Positions 1-64,000 of a DNA stretch of 64,000 nt are shown piece after piece (the stretch's first letter is position 1; every line of letters begins with the position of its first letter). Made by a program: the position numbers and the translations under genes. Below the pieces are notes generated by a model that worked only from the letters and a program-made list of their open reading frames with translations, was not told where the DNA came from and did not search any database. The DNA comes from Saprospiraceae bacterium. Lineage in GTDB: Bacteria; Bacteroidota; Bacteroidia; Chitinophagales; Saprospiraceae. The stretch spans positions 1 through 64,000 of the forward strand of contig JALHQW010000011.1 in assembly GCA_022841745.1 (NCBI GenBank), read 5' to 3'.

Positions 1-143
1 CCATCGGCAAGGCTCAACGGCAAAATTTATCACGAAAACTGGCTTCACAACCTCCTCATATCGGCTTCGATTGGGGGGGAAGGTGGCCATCACTACAATC
101 CGTTATAGTCAGCATTTTTCAAAGCTATCTGGCTTGCAATAGG

Positions 144-248
144 TCAGTTGGTAATTGGAACATAGACCATACTTGGCGGAACCCTGCCTTGAGCAGCGCA
201 GGTTACCGTTGCCAATAATATCAAAAGCAGTGTGCAAGCATTTTTCAT
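144..248 (-). pseudogene. Signal-peptide stub of a lost exported protein
   Basis: A 34-codon frame reads as a textbook export signal: Met-Lys-Asn, a hydrophobic core (TLLLILLATVTC) and a likely AAQ-G cleavage site. It is followed by only about 14 residues (RVPPSMVYVPITN) before a TGA. No convincing coding continues in any frame downstream. Residues PPSMVYVP resemble the start of formylglycine-enzyme-like (SUMF) domains, but this is too short to claim. It is most simply the 5' remnant of a secreted protein gene, or a very short secreted peptide. Codons are normal. Nothing else is recognised in the first 359 bases. Confidence 0.3.
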
Positions 249-359
249 AGGCCAAATATAAGCGTTGCCGAAATTGCGGAATATTATCCAAACACCCACA
301 GCTTTCTGCAAAATATTTACCTTTCGGTGTTTAACACCAAAAGCATCGGTACTTAATCA

Positions 360-1790
360 TTGTCAACCTTGTTTGCTTTCCTCGACAAATCCCACTCCCT
401 TGCGCCACCCGGCTACAATCGCTGGTTGGTGCCTCCGGCAGCCCTCAGCATCCACCTCTGCATTGGGCAGATATACGCTTACAGCGTGTTCAACCAGCCA
501 CTGACGCAACTCATCGGCATCAGGGAACCCGCCGAGGGCGACTGGACGCTGGTGCAGGTCGGTTTTATTTTCAGCATCGCCCTGTTTTGCCTTGGCGCAT
601 CGGCGGCGGTCTTCGGCAAGTGGCTGGAGCGGGTCGGGCCCAGGCGGGCCATGTTCACCTCGGCGCTTTGCTTTTCTGGCGGCTTTGTGCTTTCAGCAAT
701 GGGTGTGAAGTTCCATCAAATCTGGCTGCTCTACCTTGGCCACGGGGTGCTTGGCGGCATCGGGCTGGGGCTGGGCTATATCTCGCCCGTTTCTACACTC
801 ATAAAATGGTTCCCCGACCGCCCCGGCATGGCCACGGGCATGGCCATCATGGGCTTCGGTGGCGGCGCAATGGTCGCCTCGCCGCTCTCCATCTGGCTCA
901 TGGAACAGTTCAAATCCCCCCTGGACATAGGCGTTTGGCAGACCTTTCTCGTCATGGGCGGGCTGTACCTGTGCTTTATGCTGTTTGGGGTTTTCACCGT
1001 GAAAATCCCCCCCAGCGATTACGGAATTAGGTTCCCTTCGGGAATGACAAAGGATTACGGATTACGCTCGTCCCCCAATCCGCAATCCTTTGTCATTCCC
1101 GAAGGGAACCTAATTCCGAAATCCATTGACGCCAACACGGCCATCCGAACCCCGCAGTTTTACCTGTTGTTTTGTGTGTTGATGCTCAATGTGACGGCGG
1201 GCATAGGGGTGCTCGGCCAAGCCTCGGTGATGATACAGGAGATGTTTTCGGAGAAGGTGGTCGGGGCGAGCCGGGCGGTGTCGGCAGCGGCGGCGGGCGG
1301 GTTCGTGGGCTTGCTCAGCCTGTTCAACATGGGCGGGCGGTTCTTTTGGTCATCGTTGAGCGACCGCATTGGCCGCAAGGCCACCTATGCCATTTTCTTC
1401 CTACTGGGTGCGGCGCTCTATTTCCTCGTTCCGCTGACTGGCCAAATGGGCAGCGTGGTGAGTTTCGTGGTGGCGTTCTGCGTCATCATGAGCATGTACG
1501 GCGGCGGCTTTGCGACCATCCCGGCCTACCTTCGTGACAAGTTCGGGGTGATGGAGGTCGGTGCCATCCACGGTCGGCTGCTGCTGGCCTGGTCGGCGGC
1601 GGCGCTGCTCGGCCCCATCTTGGTGAACTACCTGCGGGAATGGCAAATCGAGGAACTGCAACTGCCCGCAGCACAGGCTTATTCGGTCACCATGTACATC
1701 ATGGCGGGGCTGCTGGTAGTCGGCTTTGTATGCAATATGCTGATTCGGCCTGTTGACCCAAAATATTACTACAAACAAGCAACACCATGA
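360..1790 (+). CDS. MFS transporter, OFA (oxalate:formate antiporter-like) family
   Basis: Inner-membrane secondary carrier of about 476 residues with twelve predicted helices, the usual length of the OFA branch of the major facilitator superfamily. Family signs are the N-terminal NRWLVPPAA block followed by HLCIGQIYAYSVF, the glycine-rich GMAIMGFGGGAMVASP stretch and the second-half SIDANTAIRTPQFYLL block. The substrate cannot be read from sequence; monocarboxylates such as oxalate, formate or lactate are the family norm. The cytoplasmic loop between helices 6 and 7 (about residues 222-253) is encoded by a near-perfect palindrome that looks like an in-frame insertion. The start was chosen because it gives a short cytoplasmic tail before helix 1. 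The stop overlaps the next small gene in ATGA. Confidence 0.9.
   Translation: MSTLFAFLDKSHSLAPPGYNRWLVPPAALSIHLCIGQIYAYSVFNQPLTQLIGIREPAEGDWTLVQVGFIFSIALFCLGASAAVFGKWLERVGPRRAMFTSALCFSGGFVLSAMGVKFHQIWLLYLGHGVLGGIGLGLGYISPVSTLIKWFPDRPGMATGMAIMGFGGGAMVASPLSIWLMEQFKSPLDIGVWQTFLVMGGLYLCFMLFGVFTVKIPPSDYGIRFPSGMTKDYGLRSSPNPQSFVIPEGNLIPKSIDANTAIRTPQFYLLFCVLMLNVTAGIGVLGQASVMIQEMFSEKVVGASRAVSAAAAGGFVGLLSLFNMGGRFFWSSLSDRIGRKATYAIFFLLGAALYFLVPLTGQMGSVVSFVVAFCVIMSMYGGGFATIPAYLRDKFGVMEVGAIHGRLLLAWSAAALLGPILVNYLREWQIEELQLPAAQAYSVTMYIMAGLLVVGFVCNMLIRPVDPKYYYKQATP
1023..1117. repeat. In-frame palindromic element inside the MFS gene
   Basis: Two 41-base arms (1023-1063 and 1077-1117) are reverse complements at 40 of 41 positions around a 13-base spacer. 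Each arm contains a smaller hairpin, TTCCCGAAGGGAA. The unit keeps the MFS reading frame and encodes about 32 extra residues in the central loop. Its TTTGTCAT + hairpin core is shared with the elements at 20979-21181 and 58799-58897. Confidence 0.85.
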
Positions 1791-1900
1791 AAAAACGGGA
1801 ATTTGAACTCAAACTAGTATTGGCCTGGGCCTTCGTGGGCATCCCCTTGCTTTTTGGCGTGGCGATGACGGTGGTAAAGGCGATGGCTTTGTTTCGGTAA
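1787..1900 (+). CDS. Small single-helix membrane protein coupled to the MFS carrier
   Basis: A 37-residue ORF starts inside the stop codon of the MFS gene (ATGA overlap), a strong sign of translational coupling. The peptide has a charged start (MKKREFELKL), one hydrophobic helix of about 20 residues (VLAWAFVGIPLLFGVAMTVV) and a short tail. Small one-helix partners encoded directly after OFA-type MFS genes are annotated in other bacteria as MFS small subunits, so a role as accessory subunit or stabiliser of the carrier is inferred. No signal peptidase site is apparent. Confidence 0.7.
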   Translation: MKKREFELKLVLAWAFVGIPLLFGVAMTVVKAMALFR

Positions 1901-2156
1901 AATAGATTACTCGGCAGGAGAAAATGCCGATGGCAACCAGGTTCGGAGGAATGGGAAAGGTGCGTTCATAAATTGGAGCAAAGTGGATTCGATTTTGGGC
2001 AAAAAAATGAAGATAAGCTTGGTGTGTGGTTAGGGTATTACTGTAAGCCATGCCAGTTGCTTGACCCTCCACTTGCTATCCTGCGCTTTTTGTAATCAGT
2101 GCATTTATTTTGCCCCTTCGCCTTTTTCCCCGATGTTTGGAGAAAATTCCAACCGA

Positions 2157-4064
2157 ATGAGAAAATGGCCTGCCCTTGTTTTTTTCCTACTTCTCTACCT
2201 CGCCTCCGCTCAGGCTTCTACGATAGATAGCCTGCTACTAAAACTCACGGCCGCCAAAGAGGACACGGCCAAAGTATGGCTGCTGAACGACCTTGGCATG
2301 GCCTATTCGCTCCGCAACATGGACAGTTCCATCATGATGCTGCGGCAGGCTGCCGATTTATCAGGCAAACTGGGATTCCATCGGGGCACGGTATCCTCCT
2401 TGCTGCGGCTGGCCACGAACGTGGGCCTGAAGGGCGACCCGAGAGAAGAAGAAAGTCTGCTGACAGAAGCCCTTCAAATCTCGTTGAAGCATGGATATAA
2501 ACAGTGGCTCGGCAAGACCTACCTCAAAATTGCAGACGTAAACCACCGCAATTTAAAGCCGGACAGCGCCCTTTACTACTGCAACTTGGCAGAGAAGGCC
2601 AACCTCGAATGGGGCAATGAATACGACAACTGGCATGTGTTCAACGCAAGGGCGACTATTTACAATGCCCAGGGCGATATGGAAAAAGCAGAACAGAACT
2701 ACCAAGAGGCACTTCGGCTTACCTCACAAAAAATGGTTCGGAAAGACCACGGCTTCTTACTGTTCGACATGCTGTACTGGTATTTTATGAAAAAAGACTG
2801 GGCGAAGTATTCCGAAATCTCGGAGCAGTACCTCAAGTTCATGGCCGAGGGCGACAACAAGGGCATCGGTCAGGATGCCATTCACGGCATCCTCTATTTT
2901 TTTGATAAAAATGCCAGCACCGCCTCTAAGGTCAAAACGCTCAATGCCATCCTGAAACAGCACGAATCATTGGGTAATAGAATCAGCCTCGCCAATACCT
3001 ACAAATTGCTTGGCGAAACGCTGCGGGAAGGCGGCGATTTGGATGGTGCCGTGCTGGCTTACAAGCAAGCTGGGGCCCTCAATAGGGAAATCGGAATGAT
3101 AGACACCGAGGCCCATTGCGCCTTGATGGTCTCCGAACTTTATGAAACAAAAAAGGACTTCCCCAATGCTTTCGCTTGGTACAAAAAATACCAAGCCATT
3201 GAAGACAGTTTGAACACCCTTGCCGTCCAGAAGAACTTTTCCGAACTGGAAGTGAAGTACCAGACAGGCAAGATGGAGGCTGAAATCACACAGCAACAAC
3301 TAAAATTAGAGGCGGCCAGTCTCGCCCGCCGCAACCTCGCCATCACCGTCGGGGCGTTGGCGCTGGCCGTACTGGGTGCGCTCGGCTTCCTTTATTTCAA
3401 GTCAAAAACGAACAAAGAACTGGCCGCCAAGAACGGCATCATCAGCAAAGCGCTAAGCGAGAAAGAGTTGTTACTACGGGAAATCCACCACCGGGTGAAG
3501 AACAACCTACAAGTCATTTCCAGCCTACTGCACCTGCAATCCAAGTACATCGAGGACGAAAAGGCAATGGAGGTGATGCGGGAAGGCCGAAACCGGGTGA
3601 AGTCCATGGCACTCATCCACCAAGACCTCTACCAAAACGACAACCTGACCTCGGTGGAAGTAGCCCCCTACCTCACCAAGTTGACCGAGAGCCTGTTCCA
3701 AAGCTACAACATAGACCCCGACCGCATCCGCCTGCGCAGCGAGGTGGACGCCCCCCGTTTGGATGTGGACACGCTCATACCGCTCGGCCTCATACTGAAC
3801 GAACTGGTGAGCAACGCCCTCAAGCACGCCTTCCCCGACGAGCGTGTGGGCGAGGTGGCCGTCTCGTTGAAGAGCCTCGAAAATGCCCTGTATTTGGTCG
3901 TGCAGGACAATGGTGTGGGCTTTGCGGAGCAACAAAAAACGAAGTTCGAGAAGTCGTTCGGTTTTGAAATGGTGAAGACATTTGCAGCCAAACTGAAGGC
4001 GAAGCTGGAGGTGGAGAATGGGGAGGGGACGCTGGTACGGCTGGTGATTCCGCAGGTGGCTTGA
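2157..4064 (+). CDS. TPR-containing sensor histidine kinase (HisKA_2/HWE-like)
   Basis: A 635-residue sensor kinase. The start at 2157 ([20 protein letters not shown]) gives a clean signal peptide; an earlier in-frame ATG at 2061 does not. Residues about 25-370 are periplasmic tetratricopeptide-like repeats typical of Bacteroidota sensors. One transmembrane helix lies at about 391-413. The dimerisation/phosphoacceptor segment [13 protein letters not shown] (His about 445) identifies the HisKA_2 family. A C-terminal HATPase_c domain follows with [15 protein letters not shown] (N box) and VQDNGVGF (G1 box). The response regulator at 4764 is the probable partner, although repeats and a damaged small gene now separate them. 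The signal sensed is unknown. Confidence 0.93.
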
Positions 4065-4068
4065 ACGG

Positions 4069-4225
4069 CTGTTGGCTATTTGCTGTTGGCTATTGGCAGT
4101 GCCAAGTAAATTGCACTTGGCTCGCATTACATAAAGCTTTTTGATTCATTTACTCTTTGCCATTTTACACTACATTTGCACAAAGCAGTACCCAGCCAAC
4201 AGCCAAAAACAAATAGCCAATACTA
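4069..4225. repeat. GCTGTTGGCT-type degenerate repeat cluster, left of the four-helix gene
   Basis: Copies of GCTGTTGGCTNTTGGC and its reverse complement AGCCAACAGCC lie at about 4069-4110 and 4190-4222. A matching cluster lies on the other side of the small gene (4579-4763). The phrase TTGGC-A-TGCCAAGT-AAATTG occurs on both sides in the same orientation. This looks like a dispersed intergenic repeat family that can fold into long imperfect hairpins. Confidence 0.7.
4171..4178 (+). promoter_or_regulatory. Possible Bacteroidota -7 box (TAnnTTTG)
   Basis: TACATTTG matches the TAnnTTTG -7 consensus of the primary sigma factor in Bacteroidota. It lies about 50 bases before the original start of the four-helix gene at 4225. 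A TTTG occurs upstream at 4156 but with shorter spacing than the usual 19-21 bases, so only the -7 box is supported. Confidence 0.35.
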
Positions 4226-4611
4226 TGAGAAACTTCAGAAATCTGGAAATCTAGAAATTGGGGATGGAAATCGTAAAAATGACCTACCAATTGGTGAAGA
4301 AACTGCCTAATTCTGAATTATTTGGGCTCAGCCTACAAATGCGAAAATCCGTAATTTCTATGCCATCAAACATTGCTGAAGGATGTAGCCGAAGTAGCAA
4401 CAAAGAGCTTTTGCATTATCTTGAAATATCAATGGGGTCTTCATTTGAATTGGAAACCCAATATATAGCAAGCGTTTTTGCAGGATACTTGGAAGAACAA
4501 GAAATTCAACCCGTTCTTGAAAAACTGCATATTTTTCAGAAGAAGACGAACACTTATATGCAGACGCTGAAGAGAGCTGTTGGCTGTTGGCTGTTGGCAA
4601 TGCCAAGTTAA
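4225..4611 (+). pseudogene. Four helix bundle (S23/IVS-type) protein with an N-terminal nonsense codon
   Basis: The product is recognisable as the small four-helix-bundle family (also called S23 or IVS proteins), often seen as stand-alone genes in Bacteroidota. Its hallmarks MPSNIAEGCSRSSNKE and LEISMGSSFELETQ are intact. The natural start is ATG 4225, reading MRNFRNLEI. The next codon, where the family has a conserved Trp, is TAG (4252-4254), and KLGMEIVKM follows in the same frame. Only starts downstream of helix 1's first turn (TTG 4258, ATG 4264) remain. The 3' end has run into a GCTGTTGGC repeat, giving an atypical tail (RAVGCWLLAMPS). It is either a recent pseudogene by one base change or a shortened protein. 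Confidence 0.75.
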
Positions 4612-4763
4612 ATTGTCTGGCCCTGCTAGCTGCCAAAAGCCAAAAGCACAGCAATTGCAAGTACCCCGACCCAGCCAAAAGCTAACGGCCAACAGCTAAC
4701 TGCTAAAAGCCAATAGCACAGTCCTCGCAAGTACCCCGGCCTAGCCAACAGCCAACAGCAAAA
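4579..4763. repeat. GCTGTTGGCT-type repeat cluster, right of the four-helix gene
   Basis: Holds three direct copies of GCTGTTGGC (4580-4606) running into the end of the small gene, then at least four reverse-complement copies of the AGCCAA-AGC type. It includes two copies of GCAAGTACCCCG-CC-AGCCAA (around 4656 and 4726). The cluster occupies almost the whole gap before the response regulator. Confidence 0.7.
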
Positions 4764-5387
4764 ATGTCCCACATCCGCATCCTCATCGTTGAAGACGAGC
4801 CGCTCATCGCCATGAGCACCTCGGCCATGCTCGAAGGCATTGACTACGAGGTGTCCGCCATTGCATACGACAGCGACGAGGCGCTCGAACAGTTGCGGAG
4901 CGACCCGCCCGACCTCGCACTGCTCGACGTGAACTTAAAGAGCAAGCTGGATGGCATCCAAATCGGGGAAATTATCCGGGACCAATACGACCTGCCCTTT
5001 ATCTTCCTCACCAGCTATGCCGGCGAGTCTATCGTGGAGCGGGCCAAGCTGACCCGCCCAATGGGCTATATCGTAAAGCCGTTTGATGAAAAAGACCTGT
5101 TCACGGCCATCGAGATTGCGCTGTACAACTACGCCCAGTTCGTCCACCCGCTCAAGTTGGACATGGAGCGTTTGAACAAAAAACTCCCATCTCCGCTCAC
5201 GCCCCGTGAGTTTGATATCATCAAGGATATTTACGAAGGAAAGACCAACCAGCAATTGGCCAAGCGGCATTTCATCAGCATCAACACGGTGAAGACGCAT
5301 GTGAAGCACCTGTTCGAGAAGCTGGACGTGCAGTCGAGGGCGGAGGCACTGGTGATGCTGCGCAATTTAAATCAAGCCCAACCTTAA
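4764..5387 (+). CDS. Response regulator, receiver plus LuxR/GerE-type HTH
   Basis: A 207-residue two-component output protein. The receiver domain spans about residues 4-120, with acidic pair Glu10-Asp11, phosphoacceptor Asp55 in LLDVNL, the Thr/Ser of FLTSYA and the conserved Lys in YIVKPFD. The C-terminal 65 residues form a GerE-type helix-turn-helix, recognisable by LTPREFDIIKDIYEGKTNQQ and SINTVKTHVKHLFEKL. It probably receives phosphate from the TPR kinase encoded upstream on the same strand; such HisKA_2 kinases commonly pair with LuxR-type regulators. Target genes are unknown; the secreted-protein genes starting at 5.6 kb are possible but unproven targets. Confidence 0.93.
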   Translation: MSHIRILIVEDEPLIAMSTSAMLEGIDYEVSAIAYDSDEALEQLRSDPPDLALLDVNLKSKLDGIQIGEIIRDQYDLPFIFLTSYAGESIVERAKLTRPMGYIVKPFDEKDLFTAIEIALYNYAQFVHPLKLDMERLNKKLPSPLTPREFDIIKDIYEGKTNQQLAKRHFISINTVKTHVKHLFEKLDVQSRAEALVMLRNLNQAQP

Positions 5388-5625
5388 AAATCACCCTGTG
5401 GGGTGATTCCCCCGCCTCCGTCTTGGCCCATCTTTGCAGCATCAAATCAGTTCTCGCTCACATGGTTCACCCATTCTTAGCACGGCCCGTTAGTTATTGG
5501 CCACTGCACACAGCACACCTAAATACACAACGATAAAACTGTCATTCACCAAAAACAATCACCATCACCTGCACGGGGGCGGGCCGATTCAGTATTGCCC
5601 CACGGCAAACAACATTGTCTTAAGA

Positions 5626-6369
5626 ATGAAAAAGCAAACCTCATTTCTGCTCGTGTTTTCCCTTTTCACCCTTGTTTTTGTCGCCTGTAAAAAGGACGAG
5701 GATTCATCCAAGCCCACCACCATCAGCGCAGCGGGCAACATCACTGCCGCAATCGCCGAGTACCGTGCCTTGGCCGCTACCGCTGGCAATGGCGTCCAGG
5801 AAATCAACTGGGACGGCGTGCCAGACGACCAAGCGGCACCCTACTTTCTCCCCTCCGACTTTTTCAATGCTACCGAAGGCAGCCGTGCCCGTGGTGCCCT
5901 GCTCACCACCGACGGCGGCGGTGTACAGGCCAGTGCCGACAGCGACAACCCAGCAGGTGCGCTGCCGCAGTTCGGCCATATCAACGCCAACTACGTCGGT
6001 GCCCTCCAGCCCTTCAGCGGCGAGCGGGTCTTCTCCCCAGTTGGGAGCAACCTGGCCGAGTTGAGCTTCTTCGTGCCCGGCACCACCACGCCCGGCGTGG
6101 TGCACGGCTTCGGGGCAGTCTATGTGGACGTTGACCGCAACGAGAACACAGCCTTCGAGTATTTCGACATCAACGGCAAGAGCCTCGGCAGCTTCGCCGT
6201 ACCAGCCAAGGACGGCGGCCACTCCTTCCTCGCCGTGCATTTCCCGACGCCCATTGTCCACAAAGTCCGTATCGAGTACGGCAGCGGCCCCCTTGGCCCC
6301 GACGAGAGCGCCACCGTGGACGTGGCCGTGATGGATGATTTTATCTATGATGTGCCGCAAGCTAAGTAA
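5626..6369 (+). CDS. Secreted lipoprotein of unknown function
   Basis: A 247-residue lipoprotein. The start at 5626 was chosen because it gives a short positive N-terminus, a hydrophobic core and a lipobox ending FVAC with Cys21; the upstream in-frame extension has no such features. The mature part contains EINWDGVPDDQAAPYF and a beta-rich C-terminal half with FGAVYVDVD and EYFDINGKSLG, reminiscent of carbohydrate-binding-like beta-sandwich folds. No catalytic motif is evident. It is followed closely by the barrel-like protein at 6454, separated by a hairpin, so the two may be related functionally. The family is known to me only as an uncharacterised exported protein type. Confidence 0.75.
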   Translation: MKKQTSFLLVFSLFTLVFVACKKDEDSSKPTTISAAGNITAAIAEYRALAATAGNGVQEINWDGVPDDQAAPYFLPSDFFNATEGSRARGALLTTDGGGVQASADSDNPAGALPQFGHINANYVGALQPFSGERVFSPVGSNLAELSFFVPGTTTPGVVHGFGAVYVDVDRNENTAFEYFDINGKSLGSFAVPAKDGGHSFLAVHFPTPIVHKVRIEYGSGPLGPDESATVDVAVMDDFIYDVPQAK

Positions 6370-6439
6370 GGATTGAAGGAAAGAAGGATTGAAGGCTTCC
6401 GAGGCCCTGCTCCTTCAATCCTTCAACCCTTCAATCCTT
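6368..6439. repeat. Imperfect palindrome between two export genes
   Basis: Arms AAGGATTGAAGG-n3-GAAGGATTGAAGG (6368-6395) and its complement (6412-6439) match at 25 of 28 positions around a 16-base loop. There is no clear U tract, so it may be an RNA hairpin or another intergenic palindrome rather than a simple terminator. Confidence 0.65.
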
Positions 6440-6453
6440 TTATCCATTGTCAA

Positions 6454-7578
6454 ATGAAAAACTCATCCCGTTTCCTCGTCTTGTTCCTGTTTGTTGCCCT
6501 CCGGGCAATGGGGCAGGAAGCCACTACACAGCTTGCGAAAGCAACCGAATTCACGATTCCCGTATCGCCCGCCTTCGACCTGCTGGCGGTCAGCCCGTCG
6601 CAGATAACCCGACCCAGCAATATCCGGGAGTTCAAGGTGGACTGGTCATTCCGCTCCTGGCGGCTGAAACCGAATATTGCCATACAGGCCCAGCCCATCT
6701 GGGAACTGGCCTACAACCGGCCCGACCTTGGGAAGTACCGCCGTGCTTCCAAGTTGATGAAGACCCTGAGCACCCTCGACCTCTCGGCGGGCACCATCGA
6801 GGATGCCGACCAGAGCCGCCGGGCCTCGCTGGCTGCCAAGCTGAACTTGTTTCGACAATACGACCCGCTGGAAGAGGCTGGCCTGTTCGCCAAAATGGAC
6901 AGCATCTATCGCAAGCGGCAGGACGCTACCTTGGTGAACATGGCAATGGTCCGACTGAAAAGGGAAGCCACTACCGACAAACAGGCATTGGCCCGTTACG
7001 ACAACAGCCTCGACTCGTTGCAGGGAATCTATGACAGGGAGGCCTCCATGCAGAAGGAGCGTATCCAACAGGTTGCGCAGCAATACATCCTCGACCACTG
7101 GAACGCCGCTCACCTCGACATCGCCTGCGGCAAACTCTACTCCTACGAAAACGCAGCACTGGACAGCCTGAACCTGCGGGCCGCTGGCGCCGCTGTATGG
7201 GTGAACGGCAGCCTGCCCGTTGGCAAGCGGCTCATGCTCAACGGCACGGTGAGGTTCATGAAACAGGTGGCGCAGGACTCGTTTTCTACCCGAATCAACA
7301 CTACCTCCGGCGGCATCGGCATGCGCTATGGCAGCCCGAAGTTCACCTTCTTCGTGGAGTTCGTCTTCTCGAAATTCAAATCGGAGAACAGCATCTCCTT
7401 CGATGAAATGCCGGAACTGAACATGGCCCAACTGAACAATTTTTCGACCTCCTACGGCGGCGACTGGCGCATCAATCGCAACGTGCTGCTGAGCTACGGC
7501 GTCAGGCTCGACCACTCAGACGGGTACAAAGTGAAGAACATCATCCCCGTGGCGGGGGTGTCGTGCATGATGCGGTAA
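6454..7578 (+). CDS. Probable outer-membrane barrel-like protein, unknown function
   Basis: A 374-residue exported protein. The start at 6454 (MKNSSRFLVLFLFVALRAMG) gives a signal peptide with cleavage near AMG-QE; the longer in-frame start runs through the upstream hairpin and was rejected. The middle part (about 100-230) is charged and helical, with segments such as LKREATTDKQALARY. The C-terminal part has alternating strands (NGTVRFMKQ, GGIGMRYGSPKFTFFVEF, VLLSYGVRLDHS) like the wall of an outer-membrane barrel. The ending in VAGVSCMMR is not the usual terminal aromatic. Function is unknown. Confidence 0.65.
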   Translation: MKNSSRFLVLFLFVALRAMGQEATTQLAKATEFTIPVSPAFDLLAVSPSQITRPSNIREFKVDWSFRSWRLKPNIAIQAQPIWELAYNRPDLGKYRRASKLMKTLSTLDLSAGTIEDADQSRRASLAAKLNLFRQYDPLEEAGLFAKMDSIYRKRQDATLVNMAMVRLKREATTDKQALARYDNSLDSLQGIYDREASMQKERIQQVAQQYILDHWNAAHLDIACGKLYSYENAALDSLNLRAAGAAVWVNGSLPVGKRLMLNGTVRFMKQVAQDSFSTRINTTSGGIGMRYGSPKFTFFVEFVFSKFKSENSISFDEMPELNMAQLNNFSTSYGGDWRINRNVLLSYGVRLDHSDGYKVKNIIPVAGVSCMMR

Positions 7579-7580
7579 TC

Positions 7581-7641
7581 GTGATTGGTGATTCGTGACT
7601 CGGCGCACCTACGAACTTCCTAATCACGAATCACGAATCAC
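7581..7641. terminator. Inverted repeat after the barrel-like gene, possible terminator
   Basis: GTGATTGGTGATTCGTGA (7581-7598) pairs with TAATCACGAATCACGAATCAC (7621-7641) with few mismatches. It begins two bases after the upstream stop codon and lies in front of the next transcription unit. No long T run follows, so the terminator role is inferred from position. Confidence 0.5.
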
Positions 7642-7679
7642 TACAAACTCATTTTCAATCACTCAAAATTTTTAATCAA

Positions 7680-8300
7680 ATGGCTATCAAACTTTTAGGC
7701 CGCATGGCGGCATTGCTTTCCATTGCCTTTTTCATGGCAATTTCCTTCTCGGCCTCCGGCCAAAAATCGGTTCCACTGGCCACCACAAGGTTCAACCAAT
7801 TGCTCACCACGGGCGATGCGGGTACGTTGCGCACCCAGTTGCTCAAACTGCCAGGTGCCACGGTGAGCAGGAAGGGAGTAGCGGAAACCCATAGCGGCAC
7901 TTTCAACAAAAAGGCAGTGACCGTGGAAATCGCCTCGCAGTTCATCAACACGAGTAATGGGGAAGTGGAGCAAGTGACCATCCTCGTGAACGAAGGCGGG
8001 CAGGCCACCACTATTGCCTTGGCCCAATATGGCAATGGTGGGCTTTACGGAAGGTTGGTAGGAGGTATCCTTGAAGTAACTGAACAGACCGTTGCCAACT
8101 ACGAAACCTGCCTGCTTGCGCCAGAAAACGCACCTGCGGCTTGTGGGAAATGCGGTGAGCAAATCTTTGAATGTGACAATACCAATACAGCCATAGCATC
8201 TGCCTGCATTGTTGCGAGGCTGCTGAACCCCTTGGGCGCCTGCGTGAGGTGTGGTGTTTTTTCTTTGACCGAAGTGATTACCTGCTTATTTGGCATTTAA
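7680..8300 (+). CDS. Secreted protein with cysteine-rich C-terminus, unknown function
   Basis: A 206-residue protein with a signal peptide (MAIKLLGRMAALLSIAFFMA, cleavage near SASG-QK). The first two thirds are an alpha/beta region without cysteine. The last 66 residues hold eight cysteines (ETC, AACGKCG, FEC, SAC, GACVRCG, ITC), suggesting four disulfides or a metal-binding knot outside the cytoplasm. The protein ends in a hydrophobic LFGI. It is the first gene of a same-strand series of five exported proteins with short gaps, each preceded by an A/T-rich leader. No family is recognised. Confidence 0.65.
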   Translation: MAIKLLGRMAALLSIAFFMAISFSASGQKSVPLATTRFNQLLTTGDAGTLRTQLLKLPGATVSRKGVAETHSGTFNKKAVTVEIASQFINTSNGEVEQVTILVNEGGQATTIALAQYGNGGLYGRLVGGILEVTEQTVANYETCLLAPENAPAACGKCGEQIFECDNTNTAIASACIVARLLNPLGACVRCGVFSLTEVITCLFGI

Positions 8301-8319
8301 CTTCAAAATTCATTCAACC

Positions 8320-9285
8320 ATGAAATTCAACCTATTGACAGCAGCATTCTTGGTAGCAGCCTACTTGCTGCCAGCCAATTGCGAAGCACAAGCACCAACC
8401 CAAGCCCAGTTGGATGCCATCGAGAAAATATTGGCACCGCAGCGCCAAAAAGTGCTGGCCGTGCTGGAGGCCGACAAGACGGGGCAATATGCCCAGTACA
8501 AGGCCGACATTGCCAATATCGAAAAACAGTCCGACCCTGATAAGGTGAGGTCGTTGGTGGCAGCATTGGAAGCAAAGCACCTCGCATTCATCCGCAAGGC
8601 GTATGCCGATGCCAAAATCAACAATGCGCAGCTTAAGCAAGAAGTGGCAAAAGTGCTCGGCAAAATCCAGTTCACCATTGGGGAGTTCGCCGACATCGTG
8701 ATTGATTTCACCCCTTCTGCATCATTGCCCACGAAGTTTGACGTGACCAGGAACTGCCCTTTCGAGGTGCAGGACGTGAACGAGAACAACAACGGGATTG
8801 GTGCTTGCTACACCACGGCCAACGATTGCAAAATGAACGTGCAGGCCATTTCTGAAATAGCCTCCGGCTGTCGGGGCAAGGCCGACGTGGGCGGCAAGGC
8901 CGATGTTGATTTTGGCAGTTTTTCCAAAATGACCGTTGCGACGCAGACCGATATTTCCTACGATGTGTATGTGTTTTCCATTGGCGGTTACGCCCAGGCC
9001 AACGTCAAGTACGGCATCCGGTTCCGCAGTTCCAACGGCATGGACAAGGAAGTGATGACTAAGGAACTGGTGGCACTGGCCCCCGCAGTTTGGATAAATA
9101 TCGTCCACGGCAAGGCGGACAATTTCCTTTCCACGGCTAGTTTCACAGGCAACTTCCCTGCTGGCACCAGCATCACGGCACAGGCACATACAGAGGCGTT
9201 CGCCCTCAACCTGCTGAATGGCTATTCATTGGCCTATGTCTATACCACGAACATTGACTCCATTCGGGTCACAGGCTCCAACTGA
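8320..9285 (+). CDS. Secreted protein of unknown function
   Basis: A 321-residue exported protein. The start at 8320 yields a signal peptide (MKFNLLTAAFLVAAYLLPAN, cleavage near CEAQ). Residues about 25-120 are charged and predicted helical or coiled (LDAIEKILAPQRQKVLAVLE and following). The rest is beta-rich, with four cysteines in NCPF, GACYTT, NDCKM and SGCRG, and a small repeat GKADVGGKADVDFG. No enzyme motif is visible. The start lies 19 bases after the stop of the cysteine-rich gene, so the two are probably co-transcribed. Confidence 0.65.
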   Translation: MKFNLLTAAFLVAAYLLPANCEAQAPTQAQLDAIEKILAPQRQKVLAVLEADKTGQYAQYKADIANIEKQSDPDKVRSLVAALEAKHLAFIRKAYADAKINNAQLKQEVAKVLGKIQFTIGEFADIVIDFTPSASLPTKFDVTRNCPFEVQDVNENNNGIGACYTTANDCKMNVQAISEIASGCRGKADVGGKADVDFGSFSKMTVATQTDISYDVYVFSIGGYAQANVKYGIRFRSSNGMDKEVMTKELVALAPAVWINIVHGKADNFLSTASFTGNFPAGTSITAQAHTEAFALNLLNGYSLAYVYTTNIDSIRVTGSN

Positions 9286-9302
9286 CCGTCAATCATTTAT
9301 CA

Positions 9303-9325
9303 TTCACCTTCAAAAAAAAATTAAA
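9303..9325 (+). promoter_or_regulatory. Duplicated leader of the secreted paralogue genes
   Basis: The stretch ATTCACCTTCAAAA followed by A-rich sequence directly precedes this start codon. Nearly the same leader occurs before the next two genes (TTTCACCTTCAAAATTTC at 9826, TTTCACCTTTTAATTTTC at 10359) and weakly before 8320. The leader was probably copied with the genes and may act as a translation-initiation element in a group that lacks Shine-Dalgarno sites. Confidence 0.45.
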
Positions 9326-9811
9326 ATGAAATCATCATCTTTTTCCATCGCCAAACTATTGGCGTTCGTTTGCTTCGCATTGCTGTTTGAACCAAGCGCC
9401 TTCTCGCAAGATGGCAGCGAGTTGAAGGACGACCTCCATTTTGTATCGCTCAAGGCCACCAAGCAACGCAACGGCCTCGTTAGCTATGCCTGGAGCATCC
9501 GCAACGATGGCGCTAAAACCATCCAGCTTACCGACCCAAAAGGCAGCCCCCTCGTGAGCTATGCTGTGGAAGGCTCGTCCAAGCGGGAGCCTTTTGACAA
9601 TGCTGATTTCCAACTCGTGCAGGAAAACGTGCCGTTGAACTGCGGCAAGCGGGAACTCAAGCCCGGCGAAAGCGTCTCCGGTACCTTCAGCCTGCCCGCC
9701 GTGAAGGACCTCGTGAGCTACCGCCTCTCGCTGGTGGACCCCGCTTTGGGCTATGTGGAGCAGGACAACCTGAAAACGAGTTCCATCATTGCCGTATTGA
9801 TAGGGCTTTGA
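9326..9811 (+). CDS. Secreted paralogue 1 of 3 (CARDB-like beta-sandwich)
   Basis: A 161-residue exported protein; start 9326 gives a signal peptide with cleavage near FSQ-DG. The mature part has the layout of a small immunoglobulin-like sandwich. It includes LVSYAWSIRNDGAKTIQLTD, LVSYAVEGSSK, LKPGESVSGTFSLP and LVSYRLSLVD, where IRNDG and PGES are typical of CARDB-type domains. It ends in AVLIGL. The same skeleton (RN-G, LV-Y, PGET-GSF, terminal LIG) recurs in the next two genes, which shows local gene duplication. The function of the family is not known; binding of a surface or matrix component is a guess. Confidence 0.7.
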   Translation: MKSSSFSIAKLLAFVCFALLFEPSAFSQDGSELKDDLHFVSLKATKQRNGLVSYAWSIRNDGAKTIQLTDPKGSPLVSYAVEGSSKREPFDNADFQLVQENVPLNCGKRELKPGESVSGTFSLPAVKDLVSYRLSLVDPALGYVEQDNLKTSSIIAVLIGL

Positions 9812-9847
9812 TGGCGTAATCATTTCACCTTCAAAATTTCTAAAAAA

Positions 9848-10336
9848 ATGAAAGCGAACCGTTTTTTCATCGCAACCCTGTTGCTCGTTGCATTTGCAAT
9901 TCAAGTGTCCAGCGCCCAGCGCTACCTGAGCGAAAACGTCAACCTTGACATCGCCCTCGTCAAATGCCAAACCGTCAAAATCAGCAGGGACGTGGTGCAG
10001 GTCAATTTTACGCTGCGCAACAATGGGAAGTCCACCTGCAAACTGGCAGACAAGAACGGCGATAGCCTTGTCAACTTCAGCATAGATGGCTCTAGCAACA
10101 AGGCACCTACCCTCGACTCATTCGATGGTTCGGCAAGGCTGGCACCTCAGGGCATCACCATCAAAATTACGGAAATAGGGTCAGGTGAGACAGCCACTGG
10201 CAGCTTCACTTTCGACTACGGTGTGTGGAACCACGAGGAGCAGTTGGTTTCCTACCTCGTCACGCTGGATACGGAGCGCCTCGGCAACGACCTCAATTTG
10301 GGAGACAACGCCATTTGTGGCTTGATTGGCAAATGA
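9848..10336 (+). CDS. Secreted paralogue 2 of 3 (CARDB-like beta-sandwich)
   Basis: A 162-residue exported protein with signal peptide MKANRFFIATLLLVAFAIQV and cleavage near SSAQ. Shared landmarks with its neighbours are VNFTLRNNGKSTCKLADKNG, LVNFSIDGSS, SGETATGSFTFD, LVSYLVTLD and the ending CGLIGK. It differs by a longer central loop and by cysteines at STC and AICG. It starts 36 bases after the previous stop, behind a copy of the CACCTTCAAAA leader. It is part of the tandem export cluster; function unknown. Confidence 0.7.
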   Translation: MKANRFFIATLLLVAFAIQVSSAQRYLSENVNLDIALVKCQTVKISRDVVQVNFTLRNNGKSTCKLADKNGDSLVNFSIDGSSNKAPTLDSFDGSARLAPQGITIKITEIGSGETATGSFTFDYGVWNHEEQLVSYLVTLDTERLGNDLNLGDNAICGLIGK

Positions 10337-10383
10337 GCCAAACGCTTTATTCATCATTCATTTCACCTTTTAATTTTCATCGA

Positions 10384-10896
10384 ATGAAACCATTCTGTTT
10401 TTTCATTAAAAACTTCATCGCACTGGTCGTTTTCATGCTTTGTTCTTCACAGGGCGCCGATGCTCAAGTTCGCCGGGGCAACACCCCCAAGCCTGTAGTT
10501 GACAGCATCCAAACACAATTCGACCTCGCCCTCATTTCCTGCAAGGCCGTTTGGTTGGGCAATGGCATCGTCAATGTGGAGTGGACGGTGCGCAACGACG
10601 GCAGGGGCAAATGCCCGCTCACCACAAAGGAAGGCAACAACCTGGTGAGCTATACCGTGGATGCCACCGGTGACAAAAACGCCAATGCCAATGCAGGAAA
10701 CTGGCAGCAAGTACAGGGCAGCACCCTGCTTGAAGCAGACTCCAAAGAGCTCGCTCCCGGCGAGACCGCTACTGGCAGTTTCACCTTCAACACAGACGGC
10801 AACAAGGACCTCGTCAGCTACCGGGTCTCCCTCGATTGCGGCAGCAATGACCAAAAGCGCCAAAACAACGTGTACGTGGGCCTGATAGGGAAATAG
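10384..10896 (+). CDS. Secreted paralogue 3 of 3 (CARDB-like beta-sandwich)
   Basis: A 170-residue exported protein; the start at 10384 gives MKPFCFFIKNFIALVVFMLC and a cleavage site near ADAQ. It carries VEWTVRNDGRGKCPLTTKEG, LVSYTVDATGD, LAPGETATGSFTF, LVSYRVSLDCG and the family ending VGLIGK. It is the closest in motif detail to paralogue 1 for LVSY strands and to paralogue 2 for the GETATGSFTF turn, so repeated duplication with divergence is likely. It is the last gene of the cluster; a hairpin follows 12 bases after the stop. Confidence 0.7.
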   Translation: MKPFCFFIKNFIALVVFMLCSSQGADAQVRRGNTPKPVVDSIQTQFDLALISCKAVWLGNGIVNVEWTVRNDGRGKCPLTTKEGNNLVSYTVDATGDKNANANAGNWQQVQGSTLLEADSKELAPGETATGSFTFNTDGNKDLVSYRVSLDCGSNDQKRQNNVYVGLIGK

Positions 10897-10908
10897 GGTG
10901 GATTTGGG

Positions 10909-10951
10909 CGGTTGGCTGTTGGCCAAACGGCCAACAGCCAACAACCAACCG
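10909..10951. terminator. Hairpin closing the secreted-protein cluster
   Basis: CGGTTGGCTGTTGGCC and GGCCAACAGCCAACAACCAACCG form a long stem around AAAC. The sequence belongs to the same GCTGTTGGC repeat family seen at 4.1-4.7 kb. Position directly after the last gene suggests transcription termination, although no T tract follows. The remainder of the gap up to 11336 holds a possible -7 box and a small TGCC-TATC-GGCA palindrome near 11276, but no gene. Confidence 0.5.
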
Positions 10952-11109
10952 TTAAGACAATGGAAACATTGGGTGGCGGCTGCAAGGCTTAAGGGTCGCC
11001 ACTTTTCCATTTTTTTTTTGCTCCGAAAAACGCAGTGCCAAGCCCAAAGAACAGGCCTTTCTGCGGCTGAAAGTTGCAACTGAGTGATACAAGGAAATGC
11101 CAAAATCGG

Positions 11110-11117
11110 TACATTTG
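11110..11117 (+). promoter_or_regulatory. Possible -7 box upstream of the giant T9SS gene
   Basis: TACATTTG fits TAnnTTTG. It lies 220 bases before the start codon at 11337, and no TTTG is found at the normal -33 distance, so support is limited to the -7 motif. Confidence 0.3.
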
Positions 11118-11336
11118 GTTTTTTTATCACTCACTTATACAATGGATTGGTCGGCTTCGGCTGCCATGTACATGAATCAACGATGAGCTAGCCCGCAATT
11201 TTGTCCTAAAGTGACGGCGTGCTCGAAACTAGGCCTTCAGTCTCTACTATCTAATCATGACTCTAAGCAATACCTGCCTATCGGCAGGCATGGAACAATA
11301 TATCAATCCAATTTTTTTTAACCAATCTTCCATCTT

Positions 11337-14300
11337 ATGAAAACGTTTCCATCTGTCCATCAAATTGAGCCAGAAGGCTTCCTTGAAAGCCGTGGCCACC
11401 CATTTTCCTTTCGGAAAATCACTACTTCCATACGGGCATTGGTGCTTTCGGCACTGCTGTTATTCCTGGGCCAATTGGGCATTGCACAAACCGTCTTTTT
11501 TGAACTAAGCGCCGAGCCAGGAAACCAGTCCTCCAGTACGGGCACCAGCAACAGCGCCAATTTTAGCGCCCCAATCCTGACACGGGGGGCGGGCGTTACA
11601 GCCACTACTGGTGCTGGCTCCATGAACGCTTCCGGCTGGTACAGCAGTGGCACGCCGACAACCATTGACGACGCCATTGCAAACAACGACTACTACGAGT
11701 TCACGGTCAATACCCTCAATTGTTTTTTCTTCAACCCGACCACCATCAACATCGTGCTGCGAAGCTCGGCCACTGGGCCGGGATTGGCAACTTTGCGAAG
11801 CAGTGCAGACGGCTTCGGTGCCGATATAGGAACAGTGAATATCACAACGACTTCCACGGAATATGCTTTCAGTGATGTCATCTCGCCCAACTCTCAGTCT
11901 ACCACCTTTCGGCTGTACGGCTATGGCGCTGCAGCGGGCGGCGGGACACCTTCCGCAGGCGGCACCCTACGCATCGGCAGCAGTGTGGTTGCCAGCGACC
12001 AGGACATCAAGGTATTTGCCACCACCACATTTGTAAACGTAGCCCAAGTATCCAATATCACGGTTACGGATGGGGACAACGTACCTGCCACCGTTTTCAA
12101 CACCAACGTGCCGGGGGCAACCGTGAACTGGACCCGCACCCCAGAAGACATCGCCAGCCCTGACCTCCCAACGGGCGGCACAGGCGACCTGCCCAGCTTC
12201 ATAGCCGACAACAACACCAACTCGCCCACCACCACCACTGTGACGGTGAATGCCGCGGTAGGCAACTGCACCGGGCCGAACATGGTCTTCACCATTACGG
12301 TGAACCCGCCGCCCTGCACGATCACCACTATTTTCTCAGGGAGTGCATCCCCTTGCAATGACAACGGCACGCCCAACGACCCCAGCGACGACTTTTATAC
12401 CATGAACGTTCAGGGTGCTTTCTTTAATCGCCCCACAACGGGCAACCTGCAAATCGTGCCCAGTGCGGATGTCATCGGCACCTATTCCATTCCAGTCAGC
12501 CAGATTGTCGGCAACTCCCATATTTTCACTGGCGTGAAATTCCGGGCAGATGGCAACCAAACGGAGGTGGAAATGAACTTCACGGACTTGCCAACTTGCA
12601 TTGATGGGGCAACGAGGGCTGGGGTTGCCTCCTGCTCAACGCCGCCTCCAGCCTGCACCATCACTGCCACATTCTCTGGCAGCCCCAGCGCCTGCAACGA
12701 CAACGGTACGCCCAACGACCCCAGTGACGATTTTTACACACACAATGTTCAGGGTACTTTCTTCAACCGCCCTACCACGGGCAACCTGCAAATCGTGCCC
12801 GGCGGCGACGTCATCGGCACCTACTCTATCCCGGTGAGCCAGATTATCGGTAACCTGCATATTTTCACTGGCGTGAAATTTCGGGCAGATGGCAACCAAA
12901 CGGAGGTGGAAATAAACTTCACGGCTGAGCCGACCTGCATTGATGGGGCCACGAGGGCTGGGGTGGCTTCCTGCTCCGCCAGCGCCCCCTCCTGCGAAAT
13001 CATCGGCTACAGTTTCGCCAATATCGGTCCGTGTAATGACAACGGGACGCCCAACAACGACACGGACGATTTTTTCACCGTAAACGTGGAAGTGATTTAT
13101 TCGAACGCTTTAACGGGTGCCCAGATTAGCTTGGGCGACCCCGACGTGGTAAGCTCACCCTCCGTGCCCGTGGCAATAGGTACAAACCTGACGGTCACCC
13201 TTGTCGGTGTCCAATTTAGGGCCGACGGGCAGGCCGTCGAGTTTACAGGTATTATTTTCGATTCTTTTGGTAATGGTTGTAGCCTATTCGGCACAGGTCC
13301 GGCGGTGAACGAATGCTCCAACGGCGGTGGGGTTTGCGACATCACCAGTGTCACCCTCCAAAACATCGGCCCTTGCGATGACAACGGAACCAACGACCCA
13401 ACCGATGACTTTTTCCCGGCGAATGTGGTCATCAGTTGGGTGAATCGCCCCGCCACGGGCCTCCTGCAAATCGAGCCGGGCGGTGATGCCATTACCACGC
13501 ATAACGTAGCTGTTGCAGGATTGCCTGCAAGCGGAAGCCATACGTTTACCAATGTACATTTCAAGGCCGACGGCACACAAACCGTTGTGGAAGCGGAGTT
13601 CACCATTCCTGCCAACACTTGTGTGCAAACCACAACTGGTCCAACGGTAGCGCCATGCTCCCCAGTCTGCGACATCACCAATGTGACGCTGCAAAACGTC
13701 GGTACATGCAACAGGAACGGCACTCCCAATGACCCCAGCGACGATTTTTTCCCAGCGGATGTGCTCATCAGCTGGGTCAACCGGCTCGATACGGGCTTAC
13801 TGCAAATCGAGCCAGGCGGCGATGCCATTACTATTCATAATGTGGCAGTTGCTGGTTTACCTGTGAACGGCAGCCATACTTTTACCAACGTGCGTTTCAA
13901 GGCCGACAACACAGTGACCGTCGTGGAAGTGGAGTTCACCGTGCCCGCCAACGTCTGCACCCAGACCATCGGTGGCCCAACGGTAGCGCCGTGCCCCTGC
14001 CCACAAGTCACCTTCCTACCGCCTCCACCCAATCAGACCGTCGAATGCGACGGCAGTGGCAACATTGCCCAGTTCAACGCATGGCTGGCGGCGGGTGGCT
14101 TCGCCAATGTGAATCCAAGCTCCGGCACCATCACCAGCATCACGCATGGTACGCCCGTCGTCCAAAACAATTGTGGCAACACAAAGACCTTCACCGTGCT
14201 GTTCACCTTCACCAACGACTGTGGCAACTCGGCCAATATCGGCGGCGTGTTCACCATTGCGGACAATACGCCACCCGTCATCACATCGGGCGTGATTGGC

Positions 14301-16994
14301 AGTTGCTACCCCACGGCGGCAGCGGCGCAAGCAGCGGCACTCAGCATCACGACAGCCATTGACGGCTGCGGAGGGACGGTGACCTTCAATGCCATTGCCT
14401 CGGGCACCTGTACGGCCATCGTCACCGTGACCGCTTCGGACCTGTGCGGCAATAGTACTACGCACACCTACGCCACCCGCATTGACAACACCCCGCCTAC
14501 CATCACCTGCGCTGCGCAAACAACGCCCATCGAGTGCCCGGCCACCCCGGTCTTCACGCCACCCTCGGCCACCGACAACTGCCCAGGCAACATCGCCATC
14601 AACTTCGGGGATGTGACCGTGCAAGGCGCTTGCCCCGGCACCTACACCACCACCCGCACCTGGACGGCCACCGACCCCTGCGGCAACACGGCCACTTGTG
14701 CCCGCTCCATCACCGTGAGGGACATGACGCCGCCGCCCGTGCCCGCCAATGGTGCTTCGCAAGTGGCCTGCCCAGCCTTGGCTATAGCGCCCGTGCCGCC
14801 CACCGTCATTGACGCTTGCGCTGGCGCAATAACGCCCACTGGCCCCGTTATCCTGAATAACCCGAACCCGCTGACCTGCGAGGGCACCCGTACCTTCACC
14901 TTCACCTATAGGGATTGTTCCGGCAATACCTCGACTTGGAGCCATGTCACCACCATTGAACGGGAGCCGTTCACCATTACCACGCCCAACGGCAACCTGA
15001 CCGTTGACTGCCCCGACGACACGGACACAGCGCCAACCCCGCCCATAGTTACGAGCAACTGCGGCGAGGTGCTGACGCCTGTTTTGATAAACACCACCGC
15101 AAAGCCGGGCTGCGAAGGCCACCGGGTCTATACCTTCCGCTACACCGACTGCGAGGGCAACTTCGCCGACTGGCTGTTCACCTACCAGGTTGAATACCAA
15201 GACTTTGCCGTACCGCCGAGCGAACTGGAAAGCGTGGAGTGCCCCATCCTGGCTTCCGAGCCGGTGCCCCCCGTCGTCTTCGATAATTGCGGAAATCTGC
15301 TGACGCCCATTGGCCCAGCCGTAGCCAGTAGCACCAATGCGCAGGGCTGCGAGGGTAGCCGCTCCTACAGTTGGACCTACAAGGACTGCGAGGGCAATAC
15401 CCATGTTTGGAGCAAGACTTACGACTTCCTTTACAGCGCCGATTTTGAGGTTTTCAGTGATGAAACAAACGTGGTCGCTTGCATTTCGTATGCCGTGGAG
15501 CCATTCCCGCCTACGTTCTATGACGCCTGCGGCAACTTGGTAAAAGTGGCGCTCACTGGCTTCAGCGAGGACATCGCACTCGGCGGCTGCACTGGCTGGC
15601 GCCGCTACGACTTCACCTACACCAACTGCGGCGGCCACACCCGTCCGTGGAGCTTTACCTACGAAATCAACGACAACGAAGCACCGTTGGGCACCTGCCC
15701 TTCGGGCAATGGAGGCACCAGCAACGGCAACGCACCCGTGACGGTCAGCGTGACGAATCTCTCGTGCATTGGGGACGTACCCTGCCCAGATGATTACGAT
15801 TTCAGCGGCAAGGTGGAAGAACTGCTCGAAGCGGGCAACTTTTTCGACGTGTGCAGCGGTGCCGATTTGATAGTGGAACTGCAAGGCTCCTCCGACCTCT
15901 GGCAATGTGCCGACCCCGATGGTGATGGCGAGTTCACCTTTGGCCGCACTTTCTACTTCCGCATCGCCGACCTCTGCGGCAACGAGTACCCCGGCGGCTG
16001 CGAGGTGACCTACAGCGGCGAGTGCCTGCCCATCGAGACCTTCCGGCAGGAGGCTTGGGGCATACCCGGCGGTGCGCCTGGCTCGTTCATGAACGCCACC
16101 GACCTCATCATCATCGAGGACATGCTGGCATACGGGCCTGTGGTAGTGGGTGGCCCCAACCGCTCCCTCACCATTGACGACCCGCAGTGCGTTGTCAACA
16201 TGCTGCCCGGCACCAGCGGACCCAGCACACTGGCCAACTGCCACCAGGTCAACTGCACGGGCACCAATGGGGCAAGCTGCAACCCGATGGGCATCGGCGG
16301 CATGAAGAACAGCCTGGCGGCAAACGCCATCGCACTGACGCTGAACCTTCGGTTCAATGTTGAATACAAAGGCTTGGAAATGAGCAGCTTGCGCAACGAG
16401 GGCCTTAGCTGCATCGAGGTTCACGAGTGCATCACCGACTGCTCGGCCACGGCTTGCCACTTGCGCTTCTTCGACCAGAACGGCGGGCACCACCAGTTCC
16501 CGTACACCCTTGGCGGCCTGCTCGACATGGCAAACCTGTTCCTCGACGGCGGGCTGCCGATGACCATTGGCCAAAAGACGCTGTACGGCACGGCGCTGAA
16601 CCAATCGCTGATGAACGTTAACGACTATTGGGCCAAGCTGCCCGATACTGCTTGTTCGCCAAGTGCGGGCGCTCCATCGGGCGACGAAGCTGCCAAACAG
16701 TTGCCGCTCCCCGATGTGGCCATTGCTCCGCAACATGAACTTGATTTCCAGTTGTCGCCCAACCCGGCGGGCAGCGAAGTGACCTTCACCTTGCCGGAAC
16801 TGGCTGACAACCAAGCCGTTGTGTTCGAGTTGTACAACACGCTCGGTCAGTTGGTGCTACGCAAGGACTTTGGCAACCGCAGCCAAGTCCATGAGCGGAT
16901 TGACCTGCGGGGCGTTAAGAACGGGCTGTATTTTGCGAAGCTGAAAGTGGGCAGGAGGCAGCTTGAAAAGCGGCTGGTGGTTGGGCGGGATTGA
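11337..16994 (+). CDS. Giant T9SS-exported repeat protein with HYR-like domains
   Basis: A 1885-residue cell-surface or secreted protein. A long polar N-region precedes the signal core (LVLSALLLFLGQLGIAQ, residues about 35-51). An N-terminal beta domain (about 52-320) is followed by five tandem modules of about 113 residues, each opening with C-x-I and CNDNGTPNDPSDDFY-like acidic turns. These turns probably bind calcium. Next come HYR-like modules (PPTITC, VECP, DNCPGN, TATDPCGNTATC) and repeats with CEG-R-Y-FTY-DC-GN-W. The last 80 residues are a type A T9SS sorting domain (LSPNPAGSEVTFTLP, LYNTLGQLV, GLYFAKL). It is an adhesin- or matrix-like protein with no enzyme motif. It stands alone and is closed by a strong terminator. 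Confidence 0.88.
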   Translation: MKTFPSVHQIEPEGFLESRGHPFSFRKITTSIRALVLSALLLFLGQLGIAQTVFFELSAEPGNQSSSTGTSNSANFSAPILTRGAGVTATTGAGSMNASGWYSSGTPTTIDDAIANNDYYEFTVNTLNCFFFNPTTINIVLRSSATGPGLATLRSSADGFGADIGTVNITTTSTEYAFSDVISPNSQSTTFRLYGYGAAAGGGTPSAGGTLRIGSSVVASDQDIKVFATTTFVNVAQVSNITVTDGDNVPATVFNTNVPGATVNWTRTPEDIASPDLPTGGTGDLPSFIADNNTNSPTTTTVTVNAAVGNCTGPNMVFTITVNPPPCTITTIFSGSASPCNDNGTPNDPSDDFYTMNVQGAFFNRPTTGNLQIVPSADVIGTYSIPVSQIVGNSHIFTGVKFRADGNQTEVEMNFTDLPTCIDGATRAGVASCSTPPPACTITATFSGSPSACNDNGTPNDPSDDFYTHNVQGTFFNRPTTGNLQIVPGGDVIGTYSIPVSQIIGNLHIFTGVKFRADGNQTEVEINFTAEPTCIDGATRAGVASCSASAPSCEIIGYSFANIGPCNDNGTPNNDTDDFFTVNVEVIYSNALTGAQISLGDPDVVSSPSVPVAIGTNLTVTLVGVQFRADGQAVEFTGIIFDSFGNGCSLFGTGPAVNECSNGGGVCDITSVTLQNIGPCDDNGTNDPTDDFFPANVVISWVNRPATGLLQIEPGGDAITTHNVAVAGLPASGSHTFTNVHFKADGTQTVVEAEFTIPANTCVQTTTGPTVAPCSPVCDITNVTLQNVGTCNRNGTPNDPSDDFFPADVLISWVNRLDTGLLQIEPGGDAITIHNVAVAGLPVNGSHTFTNVRFKADNTVTVVEVEFTVPANVCTQTIGGPTVAPCPCPQVTFLPPPPNQTVECDGSGNIAQFNAWLAAGGFANVNPSSGTITSITHGTPVVQNNCGNTKTFTVLFTFTNDCGNSANIGGVFTIADNTPPVITSGVIGSCYPTAAAAQAAALSITTAIDGCGGTVTFNAIASGTCTAIVTVTASDLCGNSTTHTYATRIDNTPPTITCAAQTTPIECPATPVFTPPSATDNCPGNIAINFGDVTVQGACPGTYTTTRTWTATDPCGNTATCARSITVRDMTPPPVPANGASQVACPALAIAPVPPTVIDACAGAITPTGPVILNNPNPLTCEGTRTFTFTYRDCSGNTSTWSHVTTIEREPFTITTPNGNLTVDCPDDTDTAPTPPIVTSNCGEVLTPVLINTTAKPGCEGHRVYTFRYTDCEGNFADWLFTYQVEYQDFAVPPSELESVECPILASEPVPPVVFDNCGNLLTPIGPAVASSTNAQGCEGSRSYSWTYKDCEGNTHVWSKTYDFLYSADFEVFSDETNVVACISYAVEPFPPTFYDACGNLVKVALTGFSEDIALGGCTGWRRYDFTYTNCGGHTRPWSFTYEINDNEAPLGTCPSGNGGTSNGNAPVTVSVTNLSCIGDVPCPDDYDFSGKVEELLEAGNFFDVCSGADLIVELQGSSDLWQCADPDGDGEFTFGRTFYFRIADLCGNEYPGGCEVTYSGECLPIETFRQEAWGIPGGAPGSFMNATDLIIIEDMLAYGPVVVGGPNRSLTIDDPQCVVNMLPGTSGPSTLANCHQVNCTGTNGASCNPMGIGGMKNSLAANAIALTLNLRFNVEYKGLEMSSLRNEGLSCIEVHECITDCSATACHLRFFDQNGGHHQFPYTLGGLLDMANLFLDGGLPMTIGQKTLYGTALNQSLMNVNDYWAKLPDTACSPSAGAPSGDEAAKQLPLPDVAIAPQHELDFQLSPNPAGSEVTFTLPELADNQAVVFELYNTLGQLVLRKDFGNRSQVHERIDLRGVKNGLYFAKLKVGRRQLEKRLVVGRD
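12315..13997 (+). repeat. Five tandem repeats of 333-342 bp inside the giant gene
   Basis: Repeat units begin at the Cys codons at 12315, 12654, 12993, 13335 and 13668, with periods of 339, 339, 342 and 333 bases. Units 1 and 2 are close at the DNA level, including GGCAACCTGCAAATCGTGCC in both. Units 4 and 5 resemble each other, and unit 3 is the most diverged. This pattern suggests duplication in steps and ongoing exchange. Confidence 0.85.
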
Positions 16995-17085
16995 CCTCAG
17001 CCCCCGGCTTCTCTTCCCTCCTTGCGGGGCAGACGCTTAATGGAGCCCTGAGCGCCATATTTCGGAAATCCAAATCAAAACAAGC

Positions 17086-17126
17086 AAATGCGGCAGCCGC
17101 CCGATTGGGCGGCTGTCGCATTTTTA
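17086..17126 (+). terminator. Rho-independent terminator of the giant T9SS gene
   Basis: AAATGCGGCAGCCGCCC and GGGCGGCTGTCGCATTTTT form a GC-rich stem around a four-base loop, with a T run on the plus strand. It lies about 90 bases after the stop codon of the 1885-residue gene. Confidence 0.85.
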
Positions 17127-17248
17127 TGAAAAAAGAAAGACGTGCAATGGTTGGTCATGCATGGCCAATCAAGTTGAGGGGACTTGAAAATTCGGCCAAT
17201 TACGCTGTTCCCAATTTGTATATTTACCCCCGAAAAAAACTACATACT

Positions 17249-17899
17249 ATGACAGACTTCTCTACCCTCCAATCCACCCTTCACACCCTCGACCACCACT
17301 TCAAGCTGGAAGCTGGCAAATCCGTGAACCGGCTGCTGACGATGCGGAACTGGCTGTTCGGTTTTTACATCGTCGAGTTTCAGCAGAACGGGGCTGACCG
17401 GGCGGCGTATGGGGAACGGCTGATTAGCGAACTAACAAAGCGAATGAAAACCGCTGGGTTTTCATTTCGAAACTTGAAGCTGTACCGCCAGTTTTACCTT
17501 GCCTATCCGCAATTTGCAAACCCAATAGCGGACTATTTGCGGACATCTGCAATTGTGCAGCCACTGGCTGCACAATTGCAATTACCTGAAAATCAATTGC
17601 TTGAGATTTGGCAGACACCTTCCGCCAAATCTTTGGAGTCAATTGGGCAGACATCGTCCGCCCAATTCAGCCCTCCTGCGGAAAAAATCCTGAATAAGCT
17701 TTCTTTCTCCCATATCTCCCTTTTGCTCACCTGCGAAAACCCCCTCCAACGTGCCTTTTACGAAATCGAAAGCATCCGGGGCGGCTGGTCAAAACGGGAA
17801 CTCAAGCGCCAAATTGAGTCGCTGCTGTTCGAACGCACCGGGCTTTCCTCGGATAAGGAAGAACTCCTTCGCCGCACCCACCAAGCCACCACCCGATGA
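17249..17899 (+). CDS. DUF1016 N-terminal (YhcG-type) protein, truncated
   Basis: 216 residues matching the N-terminal DUF1016 region of YhcG-like proteins: a helical bundle with MRNWLFGFYIVEFQQNGADR, YGERLISELTKRM and FSFRNLKLYRQFY. This is followed by the variable QT-SAK region and by ISLLLTCENPLQRAFYEIE. Full-length family members continue for about 130 residues into a PDDEXK nuclease domain. Here the frame stops after LLRRTHQATTR, where a convergent unrelated gene begins. The start at 17249 matches the family; a longer in-frame start passes through the terminator hairpin. The variable region is built from three DNA palindromes. It is probably non-functional as a nuclease. Confidence 0.8.
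   Translation: MTDFSTLQSTLHTLDHHFKLEAGKSVNRLLTMRNWLFGFYIVEFQQNGADRAAYGERLISELTKRMKTAGFSFRNLKLYRQFYLAYPQFANPIADYLRTSAIVQPLAAQLQLPENQLLEIWQTPSAKSLESIGQTSSAQFSPPAEKILNKLSFSHISLLLTCENPLQRAFYEIESIRGGWSKRELKRQIESLLFERTGLSSDKEELLRRTHQATTR
17548..17667. repeat. Three consecutive hairpins within the DUF1016 coding region
   Basis: Hairpin 1 has perfect 15-base arms (17548-17562, 17566-17580). Hairpin 2 has 9-base arms (17604-17612, 17624-17632). Hairpin 3 has 8-base arms (17641-17648, 17660-17667). The 11-base loops of 2 and 3 are alike (AGACACCTTCC, AGACATCGTCC) while the stems differ completely. All are in frame and encode the I-QT-SAK-type peptide repeats of this protein. Confidence 0.8.
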
Positions 17900-18527
17900 C
17901 TGCCCTGAAAGCAGGTTGGAAAAATTTGTTGTTGGCTTCAATAAGGGGGTTCAGGGCAGCGATTTCCCAAAACTCATTGCCGAAGGCGAGGAACGTGAGC
18001 GCCGACCAAAACAGGAAGCCCCACGCAACCCAGCGGTCGGTTTTATTGCTTTTGGGAATGGCCAGTCCCATGAACAGGTTGCCAAGCGAAAACGCCAGGA
18101 TGAACAGCAGGAACAGCACGGTGCTCGCCTGCCCAAAGTTTTCCAATTGCAGCCTCAGGATTTGGCGGGCTGGCTCCTCGGTGGCTGCTAAATACTTCTC
18201 TTTCAAGGGATTGAGCCACGCCAGCACTGCGAACATCCGAGTCATTTCCGCTACACCGAACACGGAGAAAAACAGCGCCGATAACGCCGCCAAGCCCCGA
18301 TTGTGCCGGGCAGCCACCGTCGCCGCCCCGAACATGGAGACAATGACGAGCAGACAATGGCATATTATCATCCATTTATGGGCAATATAGGCTGGGTTGC
18401 GCCCTAACAGGAGGCGTTCCTCGAAGGTCTCCGCCTGAAACTCAATGAAATGCACCCCAAGTGTGCTAAATGCGGTGAGAAATGCGGCAATGGCTGTAAG
18501 TCGCAGGAAGGAAGTCGGACTCATCAT
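17802..18527 (-). CDS. Multi-pass membrane protein of unknown function, altered C-terminus
   Basis: About 241 residues starting at the Met-Met-Ser-Pro codons (18527). Five to six hydrophobic segments are visible, including LTAIAAFLTAFSTLGVHF, MIICHCLLVIVSMFGAATV, ALFFSVFGVAEM, TVLFLLFILAFSLGNLFMGL and WVAWGFLFWSALTFLAFG, reminiscent of DUF4386-like membrane proteins. The reading frame is continuous upstream with a LytTR fragment, but the start at 18527 fits a separate protein. The last 30 residues (from about GWWLGG) overlap the 3' end of the DUF1016 gene on the other strand and look unrelated to the rest, so a recombination joint probably replaced the original end. Confidence 0.6.
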   Translation of the reverse strand: MMSPTSFLRLTAIAAFLTAFSTLGVHFIEFQAETFEERLLLGRNPAYIAHKWMIICHCLLVIVSMFGAATVAARHNRGLAALSALFFSVFGVAEMTRMFAVLAWLNPLKEKYLAATEEPARQILRLQLENFGQASTVLFLLFILAFSLGNLFMGLAIPKSNKTDRWVAWGFLFWSALTFLAFGNEFWEIAALNPLIEANNKFFQPAFRAVIGWWLGGCGEGVLPYPRKARCVRTAATQFGA

Positions 18528-18539
18528 TTGTTTTTGGTT

Positions 18540-18740
18540 AAAATGATTTCCGCTCAGCGGTATGGTTGCAAGCGCCGCTATAAATAGCTGCCTGTACTGC
18601 TCGACCACAGGCAATTCTTTTCCTCCGACCTCCACCGAATGGGGCGTGAAAGCTGTGATTTTGTCCCGTCGAACGATGTACGAGCGGTGGATGCGGAGGA
18701 AGTCGCCTTCGGGCAAATCTGTCAATAAGTCACGCTGAGT
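18540..18740 (-). pseudogene. LytTR DNA-binding domain fragment
   Basis: About 65 codons encode the C-terminal half of a LytTR domain: LPEGDFLRIHRSYIVRRDKI, then VEVGGKELPV and YRQLF. The first half of the domain, the receiver domain and a start codon are missing. On the 5' side the sequence joins abruptly to the end of a TolB-like fragment. On the 3' side the frame runs without a stop into the membrane-protein gene at 18527. In related genomes LytTR regulators often sit beside such membrane proteins, so this is probably the remains of that regulator. Confidence 0.7.
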
Positions 18741-19226
18741 CACTCCAAAAGCAGCAGTTTCACCCCGCTCCCGTCCGGCTGCATTTCGTACAGGTTCCAA
18801 TTGCCTTCGGGGGTGCGTCTCGACTGGAAAAAAATCCGGCTCCCGTCTGCCGACCAGCGGGGCAGCTCATCATCGAAGCCGCCAGTGGATAGCTTGGTCA
18901 GGTTGCTGGCGTCGGCACCTACTTTAAAGATGGAGAATGCCTCGCCATCAGGGGCATGGTACACCAGCGATTTTCCGTCGGGCGACCAGTTGACGTACTC
19001 GCCTTTTTCAGCTAAGCGAAGCTTCTGCCCGGAAGCAAGGTCGAGCAGCCAAATGCCCTTTTCAGCTTGAACCCGTGACAACTGCGTATAGGCGGTTTTT
19101 TTGCCGTCAGGCGTGATGGCGGGAGCATATTCCGGGCCTTCGTTTTGTGTCAGCACCTTTTTTTCAAAGGTTTCGAGCGATACTTGGATGATATTGGTCT
19201 GGGGGAATTCACCCTCCGAAGTCCAA
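18740..19226 (-). pseudogene. TolB/WD40-like propeller fragment
   Basis: An open frame of about 160 codons with no initiation region begins right after a TGA, close to the mobile element at 19240. Four propeller blades are visible through their repeats: PEYAPAITPDGKKTAYTQLS, GEYVNWSPDGKSLVYHA, PRWSADGSRIFFQSRR and LYEMQPDGSGVK. This is the TolB-like WD40 beta-propeller pattern of exported proteins. Signal peptide and first blades are absent, and the 3' end abuts the LytTR fragment. An internal fragment of a once larger secreted propeller protein is the best reading. Confidence 0.7.
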
Positions 19227-19235
19227 TTTCATATG

Positions 19236-19531
19236 TTGGTAAAGAAGATAGATGGATGTTGAGCATTTTGCCCATCCGCTCGTTAAAACGAGCGGTTACA
19301 AGATGATAGATGTTGAGCATTTTTTATTCTATGGTAACTACTTAGGAGGGTGTGGGGGGAGAGAGAAAAAATTTCATTTTTTCTCTCTCCCCCCATATTT
19401 TGGGGTGTTTTTGGGAAAAATTTTCAATTTTTCCCAAAAACACCCCCTGCTAAATAGTTACATTCTATGGGTAATGGGCAGACTTTGAAAGTTTAGTAAA
19501 CGTAGCTTCGGAAGTTATTCTTTGAACGGTA
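19236..19531. mobile_element. Half copy of a REP-like palindromic element, interrupted by a second element
   Basis: From AAAGAAGATAGATG (19240) to TTCTTTGAACG the sequence matches the reverse complement of the left half of the element at 41087-41461. The shared landmarks are GATAGATGTT, the hairpin CCGCTCGTTAAAACGAGCGG, GGTTACAA, GGGTAATGG, GACTTTGAAAGTTTAGTAAAC and TAGCTTCGGAAGTTATTC. The hairpin stem differs from the other copy by a compensated base pair. No ORF is present. It sits where the TolB-like gene is broken. Confidence 0.75.
19335..19461. mobile_element. 127-bp palindromic MITE with 9-bp target duplication
   Basis: Terminal inverted repeats TAACTACTTAGGAGGG and its partner CCCTGCTAAATAGTTA enclose two strong adjacent hairpins (GGGGGGAGAGAGAAAAAA and its complement; GGGGTGTTTTTGGGAAAAA and its complement). 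ATTCTATGG occurs directly on both sides (19326-19334, 19462-19470). The related element at 41 kb has the uninterrupted site TATTCTGTGGGTAATGG, which shows that this unit was inserted. Confidence 0.8.
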
Positions 19532-20932
19532 CTAAGGTTTGTTTTTGAAACTATCTTCCGCTTTTTTCAAATTCTCCTTAAACAGTTCAAGGTTCCCGTC
19601 ATTGTTTGCCCTTGCAAGTTCTACCGCCTTGCGGTAGTTTTCTACCGCCTTGCCCGTTTTGCCATTGGCGAGCAGCGCCTCGGCGTAGCTGTCGTGGCAA
19701 TTGGCGGATTTGGGGTGAATCATCGTGTTGCAGTAAAAAATGGCTTCGGCGGTTTTGGGTTTTTGGTGCTGCATCAGGTACTCGTAGCCCATGCCGTTGA
19801 TTCCCTGCTCGTCCAGCAGTTCTGCCTCGCAGGTTTTTTTCAATGCTGCCAACAATTCCGCCTCTGAACCTTCCTTTACCTTGTCCAATTGGGCGTAAAC
19901 ATCAAGCAGCAGGGGCTTGAATTTTTCCCTTCTTTTTTGGCGGTAATCTTTGGCAGCTTTGACTGCCAGTTCTGTTGCTTTGTCCAATGCTTCGTCGGCG
20001 GTCGTCTGCACTTCCGGTACGACACCGACCCCTTCCCAGTTGGTTTTCGTGATGGGGTTGATGGCTTTGCCCGTCGGGATGAACACCCCCAGTTTGTCAT
20101 TGATGGGCATCATGCCGCCTGGATTGGCGCCGCCACCAGTGGTCTCGCCCACGAGGGTCGCCCGTTTTTGGGTCTGCATATTGTAGCTGAACTCCTCTGC
20201 GCCGGAGAAGGTATTGTTGCTCGTCAGCACGAACAGCGGCACGTCGGGCATTTTCTCGCCGCCCAGTTTTTCCAAGGTCCAGAACTCCTCCGTGCGGTCG
20301 CCCTCCCGATAGTAGAGGCTGTTGAGGTGGACTTTTTTATCGAAAAAATAGCTGCACAGGTACTGCACCATTTCGGGGCTGCCACCGCCGTTTTTCCGAA
20401 GGTCAATGATGATGGCGTCGGAACTGCCGAGCAATGCCATGTAGTGGTCGGCGACGGGCGCTCCGGCTTGTGGTTGAGCGAAGCCTCGGAGGTCGAGGTA
20501 GCCGATGTTGCCCGGCAGCCGCTCGGCAGCCATAAAGCCCACCATGTTGATTCTTTCCCACTCCATGTCCTCCAGCATACCGTCCACCTGTTGCTCGATG
20601 GTGGCTGTTTGAGCCACCCTTGGCGGGGCTTGGCGAACCCGCATGTGCTTGTCTTTTGTGATGGATTGTGCTTCCTCGGTCAGCGCTTCTGCGAAGGAAT
20701 TCAGGTCGGTGTTCTTGTCAAAAACGCCTGCTTCGAGTTGTTTTTTCAAGTGCACGTTAGTGGCTTTTGCCATGTCGGGGAAGACGTAGCGTTCTTCGAG
20801 CATTTGCCCCAAACGTTCGATGGTCGCTTTTTTGAAATCAGCTGTGAGGGCTGCGTCTTGGGCTGACAATGCCTGTGCCGAAATCAACAAAAACAGGCAG
20901 AGCCAGTACGGGTGATAAATGATTTTTTTCAT
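19532..20932 (-). CDS. S41 family peptidase (tail-specific/IRBP-like) with TPR-like tail
   Basis: A 466-residue exported serine protease-like protein. The start at 20932 gives MKKIIYHPYWLCLFLLISAQ with cleavage near LSAQ; the frame continues upstream into a palindromic element and was not used. An N-terminal helical domain (ATIERLGQMLEERYVF, KDKHMRVR) is followed by the S41 core: GNIGYLDLRGF, IIIDLRKNGGG, LFVLTSNNTFSGAEEF with the nucleophile Ser (about 242), and VGETTGGGANPG. No PDZ domain is seen, which fits the IRBP-like subgroup. The last 100 residues resemble TPR (AEALLANGKTGKAVENYRKA). It probably cleaves peptides in the periplasm. Confidence 0.88.
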   Translation of the reverse strand: MKKIIYHPYWLCLFLLISAQALSAQDAALTADFKKATIERLGQMLEERYVFPDMAKATNVHLKKQLEAGVFDKNTDLNSFAEALTEEAQSITKDKHMRVRQAPPRVAQTATIEQQVDGMLEDMEWERINMVGFMAAERLPGNIGYLDLRGFAQPQAGAPVADHYMALLGSSDAIIIDLRKNGGGSPEMVQYLCSYFFDKKVHLNSLYYREGDRTEEFWTLEKLGGEKMPDVPLFVLTSNNTFSGAEEFSYNMQTQKRATLVGETTGGGANPGGMMPINDKLGVFIPTGKAINPITKTNWEGVGVVPEVQTTADEALDKATELAVKAAKDYRQKRREKFKPLLLDVYAQLDKVKEGSEAELLAALKKTCEAELLDEQGINGMGYEYLMQHQKPKTAEAIFYCNTMIHPKSANCHDSYAEALLANGKTGKAVENYRKAVELARANNDGNLELFKENLKKAEDSFKNKP

Positions 20933-20978
20933 AAAAAGTATAGTTTGAAATTTTCGAAAGGAATTTAGGGGTAATTTC

Positions 20979-21181
20979 AAGCTTAATGTCGTCAACTTAA
21001 GCATTTTTTGTCATTGCCGAAGGCAATCCCGAGAAATCGGGACAAGCGCTGCAACGTCAAGTGTGCTGTCCATAAGTGACTTCCCGTATGACGTCGCAGC
21101 GCTTGTCCCGATTTCTCGGGATTGCCTTCAGCAATGACAAAGGGACGTGAACCGTTAAGTTGACGACATTAAACTTCAAGC
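20979..21181. repeat. Large nested palindromic element in front of the S41 peptidase gene
   Basis: Outer arms (AAGCTTAATGTCGTCAACTTAA near 20979 and its complement near 21154) surround inner arms of about 53 bases (21007-21059 and 21089-21141) that are almost perfectly complementary. Each inner arm carries further hairpins, TTGCCGAAGGCAA and CCCGAGAAATCGGG. The left edge lies about 47 bases from the start codon at 20932. It has no ORF and no recognisable transposase ends. Confidence 0.85.
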
Positions 21182-21207
21182 TACCCGCAAATTAAGCATT
21201 ATGAGGT

Positions 21208-22248
21208 TCATTTCCTGCTGATACTCAAAAGCTTGTCAACGATATGACGGATACAGCTTTCGGGAAAGGGGGAAACACAACTCACGTTGATTTCACAGAG
21301 GATATATTTCTGTTCGTTATCACGCATATTGACATTTTTTATGAAGAAATCTGCGTCCCAAAGGAGGGGCATTTTTTCATCGGGAATCGAGTGAATTTTT
21401 TGTAGCTCAGGCACCCATTTTGTTTCCATCATAGTACGCAAATCCTGAAATAATCCACAGTGCTCGCTGAAGTAAAACCGCCTGCTTGTGGGCCTTACTC
21501 CCGATTCCGGTTCCTCAGGATGTGGGCAAAGCGCATTGGATTCCTGATAACCAAAACCAGAAACCTTAGTTCCAGTCAAATAGCATCGAACCATGCCATT
21601 GGAAATCTCAGGTATCCATTCCTGATCGAGCAGCACGCCCTCATTGTCGAAGTACTTCCTGAATTCCTGATGGAAATCATCCGGTGACAAGATTCTTGCT
21701 TCGTTTGCGGCAGTCGCTTGTACCACCCTTATGCTTCTTTCGTCGGTATTGGCGAGGCTGACTTTGAAGATGCCGTTCCCGCCGTTACCTCTGTATTGCT
21801 TGAGAATTCGAATCTTTGAATTGCCGAGGGAAATCAGGAAGCGGTTTTTAAAATCATCATAGTCCGAATATTGCTCGATATCAGCACTCCAATCCATGTG
21901 CCGGGTCGTATAAAGCACCTTCTTCGTGCCTATTTTTAGGATAACCTCAGGGTGGGTAGAAACAAAGACACCTTGGTCCACCAATTTTAGCAACAGCTCA
22001 TCCAAATGCCTTCTGTCATTGCCCTGCTCAATTGGGTTCACCCAAACCAATATTACCTCGAATCGTGAAAGTTCTTCCTCCAACCGTGCTGCCCCCTCGT
22101 CGTGGTACAGAATAGATTCGACAGCAAATCCTGCCGCTGTAAGCGTATCAGCAAGGAGTTTGTATTTTTCTTCCGTCAGCGCGTTTTTCGTAGAATTGAC
22201 GTCGCCGTAAATCATCAGACCAACTGCTTTATTGTTCATCTGTTCCAT
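21208..22248 (-). CDS. ATP-grasp-like protein (Cj0069-like)
   Basis: About 346 residues. The fold order suggests an ATP-grasp enzyme: an N-terminal Rossmann-like part (KAVGLMIYGDVN, FEVILVWVNPIEQG), a middle part with KIRILKQYRGNGGNGIFKV like the ATP-binding Lys/Gly loop, and a C-terminal part with LWDADFFIKN and YILCEINVSCVSPFPE, matching the usual metal-binding Glu/Asn pair. I recall similar proteins annotated as Cj0069 family; the substrate is unknown. The Met at 22248 was preferred; alternatives are 22263 and 22239. It follows a truncated ankyrin gene by about 20 bases, and its 3' end lies next to the palindromic element at 21.1 kb. Confidence 0.65.
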   Translation of the reverse strand: MEQMNNKAVGLMIYGDVNSTKNALTEEKYKLLADTLTAAGFAVESILYHDEGAARLEEELSRFEVILVWVNPIEQGNDRRHLDELLLKLVDQGVFVSTHPEVILKIGTKKVLYTTRHMDWSADIEQYSDYDDFKNRFLISLGNSKIRILKQYRGNGGNGIFKVSLANTDERSIRVVQATAANEARILSPDDFHQEFRKYFDNEGVLLDQEWIPEISNGMVRCYLTGTKVSGFGYQESNALCPHPEEPESGVRPTSRRFYFSEHCGLFQDLRTMMETKWVPELQKIHSIPDEKMPLLWDADFFIKNVNMRDNEQKYILCEINVSCVSPFPESCIRHIVDKLLSISRK

Positions 22249-22268
22249 TTTTGAAATTAGCATTTTGG

Positions 22269-22610
22269 TTACTCATCCAGCCCCTCGGTAATGTCCCGCC
22301 TGCCCATGTGCGACGCTGCGCCAATCGCCGTTTCGTAGTCGCCGAAGCCCCAGTCCCAGGCGGCGTTGGCGAGTTCCGGCCTTTTCCCGACGAGGTCTTT
22401 TACCTTGTCCAAGTCACTGTGCGCCGCCGATACGACGCAGTAGGAGTATTCATCCTTCATGGCAGGGTAACGGCTATACAATGGCTCTGCAAAATGCCCA
22501 TTACCACTGGGATTTTCAACCTTTGATATCAAGCTGATTGTATTAAAACCAATTAATCCCAAACTGCTGTTGCGCAGGAAATTCCTTCTGTGGTTCGTTA
22601 AGTCGGTCAT
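22269..22610 (-). pseudogene. Tat-exported ankyrin-repeat protein, C-terminally truncated
   Basis: 113 codons. Twin-arginine signal RRNFLRNSSLGLIGF is followed by YCVVSAAHSDLDKVKDLVGK and DYETAIGAASHMGRRDI, which are the first ankyrin units of a protein family common in Bacteroidota. Full-length members continue for several repeats. Here the frame ends after ITEGLDE, where the ankyrin consensus expects an Ala-Glu-Leu-Leu-type helix. The next gene begins immediately, so the rest of the gene seems deleted rather than frameshifted. The remaining product would be an exported stub. Confidence 0.7.
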
Positions 22611-22751
22611 CGATAATTTTTTGTAAAGGCTTGGAAATACTTGAAATCAGAGACAAGCCCTGAGAGTAAAAGTGACAAGAAAACGTGGGCTGGCGCTTGT
22701 CTATTCTTGCTAAAAATACGGTGAACAAGAATTCTGGCAGGCGAGTGCATG

Positions 22752-23216
22752 TTACTGCATCCGCAACGCCGGTTTCAGCGCTCCCCTATGACAGGTGATG
22801 CAGTTCACGGTCGGGCGTTCACTTTTCAAGCCTGGAATTTTCCGCAACTCGGCATTAATCAACTCGCCCATATTGACCATCTGACGGGCGATTTCCTTCT
22901 GCGGCTTTTCGTCGGAAGCCCAATTGCCCGTGTTGTGGCAATGCGAACAGTCCACGCCGAGCGCCTGCGCCCATTTGTCCATGGCAAAAACAAGGTTCTC
23001 GGCAGGAAAGCCGCCCAGTACTTTCAGGTTTTGAAAAACGCTGTCCACCGATACTTGCTCCCTGCCTTTTATCAGGAGGTTGATGGCTGCAACGTGCTTC
23101 CCCCTCGATTCGGCGTAAGGGTCGGAAACAACGGCGGCGGATTTGGTAGGAACTTTACAGTTGGCCAGCCAAAAAATGATGCCCAGAAGGGTTAGGGACG
23201 TAAAGAAGATTTTCAT
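22752..23216 (-). CDS. Lipoprotein c-type cytochrome, reaction-centre cytochrome subunit-like
   Basis: 154 residues with a lipobox (FWLANC, Cys20), so it is anchored in a membrane facing the periplasm. Two haem-binding CxxCH motifs are present, VDCSHCHN and NCITCHRG. The segment NLKVLGGFPAENLVFAMDKW and the phrase MVNMGELINAEL resemble the photosynthetic reaction-centre cytochrome c subunit family (CytoC_RC, PF02276). In Bacteroidota and Acidobacteria this family occurs in non-phototrophs. The role is electron transfer; the partner is unknown. Nothing else in the window points to photosynthesis. Confidence 0.85.
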   Translation of the reverse strand: MKIFFTSLTLLGIIFWLANCKVPTKSAAVVSDPYAESRGKHVAAINLLIKGREQVSVDSVFQNLKVLGGFPAENLVFAMDKWAQALGVDCSHCHNTGNWASDEKPQKEIARQMVNMGELINAELRKIPGLKSERPTVNCITCHRGALKPALRMQ

Positions 23217-23451
23217 AAACGGGTGATTTTATTGGCTAATCTACGAGGAGTTGCCTGTTGTTTTGACCAAAAGAAAAAATGGCGGAGCGGAGGAAAGGCA
23301 CTGTAGTCAGCTATCGGGTGGTCAATATTTTGTTTTTAAAAATTTTATCGAACAACCAAAACCCGTCCCATCCTGATTTTTCCAGAAAGGAATTCCGTTG
23401 TTTTCAAAAGATAAATGCCTGTTGGCAAATAGCTTACGTCCAATTTGGTCT

Positions 23452-23628
23452 TATTTCAAAGAAATAGAAAAAGCCCGCCAATTGCTCCGCTCCGGCCCTT
23501 GCTCCGTCACCGAGGTGGCCTTTGAACTCGGCTACGCTGACTTGTTCAGTTTCAGTAAGGATTTCAAAAAAATGGGTGGGTTTTGCGCCGAGCCGATGGG
23601 TAAAAATCCAAGCATCGGGCTGCTGTAA
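23452..23628 (+). pseudogene. AraC-type HTH remnant
   Basis: A short frame contains EIEKARQLLRSGPCSVTEVA and FELGYADLFSFSKDFKKM, the second helix-turn-helix of an AraC/XylS DNA-binding domain. Everything before it lacks homology to the family, and the end (GKNPSIGLL) departs from the usual G-SP-E-R motif. It is therefore a fragment of about 40 recognisable residues. The 230 bases before it and the 200 bases after it contain no other recognisable coding. Confidence 0.7.
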
Positions 23629-23827
23629 GCGACATTCTTTCATTTGAATCACGGATGTTTCATTGTCTCCAACGGCCCCTGTCACATCACCTGCTCGATG
23701 CGCCAAGCCACATCACTTCGCCAGCCCAAAACCCGTCTTGGGAAAGGGCACGTATGCTTTGCGCTGCCCATCCCGCTTGGCAAAACGCCACGGCTTGGAA
23801 CAGATGAAAAAACGCACCCAGTTTGCC

Positions 23828-25602
23828 TTACCGGATCATGTCGAAGCGGTAGCGCAGCCCTAGGCTGAACATCGCGTGCTTTTGGAGGTGGACTGCCCCA
23901 TCCGCCATGAGCGGGATGCTGCCCAATGGATAGCGGAAGCCCAGCGACAGGGCGCCCTCGCTGTTTATGAGTGACCAAGCTATTCGAAGGTTTTTCGTCC
24001 CGCTGGGGTCGCTGAAGCCGAAGTTGTGGCCGAAGGAAAAAGCCGGTTCAGGGTAGAAGCCGATACCGGGGTTGTCCCAAAGGGAGATGTCGGCGTGGTA
24101 GCGGCTGAGCTTCCCGAACCGCAAGTTGAAGGTGGGCAGCACTTTGCCGTAACCACTGCCGCGTCGGTTGAAACAAACAAAATACCTGGTCGAAAGCCGA
24201 TTGCCTTCTTGTCTAGCATTGCGTAGCCGCCAAACGCGGTGTATTTGTAAACTTTGTCTGCCACTGCCGGCGCTCCTTTGGTAGCCCCGGAGGAGCCCCG
24301 CAGGCCGAGGCCCACCCTGCCGTTTTTCAAGCCCCAGTTAAAGGAGCCGTCGAAGTTAAAGGAGTTGCCCTTGATTTTATGCTGCTCCACGACGTTGCCG
24401 TCGCAGTCGCGGCGGATGTCGGCGTAAGCACCCGCCGTGCCGCCCGCTCCAATTTCTATCCAGCGCTTGCCGAGCTCCATGGGCGGAAAGGTATCGAGCG
24501 GCGTAGCCAGCAGACTGAAGGCGGCTGCGGACAGGAGCGCCGCTGGCAGTCGTTCCTGCGTTCCAGAAGACCAGCGTTCGTGAAGCTTTTTAGTCAAAAA
24601 AAATAGGGCGGGGGCACATGCCAAAACCAAGATGGCCTCCTCCTCCAAGGTCAGCACAGTACTGAAGAGCAATCCACCCAGTGAGACCACCAACAGCGCT
24701 CCCGCCTTTGCGGTGAGCGAAATTTCGACAAGGCGGGGGCTGTCTCGAGGTGTATCGGTTCGAGCTTCAGCGCCCGCCCCGGTACTTGGGGAGGGCTGTG
24801 GCGCATGGCGGTGTTGGTTCCTCCAAAAAATCGTAAGTGCCGCTGCGGCCATGGCAAGGCAAGCCCACTGCGCCGCCTTGACCCCACCGAAGGTCTCGCC
24901 CAGAAATCCCTGGTTGGAGGCGGCTTCACGGAAGAACTCCAGCCAGAAGCGGGTGCCGGTCAGCAGCGCCAGCACCAGCAGGGCAAGGCTCCCGGGTGTG
25001 GTGAAGCGCAGCCTCAAGCGCCACGCCAGCGCAAAGGCGAGCAGGTTGGCGATGGTGAAAAAAAGCTGTACCGGGTAGGTCGGTAATGAGACGGTGGCGT
25101 CAGGTGGAATCATGCCCTGCGCCACCTGCCAACCGAAAGCGGGCGCCCCCGGGCCGTAGCACAAGCCCCAGTCGCCGCTGGTCGGCGATCCGAAGCAGCA
25201 GCCCGCCGCCAGGCAGCCCATCCTCCCCGCTGCTGCCGCCAAGGGCAGTGCCAGCACCAGTGCATCCGCCATCCCGGCGGGCAGCCGCCACCATTTTTTT
25301 AGCAAAAGGAATACAGGGATAGCCAATATGAGCGAGCCGAGGATGGTCTTGCCGCCATGCAATGGGAACCTGCCGCTTGTGAGCAACTGGTACCAACCCG
25401 CTGCCGTGAAGGAGCCTGCCCGCTCGCCCAATATCAGGGCGGCGTAGGTGACTGCCAGCACGGTGAGCCACGTCAGCGGCTCGAAACCCCGCCTATGCCC
25501 CTCGCTCCACTGAAAGCCGAGGGCGATGATGGCGGCGAGAAGGATGGCAGCGTTCCAGGCGATGGCTGCCTGCAAGTCGGTGAGGTGGATGGCTTGGTAC
25601 AT
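23828..25602 (-). CDS. Lgt-like membrane domain fused to an outer-membrane barrel domain, frameshifted
   Basis: Residues 1-260 form a polytopic domain similar to prolipoprotein diacylglyceryl transferase: RFPLHGGKTILGSLI (the HGG motif), AGRMGCLAAGCCFGSPT (in place of GRxGNF-N-E-yG-pT) and LPTYPVQLFF. More helices follow, then from about residue 390 a beta-rich region (IEIGAGGTAGAYADIR, FDGSFNWGLKNGRVGLGLRG, YTAFGGYAMLDKKAIGFRPG). Near 24170-24190 the frame breaks. The other frame continues as YGKVLPTFNLRFGKLS through AFSFGHNFGFSD to LGLRYRFDMIR, a normal barrel ending, stopping at 23828. Without the shift the first frame ends at 23980 in low-complexity Ser/Thr/Ala residues. Function is unknown; lipid transfer is inferred. 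Confidence 0.65.
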
Positions 25603-25766
25603 GGTGCAACAATTTTAGTAAAAAAAGGAGACGGCAAGTCAGAAATTCAAGCCGTGGCTGAACCTGATTTCCGACCTCACTTGCAAGAAACAACTCGGTT
25701 GTTATGCGCCGCATCAAAAGTTTTTGTTCTTATGGTGCGGCGTATAACATCACTTATAACTCACCT

Positions 25767-26450
25767 TTAAAAACTGAAATCAAAACCATCTAAAGATTTG
25801 CCCACGGCGTTTATTACACCTACAACTATTATGGTATCTAAAACACTTCCAATGCCAATGCCCACCCACTTCCCATATCGTTGCTGCTTGGCTATTATCC
25901 GCTTAATTTCTGAGGTTTGAGTTGATACTTTCTGGTTGGTTGCCTTGTCGTACCATTCGATATTTCCTATATGCTCATCCCCAACTTTTTCTTCCCAGTA
26001 GATCAGGAATTTCCCCTCATGCCGTTGCCCGCTTTTCAGTAATATTTTAATATCGCTGTTCTTTCGTATGGTTGCTGCTTCTTCAAGGGCTAACCATTTA
26101 TCTTTTTGGGAATTAATGGTCACCACCTGTTCTATATCTGCAGTAGGAGTTGCAATTTGCCTGTCGGTAGCCTCATCATACCATACGATTGATGCCACGT
26201 TTTCATCGGCAATTTTTCCTGTCATACGCGTTATGAATTTTCCGTCATGACGCAGTCCGTTTTTTAAGAATATTTGAATATGGTTATTTTCTTGTAAACG
26301 GGTTGCTTGTTCGTCGGGCATTCCCAGTCTTATGATTTTACTGGAATCCGATACAGCGCCTATTCCAAAGCCAATGGCACTGCACCCGCTGCCACCAAGC
26401 GCAAATGACCCCAGTGAAATGGCGAAAACAAGTTGTTTAATCAGTTTCAT
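25767..26450 (-). CDS. Lipoprotein with two tandem 75-residue LSm-like repeats
   Basis: 227 residues; lipobox-like GGSGCSAIGFGIG with Cys23. The body is two tandem units of about 73 residues. Each begins with an IQIFLKNG-R-GKF-like strand pair, then a variable turn, then IVWYDEAT or IEWYDKAT, then a ST--DI--I strand. The strand-turn-strand order recalls small Sm-like barrels, but this is a structural guess. A C-terminal hydrophobic stretch (VLDTIIVVGVIN) follows. It starts inside the stop codon of the T9SS gene upstream (ATGA). A three-repeat paralogue lies at 29386 in the same operon. Confidence 0.7.
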   Translation of the reverse strand: MKLIKQLVFAISLGSFALGGSGCSAIGFGIGAVSDSSKIIRLGMPDEQATRLQENNHIQIFLKNGLRHDGKFITRMTGKIADENVASIVWYDEATDRQIATPTADIEQVVTINSQKDKWLALEEAATIRKNSDIKILLKSGQRHEGKFLIYWEEKVGDEHIGNIEWYDKATNQKVSTQTSEIKRIIAKQQRYGKWVGIGIGSVLDTIIVVGVINAVGKSLDGFDFSF

Positions 26451-28024
26451 GATTTAATTAGCTTCTGTGAAAAAACATGCCCGTCCAGTGACCTTACCTG
26501 CAAGAAATAAATGCCTGGTGACCAATGGCCTACGGATTCAATTTTCAGTGCTTGGCTGTTTATTTCCTTTTTTGAAAACACGATGTTCCCCAAGGCATCG
26601 AAAATGACAACTTCGGAGACCGGAAGGATTGATTCGGGAAAATCGAGTGTCAGCGTATTGGAAAAGGGATTGGGTGAGGTTCCGATTTTTGCGCTTTCCA
26701 GTAGTTGTTCCTTTGTGGGGGATGGCGTTGTAGTTGGCAGGGAATACACATGGGTGAACTTCAATCCCGCTGGTTCCTGCTCATAATGCCCGGTGATGAG
26801 CTTCCTGGCAAGGCCTGGAATATTTGAGACATAGGAATTGTTGGCATCGCCCAGCGTAAGCAGCTCCTGCCCAAATTCGGTGAGTATCTTCATCCCGGAT
26901 TCAAAAAAGTTGGCATAATTAACTACGGCAACGAGCGTATTGTCGTCCGTGAAAACATGCTCGTCGGCTATTACAATGTCCGCTTCGTACCCGGAAGGCT
27001 TGGACAACTGCTTCCATGGTGTATGGTCTGGGTTATAGAATTGAAAATAGCTGCTGTTAATCGTTCCTATGCTGCCATTATAAAATTTGTACCCAGAAAC
27101 GGAAAACACTCTTCCTGTAACCCCAAAAGGATATTGTTGAATGATATCGAACTCCGGTAGGCTATAAAACACAGAAAAGTTGCTAGTCCATGCTACCCAT
27201 TGGTACCCCCCTGACCCGTCGGGCATGGTCAAAGGGAAGAAAAAACCGCCTGACCCGTTTTGGTATTGGTGCTGCACTTCGCCGGATTCGTCCAACACCC
27301 TGAACTCATAATTGCCTGTGGAAGCGCACTGCCCCCAAACCCCGATTTCAATATTAGCATCATTGTCAAAAACTTCGAAAGCTGGGTTATTAACGATTGA
27401 ATTGCTGTTACAATCGGTATTTATGTCTTGCGGTTCAATTTTTTTCCACAACGTAAAATCTGCATTAAAGAACAGGTAGGAGCCTTCCCAGTCTTGATAC
27501 CAATATTTGTCACCTTCATTCTCAATGTCAAATAAAATACGGGGGTACTGCGGGAACGAATGCTGGAAAACAAGTCCGTCTGCGGTAACTACGGTCCCAT
27601 TATCAAACCACACCTTCCATTCGCCATCAACTTCTGCTACATTAAAGTAATTGGGTGATAAAGCCTCCAAAATTACCTCGCCATTTTCATTGTAAATGGC
27701 ATTTATCCTTGATGTTGAACTGCCTGAATACAAATAGAACTCCACCGCATCATCTTGGTTGAAAATATGCTCTGAAGCCAAATATACATAATTAAACGAA
27801 GCATCGGCAACCAACGTGACCGGCACCGTTTTCCACGGCGTATGGTCAGCATTAAAAAATCGGACCACCGAGGACTCAGCGTCCACGTAGTAATATTTTT
27901 CACCCGCTGTCTCCAGCTTGCCCCGCTGGAGATAGTTGCAAGGATAGGAATGCTCAAAGGTGATTTGCCCAAGTGCAATGGTTGTGGTAAGAAAAATGGT
28001 TGCGAGTGTAAAGATTGATTTCAT
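26447..28024 (-). CDS. T9SS-exported protein of unknown function
   Basis: 525 residues from the Met at 28024, which gives the signal peptide MKSIFTLATIFLTTTIALGQ; an earlier Met 11 codons upstream adds only basic residues. The body is made of imperfect propeller-like repeats with F-NADHTPWK or YNPDHTPWK and GEKYYYVD-type strands. A region around GTSPNPFSNTLTLDFP, FDALGNIVF and PGIYFLQVRS is a type A T9SS sorting domain ending in KLIKS. It is therefore predicted to reach the cell surface. It lies third from last in the sigma-factor operon and overlaps the next lipoprotein gene by four bases. Confidence 0.8.
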   Translation of the reverse strand: MKSIFTLATIFLTTTIALGQITFEHSYPCNYLQRGKLETAGEKYYYVDAESSVVRFFNADHTPWKTVPVTLVADASFNYVYLASEHIFNQDDAVEFYLYSGSSTSRINAIYNENGEVILEALSPNYFNVAEVDGEWKVWFDNGTVVTADGLVFQHSFPQYPRILFDIENEGDKYWYQDWEGSYLFFNADFTLWKKIEPQDINTDCNSNSIVNNPAFEVFDNDANIEIGVWGQCASTGNYEFRVLDESGEVQHQYQNGSGGFFFPLTMPDGSGGYQWVAWTSNFSVFYSLPEFDIIQQYPFGVTGRVFSVSGYKFYNGSIGTINSSYFQFYNPDHTPWKQLSKPSGYEADIVIADEHVFTDDNTLVAVVNYANFFESGMKILTEFGQELLTLGDANNSYVSNIPGLARKLITGHYEQEPAGLKFTHVYSLPTTTPSPTKEQLLESAKIGTSPNPFSNTLTLDFPESILPVSEVVIFDALGNIVFSKKEINSQALKIESVGHWSPGIYFLQVRSLDGHVFSQKLIKS

Positions 28025-28124
28025 TTTTTTTCTTTTAGAAATTGATTGGATTTTCATTCATCATTATGATGTTTGAAATTTTAAAATAGTAAACAAGGGC
28101 TATAAAAGCATTAATAAATTACCT

Positions 28125-29318
28125 TTATTCCTTGATTTGAAAATGCAAATCAGTCCTTTTGCCCGCTTCGATAGGTATTTGCAAATGTTGCTGCGAGGTT
28201 CCGTCTTCGAAGAATATTTCCAATTGGCTGCCTGACTTCTCTTCACTATAAAGTGTTTGGACCGAAAGGGTATTCGATTCATCGGGGTTTAGTGAAACAT
28301 TCGCCCAATGATACACAGCCCCTGGGTTTATTTTGTCAAACAACACTTTTTCCCCTAATCGAACAGTAAGGATGTCGTTGTCTTTAGGGTTCTTATCAAC
28401 GAGGCGAATTCGGATGTTCGGTTGTCTGACATGCACCGTTTGTTCCGACAGCAGGGGCAGCGGGGTCGAAATCGCCTCTACCTGTGCAGCAGCGGCTATC
28501 CGTTTTTTTCGCCTTTCCTTGCGCACAGCCGCCGTCCACATCCATGCAATGAGACCAGCTATTGCCGCACAACCAAGAACAAGCACGGCTGTGGCTGCAC
28601 CCTCCTGCCCATTACAGGACAAGTTACAAGAAATGGCTGCCGTAAGATAACCCAAAGCCGCAAAAATAAGGAGGCTCGCCAGCACTAATAGAGCTATTGT
28701 GCCACCCTCCAATGCTTTAGCTGCTTGGCGAATGAGGGCGATATTTTGCCGTATCCTGGCCTTTACAACTTTTAGTTTTGCTTGCTTCCAAGACTTTATT
28801 TTTTCAAAAAACGACCCTTTTTTGGCCTTTGATTTATTGGGCGATGCAAACTGCTTTTTCAGGTGCCAATTTGCAAATGGTCTTGCCATGGCCGATTCTA
28901 GGACAGGCACCTTTTCTATCCTGATTTCTAATGGTACATTACTGAGTGGGTTGCTCCACGTAGGCATGAAATTGCCCACGCCTCCCCAAGCCAGAAACGA
29001 AGAGGCTACAAGCAGGGCGTCGCAACATTTGCGGCGGGTGAAGCTGTTCATGCGGTGCTTCCCTTCCGCTTTTTTGGGGTAGCCAACATAGCCGACGAGG
29101 AACAAAACGGCGCTGGCCATGAATACGGCCTTGGCAAAATAATGCCCCTCTGCTGCCAGCACAAAGCCCCACCATAGGGCAAGGGTGCCCAATATTATAC
29201 GCCCCAATGCAATGATTGCCCATGACTGGATAAGATGGCTTTTTGCCCAAAAAGAAATAGAAAGCGTATTTCGTTTTAATAAACATACTGCATCGTGAAT
29301 ACAAGTTGGTTGTTTCAT
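28125..29318 (-). CDS. Membrane protein of unknown function in the sigma-factor locus
   Basis: About 397 residues. The Met at 29318 (MKQPTCIHDAVCLLKRN) was chosen over a Met 13 codons earlier. Predicted membrane helices are AIIALGRIILGTLALWWGFV, AVFMASAVLFLVGYVGY, IALLVLASLLIFAALGYLTA and VLVLGCAAIAGLIAWMW. Between them lies a basic region with FFEKIKSWKQAKLKVVKARI. The C-terminal 130 residues are a soluble beta-rich domain (IRIRLVDKNPKDNDILTVRL, LEIFFEDGTSQQHL). The arrangement would suit signal transfer across the inner membrane, possibly controlling the sigma factor, but no known anti-sigma motif was recognised. Confidence 0.6.
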   Translation of the reverse strand: MKQPTCIHDAVCLLKRNTLSISFWAKSHLIQSWAIIALGRIILGTLALWWGFVLAAEGHYFAKAVFMASAVLFLVGYVGYPKKAEGKHRMNSFTRRKCCDALLVASSFLAWGGVGNFMPTWSNPLSNVPLEIRIEKVPVLESAMARPFANWHLKKQFASPNKSKAKKGSFFEKIKSWKQAKLKVVKARIRQNIALIRQAAKALEGGTIALLVLASLLIFAALGYLTAAISCNLSCNGQEGAATAVLVLGCAAIAGLIAWMWTAAVRKERRKKRIAAAAQVEAISTPLPLLSEQTVHVRQPNIRIRLVDKNPKDNDILTVRLGEKVLFDKINPGAVYHWANVSLNPDESNTLSVQTLYSEEKSGSQLEIFFEDGTSQQHLQIPIEAGKRTDLHFQIKE

Positions 29319-29385
29319 TAATTTAGTATTTGATGATTTTTTGTGTAAAACATGCACGTTTGTTAACCTTGTCAGCTATACAGCG

Positions 29386-30336
29386 TTAAAAACCAAAAGC
29401 GATGTCAAATGATAAACCATTAAGACTAATAATATCCAACTCCAACCCATTTTTTAATATAACTGCGGTTAAAACAGCATCTATAACGATACCTATGCCA
29501 AGCCCTTTCCATTTCTGATTTCGTTTTTGCTTGACTACTATTCCTGCTATATCTGCAACATGGGTTGACACTTGCCTTGTGTTTGCCTCGTCGTACCATA
29601 CGATAGTTTGCACTGTTTCAATTCCTACCTGTTGCTCCAATTGCTTTAGGAATCGGCCTTGCAATATTTGTCCATCTTTTAGGAAGATTTCTATATGGCT
29701 GTTTCCTTTTATCGTTGCAGCTTCCTCAAGGCCCACCCAATTATCTCGTTCATTCTCAAAGGCTATTATCCCTTCTATATCTTCAACTTGGGTTGACATT
29801 TGCTGTTTGTTTGCTACATCATACCATTCGATTGTAGTCAAATTTCCATTCCCTACCTGCTCCTCCATTTGCTTTAGAAATCGGCCTTGCAGTAGTTGCC
29901 CATCTTTTAGGGATATTTCGATACGGCTGCTTCCTTTTATGGTTTCTGCCTCTTCAAGGACTCTCCATTTATCTTGTTCATATTGGATTGTTATGATTCG
30001 TTTTATATCTTTATATGGAGTTGATACTTGCTGCCCGGTACTCATGTCATGCCATACGATTGAAGCTTGGCTATCTTCACCAACTTTTTGATTCATTAAT
30101 TTTACAAATAGCCCCTCCTGTCGTTCCCCATTTTTAAGAAATATCTGAATAGGGTGATTTTCTTTCAATGATAAACTGGCGGTTCGGTCGTCAGGGACTC
30201 CATATTTTTTGATTTTCTCGATTTCCTTAGTATCCTTAATTGCGCCTATTCCCATGCCGAGGATACTGCACCCAGTTGCTGAAAACATGGATTGTACCGC
30301 AATAAGGACGAACATGAGCTGTTTAAAGAGTTTCAT
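29386..30336 (-). CDS. Lipoprotein with three tandem 76-residue LSm-like repeats
   Basis: 316 residues; lipobox-like SATGCSILGMGIG. Three repeat units start at IQIFLKNGERQEG, IEISLKDGQLLQG and IEIFLKDGQILQG. Each continues with FLKQMEEQVG, I-WYD-A and QVSTQ-DI-I strands and ends with DKW--LEEA-TIKG. The DNA of units 2 and 3 is alike (CGGCCTTGCA-TA-TTG and TTTCCTTTTAT recur), so at least one duplication is recent. It is a paralogue of the two-repeat lipoprotein at 25767. It follows the sigma gene by 41 bases. A binding role on the periplasmic face of a membrane is inferred only from architecture. Confidence 0.7.
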   Translation of the reverse strand: MKLFKQLMFVLIAVQSMFSATGCSILGMGIGAIKDTKEIEKIKKYGVPDDRTASLSLKENHPIQIFLKNGERQEGLFVKLMNQKVGEDSQASIVWHDMSTGQQVSTPYKDIKRIITIQYEQDKWRVLEEAETIKGSSRIEISLKDGQLLQGRFLKQMEEQVGNGNLTTIEWYDVANKQQMSTQVEDIEGIIAFENERDNWVGLEEAATIKGNSHIEIFLKDGQILQGRFLKQLEQQVGIETVQTIVWYDEANTRQVSTHVADIAGIVVKQKRNQKWKGLGIGIVIDAVLTAVILKNGLELDIISLNGLSFDIAFGF

Positions 30337-30377
30337 TTTTCAAGATTTAATTAATGTTAGTGAACATTTTTAAGCTT

Positions 30378-30974
30378 TTACGCCCCCTTCATGAACCCAG
30401 CCAATTGCTTTAGGCTCCTGCACCTTGCGCTTTTAAGAGAATCAGTTGAACGGTGAGGGGCGAGGCCCCTACCCACTATTTCCTCGTCCTTTAGGTCTTC
30501 AAAATACTTGAGCCGAATGACCAACTGGCACGGTTCGCTTAATTTCAAGAGCGCATTTTCCACTTGGTTTTTTAATTCTTCTTGGGTAAAATAAGCTTCG
30601 ACTTCCGGCTGTTGAAACGCAATAATTTCCTCATTAAGCTCAAGGCAGTTCCATTGTTTTTTCCGACAAAAATTGCGGAGTAAGTTATCAACAACGCTGT
30701 GGGCATAGCTCATCGGACTGACCCCGAAGAAACAGTATGTGCCGTCGCATATTTTGCGGAGCACCAAAACTGCGGCATCGTTGGCGAGCTCTTCCAGGTC
30801 TTCTGCCAAGGCTGTTTTCCTGTGTTTTTTGAGTTTCAGGTGTTGCTTAATGCCCTCACACAAAAGACTAACTGCTGTGGGGTCGAGGGTTTTCAACTGA
30901 TAATACATGAAGGCCGGGCCAGATTTTTTGTCCAGCTGGCTTGCATGATTTTGTACGTGGCTATTACTTTTCAT
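30378..30974 (-). CDS. ECF-like sigma-70 family RNA polymerase sigma factor
   Basis: 198 residues with the layout of a short sigma factor. Region 2-like residues are about 30-110 (LKLKKHRKTALAEDLEELAN, SPMSYAHSVVDNLLRNFCRK). A region 4-like helix-turn-helix follows at about 135-195 (ALLKLSEPCQLVIRLKYFED, LKDEEIVGRG, STDSLKSARCRSLKQLAGF). The pattern DEEI followed by TDSLK-R---LK occurs in Saprospiraceae sigma factors next to surface-protein genes. It is the first gene of a minus-strand series of five, so it probably directs transcription of its own locus or of further surface genes. Confidence 0.75.
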   Translation of the reverse strand: MKSNSHVQNHASQLDKKSGPAFMYYQLKTLDPTAVSLLCEGIKQHLKLKKHRKTALAEDLEELANDAAVLVLRKICDGTYCFFGVSPMSYAHSVVDNLLRNFCRKKQWNCLELNEEIIAFQQPEVEAYFTQEELKNQVENALLKLSEPCQLVIRLKYFEDLKDEEIVGRGLAPHRSTDSLKSARCRSLKQLAGFMKGA

Positions 30975-31300
30975 GATGACTTTACTGTTCGTGAAACATA
31001 TACGGTTTGCACGACTGGCATTGCTTGCTGTATGATATAGCCCGTACTGCCAGCGGCATATAGTAGAATGTTTATTTTTTGGTAGTAGCCGCTGGATTTA
31101 ATGATTGGGTTGGAAATCATCCACTGCCAGAGAGGGGCAGCAATTAGCTTTAAATGGACTACTGGCGGGCAAATTCAACCGCCGGCGCATTGTTTTTCGA
31201 CAGAAAACTGGCTTCCTTGGAACGGTTTTGTAGGACAACCAAAGTTGGCAGGCGGCTTCCTTGGCGGGCGTTACGCAGTAGCCAAGTAAGTACTTTGCTT

Positions 31301-31440
31301 CTAGCCCGTACTCCGTCCATTAATGCTTACGCTTGCCCCATTCATGGCCAAATGCTGGGCGATAGACTTCCCGATTCCCATTGAAGAACCGGTAACGATC
31401 GCTGTTTTCCTTCGAGTTTCATCTGGAGAAATGCTTTTAG
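31301..31440 (-). pseudogene. Short-chain dehydrogenase N-terminal remnant
   Basis: About 40 codons encode the start of a Rossmann-fold SDR: RRKTAIVTGSSMGIGKSIAQ and HLAMNGASVSINGRS. This covers the TGxxxGIG nucleotide-binding motif, helix 1 and strand 2. A stop follows directly and no later SDR motif (NNAG, YxxxK) occurs nearby. There is no start codon fitting the family. The rest of the 640-base gap between the sigma gene and 31618 shows nothing else recognisable. Confidence 0.65.
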
Positions 31441-31617
31441 TGGTTGCTAAGAATCTGGGGCAATTTTTAAAAACTAAATTGTATAACAAACCTACAGGCC
31501 TCCTCTCCCCCCGCCAAAGACAAATAATTCCATTTGCCAAAAAAATATACGGTACATTGTGCGTAAATTATTCCCACAAAATATTGATTAACTGTTGTTT
31601 ATGAAAATAAAATCGCC

Positions 31618-33081
31618 ATGAAAACGATCAACCCTTACACCTCAAAAATGGCCCGGATGCTGGCCATTTTGACCCCAGAAGAATTCAAATCCCTGGGCCT
31701 GTGGCTGCAATCGCCCTGGGCCAACACCAATAAAAAGCTGGTGTCGCTGTACAATATCGTGCAGAAATACCATCCCGATTTCCCCGCAAAGGCGATGGAC
31801 AAGGCGCAGTTGTTCAAAAAACTGTACCCCACGAAGGCTTTCGACGACAAATGGATGCGCAACCTCATGGCGGCCATGTGCAAGCAGGTGGAGCAGTTTT
31901 TGGTTCATCAACGCCTGGAAAGCGACGATTCCCTTTCCGCACAATTATTGGCGAAGGAGTATCTCAAAAGGCACGAGGGCGAATGGCACGAAAAATTAGT
32001 GAATGAAATCATCAACAACCTGGAAGCAAAAAAGGCCAAGGAAACGGAGGACTTCCTGGTACTGGGGCAGCTCTACGGCGAACTTTATGAGCGGCCAAAA
32101 TATACCCAAAACAAGTCCAGCCAAGCCGCACTTCTGGCTGCCAACCGCTACCTCGACTGCTTTTACGGCCTCCATAAATGGCGGTGCATCACAGAACTGA
32201 ACGAGCGGCAACTGATTTTGCCAGAAGGAACTCCACCGACTTGGGACATCCCCCAATTGGAGCACCTGACGCAACACCTTGACATCCCAGCACTTGAGAT
32301 TTACAAGGAAAGGCTGGGCCTAACCCGTTCCCTTTCCATGGAAGGATACCTTCATTTAAAAGCGGAGGTTTTTTCCAAGTTCGAGTACCTGTCAGTTAAG
32401 GATAAGCGGATACTGCTGTTTTACTTGATAAACACGGCCATCCAATTATGGATAAAGGGCAATGTCCAAATCATGGGTGAGCTGCTGGAACTGTACAAAA
32501 CTGGATTAAAGGAAGGCTTACTGGTCAATTTTGATAGGTTGTCAGAAACAACGTATTCTAATATCGTAACCATTGGCAACAGCCTTCAACAGTTCGTATT
32601 TGTTAGCGATTTTGTCAATAAATATGCAGGCAAACTGGCACCTGAAATGCGGGAAGATGGGAAGATATGGGCTGCTGCAAATACTTTATTCAAACAGCAT
32701 GATTTCGAGAAATCCATTACCCTGCTTTCCACTCACGGGTTTACCAGCCATCTTTTTTCCTTGCATGGAAAATCGCTCCTCTTGCAAGCCTATTTTGAAG
32801 CTTGTAAAAACGATGATTCCTACTTCATGTTCATGCTAGATTTTGGTGAAGCTTTTAGGAAATATATCCATCGAGACCCATTGCTATCTGGCGGTAGGGA
32901 AGCAGCTTATTTGAACTATATAAAGTACACTACTATCTTGTTGAAAAATTTGGTGGAGAAAAAATGGAACGGAAAGTGGGTGGAAGCTTTTGAGAAGCAA
33001 ATCAACCAAGAGGAGTTTATGCAGGGCAAGCAATGGGTTTTGGAAAAATTAGGCGAAATAAAAGATGGGCTGCCAAGCTGA
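31618..33081 (+). CDS. Conserved hypothetical helical protein
   Basis: 487 residues, with no signal peptide and no membrane segment, so cytoplasmic. It is almost wholly helical with TPR-like spacing (for example LAKEYLKRHEGEWHEKLVNE, LVLGQLYGELYERPKY, IMGELLELYKTGLKEG). I recognise it only as a type repeatedly found as a single gene in Saprospiraceae; no function is known. The start at 31618 is supported by the A/T-rich leader and by family-like MKTINPYTSKMARMLAILTP. It converges with the small secreted gene at 33098, 16 bases apart. Confidence 0.65.
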   Translation: MKTINPYTSKMARMLAILTPEEFKSLGLWLQSPWANTNKKLVSLYNIVQKYHPDFPAKAMDKAQLFKKLYPTKAFDDKWMRNLMAAMCKQVEQFLVHQRLESDDSLSAQLLAKEYLKRHEGEWHEKLVNEIINNLEAKKAKETEDFLVLGQLYGELYERPKYTQNKSSQAALLAANRYLDCFYGLHKWRCITELNERQLILPEGTPPTWDIPQLEHLTQHLDIPALEIYKERLGLTRSLSMEGYLHLKAEVFSKFEYLSVKDKRILLFYLINTAIQLWIKGNVQIMGELLELYKTGLKEGLLVNFDRLSETTYSNIVTIGNSLQQFVFVSDFVNKYAGKLAPEMREDGKIWAAANTLFKQHDFEKSITLLSTHGFTSHLFSLHGKSLLLQAYFEACKNDDSYFMFMLDFGEAFRKYIHRDPLLSGGREAAYLNYIKYTTILLKNLVEKKWNGKWVEAFEKQINQEEFMQGKQWVLEKLGEIKDGLPS

Positions 33082-33097
33082 CAGCCCACCTCCCAAT

Positions 33098-33448
33098 TCA
33101 ATTGAAAATAACTTCCTCAATGACTATCCAGCTTCCCGTAGTGAAGCCACAATCAATAGCAAACGAGAAATTGTAAGTGCCCGTTGGCAAGCCGCTGAAC
33201 GAAATCTCGGAAGCCGTCACGGCAAACACTTGACTCTGGTAGCCATCGCCCTGCCGATAGTATTTCGCTAAATATTGGCTGCAACCTCCCGTGCAATCGC
33301 TCCAGTCGAAGGCAATACTGCCGCTCGATTTGGAAGTGATGGATAGGTTGGCAAGCTCCGGGCAGGCTTGGCCGTTCTCAGCGGCATTTGCAAGGCACGT
33401 CAGCGCAAGGGCTGCGGCAATCATCATTAAAACAAGCATCTTAGTCAT
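33098..33448 (-). CDS. Small secreted Fn3-like protein
   Basis: 116 residues with a signal peptide (MLVLMMIAAALALTCLANA, starting MTK). The mature part of about 95 residues matches a single fibronectin type III-like or immunoglobulin-like sandwich: LSITSKSSGSIAFDWSDC, YLAKYYRQGDGYQS, ISFSGLPTGTYNFSFAIDC. The pattern SGLPTGTY is typical of Fn3 repeats in T9SS proteins. There are four cysteines in the mature part, likely two disulfides. No sorting domain is present. It ends in a stretch converging with the 487-residue gene. Function is unknown. Confidence 0.65.
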   Translation of the reverse strand: MTKMLVLMMIAAALALTCLANAAENGQACPELANLSITSKSSGSIAFDWSDCTGGCSQYLAKYYRQGDGYQSQVFAVTASEISFSGLPTGTYNFSFAIDCGFTTGSWIVIEEVIFN

Positions 33449-33644
33449 AGCACAAATAGTTTAGGTAGTTAAGAAAATGCCCCGATGCTCACCGACAGGC
33501 AAAAGCTGGCCAGGCCCCCGACGGGTCGGGTGGCGGTACGGGGTGTGATTTTTTATGGTTTGGTTAGTTTTTTAGGGATTGGCGAAACAGTCGGTTGAAG
33601 TTTTGAACTTCAGGGTAGTGACATTTTTTAACTGACGCAGCCAC

Positions 33645-33712
33645 TTCGAGAGGCCGGGTTATCAAACCCGGCGGTTCCGGAACTGCCGGGTTTGATAACC
33701 CGGCCTCTCGAA
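33645..33712. repeat. Perfect 28-bp-arm palindrome between genes
   Basis: Arms 33645-33672 and 33685-33712 are exact reverse complements around the palindromic loop GGTTCCGGAACT. Each arm folds on itself as CCGGGTTATCAAACCCGG. It sits alone in a gap of about 500 bases (33449-33946) that otherwise holds no recognisable gene. Confidence 0.85.
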
Positions 33713-33946
33713 AGAACCGTTGTTTGAATTTCAAAGCTGTGAATCATCAACATTAAAAAAATGCTACCCCCGATTTCTGCTGACCAACCATCGTTCTGGC
33801 TGATGGGTCAAAGGTGTGGGTACAGCCCACCAAACACCACGCACCATTGTTTCAAAGGCATGGAGCATGGTTGCGGTCAGTAGGAAATCTTCTGGACTAT
33901 TGTTGTAAGCAGGTAGGAGAAAAGGCGGCAAGTTTTTGAAAGTCAA

Positions 33947-36787
33947 TCACTTACGTGTCTCACTCGGTGAGATACCGAATTCTTCCGTGAAAGTTCTTGA
34001 AAAATAATTGGGGTCACGGAAACCCACTTCGTAAGCAATTTCGGAGACGGTGAGGTTGGTAGTTTGGAGCAGTTCCTTCGCCCGTTGCAGGCGGATGGAG
34101 CGGATAAAATGCGTGGCCGACATGCCTGTGAGCGCCGTGAGCTTGCGGTGCAATTGTGCCCGGCTCATGGTCAGCGCCCTACACAGCCGGTGGATGTCGA
34201 AGTCGTCGTCTGCAAAGTGTTTTTCGACAGCCGCCTGGGCTTTTTTCAGGAAGGCATCTTCTATCTCGATGTCTATTTCAGGGGCAGGTTCGGAAGAAGT
34301 TAGGCTCGGCATTTTTGAAAAATAGCTCATTAGCCTCCGCCGCAGTTCCACCGATTTTTTCAATTGTAAGAAAAGCTCTTCTTGGTTGAACGGCTTCTGG
34401 AGGTAGGCGTCGGCGCCCCGTCGGAGGCCCTCGATGCGGTCAGCCACGGTAGCCTTTGCTGTGAGCAAAATGATGGGGATATGGCTGGTACGCTCGTCGT
34501 TTTTCAAAAAATCACAGACTTCAAGCCCGTCCTTTTCGGGCATCATCACATCGGAGATGATGATGTCGGGCAGCAGTTCGAGGGCTTTTTCGATGCCACG
34601 TTTGCCATCATAGGCAACGGCCAGGATGTACTCAGGCTCCAGCAGCATTTGCAGGTACTGTACAATGTCGGCGCTGTCGTCAATGACGAGGCAGATAGGC
34701 CTGTCCTCCTCCTCGGCAGACGCTCGGAATAAGGGGTGCTGCACCGGAATATACGCCTGTGCAACCGTAGGCTCCTCCAAGCGGAAGGGTGGGTCCGGGG
34801 CTGCTTCCAACGCTGTTTGGTTTGTAATGGGCAAAAGGATGGTAAAACAGGTACCAACGCCTACCTTGCTCTCCACGGAAATATGGCCCAGCATCAACTC
34901 CACTAGTTCCTTCGTGAGGGCCAGCCCGATGCCGGAGCCGCCTGCGGGGTTGCCCGTGTCCTTGGCCGTGAAGAAACGGTCGAAGATGTGCGGCAGCGCA
35001 TCCTCGGGTATGCCCGCCCCGTCGTCCTTTATTTTTATGCTCAAAAAATGGTCTGGGGTGCGACCAACTTTGACCGTGATTTCGCCGCCGGGGTGGGTGA
35101 ACTTGATGGCATTTGACAGAAGGTTGGAGATGATGTCCAGCAGTTTTTCGGCATCGAAATCCATATTGAGGTGGTCAATTTCGCTTAGGAAGCGGATGCG
35201 AATGTCCCTTGATGTGGCGAACGTATGGAACGAGTCCACGAGGTAGCGCAGGTAGCCGGCGGCATCGGCCTGATGCAGGTTTAGCGCCAATTTTCCGGAC
35301 TGCGCCTTCGACAAATCGAGGAGTTGGTTGATGAGCCGGAGCAGTTGTTCGCCGTTGCGTCGTATCAGTTCTACCTTGTCTTTTTGGCTGCCGACCGTCT
35401 GCGGTTTGGCCATCTCCAATTGCTCCGCCATGCCCAATATGACGGTAAGTGGCGTCCGGAACTCATGTGTGATATTGGTGTAAAACTTAGACTTGAATTC
35501 ATCCAGGCTTTTGAACGTCAATGCCTTGCGCTTTTCTTGGTGCAAAAAAACCATCCGGAAACCAAGGCCCAGGGTGAAGAGCGCCACCTCGCCCATGACC
35601 CCGATTTGGGTGAACGAAAAGCGCAAACCAACACCCATTATTACCGATATGGCATTCAGTACCACGCCCGTTACGAAGAACGCCATGCCTGCCAAGAGGA
35701 AGAAGCCCCGCCTGTCCGATTTGCCAAAAATTAGCCGCAGGCTGATGATGGCACCGATGTATTCCAGCACGAGGAACAGCGCCGTGATGTTGTCGGTCAG
35801 CCGCACGTTCATCGTAACTGTGTAGAGCGAAATCACGATGGCCGCAAAACCCAGCCGGAACCAAACAATAAAGCGTAACCGACGGTCCCATTCTGGCTTG
35901 GTTTTTTTCATCACCATATAGTACCGCATGAACTGGAAACAGGCCACGTCCATGAGGCAAAGCGCAACATACACAACGTATTGGAGCAGGTGAGGGCGGT
36001 CTCTCAGCCAAGGGAGGTCGGGCATGATGTTGAAAAACTCAAGGAGGTATATGAAGATGCCAGCCTGAAAAAGCGAATGCCAAAGGAACACCCGGTCGAG
36101 CGTTGAGAAGTAGAGGAGCAAATTGAGCAGGATGTACGACAGCAGGAAGCCTAAGAAAGCCCAGTCAATACGGCTATCTTGCACGTATGCCCAGGTTTGA
36201 TAAAAGTCAACACGGTTAAGTTTTACTTGGATATAAGGCGGCTTACAGTTTACCACTTTCACCTTGCAGTACAAGGTGATGGCACTATCCATGGGCAGAT
36301 GGAAGGCTACCCTTTCGGCTTGGCGGTTGCCATTCGGGAAGTCCTTTTTATTAGCAGGAGTAAGGAAGCCTGTGAAATGGGTTTCTCTCAGCTTACCCCC
36401 GCCATCCAAAACGAAGACCTCAGTGAAACTGCTCCGGCCCGTGTAAAGCACCCAGTTTTTGATGGGCTGGTCAAGGTTGTTTTGGATGCTAATTCGCCAC
36501 CAATAAACTTTTTCAGGGTCGAGCAACACTTGGCCATCCGAATTGGCGGGCGGGTAATTTTTGATAAAATCAGCGTAAGGCGAAAACTTGCCAGGCAAGC
36601 CATGGTCAGCTATTTCGGAGAGGCTCAGTTCATCGTTTGGAAGCTCCGCAACTTCCAGTCGCTCATTCAGCAGCCAATCGGTTTCCTGGCCTTTCAATGT
36701 AAAGCTAGGACGCTGGCAAAATCCATTTTTTGCCAACAGCAAAAAAAACAAAACAATTGGCAGTGTGTATAAATAGCTCCATTTCAT
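33947..36787 (-). CDS. Hybrid sensor kinase/response regulator with 7TM-DISM and AraC output
   Basis: 946 residues from the Met at 36787, which gives a signal peptide (MKWSYLYTLPIVLFFLLLAK). Order: a periplasmic 7TMR-DISMED2-like sensor (about 25-180, WWRISIQNNLD, WVLYTGRSSF) and a seven-helix DISM membrane block (about 190-400). A kinase core follows with FYTNITHEFRTPLTV (His about 440), NLLSNAIKFT, DDGAGIP and GSGIGLALTKELVE. Then come a receiver (CLVIDDSADI, phosphoacceptor Asp about 744 in ISDVMMPEKDG) and an AraC HTH pair (about 840-946, SRAQLHRKLTALTGMSATHF). One protein thus senses a ligand and binds DNA. It is divergent from the regulator at 36964; targets are unknown. Confidence 0.93.
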   Translation of the reverse strand: MKWSYLYTLPIVLFFLLLAKNGFCQRPSFTLKGQETDWLLNERLEVAELPNDELSLSEIADHGLPGKFSPYADFIKNYPPANSDGQVLLDPEKVYWWRISIQNNLDQPIKNWVLYTGRSSFTEVFVLDGGGKLRETHFTGFLTPANKKDFPNGNRQAERVAFHLPMDSAITLYCKVKVVNCKPPYIQVKLNRVDFYQTWAYVQDSRIDWAFLGFLLSYILLNLLLYFSTLDRVFLWHSLFQAGIFIYLLEFFNIMPDLPWLRDRPHLLQYVVYVALCLMDVACFQFMRYYMVMKKTKPEWDRRLRFIVWFRLGFAAIVISLYTVTMNVRLTDNITALFLVLEYIGAIISLRLIFGKSDRRGFFLLAGMAFFVTGVVLNAISVIMGVGLRFSFTQIGVMGEVALFTLGLGFRMVFLHQEKRKALTFKSLDEFKSKFYTNITHEFRTPLTVILGMAEQLEMAKPQTVGSQKDKVELIRRNGEQLLRLINQLLDLSKAQSGKLALNLHQADAAGYLRYLVDSFHTFATSRDIRIRFLSEIDHLNMDFDAEKLLDIISNLLSNAIKFTHPGGEITVKVGRTPDHFLSIKIKDDGAGIPEDALPHIFDRFFTAKDTGNPAGGSGIGLALTKELVELMLGHISVESKVGVGTCFTILLPITNQTALEAAPDPPFRLEEPTVAQAYIPVQHPLFRASAEEEDRPICLVIDDSADIVQYLQMLLEPEYILAVAYDGKRGIEKALELLPDIIISDVMMPEKDGLEVCDFLKNDERTSHIPIILLTAKATVADRIEGLRRGADAYLQKPFNQEELFLQLKKSVELRRRLMSYFSKMPSLTSSEPAPEIDIEIEDAFLKKAQAAVEKHFADDDFDIHRLCRALTMSRAQLHRKLTALTGMSATHFIRSIRLQRAKELLQTTNLTVSEIAYEVGFRDPNYFSRTFTEEFGISPSETRK

Positions 36788-36963
36788 AGGCCCTAGGTGT
36801 TGTGAGCCAATGTACGAATTCTGGCTAAAAGCAAGCAATAAAAGAAAACTCATAGCATTGCACAATCTATGATGTTGAAAAATGGAAGTAGGTAAACAAT
36901 TGGGCAAAAAGGCTGGCAATACAGCATATTTGTACCTTCATCCGCAAACAATCTACTGCCAAC

Positions 36964-39900
36964 GTGCGCCACCCTGCCCTCACACTGTTGCTGTTTGCGT
37001 TTGCGTTAAAATTACCAGCGCAGACCCAGCGCCTGCTTTTCGAGCATTTCAGCTATGCCCAAGGCATGCCAGTTGGCTCCATCAACTGCCTGCTGGAAGA
37101 CCGGGATGGTTTCATTTGGGTCGGCGGTACAAGGGGGTTGGCCCGCTTCGATGGTCACCGCTTCGAGCCGTATTTTTACCAACCAAACGACTCGTGCAGC
37201 CTTTCAACAAAAAACGTCAACGCCCTTCTGCAAGACCCCACGGGGCGTATCTGGGTCGGTACCTCCAACGGCCTGAACCGCCTGGGCTCCCTTCGGAAAT
37301 GTTTCGATAAAATCCCTTTTCCTTCGGAAATTACCTTGCCCGCCGACCGCCAGGTAAACGCCGTTTTTCTATCAAAAAAAAGCGAAATATGGGTCGGTGC
37401 CTCAAGCGGGCTTTATGTTTATGATGAAAAAAACGACCGCCTCGACCGCTCGATGGGCAGTTTCGAGGGAGGGGTACAAACCCTCTGCGAAGACCATCGT
37501 GGGAGGGTTTGGCTTGCCAGCGACTGCGGCCTCTATTACCTCGACGAACAGCAAAAGCCCGTCTTTGCTGGCGAACTGCCCAAGGTGCCGGGCATGCGGC
37601 CCTCCAATGTCAAAGACTTGTTCGAAGATAGCCAAAACCGCCTCTGGGCCGGCACCGAAAACGGGCTTTTCCGTTGGGACGAAGCCATTGGCCAAGCCCC
37701 AAAGGGGCAAGCCGTGCAACCCGCTGATTTGCCTTCCATTTTGCACCATGCCTGGGTCTGGGACATCGCCGAAAGCGACGGCTACCTTTGGGTTGCCACC
37801 CGCAACGAGGGTTTGGTAAAATGGCGGCCCGGCGGTGCCTGGCAGCAGTACAACAAAGATGCGCTCGACCCATTTTCCCCTGCCGATGTCCACCATAGGG
37901 CAGTGCTGCTCGACCGCTCAGGGGCACTCTGGCTCGGCACCTTCTCTGGCTTGGACAAGACCCGTTTTACCCGAACCCATTTCCCCTTTTTCTACATCGA
38001 ACCGGGCGATGGGCAGAACACCAGCTTTGTGATGAAAATGACCGCCGACCAGCAGGGCGGCACTTGGGCGTACATCAGGGGGCGGGGGCTTTACCACGCC
38101 AAAGGTTTGGGGCAAAAGGCGTTAAAGACCAGTTTTCCATTAGATGGCTTCCTCGACGGCAAGGACCACAAGGGCATCTGCCCCGACAGCGACGGCGGCA
38201 TCTGGATAGGCCGCAACTTCGATGGGCTGTATCGTGCCACTCCCGCCGATGGCACCGTCCGGCCATTTCCCGCAGGGGATACCCTTGCCATTTCCCATCA
38301 ACGAAATATCCGGGAAGACGCCACCGACTCCCGCTACCTTTGGATCGCCACCGTGAAGGGGCTTTGCCGCCTCGACAAAGGAACCCGGAAGCGCCGCTGG
38401 TTTTACCCACAAACTGACCTGCCCGACTTGCCCGACAACGCCATGAACTTTCTGGACCAATCGCCCGACGGCTCGGTTTGGTTTTCGTTTGGCTATCCTC
38501 AAACCGTTGGCATCGGGCGTTTCGACCCCAAAACCGGGAAGTTTTCAAAGTTGGAAGGCGAACTGCCCGTGCTCGACCTGAACCAAATACGGGCGGATGG
38601 TGGGCAAGTATGGTTCATTTTTGAACAGCAAATCAGCCGGTACGGCATCGCTTCCGGCAGCTTATCCCATTTTTTTCCCTTCCGGGAAATGGGCGGGACA
38701 ACATTGGCAAGCGCCCAGCCCGATGGGACGGGTAGGCTGTGGTTCGCTGGCGGGAGGTACATCGGCTGCCTCGACCCCGCCGACGGCTCGTACCGCTACT
38801 TCCACCAGCCGGAGATGGAAATTTTCATCGGGGGCAGCTTCGGGAAATTGCCCGACGGCAGTTTGGTTTTTGGTGGGAAAAACGGGTTCTGCGCTTTCCA
38901 ACCAGCCAAGGTTGCCCCCATGCCAGCGCCCCCCCGCCCGCTACTGACCTCGGTTTTGGTCAACAACCAACCCGCCCCATTGCCTACAACACCGGAAGCG
39001 CTAACCTCACTCACGCTCCCCTTCGCCGACAACACGTTCTCCTTCGGCTTCGTCTCGCTCCAACTGCTCGCACCTGCCAACCTCCGCTATGCCTACCGCC
39101 TCGTTGGTTTTGAAAATGATTGGCAAATGGCAACACAGGGGCAGCGGGCATTTTACACCAAAGTGCCGCCGGGCCACTACACTTTCAGGGTGAGGGCAGC
39201 CAGTCCCGACGGGGTTTGGGGCACGGAGGAACTGGCGCTGCCCGTGCGCATCCTGCCGCCTTGGTGGCAGACCTGGTGGTTCAGGACGATGGGCCTGATT
39301 GCCTTGGCGGCGGCGGTATTCGCTTTTTACCAATACAAACTGCGGCGGCGATTGGAGCAGGAAGAGACCCGGCGCCTGAAAGAACTCGACGCCTTCAAGA
39401 CCCGCCTCTACACGAACATCACGCACGAGTTCCGCACCCCGCTCACGCTCATCGTCAGCCCGGCAGCCCGCCTCCAACGGGAACTGGAACTCGCCGACCT
39501 GCCCGGCGCTGCCGAGGAACTGGCCCGCATGAACCGCCAGGGCGAGCACCTGCTCCGCCTCGTTGGGCAGATACTCGACCTGAACAAGTTGCAGGCAGGC
39601 AAAATGACCGTCAACTGGGTACAGGGCGACGTGGTGGCCTTCCTATCCTACGTGGCCGACTGCTTTCGTTCCTATGCCTCTTCGAAGAAAATTGATCTCC
39701 GCTTCGAGCCATTCGTGCCTCAGTTCATCATGGACTACGACCCCGAAAAATGGCTCGCCATCACCTCCAACCTGTTGTCGAATGCGCTGAAGTTTACGCC
39801 GGAAGGAGGAACTATTGGTTTACGATGGACGGTGGACGATGGACGGCAAACGGAGCATGGGGGAACGCTGTCCACCGTCCACCGTCCATCGTTAGCCGTT

Positions 39901-41007
39901 CTCACCATCTCTGACACTGGCACGGGCATCCCCGCCGACTTGCAGGGGCGGCTCTTCGAGCGGTTCGGGAGCGGGACGGAGGACGGCAGTGCCACGGGCA
40001 TCGGGCTGTCGCTGGTGCGGGAACTGGTGCAGGTGATGGGAGGCAGCATCGGGGTGGAGAGTGGCACATCAACTTCGGAGGGCCAGAGCTGGGGCACCAT
40101 TTTTACGTTAAAACTGCCCGTACATCGGGAGGCACCGCTGGAACAGGCGGGCGGACAGCGCTCGTTATTGCCCCAGTTGCCCATCGAAGAGCCAACAACC
40201 GACAGTGCCGATTTATCCAACAAGACAGCCGACGACGAACTGCCCCTGTTGCTACTGGCAGAAGACCACGACGACACGGCGGCCTACTTGGCGAAATGCC
40301 TTTCGGGAAATTACCGGCTGCTGCGGGCGACGAACGGGCAGGAGGCGCTCGACCTTGCCTTCGAACAAATTCCCGACCTGGTGGTAAGCGACCTGATGAT
40401 GCCCCGCTTGGATGGTTTCGAACTTTGCCGCCAACTGAAAACCGACGAGCGGACGAGCCACGTCCCCGTGGTGCTGCTCACTTCCCGCACGGAGGTGGAA
40501 TCAAAACTGGCGGGGCTGCGACATGGTGCGGACGACTACCTCGCCAAGCCGTTTCACGAGGAAGAACTGCTTGCCCGACTGCAAAACCTGCTGAACACCC
40601 GCCGCCGTTTGCAGGAGGCAATGGCGGCTGCCTTGGCGCAGGTACCCATTTCGGCGCAGCCGCCAAAAGTACAAGACCCGTTTTTGGAGAAGCTCTGGGC
40701 CACCGTGGACGCTCACCTCGACCGCAGCGACTTCGACGTGCCGCTCCTCTGCCGGGAAATCGGGATGAGCCGAACCCAACTGCACCGCAAGGTGACGGCG
40801 CTCACGGGCGAGTCCATCACCAAGTTCATCCACACGGTAAGGTTCGCCACCGCCACCCGCTTGTTGGCACAGACGCAGTTGACGATTTCGGAGGTGGCTT
40901 ATGAATGCGGGTTTTCCGACCCGGGTTATTTCACGAAGCTGTTTTCCAAGGAGTTTGGGAAGACGCCAACGGAGTTTAGGGAGGGGGGTGTTTCAAAGCA
41001 TGATTGA
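36964..41007 (+). CDS. Hybrid two-component system regulator with RegProp propeller and AraC output
   Basis: 1347 residues starting at a GTG that gives a signal peptide (RHPALTLLLFAFALKLPAQ). Two-component propeller repeats (GFIWVGGTRGLARFDG, GRIWVGTSNGLNRLG and more) fill about residues 25-660. A Y_Y_Y domain (YRLVGFENDW, GHYTFRVRAAS) and one membrane helix (about 775-795) follow. Then come HisKA with TNITHEFRTPLTLI (His about 821), HATPase_c, a receiver (phosphoacceptor Asp about 1142 in VVSDLMMPRLDG) and an AraC HTH at the end. Such proteins usually sense oligosaccharides and control nearby polysaccharide loci, but no SusC/SusD pair lies close. The ATPase domain carries an in-frame palindrome of unusual origin at 39822-39892. 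Confidence 0.93.
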   Translation: MRHPALTLLLFAFALKLPAQTQRLLFEHFSYAQGMPVGSINCLLEDRDGFIWVGGTRGLARFDGHRFEPYFYQPNDSCSLSTKNVNALLQDPTGRIWVGTSNGLNRLGSLRKCFDKIPFPSEITLPADRQVNAVFLSKKSEIWVGASSGLYVYDEKNDRLDRSMGSFEGGVQTLCEDHRGRVWLASDCGLYYLDEQQKPVFAGELPKVPGMRPSNVKDLFEDSQNRLWAGTENGLFRWDEAIGQAPKGQAVQPADLPSILHHAWVWDIAESDGYLWVATRNEGLVKWRPGGAWQQYNKDALDPFSPADVHHRAVLLDRSGALWLGTFSGLDKTRFTRTHFPFFYIEPGDGQNTSFVMKMTADQQGGTWAYIRGRGLYHAKGLGQKALKTSFPLDGFLDGKDHKGICPDSDGGIWIGRNFDGLYRATPADGTVRPFPAGDTLAISHQRNIREDATDSRYLWIATVKGLCRLDKGTRKRRWFYPQTDLPDLPDNAMNFLDQSPDGSVWFSFGYPQTVGIGRFDPKTGKFSKLEGELPVLDLNQIRADGGQVWFIFEQQISRYGIASGSLSHFFPFREMGGTTLASAQPDGTGRLWFAGGRYIGCLDPADGSYRYFHQPEMEIFIGGSFGKLPDGSLVFGGKNGFCAFQPAKVAPMPAPPRPLLTSVLVNNQPAPLPTTPEALTSLTLPFADNTFSFGFVSLQLLAPANLRYAYRLVGFENDWQMATQGQRAFYTKVPPGHYTFRVRAASPDGVWGTEELALPVRILPPWWQTWWFRTMGLIALAAAVFAFYQYKLRRRLEQEETRRLKELDAFKTRLYTNITHEFRTPLTLIVSPAARLQRELELADLPGAAEELARMNRQGEHLLRLVGQILDLNKLQAGKMTVNWVQGDVVAFLSYVADCFRSYASSKKIDLRFEPFVPQFIMDYDPEKWLAITSNLLSNALKFTPEGGTIGLRWTVDDGRQTEHGGTLSTVHRPSLAVLTISDTGTGIPADLQGRLFERFGSGTEDGSATGIGLSLVRELVQVMGGSIGVESGTSTSEGQSWGTIFTLKLPVHREAPLEQAGGQRSLLPQLPIEEPTTDSADLSNKTADDELPLLLLAEDHDDTAAYLAKCLSGNYRLLRATNGQEALDLAFEQIPDLVVSDLMMPRLDGFELCRQLKTDERTSHVPVVLLTSRTEVESKLAGLRHGADDYLAKPFHEEELLARLQNLLNTRRRLQEAMAAALAQVPISAQPPKVQDPFLEKLWATVDAHLDRSDFDVPLLCREIGMSRTQLHRKVTALTGESITKFIHTVRFATATRLLAQTQLTISEVAYECGFSDPGYFTKLFSKEFGKTPTEFREGGVSKHD
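39822..39892. repeat. In-frame palindrome within the HATPase_c coding region
   Basis: Arms ACGATGGACGGTGGACGATGGAC (39822-39844 region) and 39870-39892 are reverse complements at 22 of 23 positions with a 25-base spacer. The reading frame is kept, adding roughly 16 residues (VDDGRQTEHGGTLSTVHRPS) between two strands of the ATPase domain, compared with the kinase at 33947. Confidence 0.85.
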
Positions 41008-41086
41008 AGTCAATTTATTTGGTGGCGTGTTGATTGAAACACCCGGAAAAATTGTTGCTTTGCTAAAGAAAAACTACACTATGTAT

Positions 41087-41461
41087 CGTTCAAAGAATAA
41101 CTTCCGAAGCTACGTTTACTGAACTTTGAAAGTCTGTTGATTACCCACAGAATAACATCTATCATATTGTAACCCCTCGTTTTAACGAGGGGATGGGCGA
41201 AATGCACGAAATTCATCTATCTTCTTTTCAAAACATCACATAAAGCTATGATGTGGATGTTCTGTAAAGAAGATAGATGTAGGGTATCGTTGACTCAAAG
41301 CCCCCGTTTGAAACCCGGGGGTTACAAAGCCTGTCCCGATTTTTTCGGGAATGATAGATGTAATTCGTTCATTATAAACGTGCTATTCTGTGGGTAATGG
41401 AAAGACTTTGAAAGTTTAGTAAACGTTGGCCGACAACCTTCGGAAGTTGTTTTTTAAACGT
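41087..41461. mobile_element. Two-armed REP-like palindromic element
   Basis: About 375 bases with long imperfect terminal inverted repeats. The left end GTTCAAAGAATAACTTCCG pairs with the right end CGGAAGTTGTTTTTTAAAC, and GTTTACTGAACTTTGAAAG pairs with CTTTGAAAGTTTAGTAAAC. Each arm has GATAGATG and a strong hairpin next to GTTACAA (CCCCTCGTTTTAACGAGGGG; CCCCCGTTTGAAACCCGGGGG). Central copies CATCTATCTTCTTTT and AAAGAAGATAGATG are also inverted. No transposase is present, so it is non-autonomous. Confidence 0.8.
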
Positions 41462-41467
41462 CACTAT

Positions 41468-41593
41468 ATGAGCGAACTTACCTTCTCTGAATACTACATG
41501 CTATTTCTTGAAAACATCAAAACCGCTGATTTCTTCATGCCCGATGTAGAAAATAGGTATTCACCTATCGTATCTGACCTTCAACCCTTATAA
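41468..41593 (+). CDS. Small ORF directly upstream of the KilA-N gene
   Basis: A 41-codon frame (MSELTFSEYYMLFLENIKTA and so on, ending SDLQPL) stops two bases before the KilA-N start codon. The composition is normal for a small soluble acidic protein, and the tight spacing suggests translational coupling. It begins right at the end of the palindromic element. Alternatively it could be the 3' end of an older gene cut by the element. No family is recognised. Confidence 0.4.
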   Translation: MSELTFSEYYMLFLENIKTADFFMPDVENRYSPIVSDLQPL

Positions 41594-41595
41594 TT

Positions 41596-42465
41596 ATGAC
41601 AAGACACAATACAATAACTGTGGAAGGAGTGGATATCCGTTTCTACCAAGAAATGGAGGAAGACTTCATTTCTCTGACAGATATTGCCAGGAAATTCAGC
41701 GACCGGACTGACCAAGTCATCCTTAACTGGCTACGGACAAGAAGCACTGTTGATTTTCTTGGTGCTTGGGAAATTATCCACAACCAACTTTTTAATCCCC
41801 TCAATTTTGAGGGGATTAGAAATAGGACAGGTTCGCCAACCTTCGTGCTGACCATCTCTGATTGGGTGGAGCAAACCAAGGCTATCGGAATCCGGGCAAA
41901 AGCGGGGAGGTACGGCGGTTCTTATGCCCACAAAGACATTGCCTTCGAGTTTCTTTCCTACCTCAGCCCTACCTTCAAACTCTATGTCATCAAGGAGTTC
42001 CAACGCCTGAAGGAACTGGAAACCAAACAAACCAACCAAGCCCTTGACTGGAACTTCAAACGCACCCTTTCCAAAATGAACTACACCGTCCATACCGATG
42101 CCATCAAGGAAAACCTGATACCGCCCAGAATATCGAAAGAAGCTGGAATCGTGTATGCCAGCGAAGCCGACGTATTGAACATGGCAGTATTCGGCATGAC
42201 CGCCAAAACATGGAAAACGAGCAACGAAGGGTTGAAAGGCAACATCAGGGACTATGCCACCCCTGAACAATTACTGGTGCTGTCCAACCTCGAAGCCGTC
42301 AATGCAGAACTCATCCGCATGAAACTGACACAGGACGTGCGCATGGACATCCTGAACCAAGCAGCCATCAAGCATCTTCAGTCCCTGCTTTCCTCACCAA
42401 GCCTGCCCAAGCTGTTTGAACCTGAGACAGAAAAGCAGGACACGCAATTGCCCTCAATAGAATAG
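41596..42465 (+). CDS. KilA-N domain protein
   Basis: 289 residues. The N-terminal 110 residues are a KilA-N DNA-binding-like domain: ISLTDIARKFSDRTDQVILN, WLRTRSTVDFLGAWE, IGIRAKAGRYGGSYAHKDIA and FEFLSYLSPTFKLYVIKEFQ. This domain is typical of phages and mobile regions. The C-terminal part (about 150-280) with SEADVLNMAVFGMTAKTW and EQLLVLSNLEAVNAELIRM is found in many stand-alone bacterial KilA-N proteins. The exact role is unknown; DNA binding is inferred from the domain. The position next to a palindromic element is consistent with mobile DNA, but no phage genes surround it. Confidence 0.88.
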   Translation: MTRHNTITVEGVDIRFYQEMEEDFISLTDIARKFSDRTDQVILNWLRTRSTVDFLGAWEIIHNQLFNPLNFEGIRNRTGSPTFVLTISDWVEQTKAIGIRAKAGRYGGSYAHKDIAFEFLSYLSPTFKLYVIKEFQRLKELETKQTNQALDWNFKRTLSKMNYTVHTDAIKENLIPPRISKEAGIVYASEADVLNMAVFGMTAKTWKTSNEGLKGNIRDYATPEQLLVLSNLEAVNAELIRMKLTQDVRMDILNQAAIKHLQSLLSSPSLPKLFEPETEKQDTQLPSIE

Positions 42466-42643
42466 TCACTCAACATGCCAATAAATGGTCAGGTTTGGGC
42501 GACGAATTCAACGGTGAAGCAATTAACTTCTACCACCAAACCCGCCAATTTCCTATAATCGGAACATATCTCCCACTTTTCGGAACATAATTCCAAGCCC
42601 CTCGCCTCCCATCAGGTCGAGATTTGTACCTCAAATCAACCTG

Positions 42644-45600
42644 ATGAAAATGAGCCGTATTTCCTTTTTACCATTATTGCTGACCTGCTTCGCTTGTGCC
42701 GCTGTCACTTGGCGGGCGGCATTTGACTTTAACCCATTTTTACAAAAAAACGAACCAACGCCTGCACCTCAGCTCGACTGGAAAGCCCCGCCGCCGATGT
42801 GTGCCCCGGCAAAATCAACAACCTTCTCGGCAATGCCTTTGCCTTGGTCAGACCCCGCCACTTGGGGAGGCACGATGCCTGTGGCGGGCGACACCGTGAC
42901 CATCCCGGTGGGCATGCACGTACTGCTCGACGAGGACACGCCGCCACTCGCCGGGCTGACCATCGAAGGAATCCTCCAATTCGACACCGCCGACCTTGAA
43001 CTCACCGCCGGGTGGGTCATGGTCATGGGCGAACTGCACATTGGGAGTGTGGCCACGCCATTTACCCACGAAGCGACGATTTCCCTGAACGCTACCGACC
43101 CAAATGAAAACATCATGGGCATGGGCACCCGTGGCCTGATGGTCATGGGTGGCCTGCTCGAAATGCACGGCACACCGCCCGTTGTACCTTGGACGAAAAT
43201 CAACGCTCATGCTCCGCAGGGTAGCAATTCGTTGACCTTGGTGGAAAACGTAAACTGGTCGGTCGGAGACCAAGTCGTCGTCGCCCCAACGGATTTTTAC
43301 CAAGCGGGGCCAACGGGGGCGTCTATCACGCAGCGCCTCGGCCTTACTGCCGTGAGCGGCAATTCGCTCAGCCTCGACGGCAACCTGAACGCACACCGCT
43401 GGGGCTTGCTGCAATACGCCACCACCAACGGCATGAGCCTGACGAACACCAACCCCGTGACGCCGCCTGCCCCATCGGGCTTCACCCCGACCGTGCTCGA
43501 CGAGCGGGCGGAAGTGGGCAACCTGACCCGCAACATCGTCATCCAATCGCCCAATGATGCGCTGTGGCAAACACAGGGTTTCGGTTGCCACGTCATGGTG
43601 ATGCGGGAAGGCATGGTGCAGGGCGTTGCGCACGTCAATGGCGTGGAAATCCGCCGGGGCGGGCAGCGGGGCCAGCTGGGGCGCTACCCTTTCCATTGGC
43701 ACATGCTCAGCTACGAAGGCTCGCAAACGCTTGCCGATGCAACGGGGCAGTATTTCCGCAACTCAACGGTGAACGAATCACAGCACCGGGGCATCGTCAT
43801 CCACGGCACGAACGGCGTAGAGGTAAGCGACAACGTGGTCTTCGATGTGCGGGGGCATGGGTTTTTCATGGAAGATGCCGCCGAGCGCCGAAACCTGATT
43901 GACGGCAACCTTGTGCTGCATGTCCGCAATGCCATTATTCCACTAAAAGTACATGAATCGGGCGAGCGGGGCGCTTCCGGCTTCTGGCTTGCCAACCCCG
44001 ACAATACCGTGACGAACAATACGGCGGCGGACTGTGGCACGAACGGTTTTTGGTTGGCATTCCCTATCAATCCCTGGGGCTTGAGCATGGATGTGCCCAT
44101 CAATCCCAGCCGCCTCCGTTTCGGCGCTTTTGGAAACAACACTTCGCACTCCAACCGTTTAGAGGGTATCCTGCTGGATTGGGTGGAAGTGGATAATTCA
44201 GGTACGGTTTCGCCCTTTCAATACCTCTCTACCTCCAACGGACAAAATCCCGTGGACTGGAGCACCATCGAGCGGTTTTCGCTGTCCCGCTATATCACCT
44301 GGAAAAATGGCCACCACGGCATCTGGGACAGGGCGGCCCTGCCCGACAATTTTGAGTGCGTATCGGCGGACAACTGCGGTCGTTTTTTCGCAGGCTCTGG
44401 GGCAAACGGCATGATCGAGCGCTGCCTCGTCGTCGGCACCAGCCTAAACCATTTGATGAACGGCACTGACCGTCCCAATTTCACGGGCGAGGTGCCGCCG
44501 TCCGGCTTTGCCACTTACCACAGTGCGTTTGATATACGACACAACGTCATCGTCAATTTCCCTGCGGTGGACGATACTCGAAGCGGCGCATTTTCAACCG
44601 ACGACTACTATATCCGACCCGTGGACAAAGGGCAGGTGCGCAATGTGGACAACCTCTTCGTCAACTTGCATGTAGGTGTGAAACTGATGGCGGCCTTCCC
44701 ACATTTCGCTTTGGCCGGGGCGCTCTGGGACCCCCACGATAACTGGGGCGGCGACCCCGCCGAGGACAATTTCTTCGTGTATGACACGCCATTTTTCACC
44801 TTCGGTCAAACGCCGACCGTGGTACTGCCGAGCGCTGCCGTATCGGGCGGGGTGCTGGTGGAGGGGCCGTTTTATGGATTCAACGATTTTGTGCTGAACA
44901 ATGACAATCTTGACTACGAGGACTACATGGCTATACAAGTTGAGCGGCTGGACAGCAGCCTAAATACCGTTGGCACATGGACGGTGGAGGAGGCAAGTCC
45001 TACTTTGATTTTGGGCCACATGCGGCATTTTGCGGCACATCCCAGCAGTGCTTATCTCCTCGATTTTCCGACCATTCCCGAAGTTTTCGATGTGGCAATG
45101 GGGGTCGAAAACATGCTCACGACCAGCGATACGCTTATTTTGGGCGTCCAGTTTTCAGGGGAATACGCCGTGGAAGAACTCTACACCACCACTTGGAACG
45201 CTTACATGAACCTCAACCACGGTCTTTATCGAAACGACTACACCGCTGTGCCGGATTTCGACTCCTTGCTCGCCTCGCCCGGCGAGACGTTTTGGCAAGA
45301 TGCCATCAACGACCGGGTCTGGATTAAACTCGTGGGCGGCGTGGAACAGCCTTGGAACCCCGCCAACTTCCCACCCACCGCCGACGAGGTGATTTACCGA
45401 CTGTTCCGCTTGCGCATTTTTGGCGAACCTGTGCGGGTAGCGCCAAGGGTTTTCCTGCAAGGCCCTTACAACGGCACCAACATGAACGACCACCTCCGAA
45501 CAGGGGTACACCTGCCGCTCGATGAACCATACGCAGCGCTGGGCTTCACGCACGTCGGCAATGGCGGCGGGGAGCGGTTCGACGTGGCTGCCTATTATTT

Positions 45601-46111
45601 TGAAGGCGACAATGCCCCAGTGGACTGGGTCTTCCTCGAACTGCGGGACTCGCTCAATCCGGCCACGGTCATTGCCACCCGCTCGGCCCTCGTGCAGCGT
45701 GACGGCGATGTGGTTGACCTCGACGGGCTTTCCCCTGTGGCGTTCCAAGGTGTGCTGCCGGGCAATTACCACCTCGCCGTGCGGCATCGAAACCATTTGG
45801 GGGCCATGACGGCCAACAGTTTTGGCTTGTCGGTAAATGCGGTTTCGATAGATTTTACTTCCATACCAACTTATGGCACCAATGCCCAAGCTGACCTCGG
45901 TGGTGGCATGATGGGCCTCTGGTCGGGCGACGCCAATGCCAACGGTGCCATCAATGCCATTGATAGAAACCTCTTCTGGCGACCTCAAAACGGACAGCCA
46001 TTTCAATACCAAACCTCCACCGCCGACTGGAACCTGAACGGTGCCGTGAACGCCGTTGACCGCAATCTGTTTTGGCGGCCCAACAATGGGCGGGTGCAGC
46101 AGTTGCCGTAG
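42644..46111 (+). CDS. Secreted G8/right-handed beta-helix protein with dockerin-like C-terminus
   Basis: 1155 residues with signal peptide (MKMSRISFLPLLLTCFACAA). A G8-type domain spans about 60-190 (WSDPATWGGTMPVAGDTVTI, LLDEDTPPLAGLTIEGIL, WVMVMGELHIG). Parallel beta-helix repeats follow from about 300 to 620, with the CEMIP/fibrocystin-like QLGRYPFHWHM and NGVEVSDNVVFDVRGHGFF. The last 65 residues hold two EF-hand-like dockerin-type segments, DANANGAINAIDRNLFW and DWNLNGAVNAVDRNLFW, each with an Asp/Asn loop. G8/beta-helix proteins in animals act on hyaluronan, so glycan binding or depolymerisation is possible. No T9SS domain is seen, so the dockerin-like end may serve attachment. Confidence 0.83.
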   Translation: MKMSRISFLPLLLTCFACAAVTWRAAFDFNPFLQKNEPTPAPQLDWKAPPPMCAPAKSTTFSAMPLPWSDPATWGGTMPVAGDTVTIPVGMHVLLDEDTPPLAGLTIEGILQFDTADLELTAGWVMVMGELHIGSVATPFTHEATISLNATDPNENIMGMGTRGLMVMGGLLEMHGTPPVVPWTKINAHAPQGSNSLTLVENVNWSVGDQVVVAPTDFYQAGPTGASITQRLGLTAVSGNSLSLDGNLNAHRWGLLQYATTNGMSLTNTNPVTPPAPSGFTPTVLDERAEVGNLTRNIVIQSPNDALWQTQGFGCHVMVMREGMVQGVAHVNGVEIRRGGQRGQLGRYPFHWHMLSYEGSQTLADATGQYFRNSTVNESQHRGIVIHGTNGVEVSDNVVFDVRGHGFFMEDAAERRNLIDGNLVLHVRNAIIPLKVHESGERGASGFWLANPDNTVTNNTAADCGTNGFWLAFPINPWGLSMDVPINPSRLRFGAFGNNTSHSNRLEGILLDWVEVDNSGTVSPFQYLSTSNGQNPVDWSTIERFSLSRYITWKNGHHGIWDRAALPDNFECVSADNCGRFFAGSGANGMIERCLVVGTSLNHLMNGTDRPNFTGEVPPSGFATYHSAFDIRHNVIVNFPAVDDTRSGAFSTDDYYIRPVDKGQVRNVDNLFVNLHVGVKLMAAFPHFALAGALWDPHDNWGGDPAEDNFFVYDTPFFTFGQTPTVVLPSAAVSGGVLVEGPFYGFNDFVLNNDNLDYEDYMAIQVERLDSSLNTVGTWTVEEASPTLILGHMRHFAAHPSSAYLLDFPTIPEVFDVAMGVENMLTTSDTLILGVQFSGEYAVEELYTTTWNAYMNLNHGLYRNDYTAVPDFDSLLASPGETFWQDAINDRVWIKLVGGVEQPWNPANFPPTADEVIYRLFRLRIFGEPVRVAPRVFLQGPYNGTNMNDHLRTGVHLPLDEPYAALGFTHVGNGGGERFDVAAYYFEGDNAPVDWVFLELRDSLNPATVIATRSALVQRDGDVVDLDGLSPVAFQGVLPGNYHLAVRHRNHLGAMTANSFGLSVNAVSIDFTSIPTYGTNAQADLGGGMMGLWSGDANANGAINAIDRNLFWRPQNGQPFQYQTSTADWNLNGAVNAVDRNLFWRPNNGRVQQLP

Positions 46112-46158
46112 GCAACGGTCGGAAATTGGGGAATAGCTTATATACTTAGCATGGCCAT

Positions 46159-46255
46159 GTTTTGGGCATGGCCAAACGTACACCGAAACCCCAGTTTCGG
46201 AGTGATTACGCCGGAACTGGGGTTCCGGCATACATTGGGGGCCCATGCCCAAAAC
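46159..46255. repeat. Palindromic element after the G8 gene
   Basis: Outer arms GTTTTGGGCATGG (from 46159) and its complement (to 46255) enclose two nested hairpins, CCGAAAC-n4-GTTTCGG and CCGGAAC-n4-GTTCCGG. These share loop and layout but differ by one compensated base pair. It could also act as a terminator for the gene ending at 46111. Confidence 0.75.
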
Positions 46256-46421
46256 TTGAAGTTGTGAGCTATAACTATGAACGCTTGTAGCACTGTTCGA
46301 ACATTTATTAAATCATCATAAGCAAGTTAAAACGGCTGAAATGATGCAAGATTTTCGAAATTTAAAAGATTTCGAAACCCTGTTGGCAACCCGTTTGACC
46401 TGCTACCAAACTTTCCATGAA

Positions 46422-47462
46422 ATGAAGCGCATTAATTACATTTTGCCATTGTTTTTTCTTTTTTCTTGCTGTAAAAACGGCTTGGCGCAGCCCGATTACA
46501 ACCTGCGTTTTGAATTCGTAACTGCCAATGGCTCTGACTATATCGTGGACATTATCATGTCCTATACCTCGGTGGGCGGCTTGGGTTCATCGAACCTTGT
46601 TTTCTCGTACAATGGTAGCGATATAGCGTCGCCCGTATTGGTTTCTCATAACCTAAACGGCAATTATTCCGCACCCACTATCACCTCGCCGGGTGCCAAC
46701 CTCGCCTCGCTGAACATCGAGCTGAACGTGGACAATAATGGCATCCCCATCGCTGTGTTTCCAATAGAAACCAACCTTGCACGGGTACGCTTCACCATAC
46801 TCGACCCCAATGGTTTTTCCAACCTGCAATGGAACGCCGCCCACCCCGTTCATGTCGTTTTTTTGGACAACAACAACGACATTCTCGATGCCAATAACCT
46901 TGCACCGCTCAACTCCAGTCCGCTGCCATTGGAACTCTTGTATTTCAAGGCAAACGCAGGGGACATGGCCATAGAATTAGCTTGGCAATCGGTGAACGAA
47001 ACCAATTTTTTGGGCTATGAAATGCAGCGCTCGGAGGATGGTCGGCATTTTACCAAAATAGGCTGGCACCCGGGCTTCGGAGGCGATTGGGAGCAATCCT
47101 ATTCACACTTGGATGAGGATGTGCTACCCGGCATTAAATACTATTATCGCCTTCGGCAAATTGACCACAATGAGCATTATAATTTCTCCCCTATCGTGGG
47201 TGCGGAACTGCCTGCCGATGGCTCCCGTCTGCTCATTTCACCCAACCCGAATGAGGGCTTTTTTACGGTGCTTTTGCCGGATATTTATGAGGAGGAAACC
47301 CAACTCCGCCTGCTCGATATGGATGGCCGCACCGTTTGGGAGGCTATTTTGGAAACTACTATTTTTGAAATTAAAAACACGGAGAAATTGGCGAGCGGGG
47401 CGTATATATTGCAGGTTTTCAATGGGCAAAAAAGGTGGGTGGAAAAGGTGGTGGTAAAGTAA
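46422..47462 (+). CDS. T9SS-exported protein of unknown function
   Basis: 346 residues from the ATG at 46422 (MKRINYILPLFFLFSCCKNG, cleavage near LAQ). The first 150 residues resemble a cohesin-like or beta-sandwich domain (YNLRFEFVTANGSDYIVDII, LARVRFTILDP). Next comes an Fn3-like part common in T9SS proteins: LELLYFKANAGDMAIELAWQ, TNFLGYEMQRSEDGRHFTKI and YYYRLRQIDHN. The C-terminus is a type A sorting domain (LLISPNPNEGFFTVLLP, LLDMDGRTV, SGAYILQVFN). If the N-terminal domain is cohesin-like it could bind the dockerin-like end of the upstream G8 protein. That is speculative but suggested by adjacency. A terminator follows. Confidence 0.82.
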   Translation: MKRINYILPLFFLFSCCKNGLAQPDYNLRFEFVTANGSDYIVDIIMSYTSVGGLGSSNLVFSYNGSDIASPVLVSHNLNGNYSAPTITSPGANLASLNIELNVDNNGIPIAVFPIETNLARVRFTILDPNGFSNLQWNAAHPVHVVFLDNNNDILDANNLAPLNSSPLPLELLYFKANAGDMAIELAWQSVNETNFLGYEMQRSEDGRHFTKIGWHPGFGGDWEQSYSHLDEDVLPGIKYYYRLRQIDHNEHYNFSPIVGAELPADGSRLLISPNPNEGFFTVLLPDIYEEETQLRLLDMDGRTVWEAILETTIFEIKNTEKLASGAYILQVFNGQKRWVEKVVVK

Positions 47463-47503
47463 TTTTCAATTAAATTCTCTCAGCCCTTTTAACCTCACCA
47501 ATC

Positions 47504-47541
47504 AAAAGCGCAGGTCAGCATAATTGATCTGCGCCTTTTTT
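47504..47541 (+). terminator. Rho-independent terminator after the T9SS gene
   Basis: AAAAGCGCAGGTCA and TGATCTGCGCCTTTTTT form a stem around GCATAAT with a T run on the plus strand, about 40 bases after the stop at 47462. Confidence 0.8.
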
Positions 47542-47629
47542 GTTTAATGCCACACGGCTGGTTTTGTCTCAACCATTTTTTATTTTATTTTTACCAAACG
47601 CTATGTTGGATTAGCGCATTGCGCACAAG

Positions 47630-48181
47630 TTGGAATTAGGCGAACATACAGGAACTGATGTAGATGCACTAAACCACATGGGCAGACAATTTGTGGGACA
47701 ATCTATTGATACTATGCCCTTATCCATGTTTTATACACAAGGGATATGTTTGGATTTTTCACATAAAAACTTGAAAGAACTTATAGAACCCGATGAAATT
47801 GAAGATGCTTGTAGTAAAGCAAATGTTGAGATTGAAAAAGGAGATACCGTGTTGTTATACACAGACCATTATAGGAAATATTTTGGGACAGAAAATTGGG
47901 GGAACGGCCCGGGTGGTTCAATAGCCACAGCTCGTTGGTTAGGGGAAAAGCAAATATCAGCGTTTGGAGTTGAGACTATGTCGCCTGGAGTTCCCAAAGT
48001 TTCAAATAAAGAAGTGCATCAAATTTGTGGAGAATTAGGATTTTCCCACTATGAAAACATGATAAACCTCTATAGGCTAATTGGCAGAGGACGTTTTCGT
48101 TTTATTGCTTTACCTTTAAAAATAAGAGGTGGAACAGGTTCGCCAGTACGAGCAGTTGCCGTATTTGAATACAACGACTGA
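47630..48181 (+). pseudogene. Cyclase/kynurenine-formamidase-like protein, N-terminally truncated
   Basis: 183 codons matching the cyclase family (PF04199). GEHTGTDVDALNHMG stands in place of the HxGTHxDxPxH metal-binding motif, with the second His replaced by Asp. LDFSHKNLKELIEPDEIEDA, DTVLLYTDHYRKYFG and a C-terminal FIALPLKIRGGTGSPVRAVA are also family-like. Full-length members have about 60-80 residues before the metal motif. Here a TAG lies a few codons before a TTG that must serve as start, so the front is missing. The gene is visibly richer in A/T than its neighbours, suggesting recent acquisition. It is probably inactive. Confidence 0.7.
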
Positions 48182-48231
48182 CATAAAAGCACATCCCGCC
48201 AACAGCCGTTTGGGCGCAAAAGGTGAGGACG

Positions 48232-48367
48232 CATAAAATCATACATCAAACAAATCATACATCATACTTCATAAATCTGTCCGAGTTTTGACTGCTTCTT
48301 CCGTAGAAATAAGGCCGATTTGTAGGACAGATTTATGATGTATGACCTATTTGATGTATGATTTATG
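48232..48367. repeat. A/T-rich inverted repeat between convergent genes
   Basis: The left arm (48232-48282), with CATAAAATCATACATCAAA and CATAAATCTGTCC, pairs with the right arm (48325-48367), GGACAGATTTATGATGTATG through TGTATGATTTATG. The left arm holds an extra short copy of its own motif. The unit lies between the truncated cyclase and the end of the 48383 gene. Confidence 0.7.
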
Positions 48368-48382
48368 ATTTTTTGCATCGGG

Positions 48383-51300
48383 CTATTCCTTCTTCAACCG
48401 CACCGCATCCACCTCCTTCTCCCTAATCAACTTGTTGAACCTCGGCAGCAATTCCTCCTTCACCCTCGCAAATTCCTTTAGCCATTTGTCAATCTCACCC
48501 GACAGTTCCCGCTGCACGGCCACGGCCTGCTCGGTGGGTGGATAATCGCCGGAGGTGAGGGCGGTCAAGTGGCCCAGCTTGTTCGTCAGGCGGATGGGGA
48601 AGTTGAGGGGGTCTTGGCCAGAGCGGTTTTTGGTCTGGTACAGCGACTCCTCCACCTTGGTCATGATGGAGTCCATCTGCTGGCCGAGGTCAATGATGGG
48701 TTTCTGTTCGGCGTTGGCCTTGTCGAGGCGGCCCGTGAAGCCCTTGATTTGCGGGCGCAGGTCACGGATATGGACGATGGCCGTGTGCGCCTCCGTCACC
48801 TTGTCCCGCACTCCCATGAGGAAGTCGAACTGCTGGCGCAACTCGGCATCCGTGACGGGCGAGCGAGGGTCTTTCAGGATGCGGAAATCAGCCATTTGTA
48901 CCTCCTCCCCTACTGTCAGGCGCACTTTGTAGTTGCCGGGCAGCGCCTTTGGGCCAGCCGTGCCCGCCCACCAGAGTATCATGCCTTCGAACGACTTGGC
49001 GTCGGGGTAGCGGGTGTTCCAAGTGAAAGTGTTGCCGCCGGGTTTCACCGAAAACTTCTCCTTCGCCTCCTTTGCCTTCGTTGAAAATTGGCGGATAATG
49101 CTGTCCCTACTGTCGAGGAAGGCGATTTTCAACTCCGTCTTGGCGGTGTCCACGTTTGGCAGGTAGAAATGGACGTTGACGCCGCTGGGGTGGTTCGTGC
49201 CAGCCGTTTTCAGGTCTTTGATTTGGAAGCCGTCCATGCGATAGGCGTCCTTCGGACGGTAGAGGTGGAAGTTCTTTTTTGCCAAATCGTCGGCCTGCTG
49301 GTACAGCACGGTGAGGTCGTCAATCATCCAGATACTGCGGCCCTGCGTGGCGGCGATGAGGTTGTCGTCCTTGATGGCGAGGTCGGTGATGGGCACGATG
49401 GGCAGGTTGAGTTGGAACGGCTGCCAGTTTGCACCATCGTCGAAGCTGAGGTACATGCCAGTTTCCGTACCTGCATAGAGCAGGCCACGGCGCTTGGGGT
49501 CGGCCCGCACCACCCTCGTAAAATGCTGCGGGTCAATGCCATTGGTGATTTTCGCCCAAGTTTTTCCGTAATCAGAAGTCTTGTAGAGCTGTGGCTGGTA
49601 GTCGCCGTTCTTGTAGTTCGTGGCGGCGATGTAGCAGCCGCCGTCCTCGTGCGGGCTGACTTCGAGGCTGTTGATTTGAATCCATTCGGGCAGGCCCTTG
49701 GGGGTCACGTTTGTCCAGGTTTTGCCACCGTCACGGCTCACATGCACGAGGCCATCGTCGCTGCCCGTCCAGAAAACGCCGCGCATCCTTGGGCTTTCTG
49801 CTGCAGCAAAAATGGTGCAGTAGTACTCCACCGAGGTGTTGTCCTTGGTGATGGGGCCGCCGCTGGAGCCTTGCTTCGAGCGGTCGTTGCGGGTGAGGTC
49901 GGGGGAAATGACCTCCCAGCTATGCCCCTCGTTGGTGGTCACATGCAGGTGGTTGGAGGCCGTGTAGAGCTTTTTCGGGTCATGCGGCGAGAAGAAGATG
50001 GGGAAATTCCATTGGAAGCGGTACTTCATGTCCTCCACGCCGTGTCCCATCGGGTTGTTCGGCCAGACGTTGATGCTGCGGTTGAAACCCGTTTTGTGGT
50101 CTTGCCGCTCGATGATGCCATCGTAACAGCCGCCATACACGATGTCGTTGTTCAGTGGGTCAACGGCGATATGGCCGCACTCGCAGCCAGCCGTCGTTTC
50201 CCAGTCGTCTTCGCCGATGCTGCCGCCTTGGGTGCGGTGCGCAATGCGGAGGGTGCTGTTGTCCTGCTGCGCAACATAGATGCGGTAGGGGAAATGGTTG
50301 TCCGTCGTTACCCGGTAGAACTGAGAGGTAGGCTGGTTGTTGAGGGTGCTCCAGGTATCGCCGCCGTCGTAGCTGACCTGTCCGCCGCCGTCGTCGCCCA
50401 TGATCATGCGGCGGTTGTCCTCAGGGGCAATCCAAAGGTCATGGTGGTCGCCGTGGTTGGCATTCATCGCCTTGAAGGTGCGGCCACCGTCGGTGCTTTT
50501 ATGGTAGCTCACGTTCACCACATAGACCGTGTTCTCGTCCTTGGTATCGGCATAGATGCGGGAGTAGTACCAAGCCCGCTGGCGGAGGCTGCGGTCTTCG
50601 TTCAGCTTGCGCCAAGTCTTTCCGGCATCGTCGGAGCGGAAAACGCCGCCCGTTTTTGACTCCACGATGGCCCAGACCCGGTCACTGTTCACGGGCGATA
50701 CTGTTACGCCAATGATGCCGAGAGTGTCTTTCGGCATGCCTTCATTTTTTGAAATTTCGACCCAGGTCTCGCCGCTGTCAGTGCTTTTCCAAAGTGCCGA
50801 GCCATCGCCGCCGCTGCTGAGGCTGTAAGGGGTGCGCCGGATGCGCCAAGTGGAGGCGTAAAGGATGCGTGGGTTGTTGGGGTCGAAGGTCAGGTCAACC
50901 GCCCCTGCGGCATTGTTCACAAAGAGCACCCTGTCCCAGGTCTTGCCGCCGTCCTTGCTGCGATAGACGCCCCGCTCGTTGGTATCCTTGAACAGGTCGC
51001 CCATCACGGCGGCGTAAACTAGATCGGGGTTCTGAGGGTGTATGCGGATGCGGGAGATATGGCGGCTGTTTTTCAGGCCCACGTTCACCCAAGTCTTGCC
51101 AGCATCCTCGCTCTTCCACACGCCATAGCCATAGCTGGTATTGCCTCGCACGGTCTTTTCACCACCACCGACGTAGATGACGTTGTTGTCGCTCTGGCTC
51201 ACCGCCACCGCCCCGATGGAGCCGCCGAAGAAGCCGTCGGAAATGTTTTCCCAAGTGACGCCGCCGTCTTGTGTGCGCCAAACGCCGCCTCCCGTTCCGC

Positions 51301-51535
51301 CGAAGTAGAACAGCTTAGGCTTGCCGGGCACGCCTGTTACCGTCGCCGAGCGCCCGCCCCGAAATGGGCCGATGTTGCGCCATTGCATGGAGGAATAGAT
51401 TTTTTCCTCGAACCTTGGCGCAGCCGTGGTTTCAGGTTTGGGTTCGGCTTTTTTGTCTTTCTGTGAAAAAACAGGGGTGGAAACGGCCAACAAGCAAAGG
51501 ATGGCCAGTAGGAAGTGGTGGTGAAGTTTGGACAT
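48383..51535 (-). CDS. Secreted sortilin/BNR-type beta-propeller protein
   Basis: 1050 residues with signal peptide (MSKLHHHFLLAILCLLAVST, cleavage near FSQ). Many Asp-box/BNR repeats are visible: GGVWRTQDGGVTWENIS, GVWKSEDAGKTWVNVGL, GVYRSKDGGKTWDRVLF, ALWKSTDSGETWVEISK and VHVSRDGGKTWTNVTP. The N-terminal WRNIGPFRGGRSATVTGVPG is typical of a widespread family of VPS10/sortilin-like, glycosyl-hydrolase-annotated proteins in Bacteroidota. After the propellers (about 40-720) comes a beta domain (KLTVGEEV-like) and a helical tail (about 900-1040). Enzymatic activity in this family is unproven; periplasmic or extracellular binding is more certain. Confidence 0.85.
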   Translation of the reverse strand: MSKLHHHFLLAILCLLAVSTPVFSQKDKKAEPKPETTAAPRFEEKIYSSMQWRNIGPFRGGRSATVTGVPGKPKLFYFGGTGGGVWRTQDGGVTWENISDGFFGGSIGAVAVSQSDNNVIYVGGGEKTVRGNTSYGYGVWKSEDAGKTWVNVGLKNSRHISRIRIHPQNPDLVYAAVMGDLFKDTNERGVYRSKDGGKTWDRVLFVNNAAGAVDLTFDPNNPRILYASTWRIRRTPYSLSSGGDGSALWKSTDSGETWVEISKNEGMPKDTLGIIGVTVSPVNSDRVWAIVESKTGGVFRSDDAGKTWRKLNEDRSLRQRAWYYSRIYADTKDENTVYVVNVSYHKSTDGGRTFKAMNANHGDHHDLWIAPEDNRRMIMGDDGGGQVSYDGGDTWSTLNNQPTSQFYRVTTDNHFPYRIYVAQQDNSTLRIAHRTQGGSIGEDDWETTAGCECGHIAVDPLNNDIVYGGCYDGIIERQDHKTGFNRSINVWPNNPMGHGVEDMKYRFQWNFPIFFSPHDPKKLYTASNHLHVTTNEGHSWEVISPDLTRNDRSKQGSSGGPITKDNTSVEYYCTIFAAAESPRMRGVFWTGSDDGLVHVSRDGGKTWTNVTPKGLPEWIQINSLEVSPHEDGGCYIAATNYKNGDYQPQLYKTSDYGKTWAKITNGIDPQHFTRVVRADPKRRGLLYAGTETGMYLSFDDGANWQPFQLNLPIVPITDLAIKDDNLIAATQGRSIWMIDDLTVLYQQADDLAKKNFHLYRPKDAYRMDGFQIKDLKTAGTNHPSGVNVHFYLPNVDTAKTELKIAFLDSRDSIIRQFSTKAKEAKEKFSVKPGGNTFTWNTRYPDAKSFEGMILWWAGTAGPKALPGNYKVRLTVGEEVQMADFRILKDPRSPVTDAELRQQFDFLMGVRDKVTEAHTAIVHIRDLRPQIKGFTGRLDKANAEQKPIIDLGQQMDSIMTKVEESLYQTKNRSGQDPLNFPIRLTNKLGHLTALTSGDYPPTEQAVAVQRELSGEIDKWLKEFARVKEELLPRFNKLIREKEVDAVRLKKE

Positions 51536-51835
51536 AGTCTGTTTCTTTTTTGATTAGGGCAAAGGAAAGGAAAAATTGGATTTTTCAGCCCTAAAATTGC
51601 GAATAAGGGTTGATGGAGATTGGGCTGTTGCCAACTTTAAATTCTTTCACCTAAAAAAAGTATTTTCTGAACAGAAAGGCCTACCCATCGCAATGACCAA
51701 TATCACTGCACAATAACCAGCCATGCAAGTATGTTTAAATGCCCGCACCGAACATGACGAAAACAAATCATGTTCATTTATTAGACACTGAGTAAGCACC
51801 AAAGGCCCTGTATTTATTAACCAAAATCGAATACT

Positions 51836-52360
51836 ATGAACCTCCTTCGTTTTTCAAGGCCCGCCTTGGCCATCCTCCTTTGCGGCTTCCTTTCAACAGC
51901 ATTTGCCCAAACGGGCACCAAGAACTATCCTTTTTCTTGGAAAGAAACCACTGACAGCTGGTACCAAGTCAAAACCTACACCTTCAAGTATGCCGACAAC
52001 CTGACGGCCAAGGGCACCAGCAAGACCAAGCCCAACCGTGGCCCTGTCTGCTCCAACAACTGCTTGGATTCTACCTCCCCCGACGCCTGCACCGCCGACC
52101 TCGTCAGTGAAAACCTCAAGGATGTGGGACTCCCCGGCTTCAAGCTGCCAGCAGGTTACAGCGGCGTGGAGTACGTGACTTTTGACGTGCAGACCAACGG
52201 CAGGGTGAACGGCTACCAAGTGGTGAAACAGTCGGTAGCTTGTAAGCCCTGCATCCAAAAAGCCGTAAACCTTGTGGCCGAGCTGGGTGAGTGGCATCCT
52301 GCGGTACAGGATGGGATTTTTGTGAAGAGCACGGTGGTGGTGCCGGTGTATTTTAAGTAA
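51836..52360 (+). CDS. Secreted TonB C-terminal-like protein
   Basis: 174 residues with a signal peptide (LAILLCGFLSTAFAQ). The C-terminal 75 residues follow the TonB_C pattern: VEYVTFDVQTNGRVNGYQVV, a central SVACKPCIQKAVNLVAEL, and GEWHPAVQDGIFVKSTVVVP VYFK, normally the periplasmic end of energy transducers. Here there is no membrane anchor and no proline-rich linker, so it is not a working TonB. The N-terminal half has four cysteines in VCSNNC and DAC. A stand-alone periplasmic domain of unknown role is the safest description. It is preceded by about 300 bases without a recognisable gene or clear promoter motif. Confidence 0.65.
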   Translation: MNLLRFSRPALAILLCGFLSTAFAQTGTKNYPFSWKETTDSWYQVKTYTFKYADNLTAKGTSKTKPNRGPVCSNNCLDSTSPDACTADLVSENLKDVGLPGFKLPAGYSGVEYVTFDVQTNGRVNGYQVVKQSVACKPCIQKAVNLVAELGEWHPAVQDGIFVKSTVVVPVYFK

Positions 52361-52374
52361 CCTATAAGATAAAT

Positions 52375-52409
52375 GCATGACTGGTTGGCTTTGAGCCAAT
52401 CAGTCATGC
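52375..52409. terminator. Perfect hairpin between convergent genes
   Basis: GCATGACTGGTTGGCT and AGCCAATCAGTCATGC pair at 15 of 16 positions around TTG, placed between the stop at 52360 and the convergent stop at 52417. It could terminate transcription from both sides. Confidence 0.7.
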
Positions 52410-52416
52410 TTCCCAT

Positions 52417-53268
52417 TTAAATTTCAAGCACTTCCTTTGCCCTTTCAGTGATAAACTGATTCGTTTTGTTTACCTCCCCAACCGAGGCTACCATGTTGTG
52501 TGCCTGTCTCTCCAAATGCCAATTGCCATCTTCGTGTTGTTTGTTTCTTAGTAATTGCAAGGCGGGAGTTAACTGTTCGGAGCTTATTCCTTCTCTTTTT
52601 AAAAGCCACAATATTTCCAAGAAATCACTCTTGTACATATTGGGGAAGGTCAGTAAATCCATTTTTTGAATCATTATCCTGTCTGGTTTGTGTGAGCTGA
52701 AGCAGACTTTATGCAGCAGCACAAATTGGATGCACCTGTTTAATAAATCCGTGGTATTAGGGTCTCTGTATTCCTGCGGAATAAAGGAAATCCCTTTTAG
52801 CAGTTTAACGACGCCCCAATAGCAGGTATGCTTGCCATAGCAGCTTTTATTGGTGCAAAATTCGTTTGGTTCCACTTCATATTTGCCATCATCAAAACGC
52901 TGGTATTTATAAAAAAACGCCAGCGCTTGTTGGCTTTTTTCGCTTGGTTTTCCATTAAAATAACAATCCAAATAAATCATATTGCCATTTAAGCAAGGAA
53001 TGGGGAAATGATCTTCCTTTAAGGTGTATATGCCGAATTTTGGGTCAAAAAATTGGCGCTGCAATTCCTGTAACGGCTTTTTAACCCGTTCCTCATTGGG
53101 GTCTATGCCAAGGTCGGCAAGGAGGATTAAAGTCCAAAGTGTGGCCCTGAAAGTAGGGACATAATGCAGGTAATCCGGGTAGTATTTGTCGGATGCGGGC
53201 AGCATTTTCCAAAATCCGTTTTCATCCTGCGCTTCGAAGATTTTGCTGATGATGGCTTGCCTGTTCAT
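52417..53268 (-). CDS. Prenyltransferase/alpha-alpha-toroid-like protein
   Basis: 283 residues from the Met at 53268. Repeated helical units with phrases such as EAQDENGFWKMLP, PTFRATLWTLILLADLGID, KSCYGKHTCYWGVVKLLKGI and NKQHEDGNWHLERQ recall the QW-type repeats of prenyltransferase and squalene-cyclase-like toroids. No DXDD or QXXDXSW catalytic motif is evident, and there is no signal peptide. Similar proteins are found widely without known function. It lies next to, but 90 bases beyond, the TOPRIM-like gene in the same direction, so it may or may not belong to that operon. Confidence 0.6.
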   Translation of the reverse strand: MNRQAIISKIFEAQDENGFWKMLPASDKYYPDYLHYVPTFRATLWTLILLADLGIDPNEERVKKPLQELQRQFFDPKFGIYTLKEDHFPIPCLNGNMIYLDCYFNGKPSEKSQQALAFFYKYQRFDDGKYEVEPNEFCTNKSCYGKHTCYWGVVKLLKGISFIPQEYRDPNTTDLLNRCIQFVLLHKVCFSSHKPDRIMIQKMDLLTFPNMYKSDFLEILWLLKREGISSEQLTPALQLLRNKQHEDGNWHLERQAHNMVASVGEVNKTNQFITERAKEVLEI

Positions 53269-53355
53269 TGCATGTAGTTGAAAGCCAAATCTACGAGATA
53301 AACGGCTCACTTACTACTTATAAATACTTGATTTTCATCATCGCAGTAAGCAGGC

Positions 53356-54018
53356 TCATGCAGGTGGTGCGGACTGTGAGTTTATAATTTTTAAGCGTTC
53401 CACGAAGATGTTGAGGCTTGGGTTGAGGTGATGAATTTTATGGATGCTTTTCCTGAAATGCTTTGAAATCTGTCTGTAATAACCGAGGTCTTTGCTTTTA
53501 AGGTAAAGCCCGTTTTCCTTCTGTGGCAAAACCTCGTTCAAAGCATCAATACAGCCCGTAATTTTCCCAGCCTTTTTATGCTGCGTTTGGAAATAAATGG
53601 GCAAAAACCAGCATTCTACTTGATGGACTGAGATTGTGAAGATGATTTGTTCGCCATGTTGTTGCCAAAACGCTTCGTCGCCATCAATCAATTTGATGAG
53701 CAATTGGGAAACCCGTTCTATAATCTCAACCACTTCCAAACTGGAGGGCAAATCCACCTTGTATTTCGCAGGCAATTGTTCCCTGATTAACACGTCCGTA
53801 TCAAGCTGAACAACAATAAAATCGTTGAAATCAAGCGATGGCTTAAAATCGTCCGAACAGCAATAATCCAATACCCGCACCCAATTGGCCGGGTCGCCCT
53901 CAGCTTTTGGCTGCAGCGGATTGATGGGCAAATCTGGGTCATTGAAAACGCCCCAAAGGATGTTTTTGATGACAATTTGGTCAGTAGGCCCTTCCGTGAT
54001 GAGTCCGAATGTAGGCAT
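53356..54018 (-). CDS. TOPRIM-like partner protein (DUF4276-like) of the SMC-type ATPase
   Basis: 220 residues, cytoplasmic. The start MPTFGLITEGPTDQIVIKNI has the acidic Glu9 of a TOPRIM fold, and DFIVVQLDTDVLIRE supplies the Asp-x-Asp pair (73, 75). Later, SVHQVECWFLPIYF resembles the E-WFL segment of DUF4276-like proteins. TOPRIM nucleases coupled to an ATPase are found in OLD, Gabija and PARIS-type defence systems. It begins six bases after the stop of the ATPase gene, so the two form one operon. Nuclease activity is inferred from the acidic motifs only. Confidence 0.7.
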   Translation of the reverse strand: MPTFGLITEGPTDQIVIKNILWGVFNDPDLPINPLQPKAEGDPANWVRVLDYCCSDDFKPSLDFNDFIVVQLDTDVLIREQLPAKYKVDLPSSLEVVEIIERVSQLLIKLIDGDEAFWQQHGEQIIFTISVHQVECWFLPIYFQTQHKKAGKITGCIDALNEVLPQKENGLYLKSKDLGYYRQISKHFRKSIHKIHHLNPSLNIFVERLKIINSQSAPPA

Positions 54019-54023
54019 GGTGT

Positions 54024-55301
54024 CTAAAAATTGTCTGGTATGCCGCCGATGTATCCCCTGATAAACGCCTCCGACAAGCGCACCTGCTCCACACCGTTCA
54101 CAGGCTTGCGGGGTGGAACCCGCCGCACCTTCGTATGCCCATCTGCATTTCGATAGACCACGAACAGCCGCTGGTCGTCGTCCTCCAAGTCCAAGCCGTC
54201 GAGGATGACGGGGTTGTGGGTGGTCAGCAGTGCTTGCTTGTTGTGCTTTTTGGCCAATTGCGCCAGCACCTTGATGAGTTCGCTGCCGAGCTTGGGGTTC
54301 AGCGAATTGTCAATATTGTCAATGGCGAAGAAATGCGGCGTCAAATCGCTAACGAACAGCGTAAGGTAGAACAGCAGGTACAAAAAGCCCTCGTTGGCGC
54401 TGCGTTGGTCGAAGTATTGGAGACCTTCTGCCAAATATCGGTCTTTGATTTTGATGCGGCGTTCGGTGAATTGTAAATCCTTGGGGATTTCTACACTTTC
54501 AAACCAATCTATTAGCTCTAAATATTTGAGTATTTCATCGAACTGTTCGGAATATTCCTTTTCAATAATAGTGAATAGTTTAAACAAGCCTTCGCCTTTG
54601 ATGCCGAGGGGTTTGATGGCGGCTTCTTCTTCGAAGCGGCGGAGGAAGTGGTTTTCGGGGGCGTAGATGAGGAAGTTTAATATTTTTCCAGCAGTTGAAA
54701 TTTTTCTACTAATTGAGTCAATGTACTCATTCCCAAATTTTTCATTTTGATGTAGCAAGCTTTTTTCAAACTCCATTAATTGTTCATCTACTTTACTCAA
54801 TATACTATCTATTTCGACTCTTTTGCCGTCGTTGTGTTCTAGCTTAAGTCTTTCAATTTCTAATTTTAGTCCTTCAACTTCCTTCAAGTTAGACTTTAAA
54901 GTGATTGTAGAATTTTCAAGGTCTTCTCGAAGTTTATTAGCTGTGTCAAGATTTCCTTTTAATCCTCCTTTTGTTATCCATTTAAATAGGTTCTCATCTT
55001 GTGTTGACAATTCGAGATTCCATATGGAATCAGCAATGCTAAAGTTAATACTCACGTTTTTATTAATCCACTTTGGATCAAATCCAGATTTTACCAGCTT
55101 TGGTTCAGTAACTCTAAGGCCCCTATTGTACAAAAACTCATCATCCAACTTATCCTCCATCGCCGCACTTCCCATCGCAATCGCCTCCAAGATATTCGAC
55201 TTACCGCTGCCGTTCGCCCCGATGAAAATATTGAGCCGCCCAAGTTCCAGGTCGAGCGACTGGATGGACTTGAAATTCTCGATATGGATGTTTGTAATCA
55301 T
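54024..55301 (-). CDS. SMC/OLD-type AAA family ATPase
   Basis: 425 residues. FIGANGSGKSNILEAI at about 31-46 is the Walker A P-loop of AAA_15/21-type ATPases. A coiled-coil-like insertion (about 130-200, NLKEVEGLKLEIERLKLEHN) follows. QRSANEGFLYLLFYLTLF is a signature-like helix. The Walker B strand is HFFAIDNIDNSLNPK, with Asn/Ile-Asp where most family members have the catalytic Asp-Glu, and TTHNPVILDGLDL is the H-loop. The operon with a TOPRIM-like gene downstream and the neighbouring toxin-antitoxin pair suggest an anti-phage or plasmid-exclusion function of the OLD/PARIS kind. This is inferred from architecture. Confidence 0.8.
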   Translation of the reverse strand: MITNIHIENFKSIQSLDLELGRLNIFIGANGSGKSNILEAIAMGSAAMEDKLDDEFLYNRGLRVTEPKLVKSGFDPKWINKNVSINFSIADSIWNLELSTQDENLFKWITKGGLKGNLDTANKLREDLENSTITLKSNLKEVEGLKLEIERLKLEHNDGKRVEIDSILSKVDEQLMEFEKSLLHQNEKFGNEYIDSISRKISTAGKILNFLIYAPENHFLRRFEEEAAIKPLGIKGEGLFKLFTIIEKEYSEQFDEILKYLELIDWFESVEIPKDLQFTERRIKIKDRYLAEGLQYFDQRSANEGFLYLLFYLTLFVSDLTPHFFAIDNIDNSLNPKLGSELIKVLAQLAKKHNKQALLTTHNPVILDGLDLEDDDQRLFVVYRNADGHTKVRRVPPRKPVNGVEQVRLSEAFIRGYIGGIPDNF

Positions 55302-55450
55302 TCAATTATTGCTAAAATGCGGAATTGCAACGCAAAAGTAACAATCTCGGTGCTTTCTACGCCCTCAAATCTCATTGGGCACCCAAACGGAAAATGCCTT
55401 TTCCAATTCCTGTGGAATCACTACCTTTGTTCAAACCAAAATCGCTTAAC

Positions 55451-55714
55451 ATGGATATTCGTGCAGATAAACTCTGGCTCATTGAGCAGATAACAAAAAT
55501 CACGGACGAGCGGCTGCTGCAAACGCTGAAAAGCCTGATGGAGTTTGCCACTCAGCAGCCTAAGGAAGTAGGCGAGGCTGACTTCTGGGACGAGCTTTCT
55601 GAAGCGCAAAAACGCCGTATTGAGTTGTCCATCAAGCAGTTGGATGAAGGCGAGGGTATTCCGCACGAGGCGGCCATGACAGAGTTTCGGGCTAAACTTC
55701 GCAAAGCGAAATGA
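55451..55714 (+). CDS. Antitoxin of a RelE/ParE-type module
   Basis: 87 residues from the ATG at 55451; longer in-frame starts lack family features. N-terminal helices (DKLWLIEQITKITDERLLQT) are followed by an acidic segment and LSEAQKRRIELSIKQLDEGE, GIPHEAAMTEFRAKLR, a layout common to antitoxins of the addiction-module CopG/RelB-like type in Bacteroidota. It overlaps the toxin gene by four bases (ATGA), which supports tight co-translation. It would bind and neutralise the toxin and repress the operon. Confidence 0.8.
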   Translation: MDIRADKLWLIEQITKITDERLLQTLKSLMEFATQQPKEVGEADFWDELSEAQKRRIELSIKQLDEGEGIPHEAAMTEFRAKLRKAK

Positions 55715-56007
55715 GCCACCCTATCAAATGGTCGCCTGCTACCAAGGACGAGTTTGCAGAACTTCTGAACTATGTCGAAACTTCGTTCGGCTTGGATGCG
55801 GCCCTCAAGCTGCTCGATACCACGGAAAAGGTGTTGGATGGTATCTCCGAGCATCCCATGCTGTACCCTGTTTCCAAAAAGTCACCTTCCATTTGCAAAG
55901 CTGTTATCACAAAACAGACTTCCCTTTTGTATAGGATTACTGCAAACGAGATACAATTGTTGCATTTTTGGGATAACCGGAGAAACCCAGATTTGCTAGA
56001 ATTTTGA
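55711..56007 (+). CDS. RelE/ParE family toxin
   Basis: 98 residues of the RelE/ParE fold: IKWSPATKDEFAELLNYVET, ALKLLDTTEKVLDGISEHP, MLYPVSKKSPSICKAVITKQ and LLYRITANEIQLLHFWDNRR. The last segment (strand with WD-RR-P) is typical of ParE/RelE proteins from Bacteroidota. Members either cut mRNA on the ribosome or poison gyrase; which one applies cannot be told. It is intact and preceded by its antitoxin, next to the ATPase/TOPRIM pair on the other strand. Confidence 0.85.
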   Translation: MSHPIKWSPATKDEFAELLNYVETSFGLDAALKLLDTTEKVLDGISEHPMLYPVSKKSPSICKAVITKQTSLLYRITANEIQLLHFWDNRRNPDLLEF

Positions 56008-56061
56008 AATAAAATTCAACCAATTCATTAGAAATTAAACAGGGTTCTGCCCCTGCTCGAA

Positions 56062-56092
56062 GATTTCCGAAATCTTGAAGATTTCGGAAATC
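56062..56092. terminator. Palindrome downstream of the toxin gene
   Basis: GATTTCCGAAATCTT and AAGATTTCGGAAATC type arms make a 31-base near-perfect palindrome about 55 bases after the toxin stop. The same GATTTCGAAAT motif family is seen around 4232 and 46349 in other gaps. Confidence 0.5.
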
Positions 56093-56175
56093 TGGCCCCT
56101 GCTTCCTCCAACTATTCCCCCACCTCCGTGTACCTTCGTGTCCTCCAAAACGCCGTGTTAAAAAAACATTGCACC

Positions 56176-57918
56176 ATGAAAAAACTCCCCTTCCTCCTCC
56201 TGTTCCTCGCAACAAGCTTCACAGTCATTGCCCAGCAACGCACCTACTGCAACCCCACCAACCTCGACTACGGCTACACCCCCTACGAGAGCTTCAGCGC
56301 TTGGGGCCGCCACCGGGCCACCGCCGACCCCGTCATCGTCAACTACAAGGGCGATTTCTACCTGTTCAGCACCAACCAGCACGGCTACTGGCACAGCCCC
56401 GACCTGCTCAACTGGACCTTCCACGAGCGGCGGTTCCTGCGGCCCTGGAACGACACCAAGGACGACCTCTGCGCCCCTGGCGTGGGCATCATCGGCGACA
56501 CGATGGTGATCTTTGGCAGTACCTACACTTCCGACTTCTCGCTATGGGGCAGCACCGACCCCAAGGGCAACAAGTGGTTCGTGCTGGTGGACAGCTTCGA
56601 AATCGGCGGCTGGGACCCCGCTTTTTTCACCGACGACGATGGGCGTTTTTACATGTACAATGGCAGCAGCAATACCTTCCCCATGTACGGCGTGGAACTC
56701 GACCGCAAGACCTTCAAACCCAAGGGAACCCGCACGCCCATGTACCTGCTGGAGCAGTGGCGCTACGGCTGGCACCGCTTCGGCGAACACATGGACAACA
56801 CCTTCCTCGACCCCTTCGCCGAGGGTGCCTGGATGACGAAGCACAACGGCAATTACTATTTCCAATATGGCGCACCCGGCACCGAGTTCAGCGGCTACAG
56901 CGACGGCGTCGTGGTCGGCTCGACGCCGCTATTCCAGTTCCAGCCCGCCGTGCCGCAGAGCGACCCGATAAGCAGCAAGATGGGCGGCTTCAACCGGGGT
57001 GCTGGCCACGGCGCCACTTTCCAAGATAACCAAGGCCGCTACTGGCATGTGAGCACCACGGTGGTCTGCGTGAAAAACACCTGGGAGCGCCGCATCGGGA
57101 TCTGGCCCGCTGGCTTCGACGGGGACGATATGATGTGGTGCAATACCGACTTCGGCGATTATCCGATGTATTTGCCCAACACCCGCACCGATGGCAAGCT
57201 GCGCCCCGATTGGTGGCTGCTGAACTATAAAAAGCCCGTGACCGTCAGCAGCACCCATGGCAGCTATTATGCGAATAATGCCGTGGATGAGAGCATCAAA
57301 ACTTATTGGAGCGCAAAAACTGCCGATAAGGGCGAATGGCTCATTACCGACCTTGGCCCCCCGGGCTGCACGGTTCATGCCATCCAAATCAACTACGCTG
57401 ACCAAGACGCCGAGTTCTTGAGGAAGCAAACGGATATTTACCACCAATATGAATTATACCATTCCACCGATGGCAAGAAATGGGAATTATTGGTGGATAA
57501 AAGCAAGAACAAAACCGACGTGCCGCATGATTATATCGAACTGAATAAACCGATTAATACCCGCTTTATTAAACTCGTGAACATCCACATGCCCACGGGC
57601 AAGTTTGCCATCAGCGGCCTGCGCATTTTCGGTAACGGCAACGGCGAAAAACCCAGCAAGGTCAAGGATTTGATTGTGCTGCGCACCGAAAAAGACAAGC
57701 GCAGCGCCTATATTAAATGGTCGCCCGTGGACAATGCTTTTGCCTATAACCTTTCCTATGGCACTGCCCCGGATAAACTCTATAATTCCATCCTGATTTA
57801 TGATTTAAACGAATATTGGTTCAAGGCGATGGATTTAAAGAAGACGTATTATTTTGCGATAGAAGCGGTGAATGAGAATGGGGTGAGCGAGCGAACGGTG
57901 ACAGGGAAGGTCGAGTGA
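56176..57918 (+). CDS. Glycoside hydrolase family 43-like protein with discoidin/CBM domain
   Basis: 580 residues from the ATG at 56176, which gives signal peptide MKKLPFLLLFLATSFTVIAQ. The N-terminal five-bladed GH43-like domain (about 25-360) shows TADPVIVNYKGDFYLFS with the candidate base Asp, GGWDPAFFTDDDGRFYMYNG with a second Asp, and FAEGAWMTKHNGNYYFQY with the candidate acid Glu. A F5/8-type carbohydrate-binding region follows (about 375-490, AVDESIKTYWSAKTADKGEW), then a fibronectin III-like domain (AYIKWSPVDNAFAYNLSYG). It probably releases arabinose or xylose from plant or algal polysaccharide outside the cytoplasm. A minus-strand glycan-related gene follows. Confidence 0.85.
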   Translation: MKKLPFLLLFLATSFTVIAQQRTYCNPTNLDYGYTPYESFSAWGRHRATADPVIVNYKGDFYLFSTNQHGYWHSPDLLNWTFHERRFLRPWNDTKDDLCAPGVGIIGDTMVIFGSTYTSDFSLWGSTDPKGNKWFVLVDSFEIGGWDPAFFTDDDGRFYMYNGSSNTFPMYGVELDRKTFKPKGTRTPMYLLEQWRYGWHRFGEHMDNTFLDPFAEGAWMTKHNGNYYFQYGAPGTEFSGYSDGVVVGSTPLFQFQPAVPQSDPISSKMGGFNRGAGHGATFQDNQGRYWHVSTTVVCVKNTWERRIGIWPAGFDGDDMMWCNTDFGDYPMYLPNTRTDGKLRPDWWLLNYKKPVTVSSTHGSYYANNAVDESIKTYWSAKTADKGEWLITDLGPPGCTVHAIQINYADQDAEFLRKQTDIYHQYELYHSTDGKKWELLVDKSKNKTDVPHDYIELNKPINTRFIKLVNIHMPTGKFAISGLRIFGNGNGEKPSKVKDLIVLRTEKDKRSAYIKWSPVDNAFAYNLSYGTAPDKLYNSILIYDLNEYWFKAMDLKKTYYFAIEAVNENGVSERTVTGKVE

Positions 57919-57926
57919 TCACGAAG

Positions 57927-58700
57927 CTATTTATGTACCATTATTTCATCCAAAAAAATCCAACCCGCCCCCCCCTTGCCTGGATGCCAATCGGGGATAG
58001 CGGGCAAGCCCTTCACTTTAATGGTCAATGCCTTGTGCTTGCCTGGCGGCAATAAACTGGAGCTAAAGCAATGTCCCGACGGTAGCTGCTTGTCCGGTTC
58101 GTGCGTAAAAACCGTTGCCAAAAGTCGGCCGCTCTCGTTGTAAACCTCCACCTTAACAGGGTTAAAAATCCAAGCGCCTTGGTGCCGCAGGTAGCCGATG
58201 GCAAATTTTTTAATCCTTTTTTTCTTCGCAAAAAACAGCTTTATCTCCACCTCCTTTTCATCGAAGCCCAGCCAGTTTTCATGGAAATTATCGTCGCCCA
58301 AGACGCCGTCGCTGAGGGCCTTCCAGCCATTGGCAACGTATTTTTTGGGTGCTGGCACAATGGCCATGCTATCAATTCGAACATTGCCTGGCTGTACTAA
58401 ATTCACAAAACTGATATCCGACGGCTCATAGCCCGGCATGAATGACCGGGCCAGAATAAACTTCAAATTCTCGGTCTTTATTGGCTTGGTATAAACAGGC
58501 GACTGCTCCGTTGGCTCGCTGCCATCAATGGTGTAGCGGATTACGGCACCCGCCATGCGGAAATCAAAAGCAACGGTTTGGCCCTGCCCTCCAAAGCGCC
58601 AATTGCTGGCCGTCTGTGGTGGTGCCAGTTGGAGGGGTTTCTGGGCCATTATTTGGCCGAAGGCCAGCAAAAGGAAAATGAAGGTGATGGTGCGGGTCAT
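57927..58700 (-). CDS. Secreted protein with chitobiase C-terminal-like domain
   Basis: 257 residues with a signal peptide (ITFIFLLLAFGQIMAQ). Residues about 30-110 match the chitobiase/beta-hexosaminidase C-terminal module: AGAVIRYTIDGSEPTEQSPV, YTKPIKTE, ARSFMPGYEPSDI. The rest (about 125-257) looks like an F5/8-type beta-sandwich (LSDGVLGDDNFHENWLGFDE, KFAIGYLRHQGAWIFNPVKV). No catalytic domain is present, so it is a lone carbohydrate-binding partner or the tail of a former hexosaminidase. Its stop lies nine bases from the convergent GH43-like gene. Confidence 0.75.
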   Translation of the reverse strand: MTRTITFIFLLLAFGQIMAQKPLQLAPPQTASNWRFGGQGQTVAFDFRMAGAVIRYTIDGSEPTEQSPVYTKPIKTENLKFILARSFMPGYEPSDISFVNLVQPGNVRIDSMAIVPAPKKYVANGWKALSDGVLGDDNFHENWLGFDEKEVEIKLFFAKKKRIKKFAIGYLRHQGAWIFNPVKVEVYNESGRLLATVFTHEPDKQLPSGHCFSSSLLPPGKHKALTIKVKGLPAIPDWHPGKGGAGWIFLDEIMVHK

Positions 58701-58798
58701 GCAGGTTTATTTGATGATAGACATTGGCATTTTTAATTGATGGCCGAACTATGCCGGCAACAGCGGGGTATCTCTAATTGTCGCTTTTGAGTCTCGGA

Positions 58799-58897
58799 CT
58801 AAGTCGCTTTTGTCATGGCCGTAGGCCACCTCTGCGTTATAAGTGATTGCACTTCGAGACGCAGAGGTGGCCTTCGTCCATGACAAAAGCGACTTAG
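58799..58897. repeat. Nested palindromic element of the TTTGTCAT family
   Basis: Arms 58799-58836 and 58860-58897 are complementary at 36 of 38 positions around a 23-base spacer. Each contains a smaller hairpin, TGGCCGTAGGCCA on the left. It shares the TTTGTCAT start and the CCG-AGG-type hairpin with the elements at 1023 and 20979. Confidence 0.85.
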
Positions 58898-58936
58898 AAG
58901 CACGACTTATTTTTATTAAAAAAAACATGAATTTGG

Positions 58937-59971
58937 TCACTTAACCAAGTTAAACTTATACGGATACGCCTGCCCCGAATTCCACTGGCAGACGTAGAGG
59001 TTTTCCTCGTCGTCCAGGAGCACATCGTGCGGGTGTTGGAACAGCTTGATGGTCTGGTAGAACGGCAGCAGCTTCCCGTCCGGGCTGTAGGCAGCCTCTG
59101 CCCCGCCCACTACTGACACGACCTTGTTCGCCCTGTTCAGGATGATGACGAAGCCCGTGCCCTCCGTGCCCATGTGCGGCGAGCGCAGCACGGCGGCATA
59201 GAGGTAGTCGCCCTTGATGACCGGCCTGCAAACACAGGCGCCCGGCAACTCGATTTTCTCCAGGTACTCGCCTTGTAGCGAGTACCGCTTGAAGCAGCAG
59301 CGGGTTCGGTCGGTGACGAGCAGGGTTGGCGTACCGCTGCCCCGGTTGTCCACGCAGATGCCGTGGGCGTTGTCGAGGTGGGCATCGCCCTCGCCTCGGC
59401 CACCGAAGCTGTTCTTTAAATGGCCATCAGCGCCATAGTGCAGCACGAACTGCTGGCCGTAGCCATCCGCCACGTAGAACTCGCCATTGGGCAGCGCCGC
59501 CGTCTCCGTGGGCACGAACTGTTTGGGGTCGGTGTACAACCCGGCGTCCATTGGCGCTTGCCATGATTGAATGCTGCGGCCCGTGAGGTCGGTCTTGAAC
59601 ACTTGGTTGAGTTCCGTATCGGTCACGAACAGCACTTGGTCGCTACCCTCCCCTGCCAGGCTGAGGCCGTGGCCGCCGGGGAAGGCATTGCCAGCGGCAC
59701 GGAGCACCTTGCCCGTTTTATCGAAAGCAATGAGGTTGTTGCGGGTCTCGTTGGTGAGCAGGAGGATATCGCCCTTGGCGGTCTGCACCATTTCATGGCA
59801 ATCCTTCACGGGCAGGCTGGCGGGCGTAGCCTTGGCCCATGCCCGGTCGAGGGTGTACTGGCGTTCGTTCTGGCCAAAGACGAGGTCGTTCCGCCCAGTG
59901 GTTCGCCAACCGCCGGTGAGGATGGAGAAGCCGGCCAATGCTGTTGTCTTGAGGAAAGGTCTGCGCTGCAT
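58937..59971 (-). CDS. Tat-exported NHL/6-bladed propeller protein
   Basis: 344 residues. The start at 59971 gives MQRRPFLKTTALAGFSILTG, a twin-arginine-type signal. The mature protein is a beta-propeller with NHL-like repeats: HLDNAHGICVDNRGSGTPTL, ADGHLKNSFGGRGEGDA, FQHPHDVLLDDEENLYVCQW. A Cys pair (TRCCFKRYS) and a Cys (ACVCRP) occur. The Tat signal suggests that the protein folds, perhaps with a cofactor, before export. It lies in the same direction as the SDR gene upstream (gap 79 bases). Function is unknown; the family includes peptidyl-amidase-like and metal-dependent propellers. Confidence 0.75.
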   Translation of the reverse strand: MQRRPFLKTTALAGFSILTGGWRTTGRNDLVFGQNERQYTLDRAWAKATPASLPVKDCHEMVQTAKGDILLLTNETRNNLIAFDKTGKVLRAAGNAFPGGHGLSLAGEGSDQVLFVTDTELNQVFKTDLTGRSIQSWQAPMDAGLYTDPKQFVPTETAALPNGEFYVADGYGQQFVLHYGADGHLKNSFGGRGEGDAHLDNAHGICVDNRGSGTPTLLVTDRTRCCFKRYSLQGEYLEKIELPGACVCRPVIKGDYLYAAVLRSPHMGTEGTGFVIILNRANKVVSVVGGAEAAYSPDGKLLPFYQTIKLFQHPHDVLLDDEENLYVCQWNSGQAYPYKFNLVK

Positions 59972-60049
59972 GGTATTGAATTTGGCGGGGAAGGTAGGGG
60001 TTTTGAGGGAAATGCTGGGTAGCTGACTTATTAAGTGCAAAAACCCTCT

Positions 60050-61102
60050 TTAACGGTTGCTCCCTAACCACTCAGCATCGGGTTGAAATTCATCACCCAG
60101 GCTTTTCTTAAGTTTTATTTTCCCAATATATGAAAACCACCGAATGGTATCTTGCAAGGTATCTTCCATGCTGTAAAGCTTGTAATCAAAATCTTTCAAA
60201 AGTTTAGCGTTGTCATAGATTGCATGCTTGTGACTGAGTTCTCGTGCAACAGCTTCTGTAAACAGGGGGTCCCATCCGGTTAATTTTGCTAACATCTCAA
60301 ACAACCTACCTGATGCAATATTTATAAACCGAGGAAAAGGGAAATGGGGCACCCATTTTCCTGTTAGAGCAGTGACCATTTTTCCAACATCCTTCATTCG
60401 CATCCCATCAGCGCTAAGAATATATCTTTCCCCGATTTTACCCTTTTCTATTGCCAGGGCATAAATTTCACCAGCATCTCGGGCATCAATAAATGAAAAC
60501 GTGCCTTTTACGGTCATTCCCCGCCCTCTGAGCATTTCAACTATTTGACGGTTGGTGGGGGTAACAGTGTAGTCGTATCTTCCTAAGATACCACTTGGAC
60601 AAAATACAAGGATGGGGATATGATATTTGTCCGAAAGCTCCCACGCCAACTCTTCGGCTTTTGTTTTTGCAATGTAATAGGGTACATTTTCGCTTTTATT
60701 CCAATCACTTTCCGTCAACAAAACTTTAGGGTCAACTGATGTGCCAACAGCAACGGTTGAACTGGTATAAATTATCTTTTCGATTCCTGTATTTGCCGCT
60801 GCCAAAAACAGGTTTCGGGTTCCTTCAATAGCCGGTTCCATTATTTCAGCTACTGTTTTAGCCCATAATTTATATACAGCCGCATGATGAATGATGATTT
60901 CACAGCCTTTTAGCGCTTCTTTAAGGGAATCAATATCCTGGACATCGCCATATTTATAGGTCAGCGGCAGTCCCTTCAGCCCATTTAGGTTAGATGTTTT
61001 TCTTACGAAAGCCGTTACCTTATGTCCCTTTTTCAGGAGCGCACGAATGGTGTTTACTCCCAAATGTCCATTGGCTCCTGTTACTAAGATGCTTTTGCTC
61101 AT
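60050..61102 (-). CDS. NAD-dependent epimerase/dehydratase (extended SDR)
   Basis: 350 residues, cytoplasmic. N-terminal GANGHLGVNTI is the GxxGxxG NAD(P)-binding motif of extended short-chain dehydrogenases. TSSTVAVG follows, with the active-site Ser/Thr, and YYIAKTKAE is the Tyr-xxx-Lys motif. LVFCPSGILGRYD and SFIDARDAGEIYALAIEKG fit sugar-nucleotide or dihydroflavonol-type reductases. The codon use is A/T-richer than that of the propeller gene beside it. The substrate is unknown; a nucleotide sugar would suit the glycan neighbourhood. Confidence 0.88.
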   Translation of the reverse strand: MSKSILVTGANGHLGVNTIRALLKKGHKVTAFVRKTSNLNGLKGLPLTYKYGDVQDIDSLKEALKGCEIIIHHAAVYKLWAKTVAEIMEPAIEGTRNLFLAAANTGIEKIIYTSSTVAVGTSVDPKVLLTESDWNKSENVPYYIAKTKAEELAWELSDKYHIPILVFCPSGILGRYDYTVTPTNRQIVEMLRGRGMTVKGTFSFIDARDAGEIYALAIEKGKIGERYILSADGMRMKDVGKMVTALTGKWVPHFPFPRFINIASGRLFEMLAKLTGWDPLFTEAVARELSHKHAIYDNAKLLKDFDYKLYSMEDTLQDTIRWFSYIGKIKLKKSLGDEFQPDAEWLGSNR

Positions 61103-61334
61103 TAGACTTATCCTTTAACGGGTGTGTCAAATAAATCTAGGTATTTTGGTTTGGAATTAGGCTTGAGTGGCCGCTAACATGCTAATATGCGAACCCCTCG
61201 CACATCCTCCACAAAGATAAAACCCACCTTTGACATTCAATGGATTGGCTAAAATTTTTAGCTTAAATACTGCAAAACAGTATCCACGGCTAGGGAAAAG
61301 GCTTATCCCCTGTGCAACAATCCCAACCTCCAAA

Positions 61335-63836
61335 TCATTCAACCAAATAAACACCACCTTTCACTGTTTTAAACTCAACAAGCCCGTTCGGAAGTTTGGT
61401 AAAGCTTGTCTTCTTGCCATTACTGCTGATTTTTAAGCCGGGCTTGTATTCAATCCGGCATACTTCACCTGCCTTTGATAATATCTTGAGTTGTGTGACT
61501 GTTTTATTTTTCCAAACAACATCCAATTCAAAACCACCCCTGGCGCACAGGCCCATAAATTCACCATCGCTCCATTCGTCGGGTAAGGCGGGCAATAATT
61601 TTAGGAATCCGTCATGGGATTGCATCAGCATTTCAGTGATAGCAGCCGAAACGCCAAAAGCGCCGTCAACCTGCAATGACCTTCCACAAATGGCAAAAAA
61701 TGAAGCGGTGCATTGTTCTTTCAAATACCCTTTGTAGATTTTATTAGCCCGGTTGCCGTCGTTCAATCTTGCCCACAATGCCATTTTCCATGCCCTCGAC
61801 CAACCGGTGGAGCCGTCGCCCCGTTCTTCCAAAACCTTTTTATACGACTCAATCAAAGCAGGTGTCCTTTTTTCGTACAATACTTTACCGGGGTACAAGC
61901 CATACATATGTGAAAAATGGCGGTGGTTTTCTTCCAGTGATTTCCAGTCGTCGGCCCACTCCTGCAAGGAGCCATCCCTCCCAATCTGCGGTGGCACTAA
62001 TTTTTCCCTGGCTGCTTTTACGCTTTGGATAAAGGCATCGTCCTTTTCTAAAACCTTGGCCGCTTCTATATAATAACCAAAGAGGTCATAGAGTATTTGC
62101 ATATCTATGGAAGAGCCTGCACAGATGGAGGTGCCCTCCCGAAAACTTGCGGTCACTTCATCGAAATAAGGTTTGTTGCCGCCGCCGTCCGGAAAGTTTT
62201 CGGGGGAAGTGGAGGGATTGGTGACCAACCATTTACCATTGGGGTGCGGAACTAAAAAATCCATGAAGAACTGAACGGAGCCTTCCATCAACGGAAAGGT
62301 TTCTTTTAAAAAACCTTTATCCATCGTGTATTGATAATGCTCCCATATATGCGTACAGAGCCATGCACCCCCAACCGTAAACGTCCCCCAAGTGGGGCCA
62401 TCCATCGGTGCGGCCACCCGCCATATATCTGTATTCTGATGAAATACCCATCCGTCAGCGCCATAATGCTCACGGGCCACCTGTGTGCCCTGGTCGGTTA
62501 ATTCCCTAATCATGCGTACCAAAGGTTCGGCACATTCCGAAAGATTGCCGCTTTCCACCGGCCAATAATTCATTTCGGTATTGATGTTCGTGGTATATTT
62601 CGAATCCCAGGACGGGTTCATATCATCGTTCCAGATGCCCTGCAAATTGGCGGGTTCTGTGCCCGGCCTGGAAGAACCAATCATGAGGTACCTGCCAAAC
62701 TGATAACTCAGCGCAGCCAAGGAAGGGTCAGGTTCCGATTGGATTTTTTTCACCCGCTCCGGCGTTGGTAAAAAGGAATTTTGCGTATTGGGCAATGCTA
62801 ACGAAACACGGTTAAAGTATTTGCCATGGTCTGCAATGGCTGAATCGAGGATATTATTGTACGATTTATTTTCTATTGCCTTGAAATAATTGTTGACTCG
62901 TTGGTGTTGGTCTGCACTCACATCCTTGTAGTTCACAAAATTGGTGGCAGCGGCAAAATAGAGCGTTACCGAATTTGCATTTTCAATCATCAGATTCACA
63001 TCTTCTGTCTTCATGGTTCCACCTTCCGGTACCGCTTTAATCCTTGCTTCATACCGCATCTTTCCTTCTATGCCCATATAGTCGGCTGATTTGCCCGTCA
63101 GGATAAGCCCGTCATTGCCATAAGGGTCCATCTTGAAATAATCGGTGGCATAATTGGAGTGAGCCTGGTTTCTTTCGCCCCGAAGGTTGGCGGTAAAAGT
63201 AATGTTGCCGGGCTTGCTGGCGGTGATACGGACCACAATTACTTGGTCGGGGGCTGATGCGAATACCTCCCGCTGGTACCTTACCCCATTGGATAGGTAA
63301 GAAACACCGGAAATTCCACGCTCCATATCGAGCCATCTCTTATATTCGGCAACGCTGTCCTGGTTCTCAAAAAACAAATGAAGATTGGCGAGGCATTGGT
63401 ATTTCATCTGCTCTACCGGGTAGCCCATGGTGTTTCTGCCGAATAAATTATGTGCTGCCAGGTATTTTTCCTCGAAGACCAGTTGCTGGATTTCGGGCAA
63501 AACCTTGTACCCGCCTTTTACCACGGTTGAATAAGGCCCGCCAGACCAATAGGTTTCTTCATTTAGTTGAATACGTTCTTCCCCATGCTTTCCAAAGACC
63601 ATGGCACCCAAGCGGCCGTTGCCAACCGGCAGGGCATCGTCCCATTTTTGGGCCGGTGCTGCATACCACAACAAGGTGGCAGGGTTAAAGCTCCCGGAGT
63701 TAATCATGTCCGGGATGTCTTTTTGCTGTGCAAAAAGGTTGGTGGTAAGAAAGAGGAGAAATAGAGAAGTTACTATTCGAGTTGATTTCCACAGTCTATT
63801 TGTGCTACCAATATGGTCAAAAAAGTTGGCTGTCAT
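61335..63836 (-). CDS. GH95 family alpha-L-fucosidase-like protein
   Basis: 833 residues with an N-terminal signal anchor (TRIVTSLFLLFLTTNLFAQQ). The start of the mature part (LLWYAAPAQKWDDALPVGNG, RLGAMVFGKHGEERIQLNEE, TYWSGGPYS) is the classic GH95 N-terminus. The (alpha/alpha)6 barrel shows TTNINTEMNYWPVES at about 417, corresponding to the two catalytic-site Asn residues of family members, and GSSIDMQILYDLFG. The region near 730 (QVDGAFGVSAAITEML) carries the conserved Asp-Gly. It removes alpha-1,2-fucose or related residues from glycans such as xyloglucan or algal fucans. It is intact and of normal family length. The 160 bases upstream show no clear promoter. Confidence 0.92.
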   Translation of the reverse strand: MTANFFDHIGSTNRLWKSTRIVTSLFLLFLTTNLFAQQKDIPDMINSGSFNPATLLWYAAPAQKWDDALPVGNGRLGAMVFGKHGEERIQLNEETYWSGGPYSTVVKGGYKVLPEIQQLVFEEKYLAAHNLFGRNTMGYPVEQMKYQCLANLHLFFENQDSVAEYKRWLDMERGISGVSYLSNGVRYQREVFASAPDQVIVVRITASKPGNITFTANLRGERNQAHSNYATDYFKMDPYGNDGLILTGKSADYMGIEGKMRYEARIKAVPEGGTMKTEDVNLMIENANSVTLYFAAATNFVNYKDVSADQHQRVNNYFKAIENKSYNNILDSAIADHGKYFNRVSLALPNTQNSFLPTPERVKKIQSEPDPSLAALSYQFGRYLMIGSSRPGTEPANLQGIWNDDMNPSWDSKYTTNINTEMNYWPVESGNLSECAEPLVRMIRELTDQGTQVAREHYGADGWVFHQNTDIWRVAAPMDGPTWGTFTVGGAWLCTHIWEHYQYTMDKGFLKETFPLMEGSVQFFMDFLVPHPNGKWLVTNPSTSPENFPDGGGNKPYFDEVTASFREGTSICAGSSIDMQILYDLFGYYIEAAKVLEKDDAFIQSVKAAREKLVPPQIGRDGSLQEWADDWKSLEENHRHFSHMYGLYPGKVLYEKRTPALIESYKKVLEERGDGSTGWSRAWKMALWARLNDGNRANKIYKGYLKEQCTASFFAICGRSLQVDGAFGVSAAITEMLMQSHDGFLKLLPALPDEWSDGEFMGLCARGGFELDVVWKNKTVTQLKILSKAGEVCRIEYKPGLKISSNGKKTSFTKLPNGLVEFKTVKGGVYLVE

Positions 63837-64000
63837 GTTTTTGATTTTTTATGTTGTTTTAGTGTTGTAATTGGGTTGGAGGTAAAGGTTTTCGGCTTGG
63901 CGATGTGGCGGATTTCGGAACACAAAACTGTCAATACACCACAAAAGTTGATGCGAGGCAGAATGTTCAATTAACCAAGTCACCCGCCATTTCGCCAAAC

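Follow-up and report, generated by a model that had tools for sequence, protein, structure and literature searches.

The inverted repeat at positions 58799 to 58897 of the window, the whole 64,000-nucleotide stretch of Saprospiraceae bacterium DNA analysed here (assembly GCA_022841745.1, contig JALHQW010000011.1), belongs with two other window palindromes to one large family of hairpin-forming repeats. With a probability of about 0.6, we regard this family as selfish, non-autonomous REP-like DNA, whose covariation would arise from hairpin folding combined with arm-to-arm template switching. A preliminary description had proposed that the three elements are related, and this was borne out: all three are strong inverted repeats, and the core TTTGTCAT-NNCC-GNA-GGNN, with the middle loop base left free, occurs 192 times (104+88) in the 8.4 Mb genome, its reversed counterpart 0 times. 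The core, for which a frequency no higher than chance had been considered beforehand, is thus abundant, and the search pattern suggested at that stage, TTTGTCATNNCCGWAGGNN, gave 80+79 matches in the host's own genome and 0 when reversed. No function for the host is indicated.

The window elements and the hairpin unit

The features of the window are given below by position, strand and description.

360 to 1790, plus strand: MFS transporter ORF (PF07690), which contains element 1 in frame
1017 to 1123, no strand assigned: element 1, a tail-to-tail pair with tags inward, within the MFS transporter gene
1033 to 1051, minus strand: left unit of element 1, TTTGTCAT-TCCC-GAA-GGGA
1089 to 1107, plus strand: right unit of element 1, TTTGTCAT-TCCC-GAA-GGGA
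20962 to 21193, no strand assigned: element 2, a nested palindrome with outer arms at 20962-21000 and 21155-21193 (85%)
21007 to 21141, no strand assigned: inner head-to-head pair of element 2, with 53 nt arms (96%), each carrying a 22-nt insert (hairpin CCCGAGAAATCGGG)
58799 to 58897, no strand assigned: element 3, a head-to-head pair with tags outward and outer arms CTAAGTCGCT
58809 to 58827, plus strand: unit of element 3, TTTGTCAT-GGCC-GTA-GGCC, with the 5-bp stem TGGCC/GGCCA
58869 to 58887, minus strand: partner unit of element 3, TTTGTCAT-GGAC-GAA-GGCC, whose stem has one mismatch

Element 2, like element 3, is tag-outward, and element 1 is tag-inward. The inverted repeat of element 3 has 39-nt arms of 95% complementarity separated by 21 nt and spans 79 bp from tag to tag (58809-58887); that of element 1 (1017-1123) has 47 nt arms that are 96% complementary, and two 25-bp modules lie inside its GGATT/AATCC quasi-palindrome. 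The placement first reported, with one element in a gene (the MFS gene), one before a gene and one between genes, agreed with the ORF list and the gene map. The exact stem symmetry ascribed to the three elements was retained only in part, since the right-hand hairpin of element 3 is imperfect (GGAC-GAA-GGCC) and two of the three exact symmetry claims made for this element therefore hold approximately. Folded as single-stranded DNA, the whole elements 1-3 gave z-scores of -15.3 to -16.6, equalled by 0 of 200 shuffles; the small hairpin of one unit alone was ordinary under the DNA energy model (z -2.0 and -0.9, equalled by 10 and 32 of 200 shuffles). The outer arms, initially described as otherwise unrelated in all three copies, proved to have counterparts: many copies, including element 3, have GTCGCT before the tag, and L087:4637-4803 has outer arms partly in common with those of element 2 (69% over 210 bp), the outermost arms differing between both copies. 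Element 3 had no long flank in common with the other fetched copies, except for a 34-bp match in the relative G008.

The unit is about 25 bp long and comprises the unpaired tag TTTGTCA, a 5-bp stem and a GNA triloop; within the stem, the two inner C-G pairs are best conserved, and it is the next two that vary. Covariation was assessed in 81 sites chosen only by TTTGTCAT..CC...GG.., which left two stem pairs and the loop free, and units were read over 1.43 Mb of the genome, consisting of the window and 70 fetched stretches, some of them picked for holding copies. Both free stem pairs were complementary in 78 of the 81 units; re-dealing the right sides in 2,000 shuffles gave 30.7 on average and never more than 44. 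Distinct units alone gave 68/71 (5,000 shuffles: mean 25.8, maximum 39). These statistics confirmed the earlier observation that the stems change in step on both sides. The free-pair types were TG/CA in 44 units, TC/GA in 17, CG/CG in 11, GG/CC in 4, TA/TA in 1 and CC/GG in 1, with 3 non-complementary. The last T of the tag pairs with A in 78/78 units, but the next A-T pair is formed in only 8/78, so the stem is counted as 5 bp; the bases following the stem's A were ACTG in 30/78 and CCT plus a base in 29/78. Loops were GAA (44), GTA (21), GCA (7), ATA (6), AAA (2) and GAT (1), that is, GNA in 72/81 and non-GNA in 9/81.

Other hairpins also follow TTTGTCAT, for example CTTGAAAAG, CCCTTTAGGG and CCCGAGCCATCGGG. 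Over the first 1.25 Mb, 75 of the 141 occurrences of the word (53%) had an exact stem of 4 bp or more beginning no further than 2 nt after it, compared with 0 to 14 sites (0 to 22%) for 12 anagram words, and hairpin variants, imperfect units and plain coding sequence were among the remaining 66. According to PMC4686876, DNA mini-hairpins are unusually stable when a GNA or GNNA loop is closed by two or more G-C pairs, and PMC6479982 cites an advantage of 6 degrees for GAA over GTA. The constant part of the family matches this DNA mini-hairpin motif, which would favour folding as DNA rather than as RNA. Covariation alone is no proof of a selected function, because arm-to-arm copying would yield it too; covariation in a repeat family should thus not by itself be taken as proof of a selected RNA, the signal from such copying being identical.

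Pairs, arrays and a MITE-borne subset

Units occur as inverted pairs with a modal length of 80 bp, in tandem runs or singly. Neighbouring units no more than 200 bp apart were arranged head-to-head in 16 cases, tail-to-tail in 2 and head-to-tail in 23, many of the last coming from tandem arrays such as L084:8175-8820, which holds 12 core units at a spacing of 57 bp or multiples of it. The same stem stood on both sides in 13 of the 16 head-to-head pairs (shuffle mean 6.5; reached in 2 of 5,000). A set of 30 dimers defined by the tag only, 6 of them from the relative G008, included 12 of exactly 80 bp and 15 of 78-80 bp, and their inner arms were more alike within dimers (identity 0.79) than between them (0.66). 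Exclusion of the 7 dimers with a left arm starting CGCC left this difference in place (0.78 vs 0.63; 0 of 10,000 permutations as high), and the 14 nt outside the tags showed hardly any pair effect (0.51 within vs 0.48 between pairs). The earlier view that the family keeps its architecture while its sequence changes therefore stands where the hairpin and a pair's inner arms are concerned and is not supported for the 14 nt beyond the tags. Both arms of element 2 carry the 22-nt CCCGAGAAATCGGG insert, whereas the dimer L052:1490-1602 has it in a single arm; counting close variants, the insert is present at 7 genomic places, two of which belong to element 2. This difference would fit arm-to-arm copying, and recombination in the opposite direction might also have produced it.

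The CGCC dimers sit within a 174-bp MITE with ends AAGGGCTTTCTTATAAAAA (19-bp ends, 10-bp target duplications), which contains no transposase gene. In 7 of the 12 two-ended MITE copies the flanking 10-mers agreed at no fewer than 8 of 10 positions, and the other 5 were without good target duplications; the extremes were two copies with 10/10 and a worst copy with 2/10. Over all copies the flanks matched at 89/120 positions, a value that 0 of 10,000 permutations reached (maximum 71). Three of the 12 two-ended copies had no core match. No autonomous partner was found, as inspection by eye of the initial 160 residues in each of the three longest frames revealed no transposase at any of 10 loci with end-like sites, comprising 8 without a partner end together with L319 and L322, both of which belong to MITE copies. 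A fetched locus was available for 30 of the 43 MITE-end-like matches, and 13 weak ones had 3 mismatches. Terminal inverted repeats with a target duplication were not seen for elements 1 and 3, and carriage by the MITE accounts only for the CGCC subset.

Unit-less sites, genomic location and relatives

Whether a unit is present varies among relatives and also between paralogues; flank alignments covered four sites, one of which (L052/L265) was too diverged to score, and an HsdR gene. In G008 and G013, the MFS gene corresponding to that of element 1 has a GGATT/AATCC quasi-palindrome there and the two 25-bp modules are absent, and two intergenic sites are likewise unit-less (L081 compared with L360 of G008; L253 compared with L259 of G008). 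The opposite direction was also found, a gene that we take from its motifs to be P-type-ATPase-like having a unit in G008 that is absent in G000. An RNase H gene (PF01693 and PF00075) with a unit in its linker has a homologue in 12 of the 13 other genomes of the genus, and the unit was seen in 0 of these 12; AATCCGC-type arrays are present in the linker in G011, G006 and G004, and G006 also has another hairpin.

The type I restriction subunit (HsdR) gene on C17 (ResIII, EcoEI_R_C, HSDR_N) has a paralogue on C1 of the same genome, and whole-gene alignment of the two showed that the C17 copy has, besides a cluster of units, three single units apart from it; its reading frame stays open. One single unit, ATTGTCATTCCC-GGA-GGGAAT, occupies the position of a 23-bp tract of C1 with 13 of 23 columns differing and no indel, and the 15 and 37 neighbouring bases shown are identical; the two other single units swap about 24 for 33 and 25 for 28 bp. 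A clean transposition event would add DNA and leave the target intact, and the replacement seen instead points to some form of copying; alternatively, a unit may have been inserted and the length then adjusted by deletions, with selection acting to keep the frame. The cluster sits in place of the KTIVFC stretch of the paralogue, so the C17 copy may be inactive. HsdR genes collect several kinds of short repeat (L042 12500-15200 on C17; L088 6641-9400 on C1; L367 in G008), and the G008 stretch, where a unit pair is located, seems to be without the middle of the gene.

A gene map made with a home-made ORF caller (coding fraction 0.84) placed 20 of 39 loci between codirectional genes, 4 in convergent and 3 in divergent gaps, 9 inside genes and 3 at edges; all gaps of at least 30 bp numbered 526 codirectional, 121 convergent and 166 divergent. 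Two of the nine inside-gene loci are doubtful (L084 and L101) and two lie near a called gene start (L079 and L106). Loci with TCCC/CCCC units were inside genes in 7/15 cases, compared with 2/24 for the others, both of these being the doubtful ones (Fisher P 0.015). More than one frame is open in the units, and the peptides encoded include FVIPKGN and LSFPKGT. What looks from its proteins like an ilv operon (L058 1-7137, C35) has repeats in successive gaps, with family units in two of them and an antisense RAYT-like gene in a third.

Between 1 and 29 core matches were present in 9 of the 13 other same-genus genomes, and one core match in 1 of 26 further relatives. A phylum set of 395 genomes, the host's own included, yielded 12 others with 1-2 core matches and 6 with a match to the reversed control, which places the rest of the phylum near background for the exact core, a search that other stems or tags would escape. 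A scan of named genomes with a 14-base pattern gave matches that, as listed, lay mostly at chance expectation and served as leads; five genomes were reached via named loci, and of these five Saprospiraceae bacterium Prado044 had 11 core matches and Saprospiraceae MAG_35 had 5. On our preferred reading, the family was amplified in the host species and is much rarer or absent in relatives. A narrow literature search found no paper on such repeats in Saprospiraceae.

Known repeat systems and competing explanations

REPINs of RAYT systems, as Bertels and Rainey are said to have described them in 2011, are two inverted REPs that form a unit of fixed length, with many copies and a small spacer. The present family likewise has two inverted units at fixed length, in many copies and with a small spacer, but differs from REP/REPIN-RAYT systems in its tag, TTTGTCA rather than a GTAG-like one, and in that no Y1 gene of this genome has a unit within 965 bp.

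The closest known kind is the CGTC/TGTC-tagged REPs. In the survey by Di Nocera et al. (2013; PMC3733652), these have the tag CGTC, often TGTC, stems of 8-9 bp starting AT, loops of 4-5 nt and a short unpaired tail, mostly CCA; they form head-to-head dimers, include intragenic copies and show no association with transposases, and the multiplication of such transposase-less REPs is left unanswered there. Measured against that account, our family shares TGTC just before the stem in TTTGTCAT, a likeness given by construction because sites were selected on TTTGTCAT, as well as a small hairpin, pairing in head-to-head order, subsets that differ in their stems, intragenic copies, the nesting of pairs in longer palindromes recorded for some species, and the lack of association with a transposase gene (none of the 9 Y1 matches has a core closer than 965 bp). 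It departs from the same account in its stem of 5 bp instead of 8-9 bp, the second A-T pair being almost never formed, in its GNA loop of 3 nt instead of 4-5 nt, and in having tandem arrays, a MITE-borne subset with target duplications, and replaced host sequence. The tail, mostly CCA there, is mostly ACTG or CCT plus a base here, and beside the predominance of head-to-head pairs described there stand our 16 head-to-head, 2 tail-to-tail and, largely from arrays, 23 head-to-tail neighbours. Thus the tag, the lack of a transposase and in part the dimers are those of the CGTC REPs, whereas stem length, GNA triloop, MITE subset and replacement set the family apart; since stem length and loop differ, we do not file it as a CGTC REP, though it works like one. 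Rickettsia palindromic elements, in the description given in PMC3733652, are likewise short palindromes in coding genes with the frame kept, but have other sequences, and the HsdR gene here shows replacement, not plain insertion. For RNA genes, PMC8794818 describes how template switching can both generate hairpins and repair them; it predicts perfect stems and both sides changed in one event, features like those of our units, which form a dispersed bacterial repeat instead.

In our preferred explanation, the unit would act as folded single-stranded DNA, because stable DNA mini-hairpins have this same loop. Quasipalindrome template-switch mutation is reportedly on record for E. coli. New copies would be partly carried by the MITE and partly copied into or over existing sequence, the arms would be kept alike by arm-to-arm template switching, and this switching together with hairpin folding would produce the covariation. 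This explanation combines the account of the CGTC REPs with the template-switch literature, and the step that makes new copies is a proposal within it. Arm likeness would also result if ready-made palindromes spread and then decayed, which counts against template switching, and further observations weigh against the explanation, namely the ordinary single-unit hairpin, the hardly pair-specific 14 nt outside the tags, the 9/81 loops other than GNA, and the restriction of the MITE to the CGCC subset, with 5 of its 12 copies short of good target duplications and no autonomous partner found. The spread of transposase-less REPs becomes testable in this genome, given its roughly 190 core copies, the unit-less sites that a paralogue and relatives provide, and a loop suggestive of DNA rather than RNA folding.

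A tentative possibility is that the units spread without a dedicated transposase, folded single-stranded patches overwriting tracts of about their own length and the same process copying arm onto arm; the overwriting might proceed by template switching or annealing at replication forks, and the direct hint of it is the HsdR pair, where the 23-bp tract appears replaced with neither gain nor loss. Movement in trans as a REPIN-type element by a RAYT, encoded by a Y1 gene of the genome or by one since lost, was our first hypothesis and now appears unlikely. The family looks like REPINs in that its inverted pairs are of fixed length, its units form tandem arrays and its hairpins carry an unpaired tag, and the genome has 9 Y1_Tnp matches, several of them RAYT-like (four RAYT-like proteins fell two above and two below the NCBIfam REP_Tyr_transpos cut-off). 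The best point in its favour is TTTCAT-CCCGACCACAGGTCGGGA just outside the C48 RAYT-like gene (L250:9319), one of several other repeats neighbouring that gene, which resembles the family variant TTTGTCAT-CTCGACCATAGGTCGAG at L042:7251. The hypothesis lost weight through the other palindromes that flank the RAYT-like genes on C35, C24 and C92 (CCGGGTTTGATAACCCGG, the ACCGGAACCCCAGTTCCGGT type and GGTTCAAGTCTCCTGACTTGAACC, respectively) and through the distance of at least 965 bp between the nearest unit core and any of the 9 Y1 matches; furthermore, 0 of 29 Y1 loci of relatives (L108-L136; about 1.5 kb per side where the contig allows) had TTTGTCAT followed by a hairpin, and Y1 and unit numbers are uncoupled in the genus (8 Y1 and 0 cores in G009, 0 Y1 and 8 cores in G002). 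That all units are remains of DDE-transposon MITEs, with the hairpin as mere cargo in the middle, is distinctly doubtful. The 174-bp element around the CGCC pairs with its ends and target duplications, and the outer arms that element 2 has in common with L087:4637-4803, speak for such an origin, but MITE ends occur in the CGCC type only among the 30 tag-defined dimers, the 80-bp pair has other flanks in G008 and elsewhere, single units and arrays are without such ends, and element 3 is without a long shared flank save the 34-bp match in G008.

A transcribed RNA element kept by selection, such as a terminator, an attenuator or an mRNA stabiliser, would account for stable folds, covariation and the 27/39 loci between genes. 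We consider it very improbable, given that convergent gaps show no excess (4/27 vs 121/813 gaps), that element 3 has no terminator-like site, that Rfam 15 gave 0 matches in the window at gathering score, that 9/39 loci were called inside genes and that GNA is the loop of DNA mini-hairpins; the location counts, the Rfam result and the missing terminator-like site gave no support to a terminator or RNA role. Chance inverted repeats that share a word would be compatible with the weak enrichment of TTTGTCAT alone within the window (7 vs a mean of 2.97), for which reason the case depends on the full core; the 192 core copies against 0 reversed had already refuted this reading, and with covariation beyond every shuffle its likelihood is practically nil.

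Several other palindromes were noted alongside the family. The REP-like palindrome CCGGGTTTGATAACCCGG occurs as an inverted pair at 33645-33712 of the window and on both sides of the C35 RAYT-like gene (L058 2660-3770), with which it probably forms a true REP-RAYT system. The ACCGGAACCCCAGTTCCGGT / CCGAAACTGGGGTTTCGG palindrome flanks the C24 RAYT-like gene (L252 9024-10506), with a downstream tandem array of about 78 bp period, and a relative of this type lies in the window at 46172-46239. On C92 (L249 2000-8600), two near-identical RAYT-like gene copies stand 2,237 bp apart among many GGTTCAAGTCTCCTGACTTGAACC palindromes. Near position 1274 of L277, a G011 locus fetched for a homologue of the gene beside element 3, lies another strong palindrome of different sequence, GGTGCAGCGCACCG...CGGTGCGCTGCACC. 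Inverted repeats formed by degenerate arrays are common in the window (7570-7652, 39817-39897, 4072-4220 and 6368-6439) and are built of words of about 7-8 bp such as AATCACG, GGACGGT, TTGGCTG and GGATTGAA; arrays of such words fill gene linkers of relatives where the Saprospiraceae host has a hairpin unit, and AATCCGCAATCC occurred 43 times in 1.43 Mb.
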